A DNA stretch of 64,000 nucleotides from a bacterium 336/3 (GTDB taxonomy: Bacteria > Bacteroidota > Bacteroidia > Cytophagales > Thermonemataceae), in assembly GCA_001281695.1 (NCBI GenBank), contig LJIE01000001.1, positions 1,564,586 to 1,628,585 on the forward strand, read 5' to 3'. The first letter of the stretch is position 1. The number at the start of each line of letters is the position of its first letter. The notes beneath the pieces are model-generated. The model had not been told where the DNA came from and made no database searches. It saw nothing but the letters and a program-made list of their open reading frames with translations. Below, one piece after another: positions 1 through 64,000 of the stretch. A program made the position numbers and the translations under genes.

Positions 1-1
1 T

Positions 2-274
2 CAGATAGATGAGATTTTTGGTTTGGATAGTATAGCTAAGAATAGCCTTAAAACATATACATTTATTCAATTGGGTTCTTGGAAGAAAATAAATATCAAT
101 ACTGCAAACGTAGAAGAGCTTAAAGCTCATATTTACATTGGTTATAAATTAGCACCCATTATTGTAAATTATAGGCAACAACATGGAAGGTTTCAGTCTG
201 AAGAGGACTTAAAAAAGATAAAAATATTAGATACTGAAAAAATAGAGAAGTTACGTCCTTATTTGGTATATTAG
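2..274 (+). CDS. C-terminal part of a helix-hairpin-helix (ComEA-like) protein, 5' partial
   Basis: The reading frame is open to the left edge, so the N-terminus lies outside the window. The visible residues carry a ComEA/HhH signature: ININTANVEEL, then a GYKLAPIIVNYR helix, then GRFQSEEDLKKIK. Such domains bind DNA without sequence specificity. In Bacteroidota they are common both in competence-type ComEA proteins and in longer multi-HhH proteins; which applies cannot be decided from the fragment. The TTG at position 23 is an internal codon, not a convincing start. The stop overlaps the end of the convergent SpoIIE gene by 4 nt. Confidence 0.75.
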   Translation, partial: QIDEIFGLDSIAKNSLKTYTFIQLGSWKKININTANVEELKAHIYIGYKLAPIIVNYRQQHGRFQSEEDLKKIKILDTEKIEKLRPYLVY

Positions 275-2532
275 ACATTACTTTGCAAGTGAATACCTAA
301 TACCATAATATCATCTATTTGTTCTTCTGTGCGTTGCCAATCTTTAAGCATATTATCAAGGTATTCTTTTTGGGTTTGAGTAGGCAGTTTATGTATTTGT
401 TTAAAAGCTTCGTACATTCGTTTTCTACCTAATTTTTTTCTACTAATATAACTAAACTGATCAGCATAACCATCAGAAAACATATATAACATGGTATTGG
501 GTGTAACTTGTTTTTCTATTTCTGTGAAAGTTTTTATATCATGATTGTATCGTGAATTATCACCACCTACACTAAATTTATCTGTAACAATTTCTTGGAA
601 ATCTTCGTTTTCTATCAAAATGATAAAACTTTTTGCTCCTGCAATTTTTAGCGTATTTTGGCTTCTATCCCATACACAAATAGATATATCCATACCATCT
701 TGGGTTTCACCCTCTTTTTGATGGAGAGCTTGAATAATACCTTTATCAAGCATTTCTATAATTTTGGAAGGAGATTGAATACCTCTTTCTTGAATAATAT
801 TATCCAATAGAATAACTCCCAACATACTCATCAACGCTCCAGGAACGCCATGTCCTGTACAATCTGCTGTTATCATAAAAATAAGATCTTTTTTCTCGAT
901 GATATAATAAAAATCACCACTTACTACATTTCTTGGCTTGTAGAGAATAAAATAATCTTGTAAAAACTTATTGAGTCTTTTAGGGTAGGGTAAAAAAGCT
1001 TTTTGTATACGTTCTGCATACAAGATGCTATCCATAATATCTTGATGTTGATTTTCTAACATCTCATTCATCAAGGCTACTTCTTCACTTTTCTTTTTGA
1101 GCAAGAGACCTTGACGCTGTATTTTATGGCGATTACCCAATATCAAAGCTACCAAAATTAAACTTAATGCAGTTGTAATAAGAGATGCAAAAATAATAGT
1201 TTCTTTCTGCTTAATATTGTTTTCAAATCCTTTTTTCTCATACAATTCCTGCTTGACATTCAAATCAGCAGAAAGAATTTCGAGTTGTTGAGCATTTACT
1301 ATTCTGGATATGGAATCATTGAGAGTGATAAAAGAATTTTGATATGAGATAGCCTCTTCAAACTTTTTTTCTTTTTGTTTTAAATTACTTAAAGATTGAT
1401 AAAGATTTTTTTGAGAGTTTAATGATAAAAGAGAATTATATAAATTAATTTGACTCTTTTTTATATATAAAGTTTGTTGAGCAGTATCTAAATGAGCTTG
1501 AGCTTCTACCAATTGATCTGTTTCTATAAAATAATTAGCCATTTTGATATGACCAGCTACTACAATTCCCCAATCACGATAAATGTAAGCATATTTTAAA
1601 TAATCCTTATAAAGAACATAAGCAGAATCTAACTGATTTCTTTTTAATAAAATATCTCCAATATTGCCTTTGGGCAAATTCATCCAAAATAAATCGTTCC
1701 TTTTTTGAGCTTGAATAATAGCATCTTGATAATATTTTAAAGCCTCATCATATTTTCCTTTGTTTTTATAAATTAATCCAATATTGTTAAGTAAACGAGA
1801 AACGGGTGTTTTGTCTTGATAATTGACTGTTTTAAGTAATTCATTGACTTTTAACCAATAAAAAAGAGCTTTCTCATAATTGCCAGCCTTATAAAAAAGA
1901 GAACCCATGAAAGTGTAAACCTCTATTTTGATAGAATTATTACAAGGGTGTTTTTCAAGGATATTGATAGCTTTAAGTAAATATTCGAGTGTTTTTCTAT
2001 AATTGTTTTGTCTTTCTCCAAAATAAAGCCCTCTTTGGTATTCAATACGAGCCATTAAATCGTAACAATATTCTTGTTCAGCTTTTTCATAGACATCAAT
2101 GAGTTTTTTTTGAGCAAGAACTGTATCTTGATTGTTTTGAGTAAGTTGGTCAGCAAAACCTAACCAAATATCTAACGACTCACAAGAAAGGTTATATTTT
2201 CTTAAATATTTTTCAGCTTTTTCATAATAAATTAAAGCTCTTTTGATGTCTTTATAATCTCGTAGATAATAATATTGACCAATTTTTGCATATAAGTAAC
2301 CATGAACGTAAGCTAATGGCTTATCGTTTTTTGTTTTTTCTAAAAGATATTCTAATAATTCTTTGTTTTTACTGTTGTTAGAGGCATAACGGTCAAGATG
2401 ATATTCTAAATCTTGTTTTTGAGGAGTAGTACGAATAACGTTTAATAGCGAATCCGCAGAAGATTTACTCCATGTTTGGGCATAACTTGGCAGAAAAAAA
2501 AGGTATAAACAAATAAAAAAATAGAATCGCAT
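271..2532 (-). CDS. TPR-repeat sensor protein with C-terminal SpoIIE-type PP2C phosphatase domain
   Basis: 753 aa. Order: Sec signal peptide (about 1-18), a long series of TPR repeats (about 60-390, for example a GNYEKALFYWLKV unit and a GKYDEALKYYQDA unit), a transmembrane helix near 448-468, a short coiled coil, and a SpoIIE phosphatase domain. The phosphatase shows metal-binding signatures GDFYY and TADCTGHGVPGALMSMLG and a late DDIMVLG motif. The layout implies a TPR module outside the inner membrane that controls a cytoplasmic Ser/Thr phosphatase. This architecture is frequent in Cytophagales, where the targets are mostly unknown. No partner kinase or anti-sigma factor lies next to it here. 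Confidence 0.88.
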   Translation of the reverse strand: MRFYFFICLYLFFLPSYAQTWSKSSADSLLNVIRTTPQKQDLEYHLDRYASNNSKNKELLEYLLEKTKNDKPLAYVHGYLYAKIGQYYYLRDYKDIKRALIYYEKAEKYLRKYNLSCESLDIWLGFADQLTQNNQDTVLAQKKLIDVYEKAEQEYCYDLMARIEYQRGLYFGERQNNYRKTLEYLLKAINILEKHPCNNSIKIEVYTFMGSLFYKAGNYEKALFYWLKVNELLKTVNYQDKTPVSRLLNNIGLIYKNKGKYDEALKYYQDAIIQAQKRNDLFWMNLPKGNIGDILLKRNQLDSAYVLYKDYLKYAYIYRDWGIVVAGHIKMANYFIETDQLVEAQAHLDTAQQTLYIKKSQINLYNSLLSLNSQKNLYQSLSNLKQKEKKFEEAISYQNSFITLNDSISRIVNAQQLEILSADLNVKQELYEKKGFENNIKQKETIIFASLITTALSLILVALILGNRHKIQRQGLLLKKKSEEVALMNEMLENQHQDIMDSILYAERIQKAFLPYPKRLNKFLQDYFILYKPRNVVSGDFYYIIEKKDLIFMITADCTGHGVPGALMSMLGVILLDNIIQERGIQSPSKIIEMLDKGIIQALHQKEGETQDGMDISICVWDRSQNTLKIAGAKSFIILIENEDFQEIVTDKFSVGGDNSRYNHDIKTFTEIEKQVTPNTMLYMFSDGYADQFSYISRKKLGRKRMYEAFKQIHKLPTQTQKEYLDNMLKDWQRTEEQIDDIMVLGIHLQSNV

Positions 2533-2606
2533 AATGTTCTATTAACGCATTTAGACTGCCTAAACTACAATTTTTTAAGCCTAAAAAAAAATATTGTATA
2601 AAATTA

Positions 2607-2654
2607 AAATCAACAACCTTTTAGATGCTTGAAGCACAAAGAGTTGTTGATTTT
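2607..2654 (-). terminator. Terminator downstream of the TlpA-like gene
   Basis: A 12-bp inverted repeat (AAAATCAACAAC / GTTGTTGATTTT) with a 24-nt loop lies 23 nt beyond the stop of the minus-strand thioredoxin gene and runs into T-rich sequence on that strand. Confidence 0.65.
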
Positions 2655-2676
2655 AGGATGTGTGTGTGAGTTATGC

Positions 2677-3249
2677 TTATTTGTTAGCTGATTTCGTTAA
2701 TTCTACCATTGCTTCTAATTCAAGAGCTGTTTCATCTGTAGAACCATTAAAACCAGAAGAATAAAAACGAATATTTCCATTGGCATCAATAATGAATTTT
2801 GCTGGAATACCATCTACAGCAAAAGCTTCAGCAGCAACATCATTATCATCAACTAATATATTGAAGCCATATTTTTTCTTTTCATTAAATTTTCTCAATC
2901 TTTCTTCTCTATCATTGGGATCTTCAGCAGTTGCAATAAATAAAAATACTACATTTTTATCATTGGCATATTTATCTACCGTTTTCTTCACACCAGGGAA
3001 TGACTGTACACAAGGTCCACACCAAGTAGCCCAAAAATCTACAACTACCACTTTGCCTTTTAAATCAGAAAGTTTTACAGTTTTACCTTCCAAATTTTTT
3101 AAACTAAATTCAGGAGCTTTTGCTGCTTTTGTTTGAACCATTTTAGAAGCTAATTTTTTCTTATATTCTTCTAAAGATTGAGCCTGCATAGGTGTATAAA
3201 TTCCTAAACAAATTGCCAATACAACGATTGGGATAAATACTTTTTTCAT
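2677..3249 (-). CDS. TlpA/ResA-like thioredoxin-fold protein
   Basis: 190 aa from the chosen start. A Sec signal peptide (KKVFIPIVVLAICLGIY, cleavage after AQA-like residues) is followed by a thioredoxin domain with FWATWCGPCVQSFP, i.e. the active-site CGPC. The cis-Pro region is GIPAKFIID. The AhpC/TSA/TlpA fold is expected to work as a periplasmic thiol-disulfide reductant or in cytochrome c maturation. A longer frame starting at 3321 has no plausible signal; the ATG at 3249 puts the signal peptide at the N-terminus and follows a TATCTTTG promoter element. The gene is divergent from the M14 peptidase gene. Confidence 0.87.
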   Translation of the reverse strand: MKKVFIPIVVLAICLGIYTPMQAQSLEEYKKKLASKMVQTKAAKAPEFSLKNLEGKTVKLSDLKGKVVVVDFWATWCGPCVQSFPGVKKTVDKYANDKNVVFLFIATAEDPNDREERLRKFNEKKKYGFNILVDDNDVAAEAFAVDGIPAKFIIDANGNIRFYSSGFNGSTDETALELEAMVELTKSANK

Positions 3250-3266
3250 AATGTTATTGTTTTTTT

Positions 3267-3274
3267 CAAAGATA
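3267..3274 (-). promoter_or_regulatory. Likely -7 promoter element of the TlpA-like gene
   Basis: TATCTTTG on the minus strand matches the Bacteroidota -7 consensus TAnnTTTG and lies 17 nt upstream of the chosen ATG. No clean TTTG is seen at the expected -33 distance, so only half of the consensus is supported. Confidence 0.45.
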
Positions 3275-3374
3275 ATACAAAAATAAGACCATTGTTGAAA
3301 AGTATAATAAATTATTGGCAATTATGTGGATATTTGTATTTTTACGTAGTTTAATCTTTGTCTTACCACACCTT

Positions 3375-5108
3375 ATGCGAACTCTATACTTAGTTCTGAT
3401 TGTAATCTACAGCTTCCAAACAGCTTTTGCTCAAGATTTGAAAACGCCTTTTGAGCTTTCTAATGGTTTAGAAACAGCCACTTATGAGCAAGGAATAGCT
3501 TTTTATGAAAAACTTGATGCTCAATATGAGGAAATAAAACTTTTTAAATATGGGAATACTGATGTTGGCAAACCTTTGCATTTGGCTGTATTTTCAGCTG
3601 AAAAGGATTTTAGCCCTGAATCTTTAAAACTAAAAGGGAAAAGTATTTTTTTAGTGATTAATGCTATTCATGCAGGTGAACCAGATGGAGTGGATGCTTC
3701 TATGATGCTTCTTAGAGATATTGTTCAACAAGAAAAATTAAAGAAAATATGCAAAAATACAGTTTTTGTTATCATACCATTTTATAGTGTAGGGGGTGTT
3801 TTAAACAGAAATTCATACAGTAGAGCTAATCAGAATGGGCCCAAATCGTATGGATTTAGAGGAAATGGTAAAAATTATGATTTGAATAGAGACTTTATCA
3901 AGATGGATTCTGAAAATGCAAAAACTTTTATAGAAATATTTCATACATGGAAGCCTGATATTCAAGTAGATAATCATGTAACTAATGGTGCTGACTATCA
4001 ATATGTCATGACTAATATTTTGGCAAATCCTGCTTTGTATGCTCCTGAAATGGCTGATTACTTCAAAAAAGAGTTCAGACCTGATTTACTCAATAAAATG
4101 AAGAAAAAAAACTTCGAAATGAGTCCGTATGTAGAAATGAAAGGTACAACACCTGATAGTGGATTGGTGCAGAATGTGCGTTCTCCACGTTTTTCACATA
4201 CTTATGCAACACAATTCAATACTATTGCAATGGTTGCAGAAACACACATGCTCAAGCCTTTCAAACAACGTACGGAAGCAACCTATCAATTGATGCTGAG
4301 TCTCTTAGAAATATTAGAAAAAGATGGAGTAAAAATTCAAAAAAACAGAAAAAAATCATTTGAATACTTCCAAAAACAGAAGAGTTATGTAGTAGATTGG
4401 AAAATTGATGATAAGAAATTTGAAATGATTGATTTTAAGGGATATATGGCGGAGCGGATTCCTAGCAAAGTGACAGGACAAACAAGATTATTTTATAATA
4501 AAACAAAACCTTATACAAAGAAAATACCTTACTATAATGTACATGAACCTAAAAATACTTTAGAAAAACCTAAAATGTATATCATACCCAAAATGTATGG
4601 TAATATTGTAAAAATGCTTGAAATGAATGGTGTAGTGGTAACAAGTTTGGATAAAAAAGAAACTTTTAATGGAGCATATTACTTCATCAAAGATTATAAA
4701 ACAGGCTCAAAACCATTTGAAGGACACTATTTGCATACTGATGTAACTGTAGAAAAACGAAAAGCAGAATATACACTCCAAGAAGGTGATTGGGTTGTGA
4801 TGACCAATCAGCCCCATATCAATTTTATCATGAATGTGTTGGAGCCACAAGCTCCTGACAGCTATTTCTGTTGGAATCATTTTGATATTATTCTTCAACA
4901 AAAGGAGTATTATTCTGATTATGTTTTTGAAGATATTGCAGAAAAACTATTGAGTGAGAATGCAGACCTTAAAAAGAGATTTGAAGAAAAGAAACGACAA
5001 GACCCAGAATTTGCTAAAAATGCCAAAGCTCAGCTAGATTTTATTTACTATAATTCCCCTTATTATGAGCCTAACCACTTGAGATATCCAATATTTAGAG
5101 TAGAATAA
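3375..5108 (+). CDS. Secreted zinc carboxypeptidase, M14 family
   Basis: 577 aa from ATG 3375, which gives a clean signal peptide (RTLYLVLIVIYSFQTAFA, then Q). The upstream ATG at 3315 adds a poor N-terminal extension. The M14 zinc ligands are visible as NAIHAGEPDG (HxxE), with YDLNRDF and VDNHVTNGADY further on as the substrate-pocket and His-containing segments. Members cleave C-terminal residues or process murein peptides. The protein is predicted to be periplasmic or exported. A strong hairpin follows directly, so it is probably monocistronic. Confidence 0.87.
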   Translation: MRTLYLVLIVIYSFQTAFAQDLKTPFELSNGLETATYEQGIAFYEKLDAQYEEIKLFKYGNTDVGKPLHLAVFSAEKDFSPESLKLKGKSIFLVINAIHAGEPDGVDASMMLLRDIVQQEKLKKICKNTVFVIIPFYSVGGVLNRNSYSRANQNGPKSYGFRGNGKNYDLNRDFIKMDSENAKTFIEIFHTWKPDIQVDNHVTNGADYQYVMTNILANPALYAPEMADYFKKEFRPDLLNKMKKKNFEMSPYVEMKGTTPDSGLVQNVRSPRFSHTYATQFNTIAMVAETHMLKPFKQRTEATYQLMLSLLEILEKDGVKIQKNRKKSFEYFQKQKSYVVDWKIDDKKFEMIDFKGYMAERIPSKVTGQTRLFYNKTKPYTKKIPYYNVHEPKNTLEKPKMYIIPKMYGNIVKMLEMNGVVVTSLDKKETFNGAYYFIKDYKTGSKPFEGHYLHTDVTVEKRKAEYTLQEGDWVVMTNQPHINFIMNVLEPQAPDSYFCWNHFDIILQQKEYYSDYVFEDIAEKLLSENADLKKRFEEKKRQDPEFAKNAKAQLDFIYYNSPYYEPNHLRYPIFRVE

Positions 5109-5136
5109 AAAAGAGGAAGCTTGCTTCCTCTTTTTT
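5107..5136. terminator. Bidirectional terminator between convergent genes
   Basis: AAAAAAGAGGAAGC and its exact reverse complement are separated by 2 nt and end in T-runs on both strands. The hairpin overlaps the M14 stop codon and faces the end of the convergent barrel gene. Confidence 0.85.
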
Positions 5137-5157
5137 GTTGTCTTGAATAAAAAACTA

Positions 5158-6252
5158 TTAAGGACTTACAATGTTTAAACTTACGTTTAGATAAACAGGT
5201 AAACCGATTTTTGTTTCTAACAAGAATTTATCATTGATAAGACCACCACTTTCAACCCCATTTTTCTCTGAAAGATTGAATTTGTAATTAGCTCTCAAAC
5301 CTGCTTGTACTGAAATCCACATAAAGTTTTTCAATGAACGCTCATAAACAGCTCTAATTTTTACTTCAGAACGGCGAAGTTGTAGAGCATCATAAGGAGC
5401 TAAATCAGAATTTGTGTTTTCTTGATTTTGGATGAAGTAAGAGTTTCCTACGACTTCATAGCCAAATTGTAACAAAGATTTTGCAGAGAAGTTTCTACGG
5501 AAATGAACTCTTGCAGGGAATAAAATTTCTGTACCCCAACGATCGTTGAAGGTTCTATTGTAATACCAAACAGGAATTACAAGTGATTCACCACCTCTGT
5601 AAGTTCTGGTTACACCCAATCCCCACATCAAATCGTCACTTTTTTTCCAACCATAAATTACAGCACCACTTACAGTCATACCTGTTCCAAAAGCATCTCC
5701 CAATTGACTAGAAGAATAGTTTCCATTGACATCAGCTTGTGCTTGAATAATCAAGAAACGTTTTTCGTTAAGAGGCTTAAAAACTGTAAATCCTAAACCA
5801 CCTGTACGTAAACCTTTGTCATTGAGATTTTTGTATAAACTATAATTTTTAGGATCGTCTACAATGAAACGACTTTCAGCATATTGAGCCATTAAACTAA
5901 CAATAATACTGGATTTAGAGATGATGGGATAGTTTATTCCTAATTGTAAACCATGAACAGCCTTTACTTTCACATCTGAAGGGCTATCAGCAAGATTTGG
6001 AAAACTGCCATTTTTGTAAGGCTCACCAACCACAGAAGACATATTGAAAGGACCTTGAACCTCATAACCAATAGAATACAATTTGGTTGGAGTAAGGTTT
6101 CTTACTTTTTGTGTACAAAAACGTTTGGTTTTTTGTGCATCACCATAGTCTCCAAGACTATCAAGTGGAGGGGCTGTATCAGTAGAATCTTGGGCAAATA
6201 ACACGCCCACAGATAATAAAAATGTGGTAAAAGATAGAAGTAGCTTTTTCAT
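5158..6252 (-). CDS. Predicted outer-membrane beta-barrel protein
   Basis: 364 aa. A signal peptide (KKLLLSFTTFLLSVGVLFA, then QDS) precedes a long region of alternating amphipathic strands rich in aromatic and glycine residues, ending in a strand-like LPVYLNVSLNIV. Pieces such as GLGFTVFKPL and FGYEVVGNSYF are typical of Bacteroidota barrel proteins of the DUF6268 type. I judge this by texture only and cannot assign a substrate. An alternative ATG at 6258 adds two residues. No TonB box or plug is present, so it is not a TonB-dependent receptor. Confidence 0.7.
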   Translation of the reverse strand: MKKLLLSFTTFLLSVGVLFAQDSTDTAPPLDSLGDYGDAQKTKRFCTQKVRNLTPTKLYSIGYEVQGPFNMSSVVGEPYKNGSFPNLADSPSDVKVKAVHGLQLGINYPIISKSSIIVSLMAQYAESRFIVDDPKNYSLYKNLNDKGLRTGGLGFTVFKPLNEKRFLIIQAQADVNGNYSSSQLGDAFGTGMTVSGAVIYGWKKSDDLMWGLGVTRTYRGGESLVIPVWYYNRTFNDRWGTEILFPARVHFRRNFSAKSLLQFGYEVVGNSYFIQNQENTNSDLAPYDALQLRRSEVKIRAVYERSLKNFMWISVQAGLRANYKFNLSEKNGVESGGLINDKFLLETKIGLPVYLNVSLNIVSP

Positions 6253-6397
6253 AAGCATAAAAATTGTGATTACAATTAAGTTAAAATTTTTGTGTTTTTA
6301 TAAAAGTAAAACTTTTGTGAATAAAAAGTCAATCAAATTGTAAAAAAAATATTCACACAAATATAAAGTCTATTTCAAATAGCTATTATATAATGAT

Positions 6398-7696
6398 TTA
6401 ATTGTTTGATAACCAGAGTTTTGTGTATAATCCTTGTGCATCATATTTTTTAGCTTGGCTTTCAATATTAAAACATCTGTTTTCACGTGGGTCGTTGCCT
6501 ACTCCAGCGATATACATCCAATTACACCAATTACTACAAGGATCATAATCTATTAATTTACTTTCAAAATACATAGCCCCCCATATCCAACTAATTTGAA
6601 GATTTTTAACCAAAAAACTGGCTACATTTTGCCTGCCTCTATTACTCATAAAACCTGTTTGATTGAGTTCTCGCATGTTAGCATCTATAAAATCTACGCC
6701 TGTTTCTCCTTTTGTCCATTTTTTAAATACATAAATATCATTTTTAAATTGAACAGAACTCTGTTTGATACCACACTCTTGAAAAATCTGATTTCCATAT
6801 TTTTTTGCTACATATCTAAAATAATCTCTCCAGATAAGTTCAAAAATGAGCCAATAAGTAGATTCATTGGCTACTCGTTCTTTTTCATATTTTTTTACTT
6901 CTTCATAAATATATCGAGGAGATAAGCACCCTAAAGAAAGCCATGCAGAAAATTTAGATGAATAATTAGCCCCCAATAATGAATCTCGTGTTTCTTTGTA
7001 ATTTTTCAGACTATCTGTTTCCCAAAAATATTCTTTTAATCGCTGAATACCTTCTTTTTCTCCTCCTTTGAAATCCAATGCTTTCTTGCTTGAAACAGTA
7101 ACATTTGTAAAACCTAAATCTGCAAGACTTGGAACTTCACCTACTAAATAGTTTTCTGGTAAGGGATTTAGCTTTTGTGGAGTAGGTACTGTATTTCTGA
7201 TAGTAGCATCTTTCTCAACCCATTTTCTGAATTCTGTAAAAATATTAGGAAGTTTCTGAATTGGAAAAGGTAAATCATCTAAATGATATAAGGTATAATT
7301 CCAGAATAATTCTAAAGCTATTTTTTTCTTTTGTAATAATGTTTCTAGAGCTAACTCTGTTAGTATTTCTTCATTTGTAACTTCTTTTGAGCCAAAAATA
7401 GCTTGTATTTCGAGAGTCTCAGCTATTTTAGCAATTTCTACTTCAGGTATGCCTATTCTGATAATTAAATCACTTCCTTTTTTACGTAAAGCCATTCTTA
7501 GAGAAAAAAGTGATTCCAATAAAAATTTTGTTCTAAATGCATCTATTTTTGGAAAACCCAAGTGTGTCTCTTCAAACCACCTTGTATCAATACAATAGGC
7601 AAAATATATTTTTTCCGCCTTCAAAGAGGCTTCATAAAATGGTAAATTGTCATGTAAACGCAAATCGTTTCTAAACCAAACTAATATATTTTTCAT
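6398..7696 (-). CDS. DASH-family cryptochrome/photolyase
   Basis: 432 aa. The N-terminal alpha/beta photolyase domain opens with NILVWFRNDLRLHDNLP. The FAD-binding half shows WLSLGCLSPRYIYEEV, FELIWRDYFR and TGFMSNRGRQNVASFL. WCNWMYIAGVGNDPRE and FNIESQAKKYD near the C-terminus distinguish DASH cryptochromes from CPD photolyases. The family binds FAD plus an antenna folate and repairs UV lesions, best in single-stranded DNA. The ATG at 7696 puts the conserved domain at the N-terminus as in relatives; one at 7720 would add eight residues. It appears monocistronic. Confidence 0.92.
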   Translation of the reverse strand: MKNILVWFRNDLRLHDNLPFYEASLKAEKIYFAYCIDTRWFEETHLGFPKIDAFRTKFLLESLFSLRMALRKKGSDLIIRIGIPEVEIAKIAETLEIQAIFGSKEVTNEEILTELALETLLQKKKIALELFWNYTLYHLDDLPFPIQKLPNIFTEFRKWVEKDATIRNTVPTPQKLNPLPENYLVGEVPSLADLGFTNVTVSSKKALDFKGGEKEGIQRLKEYFWETDSLKNYKETRDSLLGANYSSKFSAWLSLGCLSPRYIYEEVKKYEKERVANESTYWLIFELIWRDYFRYVAKKYGNQIFQECGIKQSSVQFKNDIYVFKKWTKGETGVDFIDANMRELNQTGFMSNRGRQNVASFLVKNLQISWIWGAMYFESKLIDYDPCSNWCNWMYIAGVGNDPRENRCFNIESQAKKYDAQGLYTKLWLSNN

Positions 7697-7799
7697 AGGT
7701 GAAGCTTTTTGTTTATTCAACTCTATGTATAAAGTTTAGGTTTTCAGAAAATTTATTTTTAATATAGAAATTTGATAAAAGCATAATTGATAATGATAT

Positions 7800-8342
7800 A
7801 TGGAGCCTTCAAATCGTTCAAAACGTTTCATTAGCTTAAGTGTTGGTTTGGGAGCTGGAGTAATTTTATTTTTCTTGTCTACTTGGTACTATAAAAATTA
7901 CATATCTGTTTGGTATTATGCGACTATTCAGCAAGCATATTTACCTATAAAAGTAACTATTCGTCATTGTGAAGCAAAATCTTTCAAATCTAAAAATAGT
8001 AGTACAACTACCTACAGTGCCGAGTGTGAGTGTTTCTATAAAACAAGCATAGGAAATGTTATAGAAACCAGTTTTCATATGGGTGAAGATAAAATTAAAA
8101 ATTTAGAAGCTCTACAAATTGCTCTCAATAAAACATATTATGATGGTAAAGAAGTAGAAGTACTTGTACACCCACATTATCCAGACTTGCTGATAATTAG
8201 TTATGAAGAGGTTCGTTTGAGTAGCTGGTTTGGTGTAACAGCAGGAGGTTTGATGTTTTTAATTGTTTGGGTACCATGCTTAATAATGGTGATATTTTGT
8301 ATAAATGCGTTTATTTATCCAAAGAAGGTGGATGAATCTTAA
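7800..8342 (+). CDS. Membrane protein with DUF3592-like extracytoplasmic domain
   Basis: 180 aa with two predicted membrane helices (about 13-31 and 145-170) around a soluble region of roughly 110 residues. That region has the DUF3592 look: alternating strands, a Cys-containing ECEC segment, then VEVLVHPHYPDLLII before the second helix. The function of the family is unknown. It lies 34 nt upstream of another small membrane protein gene on the same strand and the two are probably cotranscribed. Confidence 0.6.
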   Translation: MEPSNRSKRFISLSVGLGAGVILFFLSTWYYKNYISVWYYATIQQAYLPIKVTIRHCEAKSFKSKNSSTTTYSAECECFYKTSIGNVIETSFHMGEDKIKNLEALQIALNKTYYDGKEVEVLVHPHYPDLLIISYEEVRLSSWFGVTAGGLMFLIVWVPCLIMVIFCINAFIYPKKVDES

Positions 8343-8376
8343 TCAAAATACTATATTATAAATAAATGATAGAATT

Positions 8377-8883
8377 ATGAGTATTAGAACTTTTTGGATA
8401 ATTTGTATTAGAATTATAGGACTTTGGGTGTTATTGGATGCAATATCCATAATACCTAATTTGATACTCACACTTATCAATTCAAGTGTAGGTTTACAAG
8501 AAATAGGTTATTTTTTATTCAATGTAGGCTTTTATCTAGGAGCTATACAATTTTTATTTTTCAGAACAACACAAGTTGTGGAAGCTTTAAAATTAGAAAA
8601 AAACTTTAAAGAGGAAAGAATAGAATTTACATCTATGAATCATGTTGTTATTTTGCAAATGGCAATTATTGTTTTAGGAGGGTTTAATTTAGTAATTAGT
8701 TTAGCTGGGTTTGTAAGAAGTGTATATCTATTGTTACAAGATAATACACCATTTAAAGATTCTACTCACAAGACTCATGTAGTTATAGATGCAACGCAGA
8801 TAATTATTTATTATCTGTTTATGACTAACAGTCGCTGGTTCGTTCAGTTTTTTCAGAAAGAAAAAATTGAAACTAAAGAATAG
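8377..8883 (+). CDS. Small polytopic membrane protein, unknown function
   Basis: 168 aa with about four hydrophobic helices (near 7-32, 45-62, 90-115 and 130-147) and a charged C-terminus. I do not recognise a family. It follows the DUF3592-like gene closely and its 3' end overlaps the convergent lipoprotein gene by 11 nt. Confidence 0.6.
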   Translation: MSIRTFWIICIRIIGLWVLLDAISIIPNLILTLINSSVGLQEIGYFLFNVGFYLGAIQFLFFRTTQVVEALKLEKNFKEERIEFTSMNHVVILQMAIIVLGGFNLVISLAGFVRSVYLLLQDNTPFKDSTHKTHVVIDATQIIIYYLFMTNSRWFVQFFQKEKIETKE

Positions 8884-9517
8884 GCTTCCAGATGTCTTTT
8901 GAAGGCTCTTTTTGATTAGATTCTTTTAAAAGTAGGACTAAAAAATCATCTTCACTCATAGAATCATCTAATTGAGAAATTATATTCTTGAATTCTTCTT
9001 CGGCAATGGAAAATGTAGAAAGCAAATTGAATTTCCACTCATTGTTTATTTTGTTAAAACTGATGGTAACTTTACCTTTCTTATCCATTAAAACTTCACC
9101 TGTGGCATGGTTTTTTTCAATTTTAATATTTTGAACAAGAACATTACTTGTCTTTTCCTCATCACCTACCATATCATTGGCAACCAAGAGAATAAAAAGG
9201 TTTTCACCATTCATGGTTAATATATCTTCTTTTTTAAATAAATGTCTTGCACCAAGTACAAAAAACTTATCTAAAAACTTTAAATTTGATATAGTAGTTG
9301 AGTCAGCTGTTTTTGTTAATTTCACAATATTGTCATAATAGGCAATAGATTGTTTATCAATGTACTTAATGGCTTCCAAACCATTGCTTGCCTGAGTAGT
9401 TTCTAAATATTTATTAAGACATAATTGAATAGCTTTTTTATCTCTTGCTTTAGTATTGCATGAAATAACAAGAATTGAGAAAAAAAATGATAAAATATAG
9501 AATACTATTTTTTTCAT
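8873..9517 (-). CDS. Predicted lipoprotein, unknown function
   Basis: 214 aa. The N-terminus is a lipoprotein signal (KKIVFYILSFFFSILVISC) with the lipobox Cys near residue 20, followed by polar residues. The remainder resembles the NTF2-like fold of small Bacteroidota lipoproteins (helix, then strands such as KGKVTISFNKINNEWKF). This is the last chromosomal gene before the prophage boundary, 31 nt from the tRNA-derived terminator. Family assignment is tentative; the lipoprotein call is firm. Confidence 0.65.
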   Translation of the reverse strand: MKKIVFYILSFFFSILVISCNTKARDKKAIQLCLNKYLETTQASNGLEAIKYIDKQSIAYYDNIVKLTKTADSTTISNLKFLDKFFVLGARHLFKKEDILTMNGENLFILLVANDMVGDEEKTSNVLVQNIKIEKNHATGEVLMDKKGKVTISFNKINNEWKFNLLSTFSIAEEEFKNIISQLDDSMSEDDFLVLLLKESNQKEPSKDIWKPIL

Positions 9518-9547
9518 AAATCATATTTTGAAACCTCATATAAAAAC

Positions 9548-9576
9548 AAAAACTTGAACAAATTGTTCAAGTTTTT
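9548..9576 (-). terminator. Original terminator of the tRNA-Ala gene, stranded by prophage integration
   Basis: AAAAACTTGAAC and GTTCAAGTTTTT form a 12-bp stem with a 5-nt loop. It sits 1 nt from the tRNA-derived att core. Read on the minus strand without the prophage, it would follow the tRNA-Ala 3' end directly, so it is most simply the tRNA's own terminator, now about 44 kb away. It may also stop transcripts arriving from the other side. Confidence 0.75.
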
Positions 9577-9577
9577 C

Positions 9578-9592
9578 GTGGAGAATATCGGA
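9578..9592. other. Left prophage attachment core
   Basis: GTGGAGAATATCGGA is identical to positions 53655-53669, which are the 3' end of the tRNA-Ala gene plus one base. Similarity ends immediately to the right (phage sequence). Only this 15-bp scar of the tRNA remains at the left end, whereas the right copy lies in an intact tRNA. Confidence 0.88.
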
Positions 9593-9648
9593 ATGTGAAT
9601 AGCTCCCCAAAAAACCTTTTAATTGCTATTTAGTCATATTTTTTTTAA

Positions 9649-9703
9649 TTGTCCCTATAAAAATCAGGTATTTTTTTGTCTCAATTGTCTCAAAATTGTC
9701 CCA
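9649..9703. repeat. Candidate integrase arm-type repeats, left end
   Basis: TTGTCYCA-like octamers occur in the same orientation at 9649 (TTGTCCCT), 9676, 9685 (TTGTCTCA) and 9696 (TTGTCCCA). The related CTGTCCCT and TTGTCCCA occur at 53595 and 53606, just inside the other end. Clustered direct repeats on both sides of the core are what tyrosine integrases use as arm sites; the role is inferred. Confidence 0.45.
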
Positions 9704-9711
9704 AAATTATT

Positions 9712-10341
9712 CTAAGAAATTGAGTTTGGATTAACCCTTGATTTGATTTCATAAATTTCAATAACATCTTGTACTAAGATTTTTTGAGATTGAAATTGTG
9801 GATTATCAGGTACTAATACTATCTCATCTTTTGATAGTTTCTGGAGCCTTTTTACAGTTTTTCCAACGTGTTGGATGATAAATACATAAACCCGTCCATC
9901 TTTAGCATCATTTAGAGTTGTTTTACCACAAATAAGGAGTTCGCCATCTTCAATAACGCCTTCCATTGACGTGCCTTCTACTTTTAGCACATAGTCATCT
10001 TTCCCAAGATTTAAAATTTTTCTTATACTCATTTTTTCCATTTCATTTAATGTATAGCCTATATCATTTCCATCACCATAACCAGCACTTGTTGTTGTAG
10101 GTATTATATTAAGCACAAAATCGCCTGAAGCATCTACTTGACTTACATTATAGAAGTCTTCAAAAAAATATGAAATAGGCACATTAAAATAATTTGCGAT
10201 TTTGGATAATACACTTGTGTTGAGACTATCCTTTTTGTATAATTTATACAAATTGGAAGGATTCATGTCTAAATCTAAAGCAACTTGCTCTTTTAGTTTG
10301 TTGCTTTTTTCTACTAAATCTTTGATTTTCTGCCCTATCAT
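9712..10341 (-). CDS. Phage repressor, XRE helix-turn-helix plus S24 (LexA/CI-type) peptidase
   Basis: 209 aa. The N-terminal HTH covers about residues 8-60 (KEQVALDLDMNPSNLYKLYKK, ending NVPISYFFEDF). The C-terminal S24 domain has a likely self-cleavage pair Ala86-Gly87, nucleophile Ser125 in EGTSMEG and general base Lys164 in KTVKRLQK. This is the CI/LexA mechanism: DNA damage triggers self-cleavage and induction. It is divergent from the early genes across an AT-rich region with repeated TTGTATA half-sites, which are probably its operators. Confidence 0.92.
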   Translation of the reverse strand: MIGQKIKDLVEKSNKLKEQVALDLDMNPSNLYKLYKKDSLNTSVLSKIANYFNVPISYFFEDFYNVSQVDASGDFVLNIIPTTTSAGYGDGNDIGYTLNEMEKMSIRKILNLGKDDYVLKVEGTSMEGVIEDGELLICGKTTLNDAKDGRVYVFIIQHVGKTVKRLQKLSKDEIVLVPDNPQFQSQKILVQDVIEIYEIKSRVNPNSIS

Positions 10342-10393
10342 AAGTTTAATGTTTAAAGTTTAAAAATATATTATACATTTAGGGTAATAATAT

Positions 10394-10454
10394 TTGTATA
10401 ATATTTATACACTTTGTATATTTTTTTATACAAATATGATATAATTTTATACAA
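10394..10454. promoter_or_regulatory. Divergent operator region between repressor and early genes
   Basis: Inverted half-sites TTGTATA/TATACAA are spaced about one or two helical turns apart: TTGTATA at 10394 with TATAC at 10406, TTGTATA at 10414 with TATACAA at 10427, and TATACAA at 10448. The middle pair is a good palindrome. Position and symmetry fit lambda-like operators controlling both the repressor and the early operon. No exact -33/-7 pair could be fixed. Confidence 0.7.
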
Positions 10455-10476
10455 ATATTATAAAAATAAATACAAA

Positions 10477-10761
10477 ATGTATATGAAAGACAAAAAAATT
10501 TTTAATAAAAGGGTAAATGAGGCTTCTGTTTTGGATATAATTAATGAAACCTTATCTCCTAAAAAGAAGGAAGCTTTGTATAAAGACTTTTGTAATAGTT
10601 GTAAAATAACAAAAGATGGGATGTATAAGGCTCTGAAGAAATTTCACAATAATCCTGATTTAATCCGTCTCAAAGTTTTAGCAAATCATATATCAGGAGG
10701 CTCTATAGATGAGCTATTTAAAAAAATATATCCTAATAATAAGAATAAAGCAAATTTCTAA
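10477..10761 (+). CDS. Small early protein with XRE-like C-terminal features, Cro-like position
   Basis: 94 aa from ATG 10477 (a second ATG is at 10483). A longer frame starting at 10414 would begin inside the operators and is rejected. The segment KDGMYKALKKFHNNPDL..LANHISGGSIDELFKK resembles the end of XRE helix-turn-helix domains (NPxL..IAxxlgvsldeLF). As the first gene divergent from the repressor, it is a candidate Cro-like regulator. The assignment rests on pattern and position only. Confidence 0.6.
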   Translation: MYMKDKKIFNKRVNEASVLDIINETLSPKKKEALYKDFCNSCKITKDGMYKALKKFHNNPDLIRLKVLANHISGGSIDELFKKIYPNNKNKANF

Positions 10762-10766
10762 AAGAT

Positions 10767-11123
10767 ATGTCGGATGAATTTTTAGTACGTCAAGAAGCTC
10801 TCAAGAAAATGCTTATTCAAGCAGATAAGACTATGAAAAGTATGAGGGATAGATTATCACTGTATATCAAGTCTCCTAATGTAAAAAACTTTGAGGTTGA
10901 TAAGAGAGAAAAAGAGCTACAACATATAGAAAACTTGATTGCTGATACAGTCCTCTTTATCGAATCTACTACTGAAGAGATTACAAAAATGCAGAGTGAA
11001 ATATTTTTTTATAAAGAATGGGCTAAAGAGTTTCATAAGAATTGGGTAAGTGAAATACAGAGTACAATAGATATGACTAATATTTTCCAAGAATATCGAA
11101 AAAATGAACCAAATCATGGATGA
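10767..11123 (+). CDS. Small coiled-coil early phage protein, unknown function
   Basis: 118 aa, mostly charged helix with heptad-like spacing (about 1-85), no signal peptide or membrane segment. It lies 5 nt after the preceding gene and overlaps the primase/helicase-like gene by 20 nt, so it belongs to the early replication operon. No family recognised. Confidence 0.6.
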   Translation: MSDEFLVRQEALKKMLIQADKTMKSMRDRLSLYIKSPNVKNFEVDKREKELQHIENLIADTVLFIESTTEEITKMQSEIFFYKEWAKEFHKNWVSEIQSTIDMTNIFQEYRKNEPNHG

Positions 11124-13236
11124 GTTTAAAAAATTAACTGATAAATATAAAAATAGTCCTCAAAAACAACCTGATAAGGTTTTAAGCACTGATGATTTGA
11201 GTCTAGATGAACGTAAAGCTTTGATTAAGAAACTTGAAAAAGAACTTGGTAGCCTGATACCTGGTACACCTTCTTTCAAGGATAAGGAAAAAGAATTGAT
11301 AGAAGCGAAATCATTAATGCCAAATCAAAGGAGAGTTTCTAAAGAGAAATCAAAATCTCAAAAAATCATTTTTAGGGAGGATTTTAAGGAGGGGACAGAC
11401 CCAAGTTTTGAGGCAGAGCTTAGAAGAAAATTGCCTGAAGGTGTAGATGTAAAAGACTACATGAATTATGGTTTTTATGAGTTTAAAAACTGCTATTTCA
11501 TGTCTGAAAAGGAAGGCGTAGATGTTGTTATTAGCAATTTTACTATGAAAGTGAAATTTCTAATCAAGTCAAAAACTGAGCCTAAAAGACTTGTAGAAAT
11601 TAAAAATATGTATGGACACAAGGCTATGGTAGATATGAGTATTGAAACAATGGTTTCTTTATCAAAATTCTGCCAAGCTGTGGAGTCTGAAGGCAATTTC
11701 CTTTTTGAAGGAAAGGAATCACATCTTAAAAAAATCAAACGTAAACTTTTTATGGAAGAAAAAACATCAGAAGAAATCCGTTTTCTTGGATTTCAAAAGG
11801 AAGCTTCTGTTTATGCCTTCGCCAATGGGATATTTGATGGTGAGCGATTTCATGAAATAGATGAGTATGGTATTGTAGAGCATAAAGAAAGGAACATATA
11901 CATACCTGCATTATCAAAGATTAATCAGTATGATGATTTTTCGTATGAAAACGAACGAAAATTTGTCTATAAAAAGTCAAGCATTGACTTTCAGGAATGG
12001 GCGAAACTGTTTTACCAAACTTATCAGGAAAAGTCTATTATAGCTATCAGTTTCTATGTTGCATCAATTTTTAGAGATGTAATTTTTAGCCAAACAAGGT
12101 TTTTTCCAATACTCAATTTATTTGGTGCTCCTGGTACAGGTAAAACTACTATGGCAGCTTCTTTAATGTTTCTTTTTGGAGATGCTCAAGAGCCTTTTAT
12201 GCTTGGTGGAGCTGGTACACCAAAAGGATTTATGCGAAAGTTTGGGCAATTCTATAACTCATTGATCTGGTTAGATGAGTTTAAGAATAGTATTGATTTG
12301 AAAAAATTAGAATCTCTCAAAAACATCTATGATGGGGTTGGTTATGAAAAGGCTCTAATGACACAAGACAATAAAACCAAAACAACTCCTATTTACTCAG
12401 CTTGCCTTCTCTCTGGGGAAGAACTACCAACAGGCAATGAAGCTTTATTTAAAAGAGTCATTTTTATAGAATTTGAAACGGCTACTTTCAATGAGGTACA
12501 GAAAGAAGCTTATGGAAAGTTAGTTACAAATCAAATACAAGGAATTAGTAGCCTAACAACTGAAATTTTAAAGCATAGAGCTTTGTTTGTTGAACAATTT
12601 GCTGAAAAATTCAACAACTCTATTGATTATCTATTCAAAGAAACTAAGAAAGAAGGTGAGAATTTAGATGATAGGATTATAAAAAATTATGCCGTACTTC
12701 TTGCAACTCTTGACATAATATACCCACAAATCAAGTTGCATTTTACACTTGAGCAAGCGAAAAAGTATTTTGTAGATAGAATACTTTATCAATCTGAATT
12801 GATTAGCAGTAGTTCAAAAATTAGCAAATTCTGGGATATTGTTCAATTCCTTTATGAAACTAATCAAATTGTTCTTGACCAAGATTTCAAGGTAGTTGAT
12901 AATATTTTATACATCAGAATGTCTAAAATATTCCCTTTATACATGGATAGTCATGTAAGGCAATTTGGAGAAAGAGGATTAGATAAATCATCATTAACAA
13001 GATACTTAGAAAGAAGTAAAGGCTTTGATAGCTTTATCACTTCAACTTGGTTTGGAAAAGCCAACTCATCTGCTTACAAGTTTAATTTAGACAAGCTCCC
13101 CATCAGGCTTACATACATTCCTCCAGAAAAACATGAAGATACTGAAGAAGTAGAAAAGTATGAACCACCTACAACTATTCTGCCTATTCAAAAAAATGTA
13201 TTTGATGAGGATTCTCCTAAAAACGCACCTTTTTAA
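11104..13236 (+). CDS. Phage replication P-loop NTPase (DUF927/D5-like helicase or primase-helicase)
   Basis: 710 aa. The N-terminal third is charged and probably extended. A P-loop NTPase core follows with Walker A GAPGTGKTT (341-349), Walker B SLIWLDEF (Asp391, Glu392) and an arginine-finger-type segment near GNEALFKRVIFIEF. The C-terminal region resembles a winged helix. Spacing and flanks fit the DUF927 / phage D5-like superfamily 3 helicases that unwind DNA for phage replication. It is the largest early gene and is followed by the iteron cluster, consistent with an origin-acting helicase. No zinc-binding primase motif is visible. Confidence 0.72.
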   Translation: MNQIMDEFKKLTDKYKNSPQKQPDKVLSTDDLSLDERKALIKKLEKELGSLIPGTPSFKDKEKELIEAKSLMPNQRRVSKEKSKSQKIIFREDFKEGTDPSFEAELRRKLPEGVDVKDYMNYGFYEFKNCYFMSEKEGVDVVISNFTMKVKFLIKSKTEPKRLVEIKNMYGHKAMVDMSIETMVSLSKFCQAVESEGNFLFEGKESHLKKIKRKLFMEEKTSEEIRFLGFQKEASVYAFANGIFDGERFHEIDEYGIVEHKERNIYIPALSKINQYDDFSYENERKFVYKKSSIDFQEWAKLFYQTYQEKSIIAISFYVASIFRDVIFSQTRFFPILNLFGAPGTGKTTMAASLMFLFGDAQEPFMLGGAGTPKGFMRKFGQFYNSLIWLDEFKNSIDLKKLESLKNIYDGVGYEKALMTQDNKTKTTPIYSACLLSGEELPTGNEALFKRVIFIEFETATFNEVQKEAYGKLVTNQIQGISSLTTEILKHRALFVEQFAEKFNNSIDYLFKETKKEGENLDDRIIKNYAVLLATLDIIYPQIKLHFTLEQAKKYFVDRILYQSELISSSSKISKFWDIVQFLYETNQIVLDQDFKVVDNILYIRMSKIFPLYMDSHVRQFGERGLDKSSLTRYLERSKGFDSFITSTWFGKANSSAYKFNLDKLPIRLTYIPPEKHEDTEEVEKYEPPTTILPIQKNVFDEDSPKNAPF

Positions 13237-13246
13237 ATTTAAACCT

Positions 13247-13378
13247 ATGGTTGATTACTTAATAATAGGGCTTTTGGTAGGAATTACTGCCTATGCCTTT
13301 TGGAAGAGAACTTACTACTATCAGGAGTTTTTGAGAAACAGGGAGAAAAGGAAAAATGATTTTTTTAAACGCAAATAG
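13247..13378 (+). CDS. Small single-pass membrane protein
   Basis: 43 aa from ATG 13247: a hydrophobic helix (VDYLIIGLLVGITAYAFW) followed by a strongly basic tail. An overlapping longer frame from 13160 runs inside the helicase gene and is not believed. The basic tail suggests N-out/C-in topology. Function unknown. Confidence 0.45.
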   Translation: MVDYLIIGLLVGITAYAFWKRTYYYQEFLRNREKRKNDFFKRK

Positions 13379-13407
13379 TTTAATAATCTCATGTCTTTTT
13401 AATTTAA

Positions 13408-13455
13408 TTCTATACTATTTTAATAAACTAGTTTTTTAAACTAAAAAGTATAGAA
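13408..13455. terminator. Hairpin after the early operon, possible terminator
   Basis: TTCTATACT and AGTATAGAA form a 9-bp outer stem around an AT-rich loop. It sits at the start of the 473-nt gene-free stretch. The T-run is poor, so termination is only a possibility. Confidence 0.4.
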
Positions 13456-13541
13456 AATCAAAAATCAAAAGAGTTTACAAAATAGACCGTTTTTATATTC
13501 CATTCTTATGAAAAAACACAAAAAAAAATTCCACAAAACCT

Positions 13542-13813
13542 AAATTTTTTGTCCTACACGTCCTACAATCCTACAGAGCATATATAAAATATTAAAAAAC
13601 AATTAGTTATATAAAAAAAGTATGTAGGAAATGTGTAAAAATATGTAGGACGTTGTAGGACAATGTAGGAAAGTTGGTGATGTAGGAAAAACAAACTCCT
13701 ACAAATCCTACAAAGTATCCTACAATGTAGGACGGAATCCTACAAACAAAACAGCCTCTAAATGAAAATAAACAGGATTTTTGGGGTTTTGTAGGATTGT
13801 AGGAAATGTAGGA
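13542..13813. repeat. Iteron cluster, 16 copies of GTAGGA/TCCTAC: candidate phage origin or regulator-binding region
   Basis: The 473-nt gap 13379-13851 has no gene. Within it TCCTAC starts at 13552, 13561, 13569, 13697, 13706, 13718 and 13738, and GTAGGA starts at 13624, 13645, 13655, 13665, 13682, 13727, 13791, 13799 and 13808. Most are extended as TGTAGGA(C) or (G)TCCTACA, and many steps are 8-12 nt, close to one helical turn. Iterons next to a replicative helicase gene are typical of theta origins, and the mix of orientations allows cooperative wrapping. A promoter-regulator array is the alternative. The block opens with TTTTTTGTCCTAC, related to the late-leader motif. Confidence 0.7.
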
Positions 13814-13851
13814 TCAAAAAATTACTGTCTTGCGAAAAAAAAATTAAAACT

Positions 13852-14127
13852 ATGAATTATCCGATTTACCTAAAAAATCATGATGGCAGTGAAATCTGTA
13901 AGATGATTTCACCCACTACACAAGTATTTGTGAGGGTTATTTACAAAAGAGAAGGCGTTTATGAGTACGCTTTAGCGAAGAGAAACATTGAACCAGAGGA
14001 TATCCAATTCAACTTTTCTTATTTCTCTTTAACTGCAACACAAGATGAATTTATGAAGCTTTTGAAAGCTTATTTTAGTCAAAATGATAGTCTCCATAAA
14101 ACCTTTATGCAAAATGAAAAATCATAA
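13852..14127 (+). CDS. Hypothetical phage protein
   Basis: 91 aa, soluble, alpha/beta-like, no recognisable motif. It is the first gene after the iteron cluster and starts a three-gene overlapping operon (13852-14993) that lies between the replication region and the late genes. By position a regulatory or replication-accessory role is possible; nothing in the sequence shows it. Confidence 0.55.
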   Translation: MNYPIYLKNHDGSEICKMISPTTQVFVRVIYKREGVYEYALAKRNIEPEDIQFNFSYFSLTATQDEFMKLLKAYFSQNDSLHKTFMQNEKS

Positions 14128-14566
14128 GCGATATACCACCCAGAACGAAAACCTTAGCCAAAAAGCAAAGAATTTAGCTTTATCTTATCTATCTGATGAT
14201 TTGAATGAGGATACAAGAAAAAATTATCAGCAACTCAGTGTACTCATTGAAGCTTGTATTCAAAAGATACTTGAGATTGAGCCTGTGATGAAAAAGAAAA
14301 CTTTTATTGATAACAGTTTCTTGGAGAAAAATGTAAAAGGCTATTTTTTACTAAACGCTGGGCAAAAGAAACTTGTAGAAAAAATGTTCAAAGAACATAT
14401 TGTAGGTTACCTTTCAAACTTTGGAAAATTGAAATATAATTTAATGGCTTACGCTGATCATCTGGACGACTTACCAGACAACCTACTTGATAAGTTTTTT
14501 GAAGCTGTTTCAAAGATTAATTTCAACTTAGAAACTACTATAGTAAATGAAGAAAAAGCTGATTAA
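14114..14566 (+). CDS. Hypothetical helical phage protein
   Basis: 150 aa from ATG 14114, which overlaps the previous gene by 14 nt; an ATG at 14084 would overlap more deeply. The sequence is predominantly helical and charged, with no signal peptide. It overlaps the following gene by 20 nt, so translation is probably coupled. No family recognised. Confidence 0.55.
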   Translation: MKNHKRYTTQNENLSQKAKNLALSYLSDDLNEDTRKNYQQLSVLIEACIQKILEIEPVMKKKTFIDNSFLEKNVKGYFLLNAGQKKLVEKMFKEHIVGYLSNFGKLKYNLMAYADHLDDLPDNLLDKFFEAVSKINFNLETTIVNEEKAD

Positions 14567-14993
14567 AATACCAGTCACAAATCTTGTAAAACATTTCATT
14601 TTACTTGAGTATAACGAACCTGTAAAGATTCATTTACATGAGCATCTTGGGAGGATTGTATTGTCTTGTGTCTCTATTCAAAATTATAAATACAATGTTC
14701 TACCGAAAACAAAGTATGATACGGAGATTAGTATATCTGTTCCTAGAGCTATTGAGAGAGTCTATAAGAGTTATAAAGTAAGGCATTTCAATACTATTTA
14801 TCAGAAGCATATCTATGAGCTATTCTATACTTTTGTAAAGGCTCAAATAAGCTTAGGGGTTAGTGATTCAGAGGCTATCCGCAATTTTTTTAAGGTTTAT
14901 GACATTCCTGAAGACTATTGGAGCTTGGATAGTGCGGCACGAATCTGGAGGAGAGAAAAAAGTTTAAAAAAATCATGCTTGGATTTGTCCTAA
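14547..14993 (+). CDS. Hypothetical phage protein, possible late regulator by position
   Basis: 148 aa. The C-terminal half (FVKAQISLGVSDSEAIRNF, then a WSLDSAARIWRREK helix) is helical and basic, as in DNA-binding regulators, but I see no definite helix-turn-helix. It is the last gene before the fibre/late region, where many phages encode the late activator. Its stop codon is part of the first TTTGTCCTAA late-leader motif, and a strong hairpin follows. Confidence 0.5.
   Translation: MKKKLIKIPVTNLVKHFILLEYNEPVKIHLHEHLGRIVLSCVSIQNYKYNVLPKTKYDTEISISVPRAIERVYKSYKVRHFNTIYQKHIYELFYTFVKAQISLGVSDSEAIRNFFKVYDIPEDYWSLDSAARIWRREKSLKKSCLDLS
14978..14993 (+). promoter_or_regulatory. Late-leader motif, copy 1
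   Basis: CTTGGATTTGTCCTAA, an 11/16 match to copies 2 and 5, overlapping the stop of the preceding gene and 54 nt before the lipoprotein ATG. Flanking ATGCTT and AAGCAT form an inverted repeat around it. A 14-bp hairpin lies between motif and start codon. Confidence 0.55.
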
Positions 14994-15007
14994 AGCATCT
15001 TAGAGGT

Positions 15008-15043
15008 AAAACGGATATTTGAAGCTTCACAAATATCCGTTTT
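15008..15043 (+). terminator. Strong hairpin with T-run upstream of the lipoprotein gene
   Basis: AAAACGGATATTTG pairs perfectly with CAAATATCCGTTTT across an 8-nt loop, followed by eight T in all. It looks like a classic terminator, yet the ATG of the next gene is 4 nt downstream, leaving no room for another promoter. Attenuation or antitermination is implied if the motif upstream is the promoter. Confidence 0.75.
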
Positions 15044-15047
15044 TTTT

Positions 15048-15494
15048 ATGCCTTTTTTATTGTTTTTACCCATCCTATTGCTTTTTACTCAGTGTAGTAA
15101 AAACAATTACTCTGTAGAACCTGCTCCACAAGCAAGCACCATGCAAATAGAGGCACAGTCCTTCAGGCATCAGAGCGTTATGAAAACTGATGCTCAAATT
15201 ATCAAGACTGAGAAACTTGTAAGAGTTGAAGCTTCCCAGGGCAGTAGAAAAATTCGTCTTGAGTTTGATCCAAAAACAAAAATCTTTGGATACTATCATG
15301 TAGCTTCTTTTGAGGATGAAAAAGGCAATTTCTACAGTACTAAGATTTGGTTGGAGCGTCCTGATACAAGCCAGAAGTTCGACTCTCAGGATATTGGTTA
15401 CATCTCTGATGATGGGTATTTTGAGTTTAATGCTTTTACCTCAGCAGGCAAGCAAATTTTCATTAGTGGATATTTAGGAAATGGCAGGGATTGA
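15048..15494 (+). CDS. Phage-encoded predicted lipoprotein
   Basis: 148 aa. PFLLFLPILLLFTQC is a lipoprotein signal with Cys16 as the acylation site, followed by the polar tail SKNN. The mature part is strand-rich and unrecognised. Phage lipoproteins can block superinfection or alter the envelope; that role is only a suggestion. The 3' end overlaps the next virion gene by 14 nt, so it is expressed with late genes rather than as an isolated lysogenic gene. Confidence 0.6.
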   Translation: MPFLLFLPILLLFTQCSKNNYSVEPAPQASTMQIEAQSFRHQSVMKTDAQIIKTEKLVRVEASQGSRKIRLEFDPKTKIFGYYHVASFEDEKGNFYSTKIWLERPDTSQKFDSQDIGYISDDGYFEFNAFTSAGKQIFISGYLGNGRD

Positions 15495-16011
15495 TGAAAA
15501 GAACAAGTGTGCTAATTTGGGAGGCATCATTAAAATTCAACTTATCTCTTTACAGAATGTCATTTCATTGGGTAAGCCTTTGGCTGGTGTGATTAGTGAT
15601 ATTGAGTTAGATAATAAGAAAAACAAGTTTAATGTAGCCTTTTTTACAAGAACAGCACAACACAGGCAAAATGACAAACGAGGACCTAACGGCACTATCT
15701 ACAGACAGCGATTGACTTTTACTATGAGAGGTCATAGTCTTGAGCTGAGAAACTGGATTGAAAAGTATTCAGAGCATTGGTTTTTAGCAGTCTATAAAGA
15801 TACTAATGGAGCTTCAAAGCTGATTGGAAATCTTGAAAACCCACTTTCTTTTAGCACAGACTATGATAGTAAAAAGAAGCTTACAGATCCTTCCGAAACT
15901 GATTTTGAGTTTACTTGTGAAACGCTTGTGCCTTGTCCTCATGTTGATGCTAATTTCTTGGCATCTATTACACGCATTTTTGATAAAACTTTCAACAGTA
16001 CTTTCAATTAA
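15481..16011 (+). CDS. Putative virion protein (strand-rich, tail or fibre region)
   Basis: 176 aa, mostly predicted beta strands with conserved-looking polar turns (for example HRQNDKRGPNGTIYRQR and ENPLSFSTDYDS) and no signal peptide. By texture and place, between a lipoprotein and fibre-like genes, it is likely a tail-associated structural protein. I do not recognise the family. Confidence 0.5.
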   Translation: MAGIDEKNKCANLGGIIKIQLISLQNVISLGKPLAGVISDIELDNKKNKFNVAFFTRTAQHRQNDKRGPNGTIYRQRLTFTMRGHSLELRNWIEKYSEHWFLAVYKDTNGASKLIGNLENPLSFSTDYDSKKKLTDPSETDFEFTCETLVPCPHVDANFLASITRIFDKTFNSTFN

Positions 16012-16016
16012 AAAAT

Positions 16017-16586
16017 ATGGGAAGAATTAGTGATGCCTCTGGAGTGGCTCAGGCAGCAGCTGTAAAAAATGAAACCAACGATGAGGCAAATACAGCCATA
16101 AGAATTGGGCAACAGCTTCAGGATTTATGGGACTCTAAGGCTCATAAAGATGTTACGGATGGCTTACAAACCTCTATTACTAACCTTACTGTAAATAAAG
16201 AGCCTATTAGTGTAGCCAATGCTTACGCTGATGTATCTGGTACTCAAAATTTTCCTAATCCATATTTGAAAACCTACTATGCTTGGTTTGAAAATGTAGA
16301 AGGAAATACGAACATAGTTTTACCTAATGCTCTGCCTCCTCATGGTGCTTACATACAGATATGTGTGTTTGCATGCAATGGTCATACTTTAAAACTACAA
16401 AGTTTGCATACTTCTATTGGTTTTGAGGTATCCGATGGCTTTGAATTGCGTATTACAGCTGTAGGGAGTAACGAATTTACCATGCAATTGCCTAATAATA
16501 CTACTGATAAAGTAATTATATCCATGATTTATCAGGAAGGTTGGTATGTCAATGCAGCAGTTTATAAAAAGCCTGTAGTATCATGA
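16017..16586 (+). CDS. Putative tail-fibre/adhesin-like protein
   Basis: 189 aa. The N-terminus is a short helical stretch (AAAVKNETNDEANTAIRIG) as in trimeric fibre stems. The rest is strand-rich with the repetitive polar character of phage appendages. It overlaps the next gene by 4 nt (ATGA). Fibre assignment is by context. Confidence 0.5.
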   Translation: MGRISDASGVAQAAAVKNETNDEANTAIRIGQQLQDLWDSKAHKDVTDGLQTSITNLTVNKEPISVANAYADVSGTQNFPNPYLKTYYAWFENVEGNTNIVLPNALPPHGAYIQICVFACNGHTLKLQSLHTSIGFEVSDGFELRITAVGSNEFTMQLPNNTTDKVIISMIYQEGWYVNAAVYKKPVVS

Positions 16587-17260
16587 GGGGTTTTTTTTCT
16601 AGTATGATGGGTAAAAAAAAGGATATCTACTTTGATTTGCCTGAAGAACTTAGAGGATATAATAATTTTAGAGCTTTGCATAAAAACATTGCAGGCACTA
16701 GCATAAGGGTTGATGGTGGTAATACTTATGTTACTTCTTACAAATGCCCTATTTCTGAAAAAATATTAGCTCAAAGTTTGGGGACAAAGCAACCACAAAA
16801 AACAAATGATGGTTGGCTTTTTGATGCAATAGATGATTTTTTACATTGTGATGACTTGGGTTTTGTTCCTGCTGAAGGTTGGATTGTGGCAAACTGTTTT
16901 GATACTCCTAATTTTACAGATTACAGAAGTTTCTACATGCTTCGTCCTTCTGTAGGAGCTTATGACAGTGTGTTTTTTGGAAATTTAGGTTCCTCAAATA
17001 TATTTAACGTACCTAGTAATATGCGAATGAATAATGTCCCCAGCACAAACTTTGCATCTTTACCAACTTTCAAAGCTATGTCTGGGGAGCATACAGGTTC
17101 TTACAGCGACCATGTTCTTTATGTTGGTGGTACTGGTGGCGTTGGTGGGGTGGCTTCTCTAAATGGAGTGGTGAAAGATATTCTTTTCTTTAGCCAAACA
17201 CTTACAAATTCTGAGCGAATAGCTCTGATGAATTATCTCACTTCTTATCATTCATTGTAA
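16583..17260 (+). CDS. Putative receptor-binding protein with LamG/concanavalin-like fold
   Basis: 225 aa. The C-terminal pattern, a jelly-roll-like strand series ending in GVVKDILFFSQTLTNSERIA, is characteristic of laminin-G/concanavalin-A-like domains, whose last helix carries LTxxEixxl. Glycan binding would suit a host-recognition fibre. Glycine-rich GGTGGVGGV near residue 185 may form a surface loop. Confidence 0.55.
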   Translation: MRGFFSSMMGKKKDIYFDLPEELRGYNNFRALHKNIAGTSIRVDGGNTYVTSYKCPISEKILAQSLGTKQPQKTNDGWLFDAIDDFLHCDDLGFVPAEGWIVANCFDTPNFTDYRSFYMLRPSVGAYDSVFFGNLGSSNIFNVPSNMRMNNVPSTNFASLPTFKAMSGEHTGSYSDHVLYVGGTGGVGGVASLNGVVKDILFFSQTLTNSERIALMNYLTSYHSL

Positions 17261-17261
17261 T

Positions 17262-17504
17262 ATGTGGCTTGTATTTCAAACTTTAGAGTCTGTTCAAACA
17301 GCTCTTGATACAATCAATACAAATTATGGCTTTCCTGATGATTCAGGTACAATTTCTTGGGATACTATTATAAAAGCACATGAACAAGATTTATGGTATA
17401 TAAAAAAGCCCTCTGAGCCTAATATGCTCAATGTAGATTTCTGGCAAACTTGGGCTGATATTTCAAGTTTAATGCCTCCTAAAAACCTTGATTTTTCAAC
17501 TTAA
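17262..17504 (+). CDS. Small hypothetical phage protein
   Basis: 80 aa, soluble, no motif. It starts 1 nt after the stop of the LamG-like gene and is followed 11 nt later by the endolysin, so it is in the same operon. Could be a fibre chaperone or tip component; unsupported by sequence. Confidence 0.45.
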   Translation: MWLVFQTLESVQTALDTINTNYGFPDDSGTISWDTIIKAHEQDLWYIKKPSEPNMLNVDFWQTWADISSLMPPKNLDFST

Positions 17505-17515
17505 ATATAAAACTT

Positions 17516-18193
17516 ATGAAAATTTGCGTAATCGTTGATGCTGGGCATGGAGCAACCCACCCTATCACAGGAGAGTACATGACCCGCAAAGACTGGGGAA
17601 AATACTTTCAATTTATCAATCCTGATGGAAAGCTGGATTTTGAGATTAGAGAAGGTGATGTAAATCGTGCCATTGCTAACAAGTTGTGTAAACTTTTGGA
17701 TGAGGCAGGTATAGACTATGAAAGGATATATCATGAATATAATGATACACCTCTTTTAGAGCTTTGTAATAGAGCAAATAGAATACATCAGAAAAAAGCT
17801 AAAGAAGGCTTTAAATGTATTTTACTTTCATTCCATTCTAATGCTTTTGGAAATAGCCCTCAAGGACTTGGAGAAAATCCAAGAGGTTTTTCAGTTTGGA
17901 CAACAAGAGGTGTTACTACAAGTGATAAAATAGCTTCTATTTGGTTTGAAGAACAAAAAAAGATATGTGGAAATATGATTTCTTACAGAGCTGAAATGAG
18001 TGATGGTGATGTAGATAATGAAGAAAACTTTACCATTATCTATGGTACCAGTTGCCCAGCTGTTTTGGTAGAAAATTTATTCTTTACTAATAAGGATGAT
18101 GCTAAATTATTGTTTTCACAAACTTATCAAGATAAATCAGCTCAAGCAGCCTTTAAGACTGTTCAGAGAGTAATGAAGGAAGTAATCTTATAA
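17516..18193 (+). CDS. Endolysin, N-acetylmuramoyl-L-alanine amidase (Amidase_3)
   Basis: 225 aa without a signal peptide. The zinc amidase motifs are in order: VDAGHGA (His11), EIREGDVN (Glu46), LSFHSNAFG (His107) and AVLVENLFFT near residue 180 with the catalytic Glu. It cleaves the bond between muramic acid and L-Ala in peptidoglycan. Without a signal it needs a holin; holin-like genes are about 17 kb away at 35393-35871. A strong terminator follows. Confidence 0.9.
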   Translation: MKICVIVDAGHGATHPITGEYMTRKDWGKYFQFINPDGKLDFEIREGDVNRAIANKLCKLLDEAGIDYERIYHEYNDTPLLELCNRANRIHQKKAKEGFKCILLSFHSNAFGNSPQGLGENPRGFSVWTTRGVTTSDKIASIWFEEQKKICGNMISYRAEMSDGDVDNEENFTIIYGTSCPAVLVENLFFTNKDDAKLLFSQTYQDKSAQAAFKTVQRVMKEVIL

Positions 18194-18202
18194 AAAAAGT
18201 TA

Positions 18203-18218
18203 GCCGTTTTTGTCCTAA
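18203..18218 (+). promoter_or_regulatory. Late-leader motif, copy 2
   Basis: GCCGTTTTTGTCCTAA, identical to copy 5, 9 nt after the endolysin stop and 63 nt before the protease ATG; a 13-bp hairpin (18223-18254) lies in between. Confidence 0.6.
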
Positions 18219-18222
18219 AGAA

Positions 18223-18254
18223 AAGTAGCCTAAAAATATAGTTTTGGGCTACTT
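18223..18254 (+). terminator. Hairpin following the endolysin gene
   Basis: AAGTAGCCTAAAA pairs with TTTTGGGCTACTT (one G-U) around a 6-nt loop and is followed by CTTTATTTT. It works as a terminator for the fibre-lysin operon or as a leader stem of the next transcript. Confidence 0.7.
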
Positions 18255-18281
18255 CTTTATTTTACAAAATCATGTATCACA

Positions 18282-19658
18282 ATGAAAAAATTAATTCTTA
18301 TGTTTAGCGTACTTGGAGCGGTTTTTTGGGCTATGGATTTTCACTACTTTCAGCGTGTGGCTCCTGTAGTCTTAGAAAAAATCAAAACGAATGCTCCTCT
18401 TGAAAACCTGCCAGTAGCCAATTTTTCTGAAAGAAAGCATCATAAAGGCATTTTGAATGCTGATGAGCAAGGTCGCCCAATCATGACTTATTTTGTGAGC
18501 TCATCTTATAAAGGCTCTCAGAAAAACACAAATCAAAGATTTGTAGCTGTTTTGCCTATCCACGGTCCTATCTCAAAACGTGGTGATTGGTGTTCTTATG
18601 GGACAAAAGATTATGTTTCTTGGCTCAATAGTGCAAACAATGACCCGAATGTGGATGCGATTGTCTTGGATGTTGATTCTCCTGGTGGGACAGTGGACGG
18701 AACGGAAGACTTTGCCAATGCTGTCAAGAACTCTAAAAAGCCTGTAGTAACTTTTGTAGATGGATTATCAGCTTCAGCAGCTTATTGGGCATCTTCTCAG
18801 GCATCCTATATTATTTCTAATAGTGGTGTTTCTGCTTGGATTGGTAGTATAGGTACATTTATTACGCATGTGGATACTTCAAAAGCCTTAGATGAAAAAG
18901 GTCTGAAGGTGACTTTGATAGCTGCTGATAAATCTACTGAAAAAACGCTTGGCAATCCTTATGAGCCATTATCTGAAGAGGCTCAGAAAATGTATAAGCA
19001 GGAGTTAAACCACATCAATGATCATTTTATTAGTCAGGTGAAGAATGGGAGAGGTGATAGGCTCAAATCGGATGATAAGATTTTTACTGGTAAGGCTTTC
19101 AATGGTACAATGGCTTTGGAGTATGGTTTGATTGATGCGATAGGCACACTTCAGGATGCTGTAAACAAAGCAGTTTCTTTAGCTGAAGAAACCCAAATTG
19201 AGGCAAAGTCTCAAAGCTCTTCTAATAATGGAATGCAAATGGCTTTATTTCCTTTTCTGACAGGTATTGTAGGTAAAAAGAAAGAGGAAGAGGAGAATGA
19301 GGAAGATGAGGCAAAAGCTCAAGCAGCTAAGGTAGAAGCTGAACTTCAAAGGCTCAATGATGCAAACGCGTCATTAACTACTGAAAAAGCTTCATTAGAA
19401 AAGCAATTAGCAGATTCTAAAGCAGAATATGACAAATTCAAAGCTGATTCAGATGCCAAGTATGCTGATTTAGAAGCGAAGTATGTAAAACTGGGTGGTC
19501 AGGCTTCTGAAGCTTTTACGCAGGTAGATGCTGAGAAAGATAAACTCAATGAGGAGGCTAAGACTGAAGAGTTCACTTATGGCAATTCTGAATATGTAAA
19601 AACGGCAAAGGCAGCCAATGAAGAACTTGCAAAACTGAAGGCATTGGGCATTCTGTAG
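18282..19658 (+). CDS. Phage head-maturation protease (S49/SppA-like) fused to a scaffold-like coiled coil
   Basis: 458 aa. Residues about 85-305 form an S49 domain: VLPIHGPIS, the DVDSPGG oxyanion region, and the nucleophile segment GLSASAAYWAS (Ser165 aligned with the SppA Ser). Residues about 330-450 are acidic then heptad-rich coiled coil, as in scaffolds. A protease with a C-terminal scaffold next to the capsid gene matches lambda C/Nu3 organisation. Unusually, the N-terminus is a hydrophobic helix (KKLILMFSVLGAVFWAMDF) resembling a signal anchor. Confidence 0.83.
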   Translation: MKKLILMFSVLGAVFWAMDFHYFQRVAPVVLEKIKTNAPLENLPVANFSERKHHKGILNADEQGRPIMTYFVSSSYKGSQKNTNQRFVAVLPIHGPISKRGDWCSYGTKDYVSWLNSANNDPNVDAIVLDVDSPGGTVDGTEDFANAVKNSKKPVVTFVDGLSASAAYWASSQASYIISNSGVSAWIGSIGTFITHVDTSKALDEKGLKVTLIAADKSTEKTLGNPYEPLSEEAQKMYKQELNHINDHFISQVKNGRGDRLKSDDKIFTGKAFNGTMALEYGLIDAIGTLQDAVNKAVSLAEETQIEAKSQSSSNNGMQMALFPFLTGIVGKKKEEEENEEDEAKAQAAKVEAELQRLNDANASLTTEKASLEKQLADSKAEYDKFKADSDAKYADLEAKYVKLGGQASEAFTQVDAEKDKLNEEAKTEEFTYGNSEYVKTAKAANEELAKLKALGIL

Positions 19659-19702
19659 AGCTTCGTATAAACTTTATTTCCAACTTATAATTTATTTTAG
19701 AA

Positions 19703-20641
19703 ATGGCACAAGCATTTGATTTATCCAAAGTCACCAAATATGTAGAGAGTAATTCAAGTAAAATTATAGCTATGACCCTCAATAGCTTAGATGGTATTGA
19801 AAAGGGGCAAATTAGCTTATATCAGAACTTGAAAGAGGATAAGCCTTTACATAAATTAAAATTAAACGGCACAGTAGTGCAGCCCTATAGAGTTGCTTTT
19901 GAACCTAAGAATAATCTTTTCCAACCTAGTGAGAGGATTTTGAGTCCTAAGCCTGCTAAAGTGGATATTCAGATTGATCCAGGAGAGGTGCAAGACAGGT
20001 GGTTGATATTAATCTCTAAACCTGGTTTCGATCCTAGAGATTTGCCTTTAGAAAAATTCTTTATGGCAGAACTTGTTAGAAAAATCAAGCAGGAATTAAA
20101 CGACATCACAACTTATAGTGGTGTGTATAATGCTGCTGGGACTGGTCCTGTCGATGTATGCAATGGTTTTGGGAAGATTATTGCTGATGCCATTACAGCA
20201 GGGGATTTAACAAATGTAGTGGCTACTGGGGCTATTACGTCCTCTAATGCTTTAACGAAGTTCAAACAGATGTGGAAGGCTTTGCCTACAGCTTGGAAGG
20301 GTGTTCCTATGAAGCTCTTGGCTTCTTATACCAACATCGAAAACTACGATGAGAGCTATGCTACTGAAAGAGGCGGCACAAGTTATGTGAAGCAATTTGA
20401 GCAAAGCATTTTAGAGGCTTCTAATGGCAAATGTACCCTTGAAAGAGCAAGCTGGATAGGTTCATCTAACAGAACCATTCTTACTCCTGAAGGTAACTTA
20501 TTTGCTGGTACGGATTTGCTTGCTGACATCAACAAAATCACTGTTTTACCAGCACACAGATTGCTCGATGTGATGATTGAGTTTAAGATTTGTTTTCAGA
20601 TAGCTGATACAGATGCTATCTGGATTAATGACCAAGTCTAA
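19703..20641 (+). CDS. Major capsid protein (probable)
   Basis: 312 aa, soluble. It directly follows the protease-scaffold gene, the usual place of the capsid gene, and has the expected length. A helix-rich N-terminal part, a long central helix-loop region and a strand-rich C-terminal part are consistent with the HK97 fold, but no signature motif can be checked by eye. Its leader is AT-rich, like those of the next two genes. Confidence 0.72.
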   Translation: MAQAFDLSKVTKYVESNSSKIIAMTLNSLDGIEKGQISLYQNLKEDKPLHKLKLNGTVVQPYRVAFEPKNNLFQPSERILSPKPAKVDIQIDPGEVQDRWLILISKPGFDPRDLPLEKFFMAELVRKIKQELNDITTYSGVYNAAGTGPVDVCNGFGKIIADAITAGDLTNVVATGAITSSNALTKFKQMWKALPTAWKGVPMKLLASYTNIENYDESYATERGGTSYVKQFEQSILEASNGKCTLERASWIGSSNRTILTPEGNLFAGTDLLADINKITVLPAHRLLDVMIEFKICFQIADTDAIWINDQV

Positions 20642-20679
20642 TATTTCCTTTTAGTTTTCAACTTTTAACTTTTAATAAA

Positions 20680-21024
20680 GTGAGTAGTAAAAAAGATATG
20701 AAGGAGCTTGTGAAGAATTCTTCACGCTCCTGCTTTCAGATTGATAAAAAATGGTATGCCTTTACACCTGGTTTAACTTCTTTTTTGTATGGTGGTGAGG
20801 CGGAAACACCTGCACCCATTGAGGTAAAAGAGGCTTTGAAGAGGTCTGATGTTCTCAAGTATTTGGTAGAAAACAAAAGTGGTTTGGTTGAGGAGATTAC
20901 AGAAGAAACCTTGATTAATGAGCTTACAGAAAGCCAAATCCTTTCTGAAGAAAATGAAGCTTTGAAAGAGAAGTATGCAAAGCTTGAAGCAGAGCTTGAG
21001 GCTCTTAAAGCTGGCAAACAGTAA
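20680..21024 (+). CDS. Small phage head protein with C-terminal coiled coil
   Basis: 114 aa with GTG as start, followed by SSKKDMKELV. The last 40 residues (EENEALKEKYAKLEAELEALK) form a clear coiled coil. Being between capsid and tail-tube-like genes, a head-tail joining or head accessory role is likely. No family recognised. Confidence 0.55.
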   Translation: MSSKKDMKELVKNSSRSCFQIDKKWYAFTPGLTSFLYGGEAETPAPIEVKEALKRSDVLKYLVENKSGLVEEITEETLINELTESQILSEENEALKEKYAKLEAELEALKAGKQ

Positions 21025-21066
21025 CATTTGATAGTTTAGTTTTAAACTTTATTTCCTATAAGTTTT

Positions 21067-21594
21067 ATGTGTGTATTATTAAAAAAATTAGCTGCTGAAG
21101 CTAATAATTGTGCTGACAAAATAGGTGGCTTGGTTGCCAAGTTTTGGGTAGCAAAAGCGGAGGATGTGGAGAGCATTCCCGCTCCTGCTCCTGCCAACCA
21201 GAAAGTAATCACTGATGACATTGTGATGAAAGCTGGAAAGACTTTTACTGAGTGGAATTTTCAGAAAGATACAGGTAAGGTGTATAGTTCTTCTGTAGGT
21301 GCTGAAGGTTCACTTAGTTTTGAGGATATGATAGATTTCATATTTCCAACTGCTACCAAAGATGCATTGGAGCAAACCTTTTTCAATGCTAATACTGAAC
21401 TGATAGCTATTGTAAAGAAGCGTAATGGGCAAACTGTCATAGTTGGTAGCCTTGACTTACCTGCTTACTTTAGTGAAATTAAGGCTGATGGTGGTTTGAA
21501 AGGTGCTGACCCTGATAACATTGCTTGTAAGTTAAAAGCTCTATCAGGCAAAGGCTATAAGATTTACGAAGGTGTTATTCCTTTGGCAGCCTAG
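21067..21594 (+). CDS. Tail-tube-like virion protein
   Basis: 175 aa. After a helical N-terminus and a PAPAPAN linker the protein alternates strands: GKVYSSSVGAEGSLSFED, NTELIAIVKKRNGQTVIVGS, then KIYEGVIPL. That layout is usual for small siphovirus tail-tube proteins. The position after capsid genes supports a structural role; tail-tube identity is an inference. Confidence 0.55.
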   Translation: MCVLLKKLAAEANNCADKIGGLVAKFWVAKAEDVESIPAPAPANQKVITDDIVMKAGKTFTEWNFQKDTGKVYSSSVGAEGSLSFEDMIDFIFPTATKDALEQTFFNANTELIAIVKKRNGQTVIVGSLDLPAYFSEIKADGGLKGADPDNIACKLKALSGKGYKIYEGVIPLAA

Positions 21595-21625
21595 TACTGT
21601 TTAATCATTATTAATTATAAAAATC

Positions 21626-21829
21626 ATGGCTTTCAAAATAAAAGATACAGAAGCAAAGGTATTGCTTACCAAATATGGTAAAGTAGATGTAGAGAATCCA
21701 AAACAAGATATTTTGGAAAAACTCTATGATGATGGTTCTATCTATGTAGAAAAGGTAGAGGATACAAAAGAAACGAAAAAAATAGAGGCTCAGAAAGAAG
21801 AGCCGAAAGAAGATAAAACTAAAAAGTAG
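21626..21829 (+). CDS. Small charged phage protein
   Basis: 67 aa. A compact N-terminal part (KIKDTEAKVLLTKYGKVDV) is followed by a very acidic/basic tail rich in Lys and Glu. It closes the head gene block: a terminator lies just downstream. Unknown function. Confidence 0.5.
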   Translation: MAFKIKDTEAKVLLTKYGKVDVENPKQDILEKLYDDGSIYVEKVEDTKETKKIEAQKEEPKEDKTKK

Positions 21830-21846
21830 TTTTAGTGGTGTGTAGT

Positions 21847-21876
21847 AAAAATAGCCTGTATTCTCAGGCTATTTTT
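21847..21876 (+). terminator. Terminator of the head gene block
   Basis: AAAAATAGCCTG and CAGGCTATTTTT form a perfect 12-bp stem with a 6-nt loop and a T-run, 15 nt before the next gene. Confidence 0.85.
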
Positions 21877-21890
21877 TAGCTGAATACTTT

Positions 21891-22571
21891 ATGGACGAAA
21901 TAAAAAAATTCCTGCAGAGTCCCAAAGACTACCAAACAGCTTGTGAGCTGTACAAGAAGTATGGAAAGAATTTGAATATCAAAAGGCTCATTGATAAAAG
22001 GAAGAATGAGAGCCTTTTGCCTACCATTGTTTTTGAGTTAAAAGTATTACTGGAGAAGGCGGGTGAGAAAACTATTACTGAAGAAGTAAAAGTGGTTGTT
22101 CATAATCCTGCTAAAGTTGATTATGAACCTATCACATTGCAGAAGAAAGCTGAAGGACTGGAAGAAATCTCAAGACAGCAACAACACTTTTATAATCAGG
22201 GAGCCAAGCTTTCCAATGCTCTTTCTCTGCTTGCTCAAACGGACCCACACAGCCAAGAGGCTAAAACTCTTGTTTCAGAGATTTTAGATTGCAAGAATCA
22301 ATATAATGAGCTTGCAGAAGTAAAAAAACAATTTCAGAAAACTGGTAAAATGCCTATAAAAGTTGAGAAACCTACTCAGGAAGTTGTTTATAAAAGTTTA
22401 TCCAAGGACGAGCTTCTTAAAAAACAAAAACTACTTCGTTCACAGGTTTCTAAAGCAAAAAGTAATGTTACAGCTAATCGGAACAATGAGGAAAAAATGT
22501 CTAAATACACCAGTAAACTACAATCCTTAGAAAAAGAACTTTTAATCGTAGATAATTTATTATGCAGTTAG
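21891..22571 (+). CDS. Coiled-coil phage protein of unknown function
   Basis: 226 aa, almost wholly helical and charged; heptad-like segments at about 85-115 and 165-220. Its end overlaps the ParB-like gene by 10 nt, placing it at the head of the DNA-modification-like block. No catalytic motif. Confidence 0.55.
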   Translation: MDEIKKFLQSPKDYQTACELYKKYGKNLNIKRLIDKRKNESLLPTIVFELKVLLEKAGEKTITEEVKVVVHNPAKVDYEPITLQKKAEGLEEISRQQQHFYNQGAKLSNALSLLAQTDPHSQEAKTLVSEILDCKNQYNELAEVKKQFQKTGKMPIKVEKPTQEVVYKSLSKDELLKKQKLLRSQVSKAKSNVTANRNNEEKMSKYTSKLQSLEKELLIVDNLLCS

Positions 22572-23185
22572 TTTGGAGTACAGAAAAGCGTAAGGTCAAT
22601 GATTTATTGCCTTATGAGAAAAACCCTCGTAAGATGTCTCCTGAAAAAATGAAAATGCTTCAGGATAGCTTACATAAATTTGGGTTGGTGGAAATACCTG
22701 CTATCAATTTAGACGGCACCCTCATAGCTGGGCATCAGAGATGCAAGGCTATGAAGTTTTTGGGTAGAGGTGAAGAGCTAATAGATGTGAGGGTACCTAA
22801 TCGTCAGCTCACAGAAACGGAGCTGAAGGAGTATAACATTGCCTCTAATTCAATTGATGGGGACTGGGTAGAAGAGATTTTGAGAGAAAGCTTTTCAGAT
22901 ATTGATTTAGCCTCTTTGGGCTTGGATTTAGACTTATCTGAATATAATGATTTATTAAAATCAGGTGAAGAGGAAAAGCCGAAGCCTGTATATGAGATAT
23001 TACCCAAGTTCACAGAGAAGCATACATCTTTTACTATTATTTGTGATAATGAGTTAGATGAAAACTTCATTAAGCATGTATTGGGCTTGGAAGCTGAAAA
23101 GAGCTTTAAGAATAATAATGTAGCTATTCCTTATGTACTCACTGCTAAAAAATTTATATTAGAATGGAACAAATTGAAATCATAA
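22562..23185 (+). CDS. ParB-like nuclease-fold domain protein
   Basis: 207 aa. Residues about 12-90 are a ParB N-terminal-type domain: NDLLPYEKNPRKM, then GLVEIPAINLDGTLIAGHQR (the GHQR/GHRR box) and VRVPNRQLTETE. Phage proteins of this kind often accompany DNA methylases and base-modification enzymes. The C-terminal region is acidic and not recognised. It overlaps the glycosyltransferase-like gene by 22 nt, so the two are probably made together. Confidence 0.78.
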   Translation: MQLVWSTEKRKVNDLLPYEKNPRKMSPEKMKMLQDSLHKFGLVEIPAINLDGTLIAGHQRCKAMKFLGRGEELIDVRVPNRQLTETELKEYNIASNSIDGDWVEEILRESFSDIDLASLGLDLDLSEYNDLLKSGEEEKPKPVYEILPKFTEKHTSFTIICDNELDENFIKHVLGLEAEKSFKNNNVAIPYVLTAKKFILEWNKLKS

Positions 23186-23907
23186 TTCCTTCACACAAAC
23201 GAGCTGATAAGGTTTCTACTACCAAGATAGTAGAAGGTTGTATTTTGTGTGTTCCTGAGAGTCAGGCAGACCAGTACAAAAAATTTAATCCTGGTATTGA
23301 AGTAGTCGCCCACCCAGAAGACATCAAAGGCTTGCCTCCAAAATTAGAATGGATTAGACGCAACTTTACCAATCCGTTCTTTATTGATGATGATGTAAAA
23401 GACTTTAGAAAGCTTTATGTAGAGAAAGGAGAAAAAGCACCTATTGATAGCCCTACCATTGTTCGTGAAATTATAGAAGTAACTGCTTGGACAGCTCGCA
23501 AGGTGGGAGCTTATTTGTATGGTTTTAATCATAGCCCTATGCCTGAAGCTTACTCAGGACATAGGCCTTTTGTGCTAAGTGGCTTTGTGATGGGCGGAGC
23601 TACTGGCTTGCTCAGTGGTTCAAAACTCTTTTGGAATACAGATATGAAGCTTGGAGGGGATTTCTGGATTAGCCTATTGAATGCCTACTATCATAGAAAG
23701 ATTTGGAAGGATATGCGTTATTGTTTTACTTTTAAGGACACTTTTGTAAACCCTGGTGGGCTTAGTGAGTTTCGAAATATTGAAGCTGAAAAAGAGAAGT
23801 ATGAAATACTCAAAGAATACTTTGGCGAGGCTATTCGTTTGAAAAACGACACAAACCTCGCCAAAAGAAAACATCCTTATATGACTACTTTGAATTTGCC
23901 TTTTTAA
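23164..23907 (+). CDS. GT-A-fold glycosyltransferase-like protein (possible DNA-base glycosyltransferase)
   Basis: 247 aa. It starts EIIIPSHKRADKVSTTK, continues CILCVPESQADQY and has the acidic FFIDDDV motif (Asp75-77), the DxD-type metal/sugar-nucleotide site of GT-A enzymes. The PSxxRAxxV...CVxESQ...Y pattern resembles the phage TET-associated glycosyltransferases described as modifying hydroxymethylated bases. No TET/JBP or hydroxymethylase gene is in the window, so the substrate is open. Its stop overlaps that of the convergent HNH gene by 3 nt. Confidence 0.62.
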   Translation: MEQIEIIIPSHKRADKVSTTKIVEGCILCVPESQADQYKKFNPGIEVVAHPEDIKGLPPKLEWIRRNFTNPFFIDDDVKDFRKLYVEKGEKAPIDSPTIVREIIEVTAWTARKVGAYLYGFNHSPMPEAYSGHRPFVLSGFVMGGATGLLSGSKLFWNTDMKLGGDFWISLLNAYYHRKIWKDMRYCFTFKDTFVNPGGLSEFRNIEAEKEKYEILKEYFGEAIRLKNDTNLAKRKHPYMTTLNLPF

Positions 23908-24563
23908 GCTTGATTATCATCAACCATAGAATTATACAAAGATTTTACACACAAATAGTATTCTTTATACTGTGAGACCTCTATATCTAATTCATCTTTT
24001 ATTGCTTGTTTTAGTATAGGATTTGTTTGTGATACATATCTATCTATAAGGTTGTGTATTACTTTTATTCTTTCTAAGCGTCTTTCCAAAAGATCTGGTC
24101 TATTCAATTTTAAAATCCTGATAGTCAAATCTCCCTTCGGATTAGATGGTTTATGAAAAATATAAGCCCCCAAAGCTATTATAAAATCTTCTGGGCTTTC
24201 GATGTATGGATTTATAAAAGGAAGATTGATGTCATACTCATCTCCTTTATTCATGTTACAAACTGGACAACTTAATCCTAAATTATTCCATTCATATGTT
24301 AGGCTTGGAAATTTATCTTTTGCTTTTGGTCGAATATGCTCTATATGCTCATGTGAAACATGTGCCACTACACTTTCACAATACATACATTTATTAAAAC
24401 ACTCCATTTTCAGTTGTACCTTTACTTCAGAATGATTATACCGATTGTAAACACCCTTGGGAATTTTTTTTCCATTACTAATATAATCTAATAATTCCGT
24501 TGTCCACGCTACTTTATTAGTTTGAAGTATATTAGGTTCTAAGCTTTTATTTATTCTGATCAT
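23904..24563 (-). CDS. Septu-like HNH endonuclease (PtuB-like)
   Basis: 219 aa. The HNH/zinc motif is clear: Cys59-x2-Cys62 (CMYCE), HEHIEHIRPKAK (His73-76), then YEWNNLGLSCPVCNMNKGD with Asn93/94 and Cys99-x2-Cys102. It follows an ATPase gene with a 17-nt overlap. ATPase plus HNH in this order is the Septu antiphage arrangement (PtuA senses, PtuB cuts nucleic acid). Both genes run against the phage structural genes, as expected for cargo expressed in the lysogen. Confidence 0.8.
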   Translation of the reverse strand: MIRINKSLEPNILQTNKVAWTTELLDYISNGKKIPKGVYNRYNHSEVKVQLKMECFNKCMYCESVVAHVSHEHIEHIRPKAKDKFPSLTYEWNNLGLSCPVCNMNKGDEYDINLPFINPYIESPEDFIIALGAYIFHKPSNPKGDLTIRILKLNRPDLLERRLERIKVIHNLIDRYVSQTNPILKQAIKDELDIEVSQYKEYYLCVKSLYNSMVDDNQA

Positions 24564-25791
24564 TGATTTTTGTAATAATTTTTTCCATTGTTAAAGGAAC
24601 TAGACTTTCTAAACCAAGCTCTTTCAAATCATTTCTCATTTGATGAAATATAGTAGAGGTTATTTCACTATTTGCATATTTATTAGTAATTTCTTCCAAA
24701 GACTTCTCGACCCAGACGGGCATAGTAAATGATACACCAAGAACCTCATCTAATATTTGATTCGCACTTCTTGCTTTATTAACTATATCTAATTTTTCGT
24801 TAAATATTCTTTTATCAGAATTGTATCTAAGTGCATAAACATTTGAATCCTTTACAGAACCTATGATAAGCGGGCTATGAGTTGATACTATAAATTGAAC
24901 GTTTGGAAACGCTTCTATCAAAGAAGGCAGAATTTCTCTTTGCATAGTTGCATGTAAATGATTCTCTACTTCATCTATTATAACCAATACATTTTCAGAC
25001 TTATTTTCAATAGATGTGAAAATGAGCCATACTAAATCAATAATAGCACTTATACCTCCAGAAACAGCATCAAGCATAAAATCTCCTGTGCTTGTTTCAA
25101 AAATAATTTCATAATTTTTGATAACTATTTTTGAGAAACCTAGCGATTTTGGCAATGTTATTCTCAAAATATCTTGAAACTCTAGAAAGTATTCTTTTAA
25201 TTCTTTATCTGATATTATAAAATCATTACCCGCACCTGAAATTGCCCAATTCAATAATGTTTCTTTTATAAAGTAATTTGTTGATTTACTCGAATGATCA
25301 TGATATAGTTTACTAATTATACTTGATGATGATGTTAAACGAGCTTCTGATTTTTTAATCTTTCTTGTTGAAATATTTGGGATATGTTGATAATAAAATA
25401 CTACTCTGTGAGATGGAATGTATGCTCCTGTTATTCTTTTTATGTTATCTAACTCTATATGATACACAGCACCTACTTCATAATCTGGAATTTTTATTTT
25501 TGAAAATTCTCCATCTTGATATTTTAAATATCCTATAATATTGCTTCGAACATTATCTATTAATTTTAAACTACGAGGAATATATTTAAAGCCTCCAGTT
25601 TCTTTATCAATTGATGGTACAGCTATTTCATCTTGAATGTTACCATATACTAACTTTCCTAATAAATTTAATATTGTTGTTTTACCAGAACCATTCGCTC
25701 CTGTTAATATGGTCAATTGTGGATGAAATTCTATTTCAATATCACTAAATTGCTTCCAATCATTTATTACTATCTTTTCTACAAAACTCAT
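24547..25791 (-). CDS. Septu-like AAA/ABC-type ATPase (PtuA-like)
   Basis: 414 aa from ATG 25791; an in-frame ATG at 25818 adds nine weak residues. SFVEKIVINDWKQFSDIEIEF is the start typical of SMC-like OLD/RecF-type ATPases. Walker A is GANGSGKTT (31-39), followed late by LVIIDEVENHLH (Walker B) and FIVSTHSPLI (His switch). It is cotranscribed with the HNH gene downstream, together forming a two-gene Septu-like defence cassette. Its own promoter would be in the 100 nt shared with a divergent leader. Confidence 0.82.
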   Translation of the reverse strand: MSFVEKIVINDWKQFSDIEIEFHPQLTILTGANGSGKTTILNLLGKLVYGNIQDEIAVPSIDKETGGFKYIPRSLKLIDNVRSNIIGYLKYQDGEFSKIKIPDYEVGAVYHIELDNIKRITGAYIPSHRVVFYYQHIPNISTRKIKKSEARLTSSSSIISKLYHDHSSKSTNYFIKETLLNWAISGAGNDFIISDKELKEYFLEFQDILRITLPKSLGFSKIVIKNYEIIFETSTGDFMLDAVSGGISAIIDLVWLIFTSIENKSENVLVIIDEVENHLHATMQREILPSLIEAFPNVQFIVSTHSPLIIGSVKDSNVYALRYNSDKRIFNEKLDIVNKARSANQILDEVLGVSFTMPVWVEKSLEEITNKYANSEITSTIFHQMRNDLKELGLESLVPLTMEKIITKINDQNK

Positions 25792-25828
25792 TTTATATAT
25801 AGATTTTATTATATGCAATATATAAAAA

Positions 25829-25901
25829 AATAATTGTACAAATGTTTTGGGTTCTAGTTTTTGGTGCAGACGATTGCATTACACTTTTAACCCTTACATC
25901 A
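25829..25901 (+). promoter_or_regulatory. Repeated phage leader element, copy 1
   Basis: Contains TGTACAAATGTTTTGG, GTGCAGACGATTGCATT and ACACTTTTAACCC, the same blocks as copies 2 and 3, but lacks the six bases TATCAA-type insert before ACACTTTT. It precedes the methylase-like ATG at 25902. Confidence 0.6.
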
Positions 25902-26684
25902 ATGAAGCAATCCATTGCATACAAGCACAAAAAAGAGTTATTCGACATATTCGATAAGCTCTCAAGAACCCAAGACAGACACAGAGTATTTGAAGATTTT
26001 ATAACCTGTGCCATTTGCTGTTATCATCGAACCAACCTTGTTACAAACCTTCATTTCAAAGATGAAGAAAATGAGGCTTTATACCAGCAAACCATCAAAG
26101 GCTATAAGAAAGAAGAGCTAAGATTGTTTGGTGAAGCTTTGGGGCATTTATCCCTTCAGATAGATAAACACCCCTACTCGGACCCGCTTGGAGAATATTA
26201 TGAAGAACATTTCTCCAATGAACGACTAGGGCAGTTTTTTACGCCTATGGAGGTTTGCAGGGCTATGGCAGGTATGATGATTGTAGACCTTGAAAGCCCT
26301 CCAGAAGAAAAAACAATTAATGACCCGTGCTGTGGCTCGGGTCGTTTGCTTTTAGCCTATGCTGAGTTAGCACCAAAAAACTATTTTTTCGCAAATGATA
26401 TAAGTTTAACGCTTGCCAAGTTATGCACCCTCAACTTTTTTATCAATGGACTTCAGGGAGAGGTTTGCTGGGGAGATTCGCTGAAGGTGGAGTATAAGAA
26501 GGTTTGGCGTATCAATATGCTTGGTGTAGGGATATTGCCTGTTCCTCCAGAACAAAGTATAGGGTTTTCCGTACAAGCCTCTCAATACCAAGAAAAGCCT
26601 TCTACTCAAGCCAAAAAAGTACCTATAAAAGTTCAACACTCCGAAACTAAACCAAATACCTCAGAACAATTAAAGTTGTTCTAA
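25902..26684 (+). CDS. N6-adenine DNA methylase-like protein lacking a visible NPPY motif
   Basis: 260 aa from ATG 25902 (an earlier ATG lies inside the leader). Type I-like methylase features: GQFFTPMEVCRAM, the SAM-binding NDPCCGSGRLLLA, FANDIS and CWGDSL. The catalytic [ND]PP[YF] expected next is absent; the sequence goes to a low-complexity tail. It may be catalytically dead, use another residue, or be only a SAM-binding protein. The C-terminus is EQLKLF, a good match to the sliding-clamp-binding motif QLxLF. A terminator follows. Confidence 0.72.
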   Translation: MKQSIAYKHKKELFDIFDKLSRTQDRHRVFEDFITCAICCYHRTNLVTNLHFKDEENEALYQQTIKGYKKEELRLFGEALGHLSLQIDKHPYSDPLGEYYEEHFSNERLGQFFTPMEVCRAMAGMMIVDLESPPEEKTINDPCCGSGRLLLAYAELAPKNYFFANDISLTLAKLCTLNFFINGLQGEVCWGDSLKVEYKKVWRINMLGVGILPVPPEQSIGFSVQASQYQEKPSTQAKKVPIKVQHSETKPNTSEQLKLF

Positions 26685-26691
26685 AAGCCTC

Positions 26692-26719
26692 AAAATAGCC
26701 CTCACTGAAGGGCTATTTT
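26692..26719 (+). terminator. Terminator after the methylase-like gene
   Basis: AAAATAGCCCT / AGGGCTATTTT, 11-bp stem, 6-nt loop, followed by further T. Confidence 0.85.
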
Positions 26720-26739
26720 TTTGCAAAAAAAACCTCAAA

Positions 26740-26820
26740 AATAATTGTGCAAATGTTTTGGCTTCTTGATAAACAAGCAGACGATTGCATTATCAATTAC
26801 ACTTTTAACCCCTTAAAATT
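26740..26820 (+). promoter_or_regulatory. Repeated phage leader element, copy 2
   Basis: TTGTGCAAATGTTTTGGCTT, a variable 13-nt segment able to form CTTG-ATAAA-CAAG, GCAGACGATTGCATT, then ATCAATTACACTTTTAACCC ending at the ATG of the next gene. The conserved TGCAA and TTGCA parts are complementary. Confidence 0.62.
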
Positions 26821-27135
26821 ATGGTAGCATTAAATTCACAAATTCACAAGAATAAAAAGCTCTATAAGCTTTTTGCTTGCCGAATTCAGGAAACCAAGAA
26901 GGCTTTAAGCCTCAAACAAATCAATTTCACCCATGTAGCCAAAAGGGTGATGAAAAGAGCTTGGAAAACTTACAAGAATGGAGTAGCTGAGTACATCAAA
27001 AAGAACTTTACGGATAAGAATTACTATGAGAGTTCTTTTGAGCTTCAGGACTATTTTAAACAATGCCTCCAGCTCGCATGGCTATCAGCTCGCAAAGAAT
27101 TACAAACCTTAAACCAAACCAAACTATTCGTATGA
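26821..27135 (+). CDS. Small basic phage protein with C-terminal clamp-like peptide
   Basis: 104 aa, helical and basic (LFACRIQETKKALSLKQ), no family recognised. It ends NQTKLFV, a QxxLF peptide also present at the ends of the genes before and after. It overlaps the next gene by 4 nt (ATGA). A DNA-associated role is plausible from charge and neighbours. Confidence 0.55.
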   Translation: MVALNSQIHKNKKLYKLFACRIQETKKALSLKQINFTHVAKRVMKRAWKTYKNGVAEYIKKNFTDKNYYESSFELQDYFKQCLQLAWLSARKELQTLNQTKLFV

Positions 27136-27317
27136 GCAAAGAAAGAAAAAAAGCTCTTAAAGCTCTTAAAACTTTAGAAGAGCAAAAACTTATCCTTGAG
27201 GTTCATAACAGCCTTGAGGAAGGTATCAACTTAAAAGTAAAGCGTTCAAACCAAAAAGGCTTTACGGATACACCTTTATTCAATCAAAATCAACAAACCG
27301 ATTTATTTACAAAATGA
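27132..27317 (+). CDS. Small phage protein with C-terminal clamp-like peptide
   Basis: 61 aa from the ATG that overlaps the previous stop; a longer frame from 27063 would overlap much more and is not used. A basic helical N-terminus (SKERKKALKALKTLEEQ) leads to a polar tail ending QQTDLFTK. It overlaps the next gene by 4 nt. Confidence 0.5.
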   Translation: MSKERKKALKALKTLEEQKLILEVHNSLEEGINLKVKRSNQKGFTDTPLFNQNQQTDLFTK

Positions 27318-27913
27318 GGCAATTAATTACAGAGCAGGGCTATGACTTTTTTGAGGTCAGCTCTGCCCTCCAAAAGAGCATCAGGAGGGGAAAAGAAGAT
27401 GATGCAATGTACTGGGCTGTTGAGTTGTATATCTCAAACTATGATGAGTATGTTTGGAAAAGGCTTAAAATCATCTCCAGTGAAGATATAGGATTGGCAG
27501 AGCCTAACCTACCTTCTAATATCTATGCTCTTTACGAGATGTACCAACAGCAAAAAAAGAACGATAAAACAGGTGGTAAAACTTCACACCGATTATTCTT
27601 AGCTCATGCTATTGTGATACTCTGTAGGGCTAAGAAAAGCCGTTTGATAGATCATTTCCAAATCTATCATTTCAGAACACACCATGTAGAACGCAAACCG
27701 ATTCCAGATTATGCCTTTGACAAACATACCACTACAGGTAAAAGGCATGGAAGAGGCTTTGAACATTTCTTTGAACATGGTGCAAAGCTGGAGAATGTAG
27801 GTGATGTAGCAGGTGAACAAGAATATCTTGAGTTGTGTAAGGATGTGTTGTATAGGAACCCTCCTCCCACACCCACCACCCAAGATGATGAACAAAAGAC
27901 TTTGTTTGATTAA
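27314..27913 (+). CDS. RarA/MgsA C-terminal domain-like phage protein
   Basis: 199 aa. SSALQKSIRRGKEDDAMYWAVELY followed by WKRLKIISSEDIGLAEP closely follows the C-terminal domain of RarA (MgsA), where SALxKSxRGSDxxAAxYW and RRLxxxAxEDIGLA are typical, but no AAA+ ATPase part is present. RarA acts at stalled replication forks, so this could be a stand-alone phage adaptor. The C-terminus is EQKTLFD, again a clamp-like QxxLF. A terminator follows. Confidence 0.72.
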   Translation: MRQLITEQGYDFFEVSSALQKSIRRGKEDDAMYWAVELYISNYDEYVWKRLKIISSEDIGLAEPNLPSNIYALYEMYQQQKKNDKTGGKTSHRLFLAHAIVILCRAKKSRLIDHFQIYHFRTHHVERKPIPDYAFDKHTTTGKRHGRGFEHFFEHGAKLENVGDVAGEQEYLELCKDVLYRNPPPTPTTQDDEQKTLFD

Positions 27914-27916
27914 AAC

Positions 27917-27950
27917 AAAAAGCCCCTACGCTAATGTATAGGGGCTTTTT
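27917..27950 (+). terminator. Terminator after the RarA-like gene
   Basis: AAAAAGCCCCTA / TAGGGGCTTTTT, 12-bp stem with 10-nt loop and T-run. Right after it comes TACACTTTTAACC (27951-27963), a fragment of the leader element, and a small AACCGC/GCGGTT hairpin. Confidence 0.85.
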
Positions 27951-28008
27951 TACACTTTTAACCGCCTTATATGCGGTTACACAAAAATAATCAAAAAAAA
28001 CTCAAAAA

Positions 28009-28087
28009 AAAATGTGCAAATGTTTTGGCTTTTAGCCAATGGTGCAGACGCTTGCATTATCAATTACACTTTTAACCCCTTAAAATC
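28009..28087 (+). promoter_or_regulatory. Repeated phage leader element, copy 3
   Basis: ATGTGCAAATGTTTTGGCTT, loop part forming the perfect hairpin TTGGCT-TTT-AGCCAA, GGTGCAGACGCTTGCATT, ATCAATTACACTTTTAACCC, ending at ATG 28088. Copies 2 and 3 are almost identical outside the central loop. Confidence 0.65.
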
Positions 28088-28738
28088 ATGGAAAACAAAA
28101 GAAAAAAATCAGACAGATTCGAGAATCAAGAGGCTTACATGCTTTCAGCTTCTGAGACGGCTAAGAAGGTGGCTCTCCAAAGAAAAATTAATGCAGTACA
28201 CAATTACTATGGTTTTCGTAATAAATTCTCAGGTTTTCAAGAACCTGAAAGAATAGAGGATATTTTAGATGAGGGTAAATTACACCTATTCTATCTAAAT
28301 CAATGCTCTTGCCCTCTTACCATAGCCAATGCCTTTATCAATGCTAAAAATGCTTTATACAATGATTATAGTACTTTTGGTATCATTGCTCAAAATATCT
28401 CAAAAACTACTCAGGAAAGCTTTGAGAGATGGTGTGATAAAAACCAATTATCTAAAGAAATTAAACGCAATTACATTTCTAAAGAGGGGTTTCCAATAGA
28501 TTCTCAAGCTCATGCCTTTACAGAGAATTTTGAGATTTTAATTACTGAAGAGGACATTGTAGATTTTATTTTACTACACCCACATGGAGCCGAGAGCTAC
28601 GAAAGATATATCAGATGCAATGAGTTATCAAATAAATTCAAAGAAATGGTAGGCTTTCCACTTAACTTTTATTTCGCAGGTGATTTACTCAAACTTATCT
28701 CAGAGAAGTATGAGGCTGAGTTAGAGTGTCCGTTTTAA
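28088..28738 (+). CDS. Hypothetical phage protein under the third leader element
   Basis: 216 aa, soluble, charged and largely helical. Segments such as CSCPLTIANAFINAKNAL and HPHGAESYERYIRC suggest a compact domain, not recognised. It has its own leader copy and ends at a perfect palindrome shared with the convergent NACHT gene. Unlike the four preceding genes it has no QxxLF tail (it ends ELECPF). Confidence 0.6.
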   Translation: MENKRKKSDRFENQEAYMLSASETAKKVALQRKINAVHNYYGFRNKFSGFQEPERIEDILDEGKLHLFYLNQCSCPLTIANAFINAKNALYNDYSTFGIIAQNISKTTQESFERWCDKNQLSKEIKRNYISKEGFPIDSQAHAFTENFEILITEEDIVDFILLHPHGAESYERYIRCNELSNKFKEMVGFPLNFYFAGDLLKLISEKYEAELECPF

Positions 28739-28776
28739 AACTTTACCCTAAGAGTTTAAACTCTTAGGGTAAAGTT
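28739..28776. terminator. 38-nt perfect palindrome between convergent genes
   Basis: AACTTTACCCTAAGAGTTT is followed immediately by its exact reverse complement with no spacer. It overlaps the NACHT stop codon and follows the phage gene stop at once, so it probably ends transcription from both sides. Confidence 0.75.
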
Positions 28777-30484
28777 ATACTAAGTTTATAATATCAAAAT
28801 CACCTTTTTCTTTATCTAAAACAAGTTGATTGACTTCATCTATCCATTTTTCTCCATTGTTTATTATGATGGAAGAGATTTGCTGAATATCTTGGATAGA
28901 CATTCTATACTCATAATTATCAAATTCTAATAATCCTAAATAAGTTCTCCTCATTGCTGTTCTTATATATTGCATCTCTTCAAAAGAAAATAAAGAAATA
29001 TTCATAAATTCATTAGGCACTAATAATGAGCTTAAATCTATTTGACACAGAACTTCATATTGTTTTTGAAAATCTTCTCTATCTATTTTCTTTAAATTTT
29101 CTATACATTTTATTAGTCTTGGTATAAGAATATATTTGCTTATAGATATATAATCTAGTTCTTTTAGAAGAACTATGAAATTTGCATTATCAATCATATA
29201 TGTAATGCTCTTTTCTATATTTAATTTTATTTTCGTTAAAACATCTTTTTTGTTTACTTCTGACAAGTTCTTTATATAATTAGCTGCAAAATATTCCTGC
29301 AAAGATCTATGTGGAAAAGTATAGTCTGTACCTTCCTTATTTAATATTCCTATGGCTATTTTTAGATCTTCAATTAGTTTTTGATTGTCAAATACAATTT
29401 TTCTGTTTTCTTTGATAACATTTAATTTACTTTCTATATAATCAGTTTGAAAGTAGAATTTCTCTTCAAAATAAGATATAAATGAAAATAACCTTAAAAT
29501 ATCTTCAAATTGTTCTTTTGATAGTTTTGATTGTTTTTCTCTTTGAAAAGATAGTTTTGATAAGCTATCATGAGTAGAATACAATGTATCAAAAAGTTGT
29601 TTATAAAAGTCACAGCTTTTTTGAGGTATTGCTGAATATGACTGATATGTTAATATGAACATTGATAATAGTAATGGATTTTTAAGAAAATTTCTATATG
29701 AAGAATCTTTTAAGTTTAACGCTTCTTTCTCGATTTTTTCAATCAACTCTTTTTCTTGTGATGGAATTTGCTTTTGTATAAATATAGATATTTCATCATT
29801 TTCAAGATCACAGATTGAGTAATTATGGAATAGAGGTAGAGTATCAAGATTTGTGTATGGTCTTGATGTTATTACATATTTATTAGATGCATATTTATTT
29901 ACAAATTGATCAATTTCATTAGTTATAGATTCCTTTTTACTATAGTTAATTTCATCATAGCCATCAAAGAGAAAAATAAAGTCTCCTGAACTTAGAATCC
30001 TATCTATAATCTCATTAGTAAATCCAAGTTGATGAAATAAAAATATATCTTCAAAAATATATTTAACAAAAGAGGCTTTTTCATTTAAATATCTAAGTTC
30101 AACTTTTATAGGAATTTTAAATTTTCTCTTGATACTATCTATAAAAAAATATTTCATTAAAGTACTTTTACCACTTCCTGCTGAACCTATAATAGTAATG
30201 TAATTTAGGTTTTTCAATAACTCTGATATATTTTCAGTGGAAATTCTTTTTCTTTCACTACCTATAAAACCATGTTTTTCAATATGTAGAGGAACATAAA
30301 ATTCATCTAATTTTATTGGTTCTGATCTATGTATGAAAGTTTTAGCAAAGAGATTTCTTTTATACTCATTGGTTTGGTACTCCAATAGTCTATTTTTTGC
30401 TAACTGTTTAAATTCAGTCCCTATGTTTTTTAATAAATTGTTTATAGGACTTTCTATTAGTTTTTTTAATTCTACTATTTCCAT
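28775..30484 (-). CDS. NACHT-domain NTPase, probable antiphage defence protein
   Basis: 569 aa. N-terminal helical region (1-95); NACHT core with Walker A GSAGSGKST (100-108), Walker B FIFLFDGYDE (about 169-178) and the TSRPY segment near 206; helical region with FPHRSLQEYFAA, seen in NLR-like NTPases; C-terminal about 80 residues perhaps a short sensor domain. No LRR or obvious toxic effector is visible, like the compact bacterial NACHT proteins reported to block phages. It opposes the phage genes and lies right before the terminase, a typical moron position. What it detects is unknown. Confidence 0.82.
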   Translation of the reverse strand: MEIVELKKLIESPINNLLKNIGTEFKQLAKNRLLEYQTNEYKRNLFAKTFIHRSEPIKLDEFYVPLHIEKHGFIGSERKRISTENISELLKNLNYITIIGSAGSGKSTLMKYFFIDSIKRKFKIPIKVELRYLNEKASFVKYIFEDIFLFHQLGFTNEIIDRILSSGDFIFLFDGYDEINYSKKESITNEIDQFVNKYASNKYVITSRPYTNLDTLPLFHNYSICDLENDEISIFIQKQIPSQEKELIEKIEKEALNLKDSSYRNFLKNPLLLSMFILTYQSYSAIPQKSCDFYKQLFDTLYSTHDSLSKLSFQREKQSKLSKEQFEDILRLFSFISYFEEKFYFQTDYIESKLNVIKENRKIVFDNQKLIEDLKIAIGILNKEGTDYTFPHRSLQEYFAANYIKNLSEVNKKDVLTKIKLNIEKSITYMIDNANFIVLLKELDYISISKYILIPRLIKCIENLKKIDREDFQKQYEVLCQIDLSSLLVPNEFMNISLFSFEEMQYIRTAMRRTYLGLLEFDNYEYRMSIQDIQQISSIIINNGEKWIDEVNQLVLDKEKGDFDIINLV

Positions 30485-30534
30485 ATTTATATTAATTAAT
30501 AGTTTAGTGTTTAGTATTCCAATATAACCAAACA

Positions 30535-30550
30535 GCCATTTCTGTCCTAA
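30535..30550 (+). promoter_or_regulatory. Late-leader motif, copy 3
   Basis: GCCATTTCTGTCCTAA, 14/16 match to copies 2 and 5, 41 nt before the terminase ATG. AAAATGAG/CTCATTTT (30550-30576) forms the following hairpin. Confidence 0.55.
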
Positions 30551-30591
30551 AAATGAGTGTTAAATTTTCTCATTTTGCCTAAAAAAACTCG

Positions 30592-31119
30592 ATGTTTGAG
30601 AAAAAAGGTGATAGATTAGATAAATACAGGGCTTATCTAATCAAAGGCAAAGGTTTAAGTGAAAAATCCCTTCAAATGCTTGAAAGGATGAATTTTACCA
30701 ATTCTCTTCTTTGTGAGGGCTATGCAAGCTCTAAAATCATTCCAGTAATTCAAAAGAAATTTGATTTGAGCCAAAGGCAGGCTTATCAATTACTTTCTGA
30801 TACTATACAACTCTTTGGGGATGTGAGTCAAGCCTCTAAAGAAGGCAGAAGGTACATTGTTGCTGAGAACTTGCTTAGATTGGGTAAGAAAGCAGAACAA
30901 GAAGGAGATTTCATTACTGCCCAGAGCTGCTTTGATAAGTATGCTAAACTCTATGGCTTATACGATTCTACAGAAATCAACATTGATTCTAAAATGTGGA
31001 TGACACCAAGAGAAATTATATTTAGTGATGATATTAGCATTCTCAAGGGCAAAACAGAAGATATAGAGCATGAAATAGTACCTACTAACATTTTGGAGCA
31101 TGAAAGTGTACTTAAATAG
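30592..31119 (+). CDS. Terminase small subunit (probable)
   Basis: 175 aa, helical. It lies just upstream of the large terminase gene with a 20-nt overlap. The central segment SSKIIPVIQKKFDLSQRQAYQLL has helix-turn-helix character as in DNA-recognising TerS proteins; the remainder is likely oligomerisation helix. It would recognise phage DNA for packaging. Confidence 0.72.
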   Translation: MFEKKGDRLDKYRAYLIKGKGLSEKSLQMLERMNFTNSLLCEGYASSKIIPVIQKKFDLSQRQAYQLLSDTIQLFGDVSQASKEGRRYIVAENLLRLGKKAEQEGDFITAQSCFDKYAKLYGLYDSTEINIDSKMWMTPREIIFSDDISILKGKTEDIEHEIVPTNILEHESVLK

Positions 31120-32551
31120 AAAACAAAGAAGGTTTTTAGAGGCTCGTCAAAGAAGAAAAACATTTGTAGCTGGCAGAGCTACAGGAAAAACAAAAGCTTT
31201 AGGATTTACCAAATTTCAATGTTTTAACTACATGCCTAAAGGTGTAGGACTGATAGCAGGGCTTACCTATGGACAAATTCTTAATAATGTTATTCCTGAA
31301 TGTATTGATGCTTGGAATAGTTGTGGTTTGAAAGAATATGATCCTGAAACAGGAATAGGGCATTATGTAATTGGTAGAAAGCCTCCACGACATTTTGAAT
31401 TGCCCTACAGACAGCCCAGAAAATACACCAATGTTATTTCTTTTATCAATGGATATGCTACTGTATTAGGTAGCTTGGATATTGCGGATACGCTTAGGGG
31501 TGGCTCTTATGATGATTTGCAGGTAGATGAATCAGCTCTTGTCAAGCAGGATGATTTTAATAAAATCCTTGTACCCATGATTAGAGGCAATTTGTATAGA
31601 AACTTTGCCAAATATCCTGTTCATCACTCTATCTGTGATTTTACTTCTATGCCCTGGTTACAGTCTGGCTTTTGGGTGTTTGAGACTGAGGAGCTGGCAA
31701 AAGAGAATCCTGATGAGTATTTTTATTTGGAGGCAAAAAGTATAGACAACATAGAGGTATTGGGTGCTAAATGGTTTGAGCAACAGAAGAAAATCCTAAG
31801 CCCTTTAGAGTATGCTGTAGAGATAGATAATAAAAGGCTCAAGAAACTGCCTAATACCTTTTATCCCTCATTCAATGAAAATATCCACACAGATTTTAAT
31901 ACCTACGGATACAATTATACAGATGCTGGTATATTAGTACAAGGGCATAGGGATTATAGCCCTAATAAGCCTATTGATGTTTCGTTTGACTTCAACGCCA
32001 ACTTTAACTCTATGATTATTGCTCAAGAGAATGGCAGTGAGTACAGGATTATAGATGAGCTATACTTATCAGACTATCAGACCATAGATAAACTGGTAGA
32101 GGATTTCTGTTTGAAATACCCTAACCATCATAGCAAGTACAAGCTCATCAATATCTATGGGGATAGGAATGGTAACAACAGACAGGCAAACAGTGAGCTT
32201 ACATTCTATGAACAGATTATACAAGGCTTTGCTAAATACGGTTGGGCTTGTACCAACCATGTTACAGGCTTAGACCCAGACCATAAAACAAAACACTTCT
32301 TTATCAATAACCTTCTTGCAGGCAAGGCAACACACCTACCTAAGATTATCATCAATGCCAACACTTGTAAGTATTTGATTATCTCTATTGAGAACTCACC
32401 TATTACTGGAGAGTTCAAGAAGGACAAGTCTAGTGAGAAACAGAACATAGACCAGAGGTATGCAACACACTTGTCTGATTGTTTTGATAATCTAGTCTTT
32501 AGAAAGTTTGGTGGTGAAGTGTATCAGGTTCAAGAAATTTCCATTTTCTAA
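31100..32551 (+). CDS. Terminase large subunit (TerL)
   Basis: 483 aa. N-terminal ATPase: KTFVAGRATGKT (Walker A, 25-31), then GSYDDLQVDESAL (Walker B with the catalytic Glu). C-terminal nuclease: IDVSFDFNANFNSMIIAQ with metal-binding Asp residues, then INIYGDRNG, and a third acidic cluster near DQRYATHLSDC. This is the packaging motor and headful/site nuclease. It is preceded by TerS and followed by the portal block. Confidence 0.88.
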   Translation: MKVYLNRKQRRFLEARQRRKTFVAGRATGKTKALGFTKFQCFNYMPKGVGLIAGLTYGQILNNVIPECIDAWNSCGLKEYDPETGIGHYVIGRKPPRHFELPYRQPRKYTNVISFINGYATVLGSLDIADTLRGGSYDDLQVDESALVKQDDFNKILVPMIRGNLYRNFAKYPVHHSICDFTSMPWLQSGFWVFETEELAKENPDEYFYLEAKSIDNIEVLGAKWFEQQKKILSPLEYAVEIDNKRLKKLPNTFYPSFNENIHTDFNTYGYNYTDAGILVQGHRDYSPNKPIDVSFDFNANFNSMIIAQENGSEYRIIDELYLSDYQTIDKLVEDFCLKYPNHHSKYKLINIYGDRNGNNRQANSELTFYEQIIQGFAKYGWACTNHVTGLDPDHKTKHFFINNLLAGKATHLPKIIINANTCKYLIISIENSPITGEFKKDKSSEKQNIDQRYATHLSDCFDNLVFRKFGGEVYQVQEISIF

Positions 32552-32710
32552 ATGCTCTATCATATATCCAAAATTTTCAGGCTTTATAATTTCCAAAAAT
32601 CGAATGGGCGACGCACTCTCAAAACTGAAAAAAGCAATTTAAAAGCCTTTTTATGATTTAAAAAGCTCATTTTTTTCAAGTTGTATAAATTTTTTATGCA
32701 AAAAAACATG

Positions 32711-32726
32711 CTTGGTTTTGTCCTAA
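32711..32726 (+). promoter_or_regulatory. Late-leader motif, copy 4
   Basis: CTTGGTTTTGTCCTAA, sharing CTTGG with copy 1 and the last 11 bases with the others except one, 40 nt before ATG 32767. The 215-nt gap 32552-32766 otherwise holds only a weak 34-codon frame (32552-32656). No clear hairpin follows this copy. Confidence 0.5.
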
Positions 32727-32766
32727 GCCATTTTGACAAAAAAATAGAGCTTTGAAATAAAAAATC

Positions 32767-33075
32767 ATGGAAATTGGGAAGAACGTAATGCTTTCAGAGA
32801 TAGACCAGACAGTTGATGTGGATGGAAGCCCTGTTTTCTTTTCACTTGCTTTCTATACTTCCAACGGTGAGTATAGAGAGCTTCCAAAATGTTCTAAGAA
32901 TTGGAAGAAAACAAAGGTGCAAGCTCCGAAAGGCACACATGCTAACAAGCTTCAAGACCTTTACAGCATTAAAGAAAAGGGTTTACTTCTGATTTACGAC
33001 CATTTCCAAGAAAGACATATTTCTATTCACATTCAATTAATTGTCAAATACAATGGCTACAGAGTCAAACACTAA
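32767..33075 (+). CDS. Hypothetical phage protein before the portal gene
   Basis: 102 aa, soluble, strand-rich with basic C-terminus, no motif. It overlaps the portal gene start by 23 nt, so translation is likely coupled. Head-assembly accessory by position only. Confidence 0.5.
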   Translation: MEIGKNVMLSEIDQTVDVDGSPVFFSLAFYTSNGEYRELPKCSKNWKKTKVQAPKGTHANKLQDLYSIKEKGLLLIYDHFQERHISIHIQLIVKYNGYRVKH

Positions 33076-34360
33076 AAACCTTCATGCTGAAGAGCTATAC
33101 AACCTTATCAGTTTTGGACAATTTGAGGTAAGAGGTAATAATACCCCTTCTGACAGTTCCTCGAAAGGTTCTAAGGATATTGCAGATGATTTTAAAGTAA
33201 ATGAGGATAGCAATTCAGATGACAAGTGGGCATCATGGGGAGCAGATAACAACCTGCCTGATGAGCTGATTGGTCTTGTAGGTAACAATACCATTGCACT
33301 GGGCTTGATTGGTTTTAAGAAAGACATGATTACTTCGCCTTCTAATTTTTTGTATAAACAGAAAACCATTCAAGAGGGAAACAAGGTGAAAGTCATTGAG
33401 GAGCTTGTAGAGGATTCAAAAATCCAAGATTATTTTGAAGAGAATAATTTGAGAGAATATCTTATTCGTTGTGCAATGGATTATAGTTTTTCAGGAAACA
33501 CCTTTACTGAGTTTGTTAAGAGTAAGGATGGAAGCAAGTATTTATTTGAGCATAAGGATTTTTCAGACTGTAGGGTTTCTACTATCAAATCTAAAAAGAA
33601 TAAAGCCTATCTTTATTCTGATTGGGCAAATGTGAAAGAGAATGATGTAGAGGAAGTGCCTTTGTATGATAAGGCAAAAGAAGTACAGCCTTCAAAATTC
33701 ATTTACCATGCAAAAAGTTATTTTCCTGGTTCAAAGCATTACGGAGTACCTGAATGGATTGGTGCAAGGAACTGGTTAATTCTGACCAACAAAATACCTG
33801 TGTTCAAGATTGCAAACATGGAGAATGGTTCAAATATTCGTTTTCATATCCAAGTGCCTCATGATTATTTTCTAAAATTGTTCCCTCCTGGTCAGTTCTC
33901 AGATGAGCAGAGAAAAGAAAAGGAAGTAGAGTTTAAGAGGAACTTAGAAAAATTCTTGGCTGGTGAAAAGAATGCTGGGAAGATGATTCTTTCAAAGTTT
34001 GTCAAAGAAATGGATAAGGTTGTACCTGGTCTCATCATTGACCCAGTAGAATACAAATTGAATGATGATGCTTACCTGCCAGATTTTGAGCAAAGCAATC
34101 AGGCTTTCACTTCTGCCATTGGTATTGATCCAAGCATTGCCAACATACAGACACAAGGTAAGCTCAGTTCAGGAAGTGATAAGCGAAATGGTTTTAACAT
34201 CTATACAAAAACACGCTTGTTTTCTGCAAGAGAAAAAATTCTTGAACCTATCTACAAAATTATGAGAATCAATGGTTTTGATAAGGATGTGAAAATTGGT
34301 TTTACGGACTTTGAACTTGAAACATTGGATACAAACAAAGAGGGTGCAAAAATAATTTAG
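33053..34360 (+). CDS. Portal protein
   Basis: 435 aa from ATG 33053 (an upstream ATG at 33041 is also possible). The usual portal sequence of features is visible: acidic-polar N-terminus, DKWASWGADNNLPDEL, NTIALGLIGFKKDMI, a wing/stem region with KFIYHAKSYFPGSKHYGVPEW, and a C-terminal helix-rich part ending NGFDKDVKIGFTDFEL. It forms the dodecameric DNA gate at the capsid vertex. Its place after TerL supports the call. Late-leader copy 5 starts at its stop codon. Confidence 0.8.
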   Translation: MATESNTKNLHAEELYNLISFGQFEVRGNNTPSDSSSKGSKDIADDFKVNEDSNSDDKWASWGADNNLPDELIGLVGNNTIALGLIGFKKDMITSPSNFLYKQKTIQEGNKVKVIEELVEDSKIQDYFEENNLREYLIRCAMDYSFSGNTFTEFVKSKDGSKYLFEHKDFSDCRVSTIKSKKNKAYLYSDWANVKENDVEEVPLYDKAKEVQPSKFIYHAKSYFPGSKHYGVPEWIGARNWLILTNKIPVFKIANMENGSNIRFHIQVPHDYFLKLFPPGQFSDEQRKEKEVEFKRNLEKFLAGEKNAGKMILSKFVKEMDKVVPGLIIDPVEYKLNDDAYLPDFEQSNQAFTSAIGIDPSIANIQTQGKLSSGSDKRNGFNIYTKTRLFSAREKILEPIYKIMRINGFDKDVKIGFTDFELETLDTNKEGAKII

Positions 34361-34375
34361 CCGTTTTTGTCCTAA
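34360..34375 (+). promoter_or_regulatory. Late-leader motif, copy 5
   Basis: GCCGTTTTTGTCCTAA, identical to copy 2, beginning at the last base of the portal stop codon and 47 nt before ATG 34423. Confidence 0.6.
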
Positions 34376-34389
34376 TTACAGCGACTTGT

Positions 34390-34431
34390 GAGAAGCATTT
34401 TTACATAAAAAGCTGTACAAAAATGCTTCTC
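34390..34431 (+). promoter_or_regulatory. Hairpin that contains the next start codon
   Basis: GAGAAGCATTTTT and AAAAATGCTTCTC form a perfect 13-bp stem with a 16-nt loop. The ATG of the next gene (34423-34425) is inside the 3' arm, so initiation would need the stem opened. Confidence 0.55.
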
Positions 34432-35391
34432 TGTTCAACTCAAGATGTAAAGAAATATGTAGGCAGTATCCAAAAAAGCACTTCTTGGGATACTCTTAAA
34501 ACTTACGTTTCATTAGCTGAAAACTTTTCCATCAAGCCCATCATTGGGCAGGCTCTCTATAATGCTTTAGATGTTGTAGATTTTACAAGTCTTTCTTCAG
34601 AACTAAAAACCCTCCTTGAATACGTTCAGAGAGCTTTGGCTTATGCTACTGTTTTACGTGGCTTGCCTGAGTTGTATGCTACCATTTCTGATACAGGTGT
34701 ACAGCAACAAAACCCTGAAAATTCCACTCCTGCCAATCAGTGGGTAGTATCAGGCTTGAAAGAATCTTTTACTCAATCAGCAGATGATTGTATCAATAGC
34801 CTTATCCAATTCTTAGACGACAATGCTACTGATTATACTGATTGGGAAAACACTGCCTTTGTTCAAAAACGCTCAAACCTCTTAATCAAGTCTGCCAATG
34901 AACTTTCTGACCACATTTATTTTCCAAATAGTCATTATGCCTTTTGGAAGATGTATGCCTTTTTTGGTATTGCTGAAAGAAAACATCTTACTCCCAGTAT
35001 CTCAGAAGAACTATTGCAGGAGTTCAAGGATGCAACAACTCCTACAGCCAAAGAAAAGAAGGCTATTCAAAAGGCAAAAGATGCCTTAGCTCATTTTGCT
35101 TTTTACGAAGCTATACCAGCTCTTCAATTCAAAATTGTAGGTGGTAGTTTACTCATTACTACTTATTCAGATGGAATAGCTGTCAAATCAAATGATTATA
35201 AAATTTTAAAAGACCTGAAGGAAAAAACGTTTCAGGATGCTCAAGGTTTCTTGGTAGAGCTGAAAAGCTATTTAGATGAGAACTCAGATGACTTTCCTAC
35301 TTATAAAGCTTCTATCAGATACCAAGAACCTGAAAATCGTACAACTTCATACGGCACAGCCGATAATTCAAACACTATTATTTCAATCTAA
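34423..35391 (+). CDS. DUF6712-like phage structural protein (head-tail region)
   Basis: 322 aa. Two similar halves begin TQDVKKYVG.. and are helix-rich (SIKPIIGQALYNAL; ALAYATVLRGLPELY), the look of the DUF6712 family found in Bacteroidota phages after the portal gene. Length and place suggest a head-completion or connector protein. The start codon is within a hairpin. Confidence 0.6.
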   Translation: MLLCSTQDVKKYVGSIQKSTSWDTLKTYVSLAENFSIKPIIGQALYNALDVVDFTSLSSELKTLLEYVQRALAYATVLRGLPELYATISDTGVQQQNPENSTPANQWVVSGLKESFTQSADDCINSLIQFLDDNATDYTDWENTAFVQKRSNLLIKSANELSDHIYFPNSHYAFWKMYAFFGIAERKHLTPSISEELLQEFKDATTPTAKEKKAIQKAKDALAHFAFYEAIPALQFKIVGGSLLITTYSDGIAVKSNDYKILKDLKEKTFQDAQGFLVELKSYLDENSDDFPTYKASIRYQEPENRTTSYGTADNSNTIISI

Positions 35392-35392
35392 A

Positions 35393-35662
35393 ATGGAAAA
35401 CGAAAGTCCTAAACCTGTAAAAAAAGTATCCATCAGTTCAATATTGTACAATATACAAGTTGAAATACATTCAATCAAGAAAGCTATGTTAGGCGATGAG
35501 TATAATGAAAATGGTGTGATGAAAAGGCTTAGTGTTGCTGAATCTGATATAGATGCTCTCAAGAAATTTAGGGATAAAGTTATTTGGACAGCTTCAGGTG
35601 TAAGCCTTGCAATAGGTAGTCTATTCACATTTATTAACTATATCATGAATTTAAAGAAATGA
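35393..35662 (+). CDS. XhlA-like membrane accessory protein of the lysis cassette
   Basis: 89 aa from ATG 35393, 1 nt after the previous stop. A soluble N-terminal part, an amphipathic helix (VAESDIDALKKFRDKV) and a C-terminal membrane helix (IWTASGVSLAIGSLFTFINY). This is the XhlA/holin-accessory layout. It overlaps the holin candidate by 4 nt. A longer frame upstream lies inside the previous gene and is not used. Confidence 0.6.
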   Translation: MENESPKPVKKVSISSILYNIQVEIHSIKKAMLGDEYNENGVMKRLSVAESDIDALKKFRDKVIWTASGVSLAIGSLFTFINYIMNLKK

Positions 35663-35871
35663 GCAGATTCAAATTAAAAAACTTCTTTGGGCATTTTGCC
35701 TCTACATCTGTAGGCATTTTACTAAGCCTTTTGATATGTGCTATCATGCTGTATTTTGTGCATGTTGGCAAAGCTACCGTTGAGGGTATTTATCCCTATT
35801 TTACTGCATTTGCAGTTCCTGTAATACTTTTTCTTTATGGAAAGAAGGAAGACCAAATACCCAAGCCATGA
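35659..35871 (+). CDS. Holin candidate, two membrane helices
   Basis: 70 aa with helices at about 14-35 (STSVGILLSLLICAIMLYFV) and 45-62 (YFTAFAVPVILFLYG) and a charged C-terminus GKKEDQIPKP. Size and topology fit class II holins; neighbouring spanin-like genes support a lysis role. The endolysin is far away at 17516-18193. Confidence 0.58.
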   Translation: MSRFKLKNFFGHFASTSVGILLSLLICAIMLYFVHVGKATVEGIYPYFTAFAVPVILFLYGKKEDQIPKP

Positions 35872-36155
35872 GATACCTGTTTTTATTTTTTGGAGCTACG
35901 CTGTTAGCTATGAAGCGTTTTTGGCTATTAGTGGTGGTGGTGATTGTATCTGTAGCATTCTATTTTTATGAGAAAGCTGAGTACAAAAGAGCCAAGAAAG
36001 AGGCTGAGAAGTATAAACATGAAGCTGATAGCCTGAAAAGTGTTATAAAGACTCAGGAAAAGGTAAAGGATTTAACAACCAAAGACACCCTACTAACTAA
36101 TGAAATTGATAGGAATTCTGATTCTGTGGATGCTGCTAAGCAGTTTTTCAAGTAA
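35868..36155 (+). CDS. i-spanin (Rz)-like protein
   Basis: 95 aa: an N-terminal membrane anchor (WLLVVVVIVSVAFYFYE) followed by a periplasmic coiled coil (KKEAEKYKHEADSLKSVIKTQ). This is the Rz layout. The next gene starts within its last 56 nt in another frame, as in nested Rz/Rz1 pairs. Confidence 0.58.
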   Translation: MRYLFLFFGATLLAMKRFWLLVVVVIVSVAFYFYEKAEYKRAKKEAEKYKHEADSLKSVIKTQEKVKDLTTKDTLLTNEIDRNSDSVDAAKQFFK

Positions 36156-36423
36156 AGCCCAGAACTGTTGTGATAGCCTGAAAATGGCTAAGGTGTATGG
36201 TCGTGTACTGGTGAAAGATATTGCCTTAAAGGACTCTTTGTTATCCATCAGAAAACAGACTATTGAAATACTTTTTCAAGAGACTCAAAGGCTACAGCAA
36301 GCAAACTATAAGCTGAAAGAAAGTCATGAGGCTTTGAGTAAGCAAGTAAAACTTATCCGAAAAAGAAAGAATGTAGCTGTAGGGGTTTCATTCTCTTTAT
36401 TTTTAATCCTACTAATCAAATGA
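36100..36423 (+). CDS. Secreted coiled-coil protein with C-terminal membrane helix, spanin-like
   Basis: 107 aa. A signal peptide (KLIGILILWMLLSSFSSKA) with Cys-Cys shortly after the cleavage region, a coiled coil (QETQRLQQANYKLKESHEAL), and a C-terminal hydrophobic helix (VAVGVSFSLFLILLI). N-terminal export signal plus C-terminal helix resembles a unimolecular spanin, although the lipobox is not canonical. It overlaps the Rz-like gene by 56 nt and the next gene by 4 nt. Confidence 0.5.
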   Translation: MKLIGILILWMLLSSFSSKAQNCCDSLKMAKVYGRVLVKDIALKDSLLSIRKQTIEILFQETQRLQQANYKLKESHEALSKQVKLIRKRKNVAVGVSFSLFLILLIK

Positions 36424-37199
36424 ATTCAGTAAAAATAGGAAAGAAAGAGTATCGTGTACCTGCTTCATGGGATGAGCTGACAGCCTCACAAGTGTATTTG
36501 ATTGCTGGGGATTTCTTTGGAGCAACGAAAATTGATGAGGCTCAAATCAGACTCATCATGACAATTATACCAGCAAATATATTTTCACAATTAAGTGCTG
36601 TGATTAGGTATGAGATTTTACAGCTGTTAGATTTCTTGCCTGAAATCAAACTTACAAAGAACTTGTTTCCTGCTTTTCATGGTCTTTACGGTCCTTCAGA
36701 TGAGCTTTTAAATGTAACGGTTTTAGAGTATGCGACAGCTGACAGTTATTTTCATGCTTTTATAGATACTCAGGATATCAAATTTTTGGATTTGATGGTT
36801 GCTTGTTTTTATAGAAAACCCAAGCTCAAACCCAAAGAGGCTAAACCTTTGGATTGGGATGGAGACTACAGGCAGAAGTTTAATGCAAATCTAGTGGAAG
36901 AGATAGCAGACAAGCATATCAAAAAACTATCTCCAATATTTAAGCAGGTGGTTTTCTTGTTTTTTGTGGGTTGTAAGAGAAAGCTTGTAGAGGATTATTC
37001 TGAACTGTTTCAAAGCTCTGGCAGTAGCTCATCATCAGGGAACGGATGGGCTGATACGATTATTGATTTGGGTGAGGCTGGTTTGTTTGGTGATTTAGAA
37101 AAATCAGCCACCACCTACATACACACAGCTTTTATGTATTTTAAGAAGAAGTATATTGAGAACAAAGAACTGGAGGCAAAGTATGGAACAAATAGTTGA
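36420..37199 (+). CDS. Hypothetical tail-assembly-region protein
   Basis: 259 aa, soluble, helical in the second half, with a serine-rich linker SSGSSSSSG near residue 205. It overlaps the next gene by 17 nt, reminiscent of tail chaperone pairs, but I see no slippery sequence. Position between lysis and tail genes suggests head-tail or tail assembly. Confidence 0.5.
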   Translation: MNSVKIGKKEYRVPASWDELTASQVYLIAGDFFGATKIDEAQIRLIMTIIPANIFSQLSAVIRYEILQLLDFLPEIKLTKNLFPAFHGLYGPSDELLNVTVLEYATADSYFHAFIDTQDIKFLDLMVACFYRKPKLKPKEAKPLDWDGDYRQKFNANLVEEIADKHIKKLSPIFKQVVFLFFVGCKRKLVEDYSELFQSSGSSSSSGNGWADTIIDLGEAGLFGDLEKSATTYIHTAFMYFKKKYIENKELEAKYGTNS

Positions 37200-37668
37200 T
37201 TGGAATAGCTTTGTTGCTTATTTTGAAGAAATAGCAACAAAGCATAAAGATATTAATTCCTTTTGTTTTGGGACACTTGAGAAAAAACAAGCCTTTACAA
37301 AAAGTGATATTGTGTATCCTTGTCTCTGGCTTGAGATACCAGATTTTCAACCTGAAGGCGATGGCGTTTTTACCCGTTGTACTTCTGCCTTTACTATTTC
37401 CACAAGTGCTGAGAAGGGAGATTATGAAGCTGAGAATGCAGCCTTAAAACTATGTTCTGAAATAGGTTTACAGGTGGTTTCTAAGATGAGAAAAGATAGC
37501 CACGATTTGAATGAAGAAGATGAACCCTTCTTAGAATTCAATACTTCAGATGCAGACTTAGAGTCAGGTATCATGATTGGAGTAGATAATGAACACGGGT
37601 ATCGTGTTCAGTTTACGATTAGAATTAATGATTTAATTTGTTACAAGCAAGATAAATGGGACTTATAG
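37183..37668 (+). CDS. Hypothetical tail-region protein (tail-terminator-like by position)
   Basis: 161 aa from ATG 37183; the frame extends upstream to 37156 but overlaps more. Alpha/beta composition: helix at the start (WNSFVAYFEEIATKHKD), central strands ending with a FTIRINDLIC strand. Tail terminators share size and such pattern, but nothing is diagnostic. It overlaps the next gene by 13 nt. Confidence 0.5.
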   Translation: MEQIVDWNSFVAYFEEIATKHKDINSFCFGTLEKKQAFTKSDIVYPCLWLEIPDFQPEGDGVFTRCTSAFTISTSAEKGDYEAENAALKLCSEIGLQVVSKMRKDSHDLNEEDEPFLEFNTSDADLESGIMIGVDNEHGYRVQFTIRINDLICYKQDKWDL

Positions 37669-38765
37669 CACAACCAAATACATACGTTCACACAGGTAAT
37701 CCTATTGTGTATAAACTTGATGATGCGACAGGTGAAGCAACCTTATCCCTAAAAATAGGCGTGAATGTATTAGCTCAGGTAACAGCCAACTGGTATGGTG
37801 GCTATGAATTTGATATTTCAAAGTATGTGAAGGCTTTTGTAAGCTCTACAGCTCCTAATGTAGCCTTAGAATTCAATGCTCAAGCTGAGAGTGCAATTAC
37901 CTTTACTGTAGATATTTCGATTGTCGGTCCAGCTTTTACAAACAATTACACTCATTCCTTTACAGCTCTTAGGGGAGGTCTGCCAAAAGAGGTGTTTGCT
38001 CAGGATAGTAATTTCTTTGCGTATATGGGCTTTAATGGCAATCAGAAACTACTTACGCATCAGCCACTCCGAAAGTCTTCTGTAAGCCCTGAAAACCCTG
38101 AATTTTTAGCATTTTATACAGCTACTTGGGGAGGCACTATTACAAGAAATACAACGGTGTATTATACTGATGGGACAAGTGATATTTTTACAGATGCCTT
38201 TGCAAAATCCGGTGATGTCATTACCTGTATTCGTTGTAAGCTCACAGATGTACCCTATGATGAGCAAAAAGAGGTTTTGGAGTATCATGTATTTTTTACA
38301 GATGGTACCAGAACCACACGCTTGCAAATTTTTGAGGTAGATCATTCCTTCAGAAGGCAAGAAAGGTTTTTCATTTTTGAAAACTCTTTAGGTGGTTGGG
38401 ATACGCTTCGCTGTTTTGGAGAGCAAGAAAGCGAGGCAAATGTAATGCAAGAGATGGCTTCGGATTATTCAGGAAATTATCTTGCAAACAACATCTTAAA
38501 AACGGATATGTTTGTCTATGATAGTTCAATATCCAATGAGCATGAAGTCAATACAGGTTATTATCCTGCTTCCTATGTGGCTTATTTGAGGGAATTTATG
38601 TTGTCAAAAAATAAATACCTGGTTATTTCAAATAAGCTTTATCCTGTTGTCTTGACTTCTAAGAAAATCAAGTATGCCAATGACGAGAAGAATTTGAAAG
38701 CAGCTTCTTTCTCTTATTCACTTGCTGCTGATAGTAATGAATTTTACCACCCCAACATGATATGA
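37656..38765 (+). CDS. Strand-rich tail protein (distal-tail-like)
   Basis: 369 aa, nearly all predicted beta strands: immunoglobulin-like segments (TLSLKIGVNVLAQVTANWYG; YHVFFTDGTRTTRLQIF) and a polar surface. It overlaps the following large tail gene by 4 nt. A distal-tail or baseplate-hub role is suggested by the location before a larger tail protein. The tape measure gene now lies downstream, beyond the accessory region. Confidence 0.52.
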   Translation: MGLIAQPNTYVHTGNPIVYKLDDATGEATLSLKIGVNVLAQVTANWYGGYEFDISKYVKAFVSSTAPNVALEFNAQAESAITFTVDISIVGPAFTNNYTHSFTALRGGLPKEVFAQDSNFFAYMGFNGNQKLLTHQPLRKSSVSPENPEFLAFYTATWGGTITRNTTVYYTDGTSDIFTDAFAKSGDVITCIRCKLTDVPYDEQKEVLEYHVFFTDGTRTTRLQIFEVDHSFRRQERFFIFENSLGGWDTLRCFGEQESEANVMQEMASDYSGNYLANNILKTDMFVYDSSISNEHEVNTGYYPASYVAYLREFMLSKNKYLVISNKLYPVVLTSKKIKYANDEKNLKAASFSYSLAADSNEFYHPNMI

Positions 38766-40114
38766 TAGGTCTTTTGCATGAAAGCACAGGGCAAAACATA
38801 GACATAGCCCCCAACACTTCTATTACATTCAACATAGAAAATCCACTTTTGTCTTTTGCATTTGTGGGCAATTATACTTTTCCCTTTACTCTGCCAGCTA
38901 CAGATAAAAATATCAGGTTTTTTAAGTTCTTTAATACTATTCAAAGTAAAGAAAACTATGTAGCTGAGTCTTATTTCTATCTGATTGTAGGCAATTCTAT
39001 GGTTGTAAGAGGTTCTTTGAATCTGATCAGTTCTGATAAGAGTGGATTTAAGGTAAACTTTAACTCCGTGCTTTCTACACTCAAGTTTGATATTAAGAAT
39101 GTCAAGCTCAATCAATTCCTTTCGCCTTCTTTGCAGTTTGGTTTTAAAATACACTCTTTAAGAACTTTAATTTTATTTCTATTTGAGGAATTAGGTATTA
39201 GTAGAGTCGAGGGTACTTTCATGGATTGGATTATAGATTTTGACTCCTACAGCGTCTCAAGTCCTCAGGATGGGGAAACCATTTCAAGAGATTTTATCGT
39301 GTGGTTTTTTGATGAGGGTTTGGAGGGGACTATTTTTAATTTCCTTGAAAACCTCATGTTTTTCTTTAATGTGGCTTATATTTTCAAGAATGACTCAGTA
39401 AGTATTGAGTTTAGAAAAGATGCCTTGACAAAGCCCAAGAAGGATTTTAGTAGGAAAATCAAAAGAATAACCACGATTGACAATGAAAAGCCTATCCATT
39501 ATTATTTCAAGTTTGCCCAGAATGTAGTAAAGGCTCAGGTAGACAATGTTTCCCCAGCTATTGTGTATCCGGATGGATACTTTAATTTTCAAAATTATGG
39601 TATCTTAGAGGGTAGTGATATTTTAGAATCTAACATGTTACCTGTTTCTATCCGTTATGACTATGATGGTACAAATTATGATACTGTTCCAGCTTTGGGC
39701 TTGCTTACGCCTTCTACTTTTGTAGAGGATTATAAGAAATACAGCTATTTGAGTGTAAGAACACACCGTTATATCAATGAGTCTTTGCCAAATGAATTAA
39801 CGTATTTGAATAAAGATCCTTTTGATGGATTCTGTTTTGATTTTTCGTCTAACAGAAGCATACCTGGTGCGTATTATGGAATAGGTTTGTATGAGCGTTT
39901 CTGGAATACTTGGGACTATTTCAACAGCAACAAAAGAGCTTGTGATGCTGAAATACTCTATGATATTATTGATTTGAACAATGATTTTTGGATTACTCAG
40001 CCCATTTTTGCTGATGGCATTGCCTACTTTCAGGAGAAAATACAGCTACAGGTAAGCAATACTGACAATCCATTTTCCAAGCTTGCAAAAGTTAAACTAC
40101 AGAAGATACGATGA
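38762..40114 (+). CDS. Tail/baseplate protein (probable)
   Basis: 450 aa, soluble and strand-rich. N-terminal segments (SITFNIENPLLSF; NYTFPFTLPATDKN) look like the oligomerising part of a tail-tip protein; no peptidase or lysozyme motif is seen. Overlaps its neighbours by 4 nt on both sides, so it is translated within the tail operon. Confidence 0.5.
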   Translation: MIGLLHESTGQNIDIAPNTSITFNIENPLLSFAFVGNYTFPFTLPATDKNIRFFKFFNTIQSKENYVAESYFYLIVGNSMVVRGSLNLISSDKSGFKVNFNSVLSTLKFDIKNVKLNQFLSPSLQFGFKIHSLRTLILFLFEELGISRVEGTFMDWIIDFDSYSVSSPQDGETISRDFIVWFFDEGLEGTIFNFLENLMFFFNVAYIFKNDSVSIEFRKDALTKPKKDFSRKIKRITTIDNEKPIHYYFKFAQNVVKAQVDNVSPAIVYPDGYFNFQNYGILEGSDILESNMLPVSIRYDYDGTNYDTVPALGLLTPSTFVEDYKKYSYLSVRTHRYINESLPNELTYLNKDPFDGFCFDFSSNRSIPGAYYGIGLYERFWNTWDYFNSNKRACDAEILYDIIDLNNDFWITQPIFADGIAYFQEKIQLQVSNTDNPFSKLAKVKLQKIR

Positions 40115-40626
40115 AACCCATTATACCTGAAAATATTCGAGAATGGCTCAAGCAGGTTGCTCAGGACTGGGCAAAACAAACGATTGATTTGCTTTCTCAG
40201 AAAGCTAAGAAGGTAGGCGTGAGAGCTGAAGGGGAACTGCTTCAGAACTTCACTTACTTTCTTGCGAATGCTACAGAAAGCCAGATAGGTATTACTTTCC
40301 AATTACCTGCTTATGGGAAGATGATTGACATGAAGGGTTTGAACCCTGTGCAGAAAGGTTTGTGGCTACTTGCGACAGAGTTAAAAGATTGGATTATTAG
40401 AGAAAACATAGGTTTTACACCTAAGAATTCTAAGTGGAGTGCTGAGAGGGCTAAGACTCAGTTTGCGTGGGCGATTGCAAGAACGAAAATGAAGAGCAAT
40501 AGGAAACACAAACGTAAGAGATGGTTTTCTAAGAACTTTTACGGACAGATTAACTACCTGCTCCAGCAGATTGCCCAGGGACATGCGGAGTATGCGAACC
40601 TTGCCATTACCGAAAATCTTAAATAA
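40111..40626 (+). CDS. Hypothetical tail-region protein; 3' end duplicated downstream
   Basis: 171 aa, basic C-terminus (TKMKSNRKHKRKRWFSKNF). The last 126 nt (40501-40626) recur in diverged form at 41610-41747, with Trp changed to a stop codon. So the present 3' end was joined to new sequence by recombination, and the accessory genes 40775-41539 lie between the two copies. Confidence 0.55.
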   Translation: MKPIIPENIREWLKQVAQDWAKQTIDLLSQKAKKVGVRAEGELLQNFTYFLANATESQIGITFQLPAYGKMIDMKGLNPVQKGLWLLATELKDWIIRENIGFTPKNSKWSAERAKTQFAWAIARTKMKSNRKHKRKRWFSKNFYGQINYLLQQIAQGHAEYANLAITENLK

Positions 40627-40774
40627 ATAATTGTATCAGGTATTCATAGACTTTAATTTTTTATATTTGATAAGATTTTGATATTTTTGAATATAGTTTG
40701 TGGAGACCAGAGACCACACAAAAAACGGGGCAATTGCCAAGCCTTGTGGCAAATCTTTCATAAAAATCATTATT

Positions 40775-41149
40775 ATGATGAAGTCAAAATTAAACCTTTT
40801 ATTGATTGTTTTATTCTTAGGAGTTTGTTCTCTTTCTGCCAATGCTCAAGTTAAAAAAGCTGATGTTATGCAAACCCTTGTAGATGTAGGTATAACCTTA
40901 AAAGATATAAAAGAAGTCTTTATAGATGGCACATTAGAGACACTTAATGACAGATCATGGAGACGATCTTTTGATAAGTTTGAAAGAGAAGGAAAAAAAG
41001 CTTTTGAAGTAGTCCTGACAGATTCTGGTGTGAAAATTTTAATTACTGCTAATGATGGTACTCGTTATTCTAACTTTTATTCGTATTCTAATATAAAAAG
41101 CATAACTACAAACTCAACTGGTTATCTAGGTATTGACATAACAGATTAG
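40775..41149 (+). CDS. Secreted accessory protein, unknown function
   Basis: 124 aa with Sec signal peptide (KSKLNLLLIVLFLGVCSLSANA, then Q). ATG 40775 or 40778 gives it; an upstream ATG at 40700 does not. The mature part is charged and strand-rich. The region before it has two inverted repeats (TTTGTGG..CCACACAAA and TTGCCA..TGGCAA). It is the first gene of the accessory region. Confidence 0.55.
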   Translation: MMKSKLNLLLIVLFLGVCSLSANAQVKKADVMQTLVDVGITLKDIKEVFIDGTLETLNDRSWRRSFDKFEREGKKAFEVVLTDSGVKILITANDGTRYSNFYSYSNIKSITTNSTGYLGIDITD

Positions 41150-41192
41150 TTTTCTGCTATTATTCCCTAAAGATTGAAGTCATAAATAACCT

Positions 41193-41224
41193 TAAAGTTG
41201 GATATTATTTTGAATTTCCAACTT
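41193..41224 (+). terminator. Hairpin terminator 1 of the accessory region
   Basis: AAAGTTGGA / TCCAACTTT stem, loop 14 nt, followed by TTTTT; related in sequence to the hairpin at 41568-41599. Confidence 0.65.
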
Positions 41225-41311
41225 TTTTTTATTTTTGCAGCCAGATTAATAAAAGGACTTTATAAAATAATTTTTAAACCTATTTTATTCAATAAAACAA
41301 ACCTTAATATT

Positions 41312-41539
41312 ATGGCTACACCATCAGCTTCTGAAATTAAAACATTAATTGATTTAAAAGCTAATGTTAATCTCAATGGTGCAAGAATAGGAACCACAGA
41401 CTTAAAAGCACTTGTAACAATGGCTGTTGAAAAAGAAGTACATGTCACAGTTAGAAATGCAGATTTTTTATCACAACTTGACAGAAAAACCCTTGCTGGA
41501 ATAGGTAAACAATATTTAACATTTGTATTCCATGATTAA
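41312..41539 (+). CDS. Small accessory protein, unknown function
   Basis: 75 aa from ATG 41312; the longer frame would begin within the preceding hairpin. KTLIDLKANVNLNGARIGTTDLKALV and GIGKQYLTFVF suggest a compact helix-strand domain. It stands alone between two related hairpins, so it has its own transcript. Confidence 0.5.
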   Translation: MATPSASEIKTLIDLKANVNLNGARIGTTDLKALVTMAVEKEVHVTVRNADFLSQLDRKTLAGIGKQYLTFVFHD

Positions 41540-41567
41540 AAAATGATTTTATCGAATATTTTGTGCC

Positions 41568-41599
41568 AAAGTTGGATATGATTTTTTATATCCAACTTT
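41568..41599 (+). terminator. Hairpin terminator 2 of the accessory region
   Basis: AAAGTTGGATAT / ATATCCAACTTT, perfect 12-bp stem with 8-nt loop and T-rich tail. Confidence 0.8.
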
Positions 41600-41609
41600 T
41601 GTTATTTTT

Positions 41610-41747
41610 AGGAAACACAAGTGTAAAAGGTAGTTTTCTAAGAACTTTTACAGACAGATTAACTACCTGTTTCAGCAGATTGCTCAGGGGCATGCGGAGT
41701 ATGCGAACTTGGCGATTGTTGAAGGTCTAGAGTCTGTTAATGGTTGA
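41610..41747 (+). pseudogene. Truncated second copy of the 3' end of the 40111 gene
   Basis: From AGGAAACACAAG onward the DNA parallels 40501-40626: the encoded QINYLxQQIAQGHAEYAN is kept, while the Trp of KRW is a TAG stop and the end continues differently (VEGLESVNG). No start codon is present. It is a remnant of a replaced homologous 3' end. Its last bases overlap the convergent gene at 41737. Confidence 0.75.
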
Positions 41748-42372
41748 ACTCTAAAGAACCTACAACAAATTTTCCATCTTTTAAGCTACGAGAAATATAA
41801 TATCCTTCAGCACTCTTACCTGTTGTTGAAAATACCAAACAAAAAACTCCCATACCTCTACCTGTTGGTTGTGGATCAGCTTTTGTTGTATAAATAATTC
41901 TTAAAAAATCATCTTTCTTTATGGCATATCCTGTTATAACTCTTGTAGGAATATCAGAAGTATATTTATTTTCAGGTTTTGCATTATATGTTCCATTAAC
42001 AATAATACTATCATTTCTTTCTTTTATTTCTAGAGTTATTATATAACTATACTTTTCTTGATTTGTGTCTTTTTTATCACCATTGATAATATCTAATCCT
42101 TTTCCATTCCAAGTTCCTAAATAGTATTTAGATTCTTGTGAGGATGTTGTGGAGGGTGTAAAGAATTTATTTTTCCATAGTTCATTTGTTACTCCTAACA
42201 CCAGTAAAACAATAGAAAATACCATAAAAAGATAAATAGATCTTATAATAGACCTTCTTGGCTCATTTCTTTTTTGCTCCTCTAACAATAATTTATATGA
42301 AAAAAAGGCTAAGAAAAAACCTAGTCCTATTACTCCATACGATAATACTTGCATTATATCCATAATATTCAA
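41737..42372 (-). CDS. Membrane-anchored accessory protein
   Basis: 211 aa with two N-terminal membrane helices (about 8-26 and 45-64) and a soluble strand-rich domain of about 130 residues (LGTWNGKGLDII; VNGTYNAKPEN). No family recognised. It faces the opposite way to the phage genes, as cargo often does, and its 3' end overlaps the pseudogene copy. Confidence 0.55.
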   Translation of the reverse strand: MNIMDIMQVLSYGVIGLGFFLAFFSYKLLLEEQKRNEPRRSIIRSIYLFMVFSIVLLVLGVTNELWKNKFFTPSTTSSQESKYYLGTWNGKGLDIINGDKKDTNQEKYSYIITLEIKERNDSIIVNGTYNAKPENKYTSDIPTRVITGYAIKKDDFLRIIYTTKADPQPTGRGMGVFCLVFSTTGKSAEGYYISRSLKDGKFVVGSLEFNH

Positions 42373-42705
42373 AGATTAATGTTATCAAAATAAATATAAT
42401 TTAAAATTCTTCCAAAGACAAAATGTAATTTATTATTACACTCAACTTTTTTTGCTGTTTTTACAATTCTACTTTTAAATTTAAAATAATAGCTTTACTA
42501 TTATTTTTCTCAAAATATTAAAAAACACCTAAAATATTACACAATTTTTAGGTGTTTTTTGCTTGTAAAAAGCCTTCATTTTTTCACTAATCAACTTTTT
42601 CAAAACTATCTTTATCTTTTTCTTACACACCCCAAAAATCAGGGATTCCCTGATGCGTGGGAGTTTTTTATTTTTTAGATTGGGGAGGAAAAACTGAATA
42701 AATCT
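42373..42705. promoter_or_regulatory. Divergent intergenic region with hairpin and palindrome
   Basis: 333 nt with no gene. AAAAACACCTAAA/TTTAGGTGTTTTT (42521-42559) is a terminator-like hairpin. ATCAGGGATTCCCTGAT (42638-42654) is a perfect 17-nt palindrome 51 nt before the next gene, a good operator candidate for the 42706 operon. Confidence 0.5.
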
Positions 42706-44043
42706 ATGTTTGTAACATTACAAAATGTTGTTGATTCACTTGAGACGTTAGGTAAAAGAATAAGCTCAATTAATAATTATGGTTTTCTTAACAGCTTAGA
42801 TGACGATGGTCGATTTAAAAATCCTCCTCTTACATATCAAGATATGGGGCTAATGGCAAAGAATATTGCTAATAAGTTACGTAGTGTCAATTCTGATATA
42901 GTTTTTGACGATGATATGAATCAAAAACTAACATTGATTTATGTCAGAGTAGAAAATTATCTTGAAAATAATTTGAAGTATTTGCAAGATTCAAAATACA
43001 CACATCATGCTTTCCCTGCTTATTTTGCTTTGATAGATTGGATTGAAAATACAATAGCTCCATTATTCAATAACCCAAATATAGAGATAGAAGGGCTTAT
43101 TGAGAGAAAACAAAAATTAGAAAAAAATATAGAAGATATTGAGAAACTTGCTCCTTCAGATTACTTAGAATCTCTCAATATTATATTTGAAGAAATACAA
43201 CATAAGTCAGAAACATTAACACAATATACAGGTTCTATCGAAAACCTGAAAAAAGATATAGATTATATAAAAAAACAAAAAGATGAAACTGATAAATTCC
43301 TTAAAGATTTGCCAGAAGTAACAAAAGAAATCACAGATGCCTATCAATCATTCCTACCTGCTTATAATAATTTTGAAAAAAAGAATAAAGAATTAGATAA
43401 TCTTATAAACAAAAGCCATGAAGCTTACAAAATAGCAACTACAACAGGTCTTGCAGGAGCTTTTGACTTACGTGCAAGAAAATTAAATGAATCTATGTGG
43501 TGGTGGGTTGTTATCTTAGGTGTAGGATTGATTGTTGGTGGGATACTTGGTTATATTCGATTCAACAACCTAAATACTGCTATAGAAAATAGTAAAGATA
43601 TTGGATATATTTGGCTACAGGCTTTCTTGTCTATCCTGAGTTTTGGTGCTCCTATCTGGCTGGCTTGGGTAGCTACTAGACAAATTAATCAAACTTTTAA
43701 GTTGTCAGAAGATTATGCATTCAAAGCCTCTGTAGCTAAAGCTTATGAAGGATATCGAAAAGAAGCAGAGAGAATAGATTCTGAATATTATTCCGAATTA
43801 AAGCAGCAACTTTTTGAATCAACGCTCAAAAGGTTTGATGAAGCCCCTCTTAGATTTACAGAATCACAATCTCATAATAGTCCTTTACATGAATTTATAA
43901 GCTCAAAAGAACTCAAGGACTTTTTAATGAAGTCTCCTGAGCATATTATTGAACTATGGAATAAAATCAAGGGGGACTCCAAAAAAAGCTCTGAATCAAA
44001 AGAGGAGAAAACAGAGAAGAAGACTGATAAGGATAAGGAATAA
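42706..44043 (+). CDS. Coiled-coil membrane protein, unknown function
   Basis: 445 aa. N-terminal helical domain (1-120), long coiled coil (about 125-245), two membrane helices (about 265-283 WWWVVILGVGLIVGGILGY and 300-320 WLQAFLSILSFGAPIWLAW), then a soluble part (KASVAKAYEGYRKEAERID ... RFDEAPLRF) and a very charged Lys/Glu tail. I do not recognise a described family. It leads a six-gene operon with secreted proteins and a GHKL ATPase/STAS pair; a membrane sensor or effector role is possible. Confidence 0.6.
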   Translation: MFVTLQNVVDSLETLGKRISSINNYGFLNSLDDDGRFKNPPLTYQDMGLMAKNIANKLRSVNSDIVFDDDMNQKLTLIYVRVENYLENNLKYLQDSKYTHHAFPAYFALIDWIENTIAPLFNNPNIEIEGLIERKQKLEKNIEDIEKLAPSDYLESLNIIFEEIQHKSETLTQYTGSIENLKKDIDYIKKQKDETDKFLKDLPEVTKEITDAYQSFLPAYNNFEKKNKELDNLINKSHEAYKIATTTGLAGAFDLRARKLNESMWWWVVILGVGLIVGGILGYIRFNNLNTAIENSKDIGYIWLQAFLSILSFGAPIWLAWVATRQINQTFKLSEDYAFKASVAKAYEGYRKEAERIDSEYYSELKQQLFESTLKRFDEAPLRFTESQSHNSPLHEFISSKELKDFLMKSPEHIIELWNKIKGDSKKSSESKEEKTEKKTDKDKE

Positions 44044-44079
44044 AACAAAGATTGTTTCACCCTATAAACTGTATTATTT

Positions 44080-44790
44080 ATGAAAAATTTCATTTTAATT
44101 ATTTTAGTATTATTAATAACACCCATGGTCAGCCTTGCACAGAAAAAAAGTGTGAGTGTAAAAGGTTATTATAGAAAGAATGGTACTTATGTGAGACCAC
44201 ACACAAGATCTTATTCTGGCTCAAGTTCCAGTTCCTCAACTTCAAAAAGCCACAGTAGTAAGAGTTATAGCACAGGCAGTTCTTATTCTAATCAGAAAGC
44301 TACAGATGAGAAGCCTGATAAGATAGATTCAACATACACACCTGCCAATACAACTAAAAGTAGTGGGATAACAATAGACAAGCCTCAAACTACAACTAAA
44401 TTAGATACGAAGCCTACTGAAAAAAAGAATATTACTCCAGCTATTGTTCATAGAATCGATGCTAAATCAAATGTAAATGTCTCATTAAATAAGAAAAGCA
44501 TTGTTATTGAGATTGTTTTTGATGGGGATAAAAAGTGTGTACAGAAGAATCAGAAATTCAAAATATGGTTAGAGCAGGGAGATAATTTTACAGTTTCAAA
44601 TACAGCAGAAACAAACTGTAATGGAAAGTTATCTTGTACTATAGAAGACAAAACACTTTTAGAAAAAATGGCTTCTTACAAAATACAAACTATACAGACT
44701 GGCACAGACAAAGGCTTTATTAATGTTGGTATAAGCAATGTAGATGAAGTACAAATCAAAATTTCAAACCTTTATCAACAAATAAAATAA
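44080..44790 (+). CDS. Secreted protein with Ser-rich linker and a C-terminal domain shared with the 46560 gene
   Basis: 236 aa. Signal peptide (KNFILIILVLLITPMVSLA, then Q), a VKGYYRKNGTYVRPHTRS motif seen in many Bacteroidota exported proteins, a Ser/Thr-rich linker (about 45-120), and a C-terminal domain with KCVQKNQKF..AETNCNGKLS..TGTDKGF. The same Cys pattern recurs at the end of the 46560 protein. Probably envelope-located. No catalytic motif. Confidence 0.55.
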   Translation: MKNFILIILVLLITPMVSLAQKKSVSVKGYYRKNGTYVRPHTRSYSGSSSSSSTSKSHSSKSYSTGSSYSNQKATDEKPDKIDSTYTPANTTKSSGITIDKPQTTTKLDTKPTEKKNITPAIVHRIDAKSNVNVSLNKKSIVIEIVFDGDKKCVQKNQKFKIWLEQGDNFTVSNTAETNCNGKLSCTIEDKTLLEKMASYKIQTIQTGTDKGFINVGISNVDEVQIKISNLYQQIK

Positions 44791-44801
44791 TTCTTTAGAG
44801 T

Positions 44802-45272
44802 ATGAATCAAATAATTCTCCAAAATATAACAGATATCTCTGTTCTTAAAGAGTTAATTGAAACTCTTTCAAAAAATCATCAAAGCTTGTATATTGCATTG
44901 ATGATTGTTATAGGTTTGAACATCTTTTTAGAAGGCTTTAGACTTTTTGGGATGTACCAACTATCTATAAAAGATAAGTCTAATAAAAGGCAATTAATTT
45001 TAGATGAAAAAAGAATAAATGTGGGCGAAGACATTTATAGAAACCTTGATGCACTTTCATCTATTGATGACCCTAAAGCAATTGATGATGCTGTTAAAAA
45101 AATTCGAAAGTATGCTCTAGCTAACAGACTTTATTTATCAAAAGCTCTATTCAAAATCACTAATGATTGCTTGGATTATTTTATAAATGTAGCTGCAGAT
45201 TATGCAAGGAATAAGGATGTAAATAAAGAACGTGATTTTAGAGATAAATACTATGACACATTTAACAGGTAA
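44802..45272 (+). CDS. Small single-pass membrane protein
   Basis: 156 aa with one membrane helix (about 29-47, LYIALMIVIGLNIFLEGF) and a helical soluble domain of about 100 residues. It overlaps the ATPase gene by 20 nt, so the two are probably partners. No family recognised. Confidence 0.55.
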   Translation: MNQIILQNITDISVLKELIETLSKNHQSLYIALMIVIGLNIFLEGFRLFGMYQLSIKDKSNKRQLILDEKRINVGEDIYRNLDALSSIDDPKAIDDAVKKIRKYALANRLYLSKALFKITNDCLDYFINVAADYARNKDVNKERDFRDKYYDTFNR

Positions 45273-46233
45273 TATTACCAATCAAAAATATCAAGGTTTT
45301 GATAGAATCATTGTTGTTGATAAGAATTTTACAATCAACAGTATTAAAGATTTTATTGATGATTGCTCTATTATTTTTAATTTAAAAGAGAAGAGAGAAC
45401 AGAATTTTTTGTTTGATTTCTCTGCTGTTAACCAATGTTCAATGTTTGGAGTACTTATAACTTATAAAATTATTGACTTTGCTGTTAAAAACAAATGTTT
45501 TTTCAGACCTAATATGTGGCTTAGTCCTTCATTATTAAACTCTTTAAAAAAATATGCCTTTGATGATTTAATTCCAGCAACACTTTCCGCAAAACAACAA
45601 GCTACAGAAATTTTTTCTAAATTAAAACCATCAATTACTAATGAATTCATTATAGCTCCCCAACCATTGTTAGATAATGATAAATATACTTCTGATAAAC
45701 TTAATAAGGAGATTATTCCCAAAATAGAAAATTATTATTCTTTTGATAAAGATTTTTTATCAATTATCCTTTGTTGTTTTAGTGAGATATTTTCTAATTT
45801 TTGGCAACATGCTATCGATGAAAGTAATTCTATCATTATGGCTTATGGCAATAAGAGTTACGTGGAAATAGCTTGTGTAGATAATGGTGCTGGTATTGTC
45901 TCAACATTGCGAAATAGCACAATTGAAGCGGATCTCTTAAAAATATTTACATCCTCTTTAAAAAAAGGCATCACATCAAAAAAAGGTTCAAATCATATGG
46001 GGCACGGTTTATGGATATTAGATGAAATTGTAAAAAGATTAAATGGTAAACTTCATTTATATTCTGAAGGATTTTATTATCAAAGACACTTTAAAGGATC
46101 AGTAGATAAAGGAAAATGCGGTTTTTGGAAAGGCACTATTATTTATGTTTATATTCCTATAGGAATCCCAATAAAATTATCAGATATTACTCAACTTTCT
46201 AATAATAAATCTATTAAAATTAAATGGCAATGA
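45253..46233 (+). CDS. GHKL (histidine-kinase-like) ATPase, no HisKA domain seen
   Basis: 326 aa from ATG 45253 (45232 also possible). The ATP site is seen as N-box SEIFSNFWQHA, G1 VDNGAGI and G2 GHGLWIL. The N-terminal about 150 residues look STAS-like (NFLFDFSAVNQCSMFGVL). No phospho-accepting His box is present, so it resembles anti-sigma-type kinases or GHKL switches rather than a two-component kinase. The next gene encodes a STAS-like partner. Confidence 0.65.
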   Translation: MTHLTGNITNQKYQGFDRIIVVDKNFTINSIKDFIDDCSIIFNLKEKREQNFLFDFSAVNQCSMFGVLITYKIIDFAVKNKCFFRPNMWLSPSLLNSLKKYAFDDLIPATLSAKQQATEIFSKLKPSITNEFIIAPQPLLDNDKYTSDKLNKEIIPKIENYYSFDKDFLSIILCCFSEIFSNFWQHAIDESNSIIMAYGNKSYVEIACVDNGAGIVSTLRNSTIEADLLKIFTSSLKKGITSKKGSNHMGHGLWILDEIVKRLNGKLHLYSEGFYYQRHFKGSVDKGKCGFWKGTIIYVYIPIGIPIKLSDITQLSNNKSIKIKWQ

Positions 46234-46550
46234 AGCACTTAGAACTTAAAACCTTTGGTGTAATTATTAGTACTGAAACCATAGGAAGAGATATTTACAA
46301 TTTGATAAATGAGTCTATTAGTACTGATAATGAGTCTATTAGTACTGATAATGAGGTTATTATTGATATGGATGGTATTAAGTCAATGGCAACCTTCTGT
46401 GCGAAACAAATTTTTGGTAGGTTGTATATAGAACTTGGAGCAGAGAAATTTTATACAAAAATTTCTATAAAGAATGCAACAGATGATATAAAAACTATTA
46501 TTCAAATAGGCATAGAGAATGCATTGGAAGAACATGAAGAAAAAATATAG
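46230..46550 (+). CDS. DUF4325/STAS-like protein
   Basis: 106 aa, start chosen at ATG 46230; it overlaps the ATPase gene by 4 nt. IIDMDGIKSMATFCAKQIFGRL is the STAS-like DUF4325 pattern in which the FxxxxFG helix follows a strand ending in D. Such proteins are found next to GHKL ATPases and may act as anti-anti-sigma-like switches. A 21-bp exact tandem repeat (46311-46352) inserts ESISTDN twice. Confidence 0.6.
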   Translation: MKHLELKTFGVIISTETIGRDIYNLINESISTDNESISTDNEVIIDMDGIKSMATFCAKQIFGRLYIELGAEKFYTKISIKNATDDIKTIIQIGIENALEEHEEKI

Positions 46551-46559
46551 CTTATCTTT

Positions 46560-47591
46560 ATGAAACGTTTATCACTAATTACAACACTCATTCTATTTTT
46601 TAGTGTTGCTTATGGGCAACAGAATGACCCACTTTTTAAAACTGATGCAAATGGTAATCTTTACTATTCAGAAATAATAGAGATGCCTCCAGTAGTGACT
46701 CAAGAAATACTCCAAAGAAGGGCTAATAATTTCGTTATAAAGAATTTTAAAAACCCCAAAGAAGTAATTCAGATAAATACCAAAGAACGGATGGTTATTG
46801 CTGGAGTTACCAACTATTCTATGAAAGTTCCTATGAATGGCATGCTTGACTATCCAATGGGATTCTTTCTTGTATTGAACTTTAAAGATGGTGCATATAA
46901 ATATGAACTTACAAACATCAGGGGTGCTGCTGTTCCTAATCAATACAGCAGTATTTCGGGAGATTTTCCAATGGAAGATGCTGTTTTTGCTAAAAAGAAA
47001 GATGGAACTTACCATGAGCAAACTATCAGGCAAAGAAATGGTGTAGCAAAATCTATTAATGACCTTATTGATAGATTTAAAACAGCCATGTACACAAGAG
47101 ATGATTTCTACGAACCAGAAAGTACAAAAGGATTTGAAAAGCCTAAAAATCAAGCAGAAGTAAAAAAAGAGGAAAAGTCAATTCCTCAGCCCAAAGAAGA
47201 TGAGGATATTCCTCTTGAAACAATGATTAAAGTTGAAAAACCTGATGTAGTAGAAATACCAAATGCTCCTAAAGACCCTCAAAAGATTGCTGTAAATCCT
47301 TATAAAAAAGATGGTGGTATTTTATTTGAAATGTCTTTTGATGCTCAAAAGGTTTGTACTCAAAAAAATTCTAAGATGAGAATTAACTTTGAAGGAGGTC
47401 AAAGTTTGATAGCTACCAATAAAGCAGAAAGCAATTGTAATGGTTATTTATCTACTTTAATTACAGACTTTGATAAACTAAAAAAGCTAAAAATAATCTC
47501 TATACAAATTGCGACAGACAAAGGTTTTAAGGATATGATAGTAGAAAAACCTGAATGGCTGGATATACGAATAAAATCTGCTACTAAATGA
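46560..47591 (+). CDS. Secreted protein with DUF4468-like N-terminal domain and a C-terminal domain shared with the 44080 gene
   Basis: 343 aa. Signal peptide (KRLSLITTLILFFSVAYG, then Q). The part around 20-180 (VTQEILQRRANNFVIKNF, RMVIAGVTNY, GFFLVLNFKDG) looks like the TBP-fold DUF4468 of Bacteroidota. After an acidic linker, the C-terminal KVCTQKNSKM..AESNCNGYLS..ATDKGF matches the end of the 44080 protein. It ends the six-gene operon. Envelope function unknown. Confidence 0.55.
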   Translation: MKRLSLITTLILFFSVAYGQQNDPLFKTDANGNLYYSEIIEMPPVVTQEILQRRANNFVIKNFKNPKEVIQINTKERMVIAGVTNYSMKVPMNGMLDYPMGFFLVLNFKDGAYKYELTNIRGAAVPNQYSSISGDFPMEDAVFAKKKDGTYHEQTIRQRNGVAKSINDLIDRFKTAMYTRDDFYEPESTKGFEKPKNQAEVKKEEKSIPQPKEDEDIPLETMIKVEKPDVVEIPNAPKDPQKIAVNPYKKDGGILFEMSFDAQKVCTQKNSKMRINFEGGQSLIATNKAESNCNGYLSTLITDFDKLKKLKIISIQIATDKGFKDMIVEKPEWLDIRIKSATK

Positions 47592-47699
47592 AAAAAAATA
47601 GGACTCATTATCTTAAAAGGACTTGGTAAGTTTCTTTTAGAGTTTTTAAATATCATGTTTAATGGTAGAAGCCATTTTAATAAGCAAAAGTATAAGTAA
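47588..47699 (+). pseudogene. Possible 36-codon membrane peptide gene with a +1 base in an A8 run
   Basis: ATG 47588 overlaps the preceding stop (AATGA) but the frame ends after 13 codons. Removing one A from the run of eight As after the ATG gives 36 codons: KKIGLIILKGLGKFLLEF, then a basic tail, stopping exactly where the terminator stem begins. It may be a frameshifted or slippage-expressed hydrophobic peptide. Confidence 0.35.
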
Positions 47700-47726
47700 G
47701 AGGAAAAATATTTTCCTCTTTTTTCT
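47698..47726 (+). terminator. Terminator of the 42706-47591 operon
   Basis: AAGAGGAAAA / TTTTCCTCTT, 10-bp stem with 3-nt loop followed by TTTTTTC. Confidence 0.82.
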
Positions 47727-47734
47727 TGGATAAT

Positions 47735-47754
47735 AAGTTATTACTTAATAACTT
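47735..47754. promoter_or_regulatory. Operator-like palindrome upstream of the tiny HTH gene
   Basis: AAGTTATT-ACTT-AATAACTT, containing TTATTACTTAATAA, 6 nt before the ATG at 47761. The same 14-mer occurs in reverse orientation just after the gene. Confidence 0.6.
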
Positions 47755-47760
47755 TGAATT

Positions 47761-47931
47761 ATGACAGGTAAAGAGCTAAAAATATTAAGAACTGCTAAAC
47801 TAAAAACTCAAGAAGAAATAGCAAAAGCAATTGGTGTAGCCAATACTAAAATTTCTGAATGGGAGAATGAAAAGCATAAAATTAGCCCTGCTTATCAAAA
47901 ATTACTTAAAAATTATTTTGATAGCTTATAA
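47761..47931 (+). CDS. Very small XRE helix-turn-helix protein
   Basis: 56 aa: TGKELKILRTAKLKTQEEIA, then KAIGVANTKISEWENEKHK and ISPAYQKLLKNYF make a full XRE domain with nothing else. ATG 47761. It is flanked by two near-identical palindromes in mirror orientation, so it is probably autoregulated, and may control the neighbouring accessory operon. Too short for ordinary gene-length cut-offs. Confidence 0.75.
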   Translation: MTGKELKILRTAKLKTQEEIAKAIGVANTKISEWENEKHKISPAYQKLLKNYFDSL

Positions 47932-47952
47932 AGCTATTTTTTTTACCTAATG

Positions 47953-47970
47953 ACTTATTAAGTAATAAGT
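47953..47970. promoter_or_regulatory. Operator-like palindrome downstream of the tiny HTH gene
   Basis: ACTTATTA-AG-TAATAAGT; its reverse complement holds TTATTACTTAATAA, the 14-mer of the upstream site. It lies 79 nt before the start of the next gene at 48049. Confidence 0.6.
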
Positions 47971-47984
47971 ATATAATAAAAAAA

Positions 47985-48018
47985 GAAGGTGTCCCAGCCT
48001 CGAAAACTAGACACCTTC
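47985..48018 (+). terminator. Hairpin before the 48049 gene
   Basis: GAAGGTGTC / GACACCTTC, 9-bp stem with a 16-nt loop; only a weak T-run, so it may be a leader structure rather than a terminator. Confidence 0.4.
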
Positions 48019-48048
48019 GTATTGTTCCACATCTTAACTTGCAGAACT

Positions 48049-48390
48049 ATGCAAAGTAACGAAGAAAAATTGGCAAAAACAATGCCAAAAGCTCCCGAAA
48101 TGGTTGAGCGTATGAGAGAATTGTATCACGCAGGACAATTCTATGATGTCATGTTTGGGATGAAAGCCCATGAAGTTTGTTTGGCTGACCTCCCTGTCTT
48201 TAGTGATTTTATTGGTATCAATGGAGGCAGGCATGCAATAAGCAGTCAAATACTTGAGATTGTAAGTGCTTTTCTTGATCCTAAAATTTATGAGTTCTTA
48301 GACGAGAAGCAAATCACATTTCTCCAAAGTCTATGTGCTTTGGGAGCAGGTTTACAAGAGGTTTGGGAAGAAATGTCTCCAAATGTATAG
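48049..48390 (+). CDS. Hypothetical phage protein upstream of the tape measure
   Basis: 113 aa from ATG 48049; the frame opens at 47989 but within a hairpin. Soluble and helical. This and the next gene precede the tape measure, where tail-chaperone genes normally lie. No slippery site found. Unknown family. Confidence 0.52.
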   Translation: MQSNEEKLAKTMPKAPEMVERMRELYHAGQFYDVMFGMKAHEVCLADLPVFSDFIGINGGRHAISSQILEIVSAFLDPKIYEFLDEKQITFLQSLCALGAGLQEVWEEMSPNV

Positions 48391-48394
48391 GGCT

Positions 48395-48601
48395 ATGAAA
48401 GGTATCTGGAACTTTGATAAGTTAGAAGGTTACTTGATGACAAGTAAAAGCCCTTCAGATGTGGCTGAAAGCCTCAAGGCAATCAGAGAGAACCTGCGTA
48501 AGAGAAATTATCATGTAGATACGATACATGAAGATACGCTTACGGACTTGATAGACTTGTTTGATGGTATGGCTGTAAATAAGGAAGACCATGAGGAGTA
48601 A
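48395..48601 (+). CDS. Small phage protein, tail-chaperone position
   Basis: 68 aa from ATG 48395 (48383 would overlap the previous stop). GIWNFDKLEGYLMTSKSPSDV and ESLKAIRENLRKRN are helical. Second of the two small genes before the tape measure, as for siphovirus chaperones G/GT, but no frameshift signal is evident. Confidence 0.5.
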   Translation: MKGIWNFDKLEGYLMTSKSPSDVAESLKAIRENLRKRNYHVDTIHEDTLTDLIDLFDGMAVNKEDHEE

Positions 48602-48680
48602 AAGAAAACCATCAAAAAAAGAGCAACTGAAGAAAGTAGGTTTTGCTCTTAGTATGATTGTCAAGAAGAATGCTCAATAA
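48591..48680 (+). CDS. Tiny basic phage peptide
   Basis: 29 codons, ATG 48591 overlapping the previous stop by 11 nt: RSKRKPSKKEQLKKVGFAL then SMIVKKNAQ. Strongly basic. The overlap and clean end before a terminator make it plausible as a gene; it may also be a chance frame. Confidence 0.35.
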   Translation: MRSKRKPSKKEQLKKVGFALSMIVKKNAQ

Positions 48681-48683
48681 TCT

Positions 48684-48711
48684 AAAAGCCTCCAAATTTG
48701 GAGGCTTTTTT
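48684..48711 (+). terminator. Terminator before the tape-measure leader
   Basis: AAAAGCCTCCAAA and TTTGGAGGCTTTT form a 26-nt perfect palindrome with a T-run. Copy 6 of the late-leader motif starts 4 nt downstream. Confidence 0.8.
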
Positions 48712-48714
48712 CAT

Positions 48715-48730
48715 GCCGTTTTTGTCCTAT
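48715..48730 (+). promoter_or_regulatory. Late-leader motif, copy 6
   Basis: GCCGTTTTTGTCCTAT, 15/16 identical to copies 2 and 5, 44 nt before the tape-measure ATG. A 12-bp hairpin AAAATTTCTCTC/GAGGGAAATTTT (48733-48768, one G-U) follows. Confidence 0.6.
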
Positions 48731-48774
48731 TTAAAATTTCTCTCCAATGCGAATTTGAGGGAAATTTTACTTTT

Positions 48775-51700
48775 ATGGCAGTACGTAGAGACACAGCATC
48801 AGTAGATGTAGTTATCAATGGTGAGAAAGCTGGAGAAACACTAAAACAGCTACAGGCAAACACCAAACAACTTTATAGAGAGCTTCAGAACCTCGTACCT
48901 GGTACGGAGGAGTTTAAAAAGAAGATGGAGGAGCTGGAGGGAGCTAAACAAAATCTTAGGGAAATCACTGGGGCAGTTGGGCAGGTTGATAACTCCTTCA
49001 GGAGTTTTTTAGGTAGAGCGGCTGCCTTTGCAGGTTTGAACCTCAGTATTGAAGCTGCTGCCAATGCTCTTGTAGATTTTGGGAAGAAAGCTGTTGAAAA
49101 CTTTATTGAGTTTGAGGCAAGTTTGGCAGAGCTTTCAAGTATTACAGGTAAAACGGGTGATGATTTACAGTTTTTTGCTGAACAGGCTGAAATTATGGGT
49201 TCGACTACACAAAGCTCATCTATAGAGGTTGTAGAAGCTTTTAAGCTCATGGGTTCTGCTGTACCTTCCCTACTTGAAAACAAAGAGGCTTTGGCATCTG
49301 TAACCAAAGAGGCTATTGTACTCGCTGAAGCATCAGGAATTAAACTACCTGAATCAGCCTCAGCAATGGCAGCAGCTTTGAATATGTTTCAGTTGCCTGC
49401 TTCTGAATCAGCTCGTATTATCAATAGTCTTGCAGCAGGTTCAAAGGCTGGAGCTGTGGAAGTACCACAGGTTACAGAATCTCTCAAGGCTTTTGGTGTT
49501 GCTGCCTCCTCATTTAATGTAAGCTTTGAGGAGTCAGTAGCATTAATTGAGACAATGGGAGAATTTTCAATCAAAGGAAGCGAAGCAGGTACAGCCCTTA
49601 GAAATGTCTTGAATAAAATGAGTACAGCTCAGGCATTGCCCAAAGAGGCTATTGAACAGCTTGAGAAGTTCGGAGTAAATACCAAACTTGTGATGGATAA
49701 ACAAGTTCCGTTTAATGAGCGTTTGAGGGAGTTTTCTAAGATTGGCAAAGATGCTGTAGCTATTGCAAAGGTTTTTGGAGCTGAAAATAAAATAGCTGGT
49801 GAAATTATCTTAAATAACGTAGAAAAATTTGAGAACTATACCAAAGCTGTTACAGGTACAAATACAGCCTATGAGCAACAGGCAATTAACTCAGATACTA
49901 CAAAGGCAAAATTAAAGACTCTTAAAAACGAATTTGAGGCTACTGCTGCAACCGTTGGAGGGTATTTGGTAAAAGGTTTTTTAGGCTTTATAGATACCTT
50001 AAAAACTGTTGGTAGTTTTCTATCTAGTAATAAATCTACAATCCTTACACTTGGTTCTGCTTACTTGACATATTTATCCATTGTAAACATGGCAAGAATA
50101 GCGATGATTGCTACATCAGCAACTACAGCAGTAGTAACATTTGCAAAGAAGGCTTATGCTCTTGCTGTAGCTGGTGTTACAGTCGTAAAAGGTTTCTTCA
50201 CAGGTGCTACCATATCAGCAAGAATTGCTATGATAGCTTTTAATCTTGCTTTAAAGGCAAGCCCATTGGGTATTATAATAAGTTTATTGACGGTTGGGGC
50301 AACAGCTTTAGCAACATGGTTAGGGCTTACAAGTGATTCCAAAGAAGCAACAGAGGAGGCTACAGATGCTACTGCAAAGAAAAATGAGGAACTTTCTAAA
50401 TCTCAAAAATTACAGAATGATATAAATGAAGCTGAGAAAAATGCAGCTAAATCAGTGAGAGAGCAGAAGGCAGATTTTGAGGCAAAAATAGCCTACCTCA
50501 AAACATTGAATGAAGGTGATGCAACTCGTAAAACCCTTATTAATCAAATCAATTCTCAATATAAAGAGTATTTACCTTCATTAATTCAAGAAAGTGATTC
50601 TTTAGAAACTATTTCTCAAAAAGCTAATTTAGCTAATCAGGCATTAGAGAGGAAAATTAAAATCATGACAGACCAAGCTGTTATCAAGAGGTATGCTGAG
50701 GAAATTGCTGGTGTGTCTATGGAGATGGATAAACTTGCCCAAAATGAAATACTATACAACACAAATGCAGGTTTTAAAAATCTGGCTGATAAAATCAGTA
50801 TTGGTGATGCAGGGGAGGGGTTTAAAGAGGCAAGAGAGAAACAACAAAGAGAAAAAGAAGCATTGGAGAAAATGATGCAAGAAAGGTTAAAAGGTAGTAT
50901 CCAAGAGCCAGAGTACAAAGGGAATTATTCATCTACAGAGGATGATAAAACCAGTAAGGAACGTGAAAAAGCTATGAAAAAACAGGCTGAAGACGTTAAA
51001 AAGGCTCAAGAGAATATAGAAAATATGCGTTTGGAGGCTATGGATGAGGGATATTGGAAAGAACTTGCAAAATTGGATGCTTGGTTTGAGAAGGAAAAAG
51101 AAAAAATCGTTGGAAATGCCCAGCAAAGAGATGAACAGGAAACATTACTTAATGAGGCTTGGCTAAAAAAACATGCTGAATTAAATGAAAAACAACGTAA
51201 AAAGGATGATGAAGACAAGAAAAAACAAGATGAAGATGAAGCTAAGAAGAAGAAAGAGAAGTTTGGTAAAGACATGGAGGCTTTAGAAGAAGATTATGCC
51301 ATCAAAACAGAAGAAGAACAACGAATGTGGCTTGAGAAAAATTTATTCGATGAGGAATTTCAACAAGCTATCAAAGAGGAAAACTATCTTAAAATCATGC
51401 AGTTTGAAAATGAGCATGAGGAAAGATTAACAAAATTAACTCAAAAACATCTAAAAGATAGGTTAGACTTACTCATTGCGAATGGAAAGGGCAAAACAGC
51501 AGAGGCTGAAAAGGTCAAAAATCAACTTATACAAATAGAAGTTGATAAAGCTGAAAAGGAAAAGAAACTAGAAAAAGATGTACAAAAATCTAAGCATGAA
51601 TTACGCAAAGAAGGTGTAAGTTTATTAATAGATATTCTTTCTTTTGATGAAAAAACCAGAAAAAAATATGCTTTAGCTATTAAAGCATTAAGGATTGCTG

Positions 51701-52362
51701 AAATTATCATTGATACGCAAAGAGAAATACAGGGTATATATGCAGGAAATGCTTATTTAGGACTTGCAGGTATACCTATAAGTAAAACCCAATCAGCCTT
51801 TGCTCTTATTAGGTCAGGAATAGCTATTGCAAAAGTAGCATCTACTCAATATGCCAAAGGAGGGTTTTTGAAAACTGCAAGGCAGATGGGTTTATTACCT
51901 ATGTCTTGGAGTGGAACACACTATGAGTATGCAAAAGGTGCAATGGTGCCTCAAGGAAGCTCTCATGCTCAGGGAGGTATTAGTTTAATAGATAACAGTA
52001 CAGGCATGCACCTTGGGGAGATGGAAGGTGGTGAGCCTATCATGATACTTTCAAAAGCTACCTATGCCAATAATAAAAGCATTGTTGATGCCTTACTAGA
52101 TAGTTCCCTTCATAGAGCTGGAGCTCCAGTCTATAAGAGGTTTGCTGAAGGTGGTATAATTGATGCTCAGGGTAATGATATACCTCTCACACCTGGTGCT
52201 GGTGCAATGGTTGATTTTACGGAGGTAGTCAATGAAATCAGGTTGCTCAGAGGCGATTTTCAGACTATGAAAATGAGATTAAAAGCTTATATTTTATATG
52301 ATGATATTGAAGAGGCTCAAGAGGAAATAAATACTATCAGAAATAATAATACAATTTCATGA
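48775..52362 (+). CDS. Phage tail tape measure protein
   Basis: 1195 aa from ATG 48775; the frame is open to 48658 but crosses the terminator and leader, so that start is rejected. N-terminal coiled coil, then a TP901-type domain (SITGKTGDDLQFFAEQAE, GSTTQSSSIEVVEAFKLMG and PQVTESLKAFGVAASSF), hydrophobic helices around 425-530, a long coiled-coil centre (about 560-960) and a Gly-rich end. It sets tail length; long tails of siphoviruses have such proteins. It lies some 8 kb after the other tail genes because accessory genes intervene. Confidence 0.9.
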   Translation: MAVRRDTASVDVVINGEKAGETLKQLQANTKQLYRELQNLVPGTEEFKKKMEELEGAKQNLREITGAVGQVDNSFRSFLGRAAAFAGLNLSIEAAANALVDFGKKAVENFIEFEASLAELSSITGKTGDDLQFFAEQAEIMGSTTQSSSIEVVEAFKLMGSAVPSLLENKEALASVTKEAIVLAEASGIKLPESASAMAAALNMFQLPASESARIINSLAAGSKAGAVEVPQVTESLKAFGVAASSFNVSFEESVALIETMGEFSIKGSEAGTALRNVLNKMSTAQALPKEAIEQLEKFGVNTKLVMDKQVPFNERLREFSKIGKDAVAIAKVFGAENKIAGEIILNNVEKFENYTKAVTGTNTAYEQQAINSDTTKAKLKTLKNEFEATAATVGGYLVKGFLGFIDTLKTVGSFLSSNKSTILTLGSAYLTYLSIVNMARIAMIATSATTAVVTFAKKAYALAVAGVTVVKGFFTGATISARIAMIAFNLALKASPLGIIISLLTVGATALATWLGLTSDSKEATEEATDATAKKNEELSKSQKLQNDINEAEKNAAKSVREQKADFEAKIAYLKTLNEGDATRKTLINQINSQYKEYLPSLIQESDSLETISQKANLANQALERKIKIMTDQAVIKRYAEEIAGVSMEMDKLAQNEILYNTNAGFKNLADKISIGDAGEGFKEAREKQQREKEALEKMMQERLKGSIQEPEYKGNYSSTEDDKTSKEREKAMKKQAEDVKKAQENIENMRLEAMDEGYWKELAKLDAWFEKEKEKIVGNAQQRDEQETLLNEAWLKKHAELNEKQRKKDDEDKKKQDEDEAKKKKEKFGKDMEALEEDYAIKTEEEQRMWLEKNLFDEEFQQAIKEENYLKIMQFENEHEERLTKLTQKHLKDRLDLLIANGKGKTAEAEKVKNQLIQIEVDKAEKEKKLEKDVQKSKHELRKEGVSLLIDILSFDEKTRKKYALAIKALRIAEIIIDTQREIQGIYAGNAYLGLAGIPISKTQSAFALIRSGIAIAKVASTQYAKGGFLKTARQMGLLPMSWSGTHYEYAKGAMVPQGSSHAQGGISLIDNSTGMHLGEMEGGEPIMILSKATYANNKSIVDALLDSSLHRAGAPVYKRFAEGGIIDAQGNDIPLTPGAGAMVDFTEVVNEIRLLRGDFQTMKMRLKAYILYDDIEEAQEEINTIRNNNTIS

Positions 52363-52388
52363 TCTTGTATAAAGCTAAAAATCAGTGC

Positions 52389-52446
52389 TGTTTACAAATG
52401 TAAACAGGTAAAAAATACAACGAGTTTACATTTGTAAACTCGTTTC
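52389..52446. terminator. Paired palindromes between tape measure and integrase
   Basis: TGTTTACA-AA-TGTAAACA (52389-52406) and AACGAGTTTACA-TT-TGTAAACTCGTT (52419-52444). Both contain TTTACA..TGTAAA. The second with its T-run is a terminator for the convergent genes; the first may be a binding site. Confidence 0.65.
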
Positions 52447-53619
52447 TTATATGTCTGGGCTATTATCTAAATTGATGTCTTGTTGTTCAACTCCTAAACC
52501 TTTTAAGTAGCGTGCTGTTTGCTCTAAGCTTGAATGACCACATTGTGTTTGAATAAATCTTATGTTATAGTTTCTTAGAACATAATGAGTAACACCAGTA
52601 TGCTTCCAACAGTATAAATAATAGTTTTCGTCAAAACCATATTTTCTTATCACACTTTCTTTAAACCAATGTGTAAAAAAGTTAGAAGAATAAGGCTTGC
52701 CTTCTGATTTTTCAAATACATAATCTGTAGGTTTTTTTCCTTTAATAAGTTCCTCAAGAAGTGGTTTTAGTTTACTTGGAATAATGGGGTATCTGTTTTT
52801 ACTATTTTTTGAGTTATCTGAAATAACGAGTATCGTATTTCTTTTTAAATTGATGTGTTCTACTTTCATAAGCCTTAGTTCTTTGGGGCGTATGAAGCAT
52901 TGATAGATAATCATTGAGAATTTATAGAGTAGGGGATACTCATTTTTTAAAATTTCCTTTATTTTTTCATAGTCCTCATCACTAAAAACCACGCTTTTAC
53001 TTTGCTGTTGTCTGAGTTTTGAAATCCCTTTTGCTGGGTTTATTTCCATGTATCCACGCTCAACAATATAACTAAAAACAGATTTTATCCAGTTTAGGTC
53101 ATTGTTTCTGGTTGTATTTTCTACACCACTTTGTTTTTTAAAATCAAGAAATTTTACAATATGATGTCTTGCAACATCTTTTATTTTTATTTCTTGTAGG
53201 TCGTTTTTTTCAAGAAATTCAGTAAACTGTTTTAAACCTGTGTTGTCTTTTTTAGATGTAGCTTTTGATAATTGTTTACTTCGTATTTCCATTACTTCTC
53301 TAAATACATCTAAGGCTTTATCAGCTTTTTGTACTTCTTTCTTTTTTATCCTAAATCCAGCTATAAGATGCTCATTAATGTTTTTTATTTTCTTTTTAGC
53401 TTCTTGAGCATTTTCATAAGCTCTTTTACGTCTAACTGTATGCCCTAAATTTTCATCAAAAACATAAAAGGCAATGTATTTTTCGCCTTTGCTTTCGTAA
53501 ACTTTAGCCAGTTCATAAGGAAGGTTTAATTGATTATTTTCATTTCCTTCATTGGAGAATGCCATATTTTCAGGAAGTTTGATAAGGTGATTTGCTGTCC
53601 CTGATTTGTCCCATTTCAT
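52447..53619 (-). CDS. Tyrosine-recombinase integrase
   Basis: 390 aa. N-terminal arm-binding and SAM-like core-binding regions (about 40-205), catalytic domain 210-390: Arg244 (FIRPKEL), basic DNSKNSKNRY, Lys339 in YCWKHTG, His362 in QCGHSSLEQT and nucleophile Tyr371. The HxxR box reads YCWK, i.e. the second catalytic Arg is Lys. I believe related Bacteroidota integrases with FKHTG-type boxes share this. It mediates integration at tRNA-Ala; its start is 36 nt from the tRNA 3' end. Confidence 0.92.
   Translation of the reverse strand: MKWDKSGTANHLIKLPENMAFSNEGNENNQLNLPYELAKVYESKGEKYIAFYVFDENLGHTVRRKRAYENAQEAKKKIKNINEHLIAGFRIKKKEVQKADKALDVFREVMEIRSKQLSKATSKKDNTGLKQFTEFLEKNDLQEIKIKDVARHHIVKFLDFKKQSGVENTTRNNDLNWIKSVFSYIVERGYMEINPAKGISKLRQQQSKSVVFSDEDYEKIKEILKNEYPLLYKFSMIIYQCFIRPKELRLMKVEHINLKRNTILVISDNSKNSKNRYPIIPSKLKPLLEELIKGKKPTDYVFEKSEGKPYSSNFFTHWFKESVIRKYGFDENYYLYCWKHTGVTHYVLRNYNIRFIQTQCGHSSLEQTARYLKGLGVEQQDINLDNSPDI
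53595..53613. repeat. Candidate integrase arm-type repeats, right end
   Basis: CTGTCCCT (53595) and TTGTCCCA (53606), 11 nt apart, same orientation as the left-end copies. They overlap the start of the integrase gene. Role inferred. Confidence 0.4.
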
Positions 53620-53622
53620 AGA

Positions 53623-53654
53623 AAAACCTTTTAATCGTTAAATTAAAAGGTTTT
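53623..53654 (-). terminator. Phage-supplied hairpin directly after the tRNA-Ala gene
   Basis: AAAACCTTTTAAT and ATTAAAAGGTTTT form a perfect 13-bp stem with 6-nt loop, ending 1 nt before the tRNA 3' end and T-rich after it on the minus strand. It takes the place of the terminator left at 9548-9576. Another AAAACCTTTTAAT lies near 9611. Confidence 0.65.
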
Positions 53655-53669
53655 GTGGAGAATATCGGA
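53655..53669. other. Right prophage attachment core within tRNA-Ala
   Basis: GTGGAGAATATCGGA, exact copy of 9578-9592; fourteen of the fifteen bases are the tRNA 3' end and T-arm. Integration therefore regenerates a complete tRNA. Confidence 0.88.
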
Positions 53670-53729
53670 GTCGAACCGATGACCCCTACAATGCCATTGT
53701 AGTACTCTAGCCAGCTGAGCTAATTCCCC
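53656..53729 (-). tRNA. tRNA-Ala (anticodon GGC)
   Basis: 74 nt. Acceptor GGGGAAT pairs with ATTCTCC (one G-U), discriminator A, D-arm AGCTCAGCTGGCTAGAG, anticodon stem CTACA/TGTAG with loop ATGGCAT (GGC), T-arm GGTTCGACTCC. CCA is not encoded. Genomic target of the prophage. Confidence 0.95.
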
Positions 53730-53739
53730 ATTTCGTATG

Positions 53740-53770
53740 CAAATGTATTGTAAAAAAGATAAAATACAAA
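53740..53770 (-). promoter_or_regulatory. tRNA-Ala promoter, consensus Bacteroidota type
   Basis: On the minus strand TTTG, exactly 19 nt, TACATTTG: a full match to TTTG-N19-TAnnTTTG. The tRNA begins 11 nt downstream of the -7 element. Confidence 0.85.
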
Positions 53771-53784
53771 GAAAGCCTTTTAAT

Positions 53785-54507
53785 TTATACCTTTTGAGTT
53801 TCAGAAATTTGTACTTCTGCTTCGAATATATCAGCAAAGTGCTTTAAAATCTTTTCTTGTACTTCTGCTAATGGAATATTTCTGCCTAGTTCTTTGTGTA
53901 AAGAGGTTACAGCTTTATCGGAAATACCACAAGGAACAATATAATCAAAAAACTGTAAATCTGTATTGATATTAAACGCAAAACCATGCATAGTAACCCA
54001 ACGACTGGTTTTGACACCCATTGCACAAATTTTACGAGGATTTTTTCCTCCATTATAATCCAACCAAACACCTGTAAAACCATTTATCCTGCCCGCTTCT
54101 ATGCCATAATCTGCAAGAGTCAAAATAATTACGTCTTCCAAAGAACGCATGTATTTATGAATATCAGGCAAAAAATTGTCCAAATCTAAAATTGGATAAC
54201 CTACAATTTGCCCATCACCATGGTATGTAATATCACCACCTCTGTTGATTTTATAAAATCCAATATGTCTTTCCTGTAAACCTTGTTCATCCAATAACAA
54301 GTTATCTATGGAGCCACTTTTTCCTAGGGTATAAACATGAGGATGCTCACAAAATAAGAAATAATTGGGTGTAGGTTCTTCAGTTTCAGGGTTGTTTCTA
54401 TTTTGGATTTTGAGTTGCACTGTTTTATCAAAAAGCTCAGTTTGGTAATCCCAAGCTTTTTGATAATCTATTCTGCCTAAGTTTTCTACTCTAACGGATT
54501 TATTCAT
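53785..54507 (-). CDS. lipB: Octanoyl-[acyl-carrier-protein]:protein N-octanoyltransferase
   Basis: 240 aa. It transfers octanoate from ACP to lipoyl domains, the first step of lipoate synthesis. Motifs: FCEHPHVYTLGKSG, RGGDITYHGDGQIVGYPIL, ICAMGVKTSRWVTMHGFAFN with the catalytic Lys, and IVPCGISDKAV with the catalytic Cys. Length is normal. It is 56 nt upstream of the tRNA gene, on the same strand; transcription probably continues toward the tRNA. Confidence 0.95.
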   Translation of the reverse strand: MNKSVRVENLGRIDYQKAWDYQTELFDKTVQLKIQNRNNPETEEPTPNYFLFCEHPHVYTLGKSGSIDNLLLDEQGLQERHIGFYKINRGGDITYHGDGQIVGYPILDLDNFLPDIHKYMRSLEDVIILTLADYGIEAGRINGFTGVWLDYNGGKNPRKICAMGVKTSRWVTMHGFAFNINTDLQFFDYIVPCGISDKAVTSLHKELGRNIPLAEVQEKILKHFADIFEAEVQISETQKV

Positions 54508-54562
54508 AAATATTTGTTTGACTCTTTATCCTTGTATTATTTTTTTTAAAACAAGTTTAGCA

Positions 54563-54937
54563 TTATAAAGGTTGCCAAAGTTCTATCTTGTTTCCATCTA
54601 AATCTAAAATATGAACAAATTTTCCATAATCATAGGTTTCAATTTCGTCCAGAATGATTACTCCTTCAGATTTTAACACCTCAACCAATTCTACAAGATT
54701 CTCAACTCTGTAATTTATCATAAAATCTTTCTGAGAAGGGGCAAAGTATTGAGTATCTTCTTTAAATGGACTCCATACAGTAGAGCCTTTTTCTTCTGGA
54801 TTTTCAGCATCTCTCCATTCAAAAGTAGCTCCATAATCATCTGTTGGCAAACCTAAATGTTTTTGATACCAATCTTTTGTTTGTTGAGGATTTTTCGTTT
54901 TAAAGAAAATACCTCCAAGACCTGTTACTCTTTTCAT
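54563..54937 (-). CDS. VOC-superfamily (glyoxalase/bleomycin-resistance-like) protein
   Basis: 124 aa, one VOC repeat pair: GLGGIFFKTKNPQQTKDWY, LGLPTDDYGATFEW, and C-terminal VHILDLDGNKIELWQ with the metal-binding Glu. Probably a dimeric metal-dependent lyase, isomerase or dioxygenase of unknown substrate. It lies between hemL and lipB on the same strand. Confidence 0.85.
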   Translation of the reverse strand: MKRVTGLGGIFFKTKNPQQTKDWYQKHLGLPTDDYGATFEWRDAENPEEKGSTVWSPFKEDTQYFAPSQKDFMINYRVENLVELVEVLKSEGVIILDEIETYDYGKFVHILDLDGNKIELWQPL

Positions 54938-54948
54938 ATAAAGTTGTT

Positions 54949-56241
54949 TTAAGCGTGAATTTCGGTAAGAGCTTCTTCATTGGCTTTTGCAATATGAGCC
55001 AAATTATCATCAGAAATAGCAAGCGAAACAAATAAACTTTCAAACTGCGAAGGAGCTAAATAAACTCCTTTGGAAAGCATTTTATGGAAGTACTTGCCAA
55101 ATAACTCCACATTACAGGTTTTAGCTGTCTGAAAATCTGTAACATGAATATCCGTGAAAAATAAACTATACATTGAACCAATTTTATTGATGGTATAGGG
55201 TAGTTTTAGTTTATCTAAAGCCAACTGGATGCCTTGTGTGATTTGGGTTGTAATCTGATCTAAAGTCTTGTAAATTGCAGGATTTTCGTTGAGCTCTGTA
55301 AGCATGGTAAGCCCAGCAGCCATAGCCATTGGGTTGCCAGATAATGTACCTGCCTGATAAACTTTTCCAACAGGAGAAATACAATCCATAATTTCTTTTC
55401 TGCCACCGTAAGCACCTACAGGCAATCCACCTCCAATAATTTTTCCGAATGTGCTTAAATCTGGTTTGATGCCAAATAACTCTTGAGCTCCACCTCTTGC
55501 AAGCCTAAAACCTGTCATTACTTCATCAAAAATGAGAATAATGTTCTCTTTTGTACAAATATCTCTCAAACCTTGTAAAAAGCCATCTTGAGGCAATACA
55601 CAACCCATATTACCTACTACAGGCTCTAAAATGATACAAGCAATTTCGTTTGTATTGGCATCCACAAGCTTTTTAACAGCCTCCAAATCGTTATAAGGTG
55701 CTGTAAGGGTATCATTGGCTACTCCTTGTGTTACACCCAAACTATCAGGCGAACCCATTGTGTAGGCACCACTACCAGCAGCAATCAAAAAACTATCTCC
55801 ATGTCCATGATAACATCCTTCAAATTTAATGATTTTATTTCTGCCTGTGAAACCTCTTGCTGCACGAATAGCACTCATACATGCCTCTGTACCAGAGTTT
55901 ACCATCCTTACTTTCTCTACTGAAGGTACCATGTGGCAGATAAGTTCAGCCATTTCGATTTCTCTCTGAGTTGGAGCTCCATACGAAAATGAGTTTTCAA
56001 TGGCTTTGGATAAAGCAGCCTGAATTTTTGGATTAGCATGTCCCAAAATCATTGGACCCCAAGAATTAATTAGTTCAATATATTCATTTCCATCTTCATC
56101 ATACAAATAAGCTCCTTTTGCATTTTTGATAAAAACAGGAGAACCTCCTACTGATTTAAAGGCTCTTACAGGCGAATTGACACCACCAGGGATAGTTTTT
56201 TTTGCTCTTTCGAAAAGTTGTTGGCTATTGCTAAAATTCAT
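54949..56241 (-). CDS. hemL: Glutamate-1-semialdehyde 2,1-aminomutase
   Basis: 430 aa from ATG 56241; an earlier ATG at 56268 adds nine residues. PLP enzyme of the C5 route to 5-aminolevulinate (tetrapyrrole synthesis). Motifs: [60 protein letters not shown], and the PLP Lys in [16 protein letters not shown]. Normal length. Confidence 0.95.
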
Positions 56242-56296
56242 AAAGATATATTCAAAGCGTTGATTCAAAAAATATTTTGGATAGGCAAATATAAAT

Positions 56297-56333
56297 AAAA
56301 ATCGTGGTCTTTACAGTAAAAACCACGATTTTT
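56297..56333 (-). terminator. Terminator of the B12-uptake operon
   Basis: AAAAATCGTGGT / ACCACGATTTTT, 12-bp stem with 13-nt loop, 20 nt beyond the BtuG-like stop and T-rich on the minus strand. Confidence 0.8.
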
Positions 56334-56353
56334 GAATAGTGTATAAAAATAGT

Positions 56354-57433
56354 TTAGCGATAAAATAAAAAGCCATTTGTACCAATACCTCCCAAATATT
56401 CTTTGATAAGTTTTCCTTCTAAACTGATACGTCTGATACGGCTTGCGTTAGAGAAAGAGCCTTCACCCAAATATAACTCTCCATTTTGTGGATTGATACT
56501 AAAACCATAAATCGAAAAATCGTTGCTGATAAACTCAAGAATTGTTTGTGTAGTTATATCAATACTGAAAATTTTGCTACCTGAAACGCTGTATATGCTA
56601 TTATTGTAAATTGCAATTTTTGCATTGAAAGTACTTGTAGGAACATCCAAAATACTTAACTCCGTTTTATCTGTAAATGGGTTGATTTGCACCAATGAAC
56701 CCTTTGTATTGTTGGAACTTGCCAAACAAATTACCCAAATTTTATTATTCACATCTATTAAGAACTTATCAGGCTTATTTGCTACAATAATCGTTTGAGT
56801 AAGGTTTCCATTACTATTATAAACTGAAATGGTATTGGTGTTGCTATTGGCAACATATAACTTGTTATTGACTGTAATGATACCTTGTGGGCGTGAATTA
56901 GTGGGTATTTTACGAAGAAAAGCTCTTGTTTGTAAGTCAATTTCTGTAATAAATCCTTCAGGGGTAGCTCCAAACGCTTTATTAATATCTCCCCAATTGG
57001 TAACGTAGCCTTTATTGCCCAAAGTTGCAAAAGCTTGTGGATTTTCAACTTGTTTTGCATTTCCATTGGCATCCAAAACGCCCACCACTTTGAAATCCGT
57101 GGCTTCAGTAAAAACTACTTGGTCTATACTATTGGTAATGATAGCTAATTTATCAGCAATAGTGTTAGAGTTACTCAAATTATAACCTTTTACAAATTGA
57201 ACAATTCCTCCAAGAGCTACACTATTCTCAGCTTGAAAAATATCATTGACAACCTCGTTATTTTCCTTGATAAAACTCAAAGAGCCATTTGCATCCGAAA
57301 AATTCCCTTCGTTTACAACCAAAACACCTTTTCCATATTTACTTGAAATAGGCTGTGGGTCTTTGATGGTACAAGCTGTCAGTAAACTTGTTAATAATAA
57401 GACTACATAAGATAATCGAAACATTTTTTTCAT
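56354..57433 (-). CDS. BtuG-like beta-propeller lipoprotein (YncE/DUF5074 type)
   Basis: 359 aa. Lipoprotein signal with lipobox LLTAC (Cys21). The rest consists of repeated blades, e.g. GKGVLVVNEGNF, NKLYVANSNTNTISVYNSNG, GELYLGEGSF. Such propellers cap BtuB receptors in Bacteroidota and capture B12 at the cell surface. It is in the same riboswitch-led operon as the TonB receptor, which supports this role. Exact family would need a search. Confidence 0.72.
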   Translation of the reverse strand: MKKMFRLSYVVLLLTSLLTACTIKDPQPISSKYGKGVLVVNEGNFSDANGSLSFIKENNEVVNDIFQAENSVALGGIVQFVKGYNLSNSNTIADKLAIITNSIDQVVFTEATDFKVVGVLDANGNAKQVENPQAFATLGNKGYVTNWGDINKAFGATPEGFITEIDLQTRAFLRKIPTNSRPQGIITVNNKLYVANSNTNTISVYNSNGNLTQTIIVANKPDKFLIDVNNKIWVICLASSNNTKGSLVQINPFTDKTELSILDVPTSTFNAKIAIYNNSIYSVSGSKIFSIDITTQTILEFISNDFSIYGFSINPQNGELYLGEGSFSNASRIRRISLEGKLIKEYLGGIGTNGFLFYR

Positions 57434-57478
57434 AATAAAAATAAATTAATAAAAGATTAATGGTTTATAAATTATTCA

Positions 57479-58054
57479 TTAGAATACACTGATAGGTTTT
57501 TTTTCATCATCAAGAGCAACAAAAGTAAAAACACCTTGTATGGCTTGCTCTCTGTAATTCTCATACATTTCTTCTTTGAAAATTTGTACTTCTACTTCAA
57601 GGCTTGTATTGCCAACTTTGATAACCCTTCCTATAATTTCAATAATGGTATCAGCAGGGATACTTTTTTTGAAATCTACTTTGCTGGAAGATACTGTTAC
57701 CATTTTTTTACGACTAAAACGAGTAGCGGTAATAAAAGCCACTTCATCCATGAGTTGTAAGGCTGTACCTCCAAAAAGAGTATCATAATGATTGGTAGTA
57801 TTCGGAAACACAACCTTAAAAACCCTTGTTTCAGAGGAATTTATTAAATCTTGATAGTTTTGCATGGTTTGATATTCTTTTTTAGCTGATAAAAGGCATT
57901 GATGACATAAACAATCTTCATGTTTTTCACCAATATAAAGTGCTTCATCTCTATTAAGTGGTACATGAAAACACTGGCAAATAGTAATACTTCCTAATTT
58001 ACACTCAAATTCAGTTTGGCATACAGGGCAATATTTTGTTTCATGTCGAGGCAT
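57479..58054 (-). CDS. Fusion of a Cys-rich CWC domain with a hot-dog acyl-CoA thioesterase
   Basis: 191 aa. Residues 1-60 contain CPVCQTEFEC, CQCFHVPL and CLCHQCL, the metal-type Cys pattern of CWC proteins. Residues about 70-190 are a hot-dog thioesterase: NTTNHYDTLFGGTALQLMDEVAF, then VDFKKSIPADTI and EAMYENY-like segments. The start codon overlaps the TonB receptor stop (TAATG), so it is translationally coupled. I know CWC proteins as small stand-alone ORFs; the fusion is unusual. Confidence 0.78.
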   Translation of the reverse strand: MPRHETKYCPVCQTEFECKLGSITICQCFHVPLNRDEALYIGEKHEDCLCHQCLLSAKKEYQTMQNYQDLINSSETRVFKVVFPNTTNHYDTLFGGTALQLMDEVAFITATRFSRKKMVTVSSSKVDFKKSIPADTIIEIIGRVIKVGNTSLEVEVQIFKEEMYENYREQAIQGVFTFVALDDEKKPISVF

Positions 58055-59895
58055 TATTGCCAGAAATATTGTAAACTGATTTGATAATTGCGTTGAGGCA
58101 TATACTGATTCAAAATATTTTGATATTGCTTGTCAAATACATTGTTGATTTGTCCTCCCACTTGAAAAGTATGTGTTTTATGTTTGATTTTCTGATGAAT
58201 TTGTAAATCTGTAAGCCAAAAAGCTTTCACAATGTTTATATTGTCCAAATCTGTGAAGCGTTTATCTGTAAAATGACTGTTAAGGCTTATTTGTGTGTTT
58301 TGTATTGTTCCAATTGTACCCATAGAAATGCGATGAATAGGAGTATATGGTAAATAATGTCGTGTGAATCTATCAGATACATCATTCTTAATTTTGTTAA
58401 TTTGGGAAAGTGTAAAAGCATAATTTGCAAATATATTTACACTTCCTTTCTTCCAAGATTTTGTATAATTTAAATATGTTTCTAATCCCTTAGATTGCAC
58501 ATTTTGCAGATTTTCTGGAGACCAAAAACCCTGTAGTGTAGGTTGCCAGATAATCCAATCTTTTACTTGCATCATAAATGCAGTAGCTTCTATTTTTAAA
58601 GATTGATTTTTATTTCTTTGCTCATATATAACACCAGTTTCTGAACTTAAACTATGTTCAGGTTGGATATCAGGATTATCCCCTGGGTTCCAGTATCGGC
58701 TATTAAGTGTGGGGAGGCGATAACCTCTACCTATTTGAGCCTTCCACGTGATACGTTTATTGGAATGATTGAAAACAACCCATTCTGTTCCCAATGAAGG
58801 GGTGAAGGGAGCTTGGTAACCTTCTACAAGACTTTGTCTCATGTTCAAGCTGATAACCCAATTGGCAAGAACTTGCCATCTGCTCATCAAAAATGCATCT
58901 GTTCGCAATTCTGTTTTGGGCTCTTTGTAGGCATCTACACTCATCATGAAATATTGAGTATTTACACCTATTTGAGTAGAAAATTTCTCTGAAAAAAAAT
59001 GCTCTACCTGAAAAATGCCTGCTAAACGTTTCGTTTGTGTTTTTTCTTTTTGGTTGTATAATAAAAAATCGTTTGTATAAGCAATCTTCGTTTCCAAAGA
59101 AGTATTGGTATTCAGTTCATTTTTCCAAGAGGTCATCAACCGTAAATTATTGTCTAAGAGATTACTGTTGCCAACAAGCACTCTGTAATTGGAGTTATAC
59201 CAACTATGAAAACTGATTTGTTGTTTCTTAGAAATCTGATAATGAATGTCTTGTGTAGCTCCCAAATAATTGATAGGAGTAGCATTCTGAATAGTACCTG
59301 AAAGGGAAGGAGTATCAAAATTGTTTTTGAGAGAAAAACGATAGAAACTTGTTCGGGTGCTTATTTTCCCTTGATTTTGATGAAATTTGAAAGCTGTAAA
59401 ATTTCTTCCAAAGCTACCGATATCTTGTCTGAAATGTAAAGATCGCCCATCTTCTGATTTTTTAGACATTCCTGATAACAAGATAGCCCCTCCAACAGCT
59501 TCAGAACCAAATAATGAAGCTGATGAACCCATTTGCAAACCAACTTGGTCATTGGCAAATAATGGAATATTTACAAAATCACTTTCTCCTAAAGTTGCAG
59601 AATTGATATTCAAGCCATTCCAAAGTACAGCCGTATGCCCTGCCCCTGTACCTCTCAAAGAAATAGAACCCAAAAGCCCATTGCCGTACTCTTTCATATA
59701 TGCTCCAGTATAGCGTAAAAGCCATTCGGATAGTTGAGAGCTATTATTCTGAGCTATCAAAGTAGAATCTGCTTGCCATATTTTGGCACCAATCGCATAC
59801 TTTTTGTATGGATATGCATTTACCTCTATTGCAGAAATAGAATCCTGAGCGAATAATGTGTTGGTTACAAACCAAAATAATAAAAAATACCTCAT
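58054..59895 (-). CDS. BtuB-like TonB-dependent receptor
   Basis: 613 aa from ATG 59895, where the signal peptide RYFLLFWFVTNTLFA begins; a 5' longer frame reaches the riboswitch side. Plug domain (about 45-150: GNGLLGSISLRGTGAGHTAVLWNG, GSEAVGGAILLS) and 22-strand-like barrel, ending in LQYFW. The cobalamin riboswitch in its leader identifies the substrate as a B12-type corrinoid. Confidence 0.85.
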   Translation of the reverse strand: MRYFLLFWFVTNTLFAQDSISAIEVNAYPYKKYAIGAKIWQADSTLIAQNNSSQLSEWLLRYTGAYMKEYGNGLLGSISLRGTGAGHTAVLWNGLNINSATLGESDFVNIPLFANDQVGLQMGSSASLFGSEAVGGAILLSGMSKKSEDGRSLHFRQDIGSFGRNFTAFKFHQNQGKISTRTSFYRFSLKNNFDTPSLSGTIQNATPINYLGATQDIHYQISKKQQISFHSWYNSNYRVLVGNSNLLDNNLRLMTSWKNELNTNTSLETKIAYTNDFLLYNQKEKTQTKRLAGIFQVEHFFSEKFSTQIGVNTQYFMMSVDAYKEPKTELRTDAFLMSRWQVLANWVISLNMRQSLVEGYQAPFTPSLGTEWVVFNHSNKRITWKAQIGRGYRLPTLNSRYWNPGDNPDIQPEHSLSSETGVIYEQRNKNQSLKIEATAFMMQVKDWIIWQPTLQGFWSPENLQNVQSKGLETYLNYTKSWKKGSVNIFANYAFTLSQINKIKNDVSDRFTRHYLPYTPIHRISMGTIGTIQNTQISLNSHFTDKRFTDLDNINIVKAFWLTDLQIHQKIKHKTHTFQVGGQINNVFDKQYQNILNQYMPQRNYQISLQYFWQ

Positions 59896-60010
59896 CTGAA
59901 AGACTTTAAAAAAGCCTTTGCAGGAGAAAGAATGAAATGTAAAATAAAAAGAATACACTTTCTTTTTTGCACTTCACTGCTTTTCACCCGAAAGCCATGA
60001 AACATTGATA

Positions 60011-60165
60011 CTGCTTGGCAGGTCTCCTGACTCACCGAACTTTTGCTGCCTTCCCACTCCTAAGAGCAGTGGCTTGTGAACATAGCAAAAGCTTTTTTTC
60101 GGCTTACAGTTGCGGGGACAGTTACGGATTTACACCGTATTCCCTTTTAAAGTTTGATACAAATT
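60011..60165 (-). promoter_or_regulatory. Cobalamin riboswitch
   Basis: On the minus strand: AAAGGGAATACGGTGTAAAT, CCGTAACTGTCCCCGCAACTG, the B12-box part AAGCCACTG, GGGAAGGC and GTCAGGAGACCTGCC in order. These are the conserved core elements of the class. It precedes the BtuB-like gene and should reduce its expression when B12 is plentiful. Confidence 0.93.
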
Positions 60166-60192
60166 TTTTTGCATTAAACTACCAAAGCGTTG

Positions 60193-60200
60193 CAAAGATA
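60193..60200 (-). promoter_or_regulatory. Likely -7 element of the riboswitch transcript
   Basis: TATCTTTG on the minus strand matches TAnnTTTG; the sequence 19 nt upstream is TTTT (one change from TTTG). It lies about 28 nt before the riboswitch core. Confidence 0.55.
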
Positions 60201-60274
60201 AGAAAATAAATACGAAGTAAAAAGAAAAATACAAATTTTGATAAATTGCATCAAATCTTAAATTGCTCCTACAT

Positions 60275-60721
60275 ATGAATATTCTTGATTCAAACGATTA
60301 TGAGGCTATTGTAAATCGCATCAGCCAAGTTTCTGTAAATTCTCAAAGATTGTGGGGAAAAATGACTGTCAGCCAGATGATAGAACACTGTACACGCCCA
60401 TTTCAAGTAGCTTTAGGAGAATTACAACTCAAAAAAACTTTGATAGGAATATTATTTGGTGGTATGGCGAAAAGAGGTTTCCTAAAAGGTAAACCCATGT
60501 CCAAAAATTTACCCACAGCCAAAAGCTTTATTGTTCTAGATAATCCGGCTTTGGAAAGTACACAAAAGAAACTTCTAAATTATATAGAAAAATTTAGAAG
60601 TATGGATAAAAATGAATTAGAGGCACGAGTACATCCTTTTTTTGGTAAAATGACCTCAGATGAGTGGGGAACATTATTTGCTTTGCATCTTGACCACCAT
60701 TTGAGGCAATTTGGAGTTTAG
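60275..60721 (+). CDS. DUF1569/DinB-like protein
   Basis: 148 aa from ATG 60275; the TTG at 60263 is not needed. LWGKMTVSQMIEHCTRPFQVALG and GTLFALHLDHHLRQFGV hold the metal-binding-type His residues of the DinB four-helix fold in DUF1569. Biochemical role unknown. Overlaps the convergent prenyltransferase gene by 4 nt. Confidence 0.78.
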   Translation: MNILDSNDYEAIVNRISQVSVNSQRLWGKMTVSQMIEHCTRPFQVALGELQLKKTLIGILFGGMAKRGFLKGKPMSKNLPTAKSFIVLDNPALESTQKKLLNYIEKFRSMDKNELEARVHPFFGKMTSDEWGTLFALHLDHHLRQFGV

Positions 60722-61581
60722 GCAAAAATACGAATCAGAATAAAAGCAGTGCTTGTGCAAATAGAAGATATTTGATTCAAAAGCATAGTATTCTTGAAGT
60801 TTGCCTGACTTTTGTCTTTCAATACTTTTAAAAACCAATTTCCAAAATATACTAAAATAGGAGATAGGGCAACCTCGAAAATAATGATGCTTGTATTTGA
60901 ATGTAAGGCATAAAAATAGCCAATGAAGCCTAAATTAGCTATAAAAAATGCAAAAGCTGTAAGTATAAAGGTACCTCGTACACCTAAAAGTAAGCTAAGC
61001 GTTTTATCACCTCTTTGAGCATCTTCATAATGCTGATATACTTGCGTCATAGGATATGAACCCAAAAGAAGTAACATAGACAAAATAGCGGGTACTATTA
61101 TATGCATGCCCCAAAGTTCTGAAAAATTTAGGTCATTGATAGCCAAAATACTCATTAAATAAGTAAAAAAACCTTGAAAAAAGCCAATGGTTAACCAACT
61201 TGCAAAAGGGTATTTTTTAAGCCTAATACTTGGGTGGGAATAAGCTTTTGAAACAAGTCCGTATATCAATAAGGCTACCGCAAATAACCAAGACACAAAA
61301 AAAGCAAGCCCAATAGCAATTGTATCGAATACCAAAGAAGCCCAATAAAGTTCTTTACTGACAGGAGGAGGGTTTTCTAAGCCTCCAATACTTTCTTTGT
61401 CTTTATCAAAATAACTATTGAACCCATTACTTGCTGGATATAAAAATAAATGAATAGCTACAAAGGCAATACTTGTTTTTATCCAATCTATAGTAAGGGC
61501 TTGGCTAAAAGCAAATAAAAATACAGGCATTAAAAAGATTGAAAAAGGTATGCGTAAGTGTAATAAAGTAGATTTCTGCAT
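60718..61581 (-). CDS. UbiA-family membrane prenyltransferase
   Basis: 287 aa with about nine membrane helices. First acidic motif SNGFNSYFDKDKES (Asn52-Asp61), second region YQHYEDAQRGDKTLSLLLG. The family attaches prenyl groups to aromatic acceptors (quinones, heme O, chlorophyll-type). The substrate is not evident. It is 6 nt downstream of batD on the same strand. Confidence 0.82.
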   Translation of the reverse strand: MQKSTLLHLRIPFSIFLMPVFLFAFSQALTIDWIKTSIAFVAIHLFLYPASNGFNSYFDKDKESIGGLENPPPVSKELYWASLVFDTIAIGLAFFVSWLFAVALLIYGLVSKAYSHPSIRLKKYPFASWLTIGFFQGFFTYLMSILAINDLNFSELWGMHIIVPAILSMLLLLGSYPMTQVYQHYEDAQRGDKTLSLLLGVRGTFILTAFAFFIANLGFIGYFYALHSNTSIIIFEVALSPILVYFGNWFLKVLKDKSQANFKNTMLLNQISSICTSTAFILIRIFA

Positions 61582-61587
61582 GATATT

Positions 61588-62991
61588 TTATTTATCTCTG
61601 ATGATAAGTCTGTATAAAACTAATAAAATTAAAATTCCTAAAACGATATTGGCAATAATTTTAATACGATTATTTGAACCTACAGATTGAATAGTATTAT
61701 CAGTTTCTTTCAACTCTTTTAAAAAATCGCTACTTTCAATAGAAATATCTTCAATAGGTTGTCCACTGACCTCTAATACCAATCTAGATTGTAATGTGTC
61801 ATATTTTTTCTTTTCTAAATCAAAATAGATAAATTGAAAATAATCTTTCAAAGGATATTTCCCTGGTTTTTTGGCTAAAATTGTATATCTAAAAGATTTT
61901 GTACCCAATAACTGATTAGGTGTTTTGCGTAAAATCTGCTCAATAGTGGGAGTATAAAACTCTAAACCTGTACTGATTGGAGGTTCTAAAGCATTGAGAC
62001 TTGCAAAATTGCCACTTCCTAAAATATTTACCTGATAATCAACTGTTTTACCTGTTTGGATTTTCAGATAAGTAATAGCTTCTTGCCATTGAAAACGCCC
62101 TACGGGTACTTTTACATCTGTATTTGGCAATGGCTTCACCAGAATATTTACAGAATTGGACTTAAAAACGACAATTTTTTCTTTTTCCTTATCTTCCATC
62201 TGGAGTTCAAGTACAGGAATAGTATATTTACCTGCTTCTGAGGGAAAAAAAGATGCTTGATAAAATTTAAAACGTTGATATTTGCGTTTTCCAATTACGA
62301 TTTTCTCTTTTGAGACACTGTCTAATTTATAGTCTTCTTCCCACGATTTAGGAATACGAATTTGTTTAATAATCTTAGATAATTGTTTGTTGAGTTGGTA
62401 TAAATCTAAAGAACGTGGGGCATCTTCTGCTAAATAAAAGGCAAAAGATACATTGATTTCTTCACCTACAAAAAGTTCATCTCTATTGACAGTTAGGGCT
62501 GTAAAAGCTTCTTGAAGTTTTCCAATACCAATGTTGGGGTCTTTTTGGTTTTCTTCTAATATTGTAAGAATATTTTCTTCTTCTTTTTTTTCTTCTGAAT
62601 TATCTTTATCTCCCAAAACTATAATTTCTTCTCCCTTAAATGAATATTTTTTACCATTGACCCTTATTTCAAAAGTAGGTATATTGAATGTACCTCCTTT
62701 GGTAGCTTTATAATTTTGCTCTACACCTTTTGTGATTTGCCCTTGGGCGTTGGTGTATTCTAAAGATACTTGGAAAGCCTTTTCAAAACTAACAACTTCT
62801 GGAAACTCATCTATAGTACGCAAATCCTCATTACTACATAAAACTCTGATTTGCAAGAAATCGTTGATTGAAATTTTCTTACGGGCAACTTCTATTCGAA
62901 TATCTTGAGCATTTACTATCAAAGAAAATAGCATTGCTATTAAAATAATAGACTTTTGCCAATTTTTTTTTATACTTTTTGAAGAATTCAT
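61588..62991 (-). CDS. batD: BatD-type protein (oxygen tolerance family)
   Basis: 467 aa. Signal peptide-like start (WQKSIILIAMLFSLIVNAQ), several Ig-like strand-rich modules (RIEVARKKISINDFLQIRV; KGEEIIVLGDKD), and a C-terminal membrane helix (IIANIVLGILILLVLYRLI) as in BatD of Bacteroidota Bat operons. No batA/B genes are next to it in the window. Role in stress or aerotolerance is only weakly established. Confidence 0.78.
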   Translation of the reverse strand: MNSSKSIKKNWQKSIILIAMLFSLIVNAQDIRIEVARKKISINDFLQIRVLCSNEDLRTIDEFPEVVSFEKAFQVSLEYTNAQGQITKGVEQNYKATKGGTFNIPTFEIRVNGKKYSFKGEEIIVLGDKDNSEEKKEEENILTILEENQKDPNIGIGKLQEAFTALTVNRDELFVGEEINVSFAFYLAEDAPRSLDLYQLNKQLSKIIKQIRIPKSWEEDYKLDSVSKEKIVIGKRKYQRFKFYQASFFPSEAGKYTIPVLELQMEDKEKEKIVVFKSNSVNILVKPLPNTDVKVPVGRFQWQEAITYLKIQTGKTVDYQVNILGSGNFASLNALEPPISTGLEFYTPTIEQILRKTPNQLLGTKSFRYTILAKKPGKYPLKDYFQFIYFDLEKKKYDTLQSRLVLEVSGQPIEDISIESSDFLKELKETDNTIQSVGSNNRIKIIANIVLGILILLVLYRLIIRDK

Positions 62992-63100
62992 TAGGTTGTT
63001 TTTAAAAAACGTTGTATATTAGCAACACTTTAGGATTAAATCAAGACGCCTATGAAAAAATATTAACTCCAAGTTTGTTGGGTTAAAACTATTTCAAATT

Positions 63101-63292
63101 ATGTTAGACTATTTTAAATTAATTTTAGAAAAAGTAAGTTTTGATAAATTTTTGTTTCAAAAGGAGCTTCGTAAAGCACTTGCATCCTTAAAACCTTCAG
63201 AAAAAGAAGACCTTCGCAAGTGGTGTTATCATAAATTTGAACCACAATACAAAAGTGTCCTTAACAACGAATTCAAAATAATACTTTCTTAA
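63101..63292 (+). CDS. Small conserved-looking cytoplasmic protein
   Basis: 63 aa, helical: DYFKLILEKVSFDKFLFQKEL, ALASLKPSEKEDLRKWCYHKF. Its start is preceded by a 100-nt AT-rich gap. It resembles short proteins frequent in Cytophagales, but I cannot name a family. Convergent with queG. Confidence 0.62.
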   Translation: MLDYFKLILEKVSFDKFLFQKELRKALASLKPSEKEDLRKWCYHKFEPQYKSVLNNEFKIILS

Positions 63293-63307
63293 AACACAGA
63301 CATTTCA

Positions 63308-64000
63308 TCATTCATTATCATCACTGGCTTGCAGGAAATTAATATTTCGTTGCAAGCCTTTTAGTTTAGTTCTTTTTACTGCCGAATTTTTGAAAACTTT
63401 GTTAAAAGTTTCTTCAGTAATATCTATCCATTCTTTTTTTGACATCTTTTCTAAATCTTCATGAGGCTCAAATGCTTGCGTTTGGTGTGGGCTTGCAAAA
63501 CGATTCCAAGGGCATACATCTTGGCAAATATCACAACCAAAAATCCAATTTTCAAACTTTCCCTTCATCTCTTGGGGGATTTGGTCTTTGAGTTCAATGG
63601 TAAAATAGGAAATACATTTACTTCCATCTACCACATACGGATTCACGATAGCATCTGTGGGACAGGCATCTATACAACGAGTGCATGTACCACAATAATC
63701 TTTGGTAGGAGCATCATATTCAAGATCTAAATCTACAATCAGTTCGCCAATGAAAAAAAAGCTACCCATATTTCGGTTGAGTAAATTACTATGCTTTCCA
63801 ACCCAACCCAATCCACTTTTTTCTGCCCATACTTTGTCCATCACAGGGGCAGAATCGACAAAGGCTCTGCCACCAATTTCTCCAATTTCTGTATGCATAA
63901 ACTCAAGCAAACTTTTAAGTTTATCTTTTAATACAAAATGGTAATCTGTACCATAAGCATATTTAGAGATTTTAAAATCGTTTTCTTGAGCTAAATCTTG
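63308..64000 (-). CDS. queG: Epoxyqueuosine reductase, 5' partial at the window edge
   Basis: The frame is open to position 64000, where [19 protein letters not shown] belongs to the enzyme, so the N-terminus is outside. Two ferredoxin-type clusters: [16 protein letters not shown] and [13 protein letters not shown]. It reduces epoxyqueuosine to queuosine in tRNA, using cobalamin and [4Fe-4S]; the B12-uptake operon nearby fits that cofactor need. Confidence 0.92.

Follow-up and report, generated by a model that had tools for sequence, protein, structure and literature searches.

The window, as we call the whole stretch of DNA analysed here (64,000 nucleotides of contig LJIE01000001.1 from the bacterium 336/3), carries within a prophage the following genes and features, which would together form one phage module.

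22562..23185, + strand: ParB-like protein at the start of the module (phrog_620, 4.2e-25)
23164..23907, + strand: TET-associated-type glycosyltransferase, second gene of the module (Pfam TAGT, 1e-15; phrog_842, 2e-22)
23904..25818, - strand: Septu system (PtuA, PtuB) within the module (PADLOC, PtuB 8.4e-77, PtuA 2.9e-155)
25815..25913, + strand: first copy of the leader repeat, preceding the MTase-like gene
25902..26684, + strand: MTase-like protein of 260 aa, with an HsdM-type N-terminal part and SAM-binding half, a linker and a terminal QLKLF
26667-26681, + strand: QLKLF, last five residues of ORF 25902-26684
26726..26824, + strand: second copy of the leader repeat, preceding P2, P3 and the RarA-C-like gene
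26821..27135, + strand: P2, with an AW...AW core and ending in QTKLFV (HMM of four P2 proteins from related operons)
27115-27129, + strand: QTKLF, one residue from the end of ORF 26821-27135
27132..27317, + strand: P3, 61 aa, with two motifs, DTPLF (27267-27281) and QTDLF (HMM built without the window, 2.7e-10)
27294-27308, + strand: QTDLF, two residues from the end of ORF 27132-27317
27314..27913, + strand: stand-alone RarA C-terminal (MgsA_C) protein of 199 aa, ending in QKTLFD (Pfam MgsA_C, 1.9e-11)
27893-27907, + strand: QKTLF, one residue from the end of ORF 27314-27913
27993..28091, + strand: third copy of the leader repeat, preceding P227
28088..28738, + strand: P227, modelled as helical and ending in ECPF (HMM of nine relatives built without the window, 3.5e-35)
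28775..30484, - strand: NACHT protein with a SNaCT9 C-terminus, within the module (Pfam SNaCT9, 3e-35; NACHT, 1.2e-07)
30592..31119, + strand: terminase small subunit (terS), by position only
31100..32551, + strand: terminase large subunit (terL), via the blastp homologue L104 5532, itself with a match to phrog_2 terminase large subunit (8.8e-18)

In the window the module is interrupted by the Septu system, recognised by a PtuA ATPase adjoining the PtuB HNH protein, and by the NACHT gene, for which PADLOC returned no match. RNA folding of the leader repeats gave z values of -1.91, -1.25, and -0.34; no Rfam match was obtained at gathering scores in the region 22000-31200, and a scan for sigma-70-type promoters found 8 against 7.7 expected. 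A Pfam search with the terminase small subunit candidate was without match, and the window terL protein matched nothing in Pfam and only phrog_15503, at 0.065, in PHROG. The P2, P3, and RarA-C-like genes overlap by ATGA. In related phages the order of the operon is ParB-like, glycosyltransferase, P227, MTase-like, P2, P3, SymE-like, RarA-C-like, terS, and terL; among 48 viral RarA-C loci, in which copies were not merged, blastp relatives were found for the ParB-like protein in 28, for the glycosyltransferase in 32, and for the terS candidate, located before a terL relative, in 13. In the open-licence literature searched, neither the operon nor clamp motifs in its families were recognisably described.

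A preliminary description of this DNA had reported four QxxLF peptides, 0-2 residues from the C-termini of unrelated proteins. All four are present at the positions listed above, and their carriers proved to be unrelated, the MTase-like protein matching Pfam N6_Mtase (1.9e-11) and the RarA-C-like protein MgsA_C (1.9e-11), with no family over cut-off for the two small ones. As defined in the available part of PMC11139829, the clamp motif is Q-aliphatic-x-[LM]-[FL] with a tolerant position 2, QLxLF being the form of highest affinity and loss of the Gln lowering affinity. Under this strict definition only QLKLF is canonical; position 2 is T, T, and K in QTKLF, QTDLF, and QKTLF, respectively, which match only Q..LF. 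The ending Q..LF plus up to two residues was found in none of 353 host ORFs (at least 90 aa, from 20 stretches of 20 kb), the expectation from tail composition being about 0.0008 per protein. In the prophage it occurred in 3 of 56 ORFs of a greedy non-overlapping set, for which the size limit was set lower than in the host sample (at least 60 aa), and also in the overlapping P3, which falls outside that set.

Motifs, their conservation and the operon itself are present in the sequences of related phages. In 27 operon loci, counted with one row for identical last 40 residues, leaving aside the copies of the window prophage (L009, L011, L012, and L023) and P227 fragments below 100 aa, Q[LM]x[LF][FL] was found in 20/20 MTase-like tails and Q..LF in 16/16 P3 tails. 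Pooling MTase-like, P2, P3, and RarA-C-like proteins, the motif was present in 39/72 against 1/330 of the other ORFs of these loci; these sequences are related to each other and Fisher tests on them overstate independence. The background figures among the other ORFs (Q..[LMI][FL] in 1/330, LF in 10/330) refer to greedy ORFs and not to gene predictions, many of them possibly false and pulling the background rate down. The family HMMs were first seeded with the window proteins; when rebuilt without them, the window genes were still found.

The MTase-like protein matched positions 6-118 of the 311 of the N6_Mtase profile, as well as phrog_5696 (5.8e-46), a family without known function, and was recovered at 3e-37 by an HMM of its relatives built without the window. 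It resembles HsdM and N6_Mtase proteins in QFFTP (100/100 sequences, by construction of the scan pattern), in SAM-binding motif I, with G145 and D166 invariant in 30/30 and a stricter pattern in 57/100 family members, and in the fold of the SAM-binding half; the PDB profile match was to EcoR124II M (4.2e-18), and VIA-align superposed it on BsaXI 8w2p with Z 11.5 and an rmsd of 4.8 over 219 residues. HsdM-type N6-adenine DNA methyltransferases carry the catalytic motif IV, [NDS]PP[FYW], after motif I. In contrast to HsdM, the phage protein has only 260 aa, no NPP[FYW]-type motif IV, and a clamp-type tail. Throughout the family [NDST]PP[YFWH] occurred in just 3/100 sequences, as TPPH inside QFFTPPH (L013 and L037) and as an NPPF in the tail of L102 (residue 252 of 266). 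An active DNA methylase was rejected on the lack of motif IV, and the methylation of phage DNA that had been envisaged is doubtful because the SAM site is kept but NPP[FYW] is absent.

In the structural model of this protein (mean pLDDT 86.2), residues 255-260 fell below 50 and the last ten averaged 46, so the tail is predicted to be disordered and accessible. Proteins 23-50% identical to the window one retain the tail after linkers that vary, and it is also retained in human faecal phages and Faecalibacterium phages (L014, L020, and L016); many homologues end in QLSLF, QLTLF, or QMSLF. Conservation in homologues, which had been proposed as a check, gave a mixed picture, favourable on the whole: the tail is nearly universal within the operon, but in the wider MTase-like family (80 of 515 loci kept by the capped scan) it was present in only 42/93 and absent in 51/93, groups such as that around Flavobacterium phage laban being without it. 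The exact QLxLF plus up to two residues ended 30/93 MTase-like proteins compared with 0/2216 other ORFs. On a tree of 46 cluster representatives the tail label changed 10 times vs. 15.7 in shuffles (1 in 500 as low), a count that is probably too high since QLSFL, QLSFF, and QLTFF were scored as untailed. The label is clustered on the tree, yet the tail was gained or lost several times.

For P2, BLAST alone gave no relative and tblastn in phages no match, with weak Phage_Gp111 and AcrIIA3-like matches only; the HMM built without the window found the window copy at 2.5e-05 among 286 window ORFs. P3 was related by BLAST to the protein of locus L106 (1.2e-06), and its homologues carry both D.PLF and Q..LF in 16/16. 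In loci where P2 but no P3 was found, P2 bears the motif in 6/6 (L105, L108, L134, L175, L178, and L184; the P2 frames of L105, L108, and L175 were picked by eye and that of L105 looks split). When next to P3, P2 is without the motif in 8/9, the exception being the window. P2 was not found in 2/8 loci lacking P3 (L174 and L249), nor in 7/16 with P3. That the motif shifts between these two small proteins may be regarded as evidence from nature for selection on clamp docking itself.

The RarA-C-like protein shares the MgsA_C domain with RarA/MgsA, and its solved relatives include RarA 3pvs. It differs from them in being a stand-alone phage protein with an LF tail and without the AAA+ part, only MgsA_C passing the cut-off in the 199-aa ORF. 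Among its operon homologues LF was found in the last six residues of 22/24 and the Q-motif in 2/24. [LMI]F occurred in the last 15 residues of 44/56 viral or prophage RarA-C proteins vs. 4/66 from other genome loci (80 of 479 loci kept by the capped scan), whereas a WQ-type end was displayed by 29/66 of the latter and 1/56 of the former. Scanning genome contigs with the RarA-C-like protein alone gave no relatives. A decoy for host RarA was considered and rejected: in the host genome PF12002 matched nothing but the phage gene, and PF16193 gave one match only, below cut-off; therefore, a host RarA that could be decoyed seems to be lacking.

The P227 family has an xPF end in 21/23 members (fragments below 90 aa were skipped in wider-family counts), preceded by acidic residues in most, not all, of them. 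The ends of homologues are DDLPF, DDVPF, EDVPF, and similar, and the host SSB ends in DDLPF. P227 is like the SSB C-terminal tip in its PF end, often acidic, and unlike SSB in the rest: the model (mean pLDDT 80; tail 206-216 below 50) consists of 11 helices, without any strand as long as three residues, so that an OB-fold ssDNA-binding domain was not seen in it, and Pfam gave neither an SSB match nor any family over cut-off. Searches by sequence yielded no solved relative; none of 35 Foldseek matches reached E 0.001 or better, and VIA-align gave Z of 2 or more for 54/339 chains and of 5 or more for none. The conserved C-terminal ends of P227 and of the glycosyltransferase differ in type from the clamp-type ones.

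The available portion of PMC11139829 places Thr172-Leu177, His175, and Pro242 among the residues of the clamp pocket. The host gave one DnaN match (374 aa, L171 1465-2589, - strand), with TDGNRL and RFPDY aligned where Thr172-Leu177 and Pro242 are placed, and with Asn in place of His175. The part of the prophage genes run against family libraries yielded neither a recognisable phage polymerase nor a phage clamp; therefore, the host clamp is probably needed by the phage. The idea of phage factors riding on the host clamp, advanced in the preliminary description, is at the level of sequence well supported, the motifs being kept in divergent homologues, shifting between neighbouring genes, and being rare in the other ORFs of the same loci, while the MTase-like tail is disordered in the model. 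Docking of the phage tails on host DnaN would be expected to take place through the peptide pocket, reached by the C-terminal motifs of the MTase-like, P2 or P3, and RarA-C-like proteins on flexible tails; P227 would probably dock on proteins recognising the SSB C-terminal tip. We consider it likely that the module docks in this way on the host replisome and acts on newly replicated phage DNA before packaging. Clamp binding, binding to SSB partners and function are what we infer; as judged from the gene neighbourhood, the fork-held products would most likely mark, protect or process DNA together with their ParB-like and glycosyltransferase partners.

Instead, the tailed proteins could ride the host clamp in the manner of T4 gp33 and gp55 and couple a switch in late transcription or packaging to replication, so that terminase and structural genes are turned on, or terminase is delivered, only on replicating DNA. 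We regard this as rather unlikely. In its favour, terS-terL follow directly after the operon in related phages, 47/83 MTase-like loci (tailed and untailed, copies not merged) have a relative of the window terL within about 4 kb, and the C-termini of T4 gp55 and gp33 bear short clamp epitopes of hydrophobic-acidic type, attached in gp55 through a linker (PMC2988020, in the part available). Against it, the operon proteins run gave no recognisable sigma-like or RNA polymerase-binding domain, and in a Faecalibacterium phage the tailed MTase-like gene stands among replication genes. Host takeover, in which the small proteins, above all P3, would sit in the pocket of DnaN and shut out the polymerase or repair partners of the host, appears quite improbable. 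P3 is short and keeps its two motifs, and clamp inhibition by a phage is known for Twort Gp168, although via the DNA channel (PMC11139829, in the part available); however, the same tails sit on larger folded proteins, where a simple inhibitor would not need them, and the genes sit with terminase in a phage that probably needs the host clamp. We give little probability to tails that only resemble clamp motifs and bind another target, for instance a phage partner or a protease. In the window, position 2 departs from the consensus in three of the four peptides, most RarA-C tails have no Gln, and P227 and the glycosyltransferase have other-type ends; the first two of these, like the 51/93 untailed MTase-like proteins, also count against docking as such. 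Many MTase-like tails are nevertheless QLSLF or QLTLF, of the highest-affinity form in the portion of PMC11139829 available, which ends 0/2216 other ORFs. That the four tails are chance endings in an AT-rich phage was rejected as extremely improbable, despite a short motif and weak Q..[LMIF][FL] matches ending 10/2216 other ORFs, on the host sample (0/353), the other ORFs of the operon loci (1/330), and the conservation in homologues, though chance could remain as the source of the unusual tail of window P2.

If the docking of the module on the host replisome is true, temperate phages place a whole gene set, and not a single protein, on the host clamp, and tests would be provided for families of unknown function: phrog_5696 (MTase-like), phrog_16866 (RarA-C-like), P227, and P3, the last two without a confident family found. 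Only tentatively, as a wider possibility that we hold to be less probable than not, many Bacteroidota phages may have a replisome-docking operon whose unrelated products travel on the host sliding clamp and on the network of SSB partners, confining marking, late expression or packaging to replicating phage DNA. Such an arrangement would parallel the gp33/gp55/gp45 scheme of T4, but on the clamp of the host, and would add two new kinds of clamp client, a pseudo-methyltransferase that binds SAM and a RarA collar domain standing alone.

With respect to known systems, the tailed proteins resemble Pol II, Pol IV, Hda, and the IS transposases in their short QLxLF-type peptide, often C-terminal, the transposases being products of mobile elements that use it on the host clamp (PMC4549789 and PMC11139829, in the parts available); unlike these, several unrelated proteins carry it here in one phage operon, beside a protein with an SSB-like tip. 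As proposed here from sequence, they would act on the host clamp like Twort Gp168, which binds the DNA channel and not the peptide pocket (PMC11139829, in the part available). T4 likewise has phage proteins, gp33 and gp55, whose C-terminal clamp epitopes are interchangeable (PMC2988020, in the part available), but T4 uses its own clamp, gp45, whereas this module has a motif of bacterial beta type and no sigma or flap-binding domain was recognised in it.

Four consecutive phage genes of the window ended in QxxLF peptides of the type that binds the bacterial sliding clamp, each 0-2 residues before the stop codon. The preliminary description proposed that their products ride on the host clamp, and its coordinates proved exact to the base:

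26667-26681, plus strand, QLKLF, C-terminal peptide of the methylase-like (MTase-like) protein
27115-27129, plus strand, QTKLF, C-terminal peptide of the small protein P2
27294-27308, plus strand, QTDLF, C-terminal peptide of the small protein P3
27893-27907, plus strand, QKTLF, C-terminal peptide of the RarA-C protein

The window carries an S24-type repressor and a phage integrase and is a prophage; ATGA coupling joins the last three of the four genes. Q..LF followed by at most two residues was found in 3 of 56 non-overlapping prophage ORFs of at least 60 aa, plus the overlapping P3, and in 0/353 host ORFs of at least 90 aa (sample of 20 stretches of 20 kb). Under the strict definition published in PMC11139829, QLKLF alone is canonical; QTKLF, QTDLF and QKTLF have no aliphatic residue at position 2 and hence fall outside it.

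Relatives were collected by profile scans of viral contigs (best 80 of 515 MTase-like loci; 48 RarA-C-like loci) and genome contigs (best 80 of 479 RarA-C loci). Among these best 80 genome loci, the operon with its MTase-like gene appeared in Spirosoma (two), Hymenobacter, Fibrella, Arundinibacter (two), Emticicia, Larkinella, Persicitalea, Arsenicibacter and a strain named Cellulophaga, without that gene in Lacihabitans, and in pieces in Runella and Dyadobacter; most of these genera are Cytophagales. The usual order was ParB-like, glycosyltransferase, P227, MTase-like, P2, P3, SymE-like, RarA-C, terS and terL (terminase subunits), with members absent in places (the Hymenobacter operon starts with RarA-C); the window differs in that P227 comes after RarA-C. 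Profiles made without the window recovered P227 (3.5e-35), MTase-like (3e-37), P2 (2.5e-05), P3 (2.7e-10) and RarA-C (2e-82) among its 286 ORFs, and no SymE-like gene. The terL gene was named via its homologue in the related locus L104 (phrog_2, 8.8e-18), and terS was assigned from position alone. Glycosyltransferase and ParB-like relatives occurred in 32/48 and 28/48 viral RarA-C loci, respectively (copies not merged), and Microbacterium phage ClearAsMud has annotated ParB-like, glycosyltransferase and 'AAA-ATPase' (RarA-C) genes within four genes. Across loci L103-L150, ParB-like, TAGT-type glycosyltransferase and stand-alone RarA-C recurred together even where the MTase-like gene was not found, and look like a DNA-handling trio of their own.

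Tails were counted over 27 dereplicated operon loci, whose sequences are related, so that p-values for the enrichment are not literal. P3 had a clamp-type ending in 16/16, together with a second conserved motif, D.PLF (16/16), and the MTase-like protein had Q..[LMI][FL] in 17/20 (QLSFL, QLSFL and QLSFF in the other three). The clamp-type ending was present in 4/12 P2 proteins, and RarA-C had a Q-type motif in 2/24 and LF within the final six residues in 22/24; the background in all other ORFs was 1/330 for the motif and 10/330 for LF. Over all loci, MTase-like proteins ended exactly in QLxLF in 30/93 cases vs. 0/2216 other ORFs, and in Q..LF in 37/93 vs. 3/2216. The linker ahead of this tail varied in both length and sequence, as expected if the final residues alone matter. 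In RarA-C, [LMI]F lay within the last 15 residues in 44/56 viral or prophage loci vs. 4/66 other genome loci. The wider MTase-like family kept the tail in only 42/93, some of its groups having none, for instance the group of Flavobacterium phage laban, and RarA-C tails were mostly without the glutamine.

P2 was the most telling case. Alongside P3 it was found by profile in nine operons and lacked the motif in eight of them, all but the window. Six of the eight distinct loci that have no P3 (L105, L108, L134, L175, L178 and L184) contain a frame resembling P2, and each of these frames ends in QVSLF, QVTLF, QIGLF or QIPIF; those of L105, L108 and L175 were chosen by eye, and that of L105 appears split. 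The motif has shifted from one gene to another, which argues that it is itself under selection.

The MTase-like protein is HsdM-like (Pfam N6_Mtase, profile positions 6-118 of 311), belongs to PHROG 5696, a family of unknown function, and matched type I methylase subunits in PDB profile searches; its confident structure model (mean pLDDT 86.2) aligned with BsaXI (VIA-align Z 11.5, rmsd 4.8 over 219 residues). The SAM-site residues G145 and D166 were invariant in 30/30 aligned members, a stricter motif I pattern occurring in just 57/100 sequences. No NPP[FYW] of the motif IV type turned up at a plausible site in 100 sequences; the three pattern matches were two QFFTPPH and one inside a tail. 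The two best PDB alignments, as printed, end shortly past a GDSL-like segment, and the place of motif IV presumably lies beyond their end. The methylation role first proposed was therefore not borne out: the protein is unlikely to be an adenine methylase and may be a SAM-binding pseudoenzyme, or active on another substrate.

RarA-C consists of the C-terminal domain of RarA on its own (Pfam MgsA_C), with RarA 3pvs among its profile matches; P2 and P3 gave no confident match in Pfam, PHROG and further family libraries. MgsA_C-type ORFs of about 200-300 aa were also seen in many other genomes (L180, L185, L188-L252; Chloroflexi, Firmicutes, Bathyarchaeota), with a WQ-type end in 29/66; a Walker A pattern within them or up to 1.5 kb upstream occurred in 0/66, so these too may be stand-alone.

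Two defence loci lie inside the module, in gaps that look as if they were defence-gene insertion sites, and a leader repeat precedes its transcription units:

23904-25818, minus strand, Septu system (PtuA, PtuB)
28775-30484, minus strand, NACHT-SNaCT9 gene (Pfam)
25815-25913, 26726-26824 and 27993-28091, leader repeat, each copy preceding one transcription unit

These three copies were the sole matches in the host genome, and each contains a short frame, MFW[LV]L...AD[DA]CI. The exact 12-mer of the repeat's core occurred once (L246) beyond this prophage's copies among 257 loci.

The host genome gave one DnaN match, which closely resembles the sliding clamp structure 8dt6 (E 2.5e-96); the segments in which we placed the pocket contain TDGNRL and RFPDY. 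The Pfam IMS search found no DinB in the host genome (the control was positive in 11/14 genomes), and for RarA, Pfam gave the phage gene only, plus one sub-cut-off match. In the part of the prophage gene set compared with family libraries, a primase-like protein was seen and no polymerase or clamp was recognised; we infer that the phage relies on the host replisome.

P227 has an SSB-like tip: its homologues ended in xPF in 21/23, often with acidic tips (DDVPF, DDLPF, EDVPF, EEVPF; also ILPF, IAVPF; ECPF in the window), and the host SSB ends in DDLPF. A PF ending occurred in 0/353 host ORFs vs. 15/330 other ORFs of the operon loci, and glycosyltransferase homologues finish in LPF or a near variant, so that the PF tip by itself carries less weight than the clamp motif. 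The primase-like protein (11104-13236) ends in DEDSPKNAPF, with acidic residues before PF.

The operon structure and the conservation of its tails are direct observations; the tails probably bind the clamp, and the reading best supported by these sequences is that the operon would be a module of replisome-docked factors. Its purpose can be proposed tentatively: the docked factors might act on newly replicated phage DNA, favoured because ParB-like, glycosyltransferase, MTase-like and RarA-like genes are joined ahead of the terminase. Alternatively, replication might be coupled to late transcription or packaging, by analogy with T4 (PMC2988020), or the phage might take over the clamp; both are competing explanations. 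Searches of the open-licence literature, which leaves out most subscription papers, gave no description of a phage operon with several clamp-tailed proteins. Clamp motifs on mobile-element proteins are already known from IS transposases (PMC4549789); the phage case differs in that several clamp-tailed proteins are encoded in one operon.
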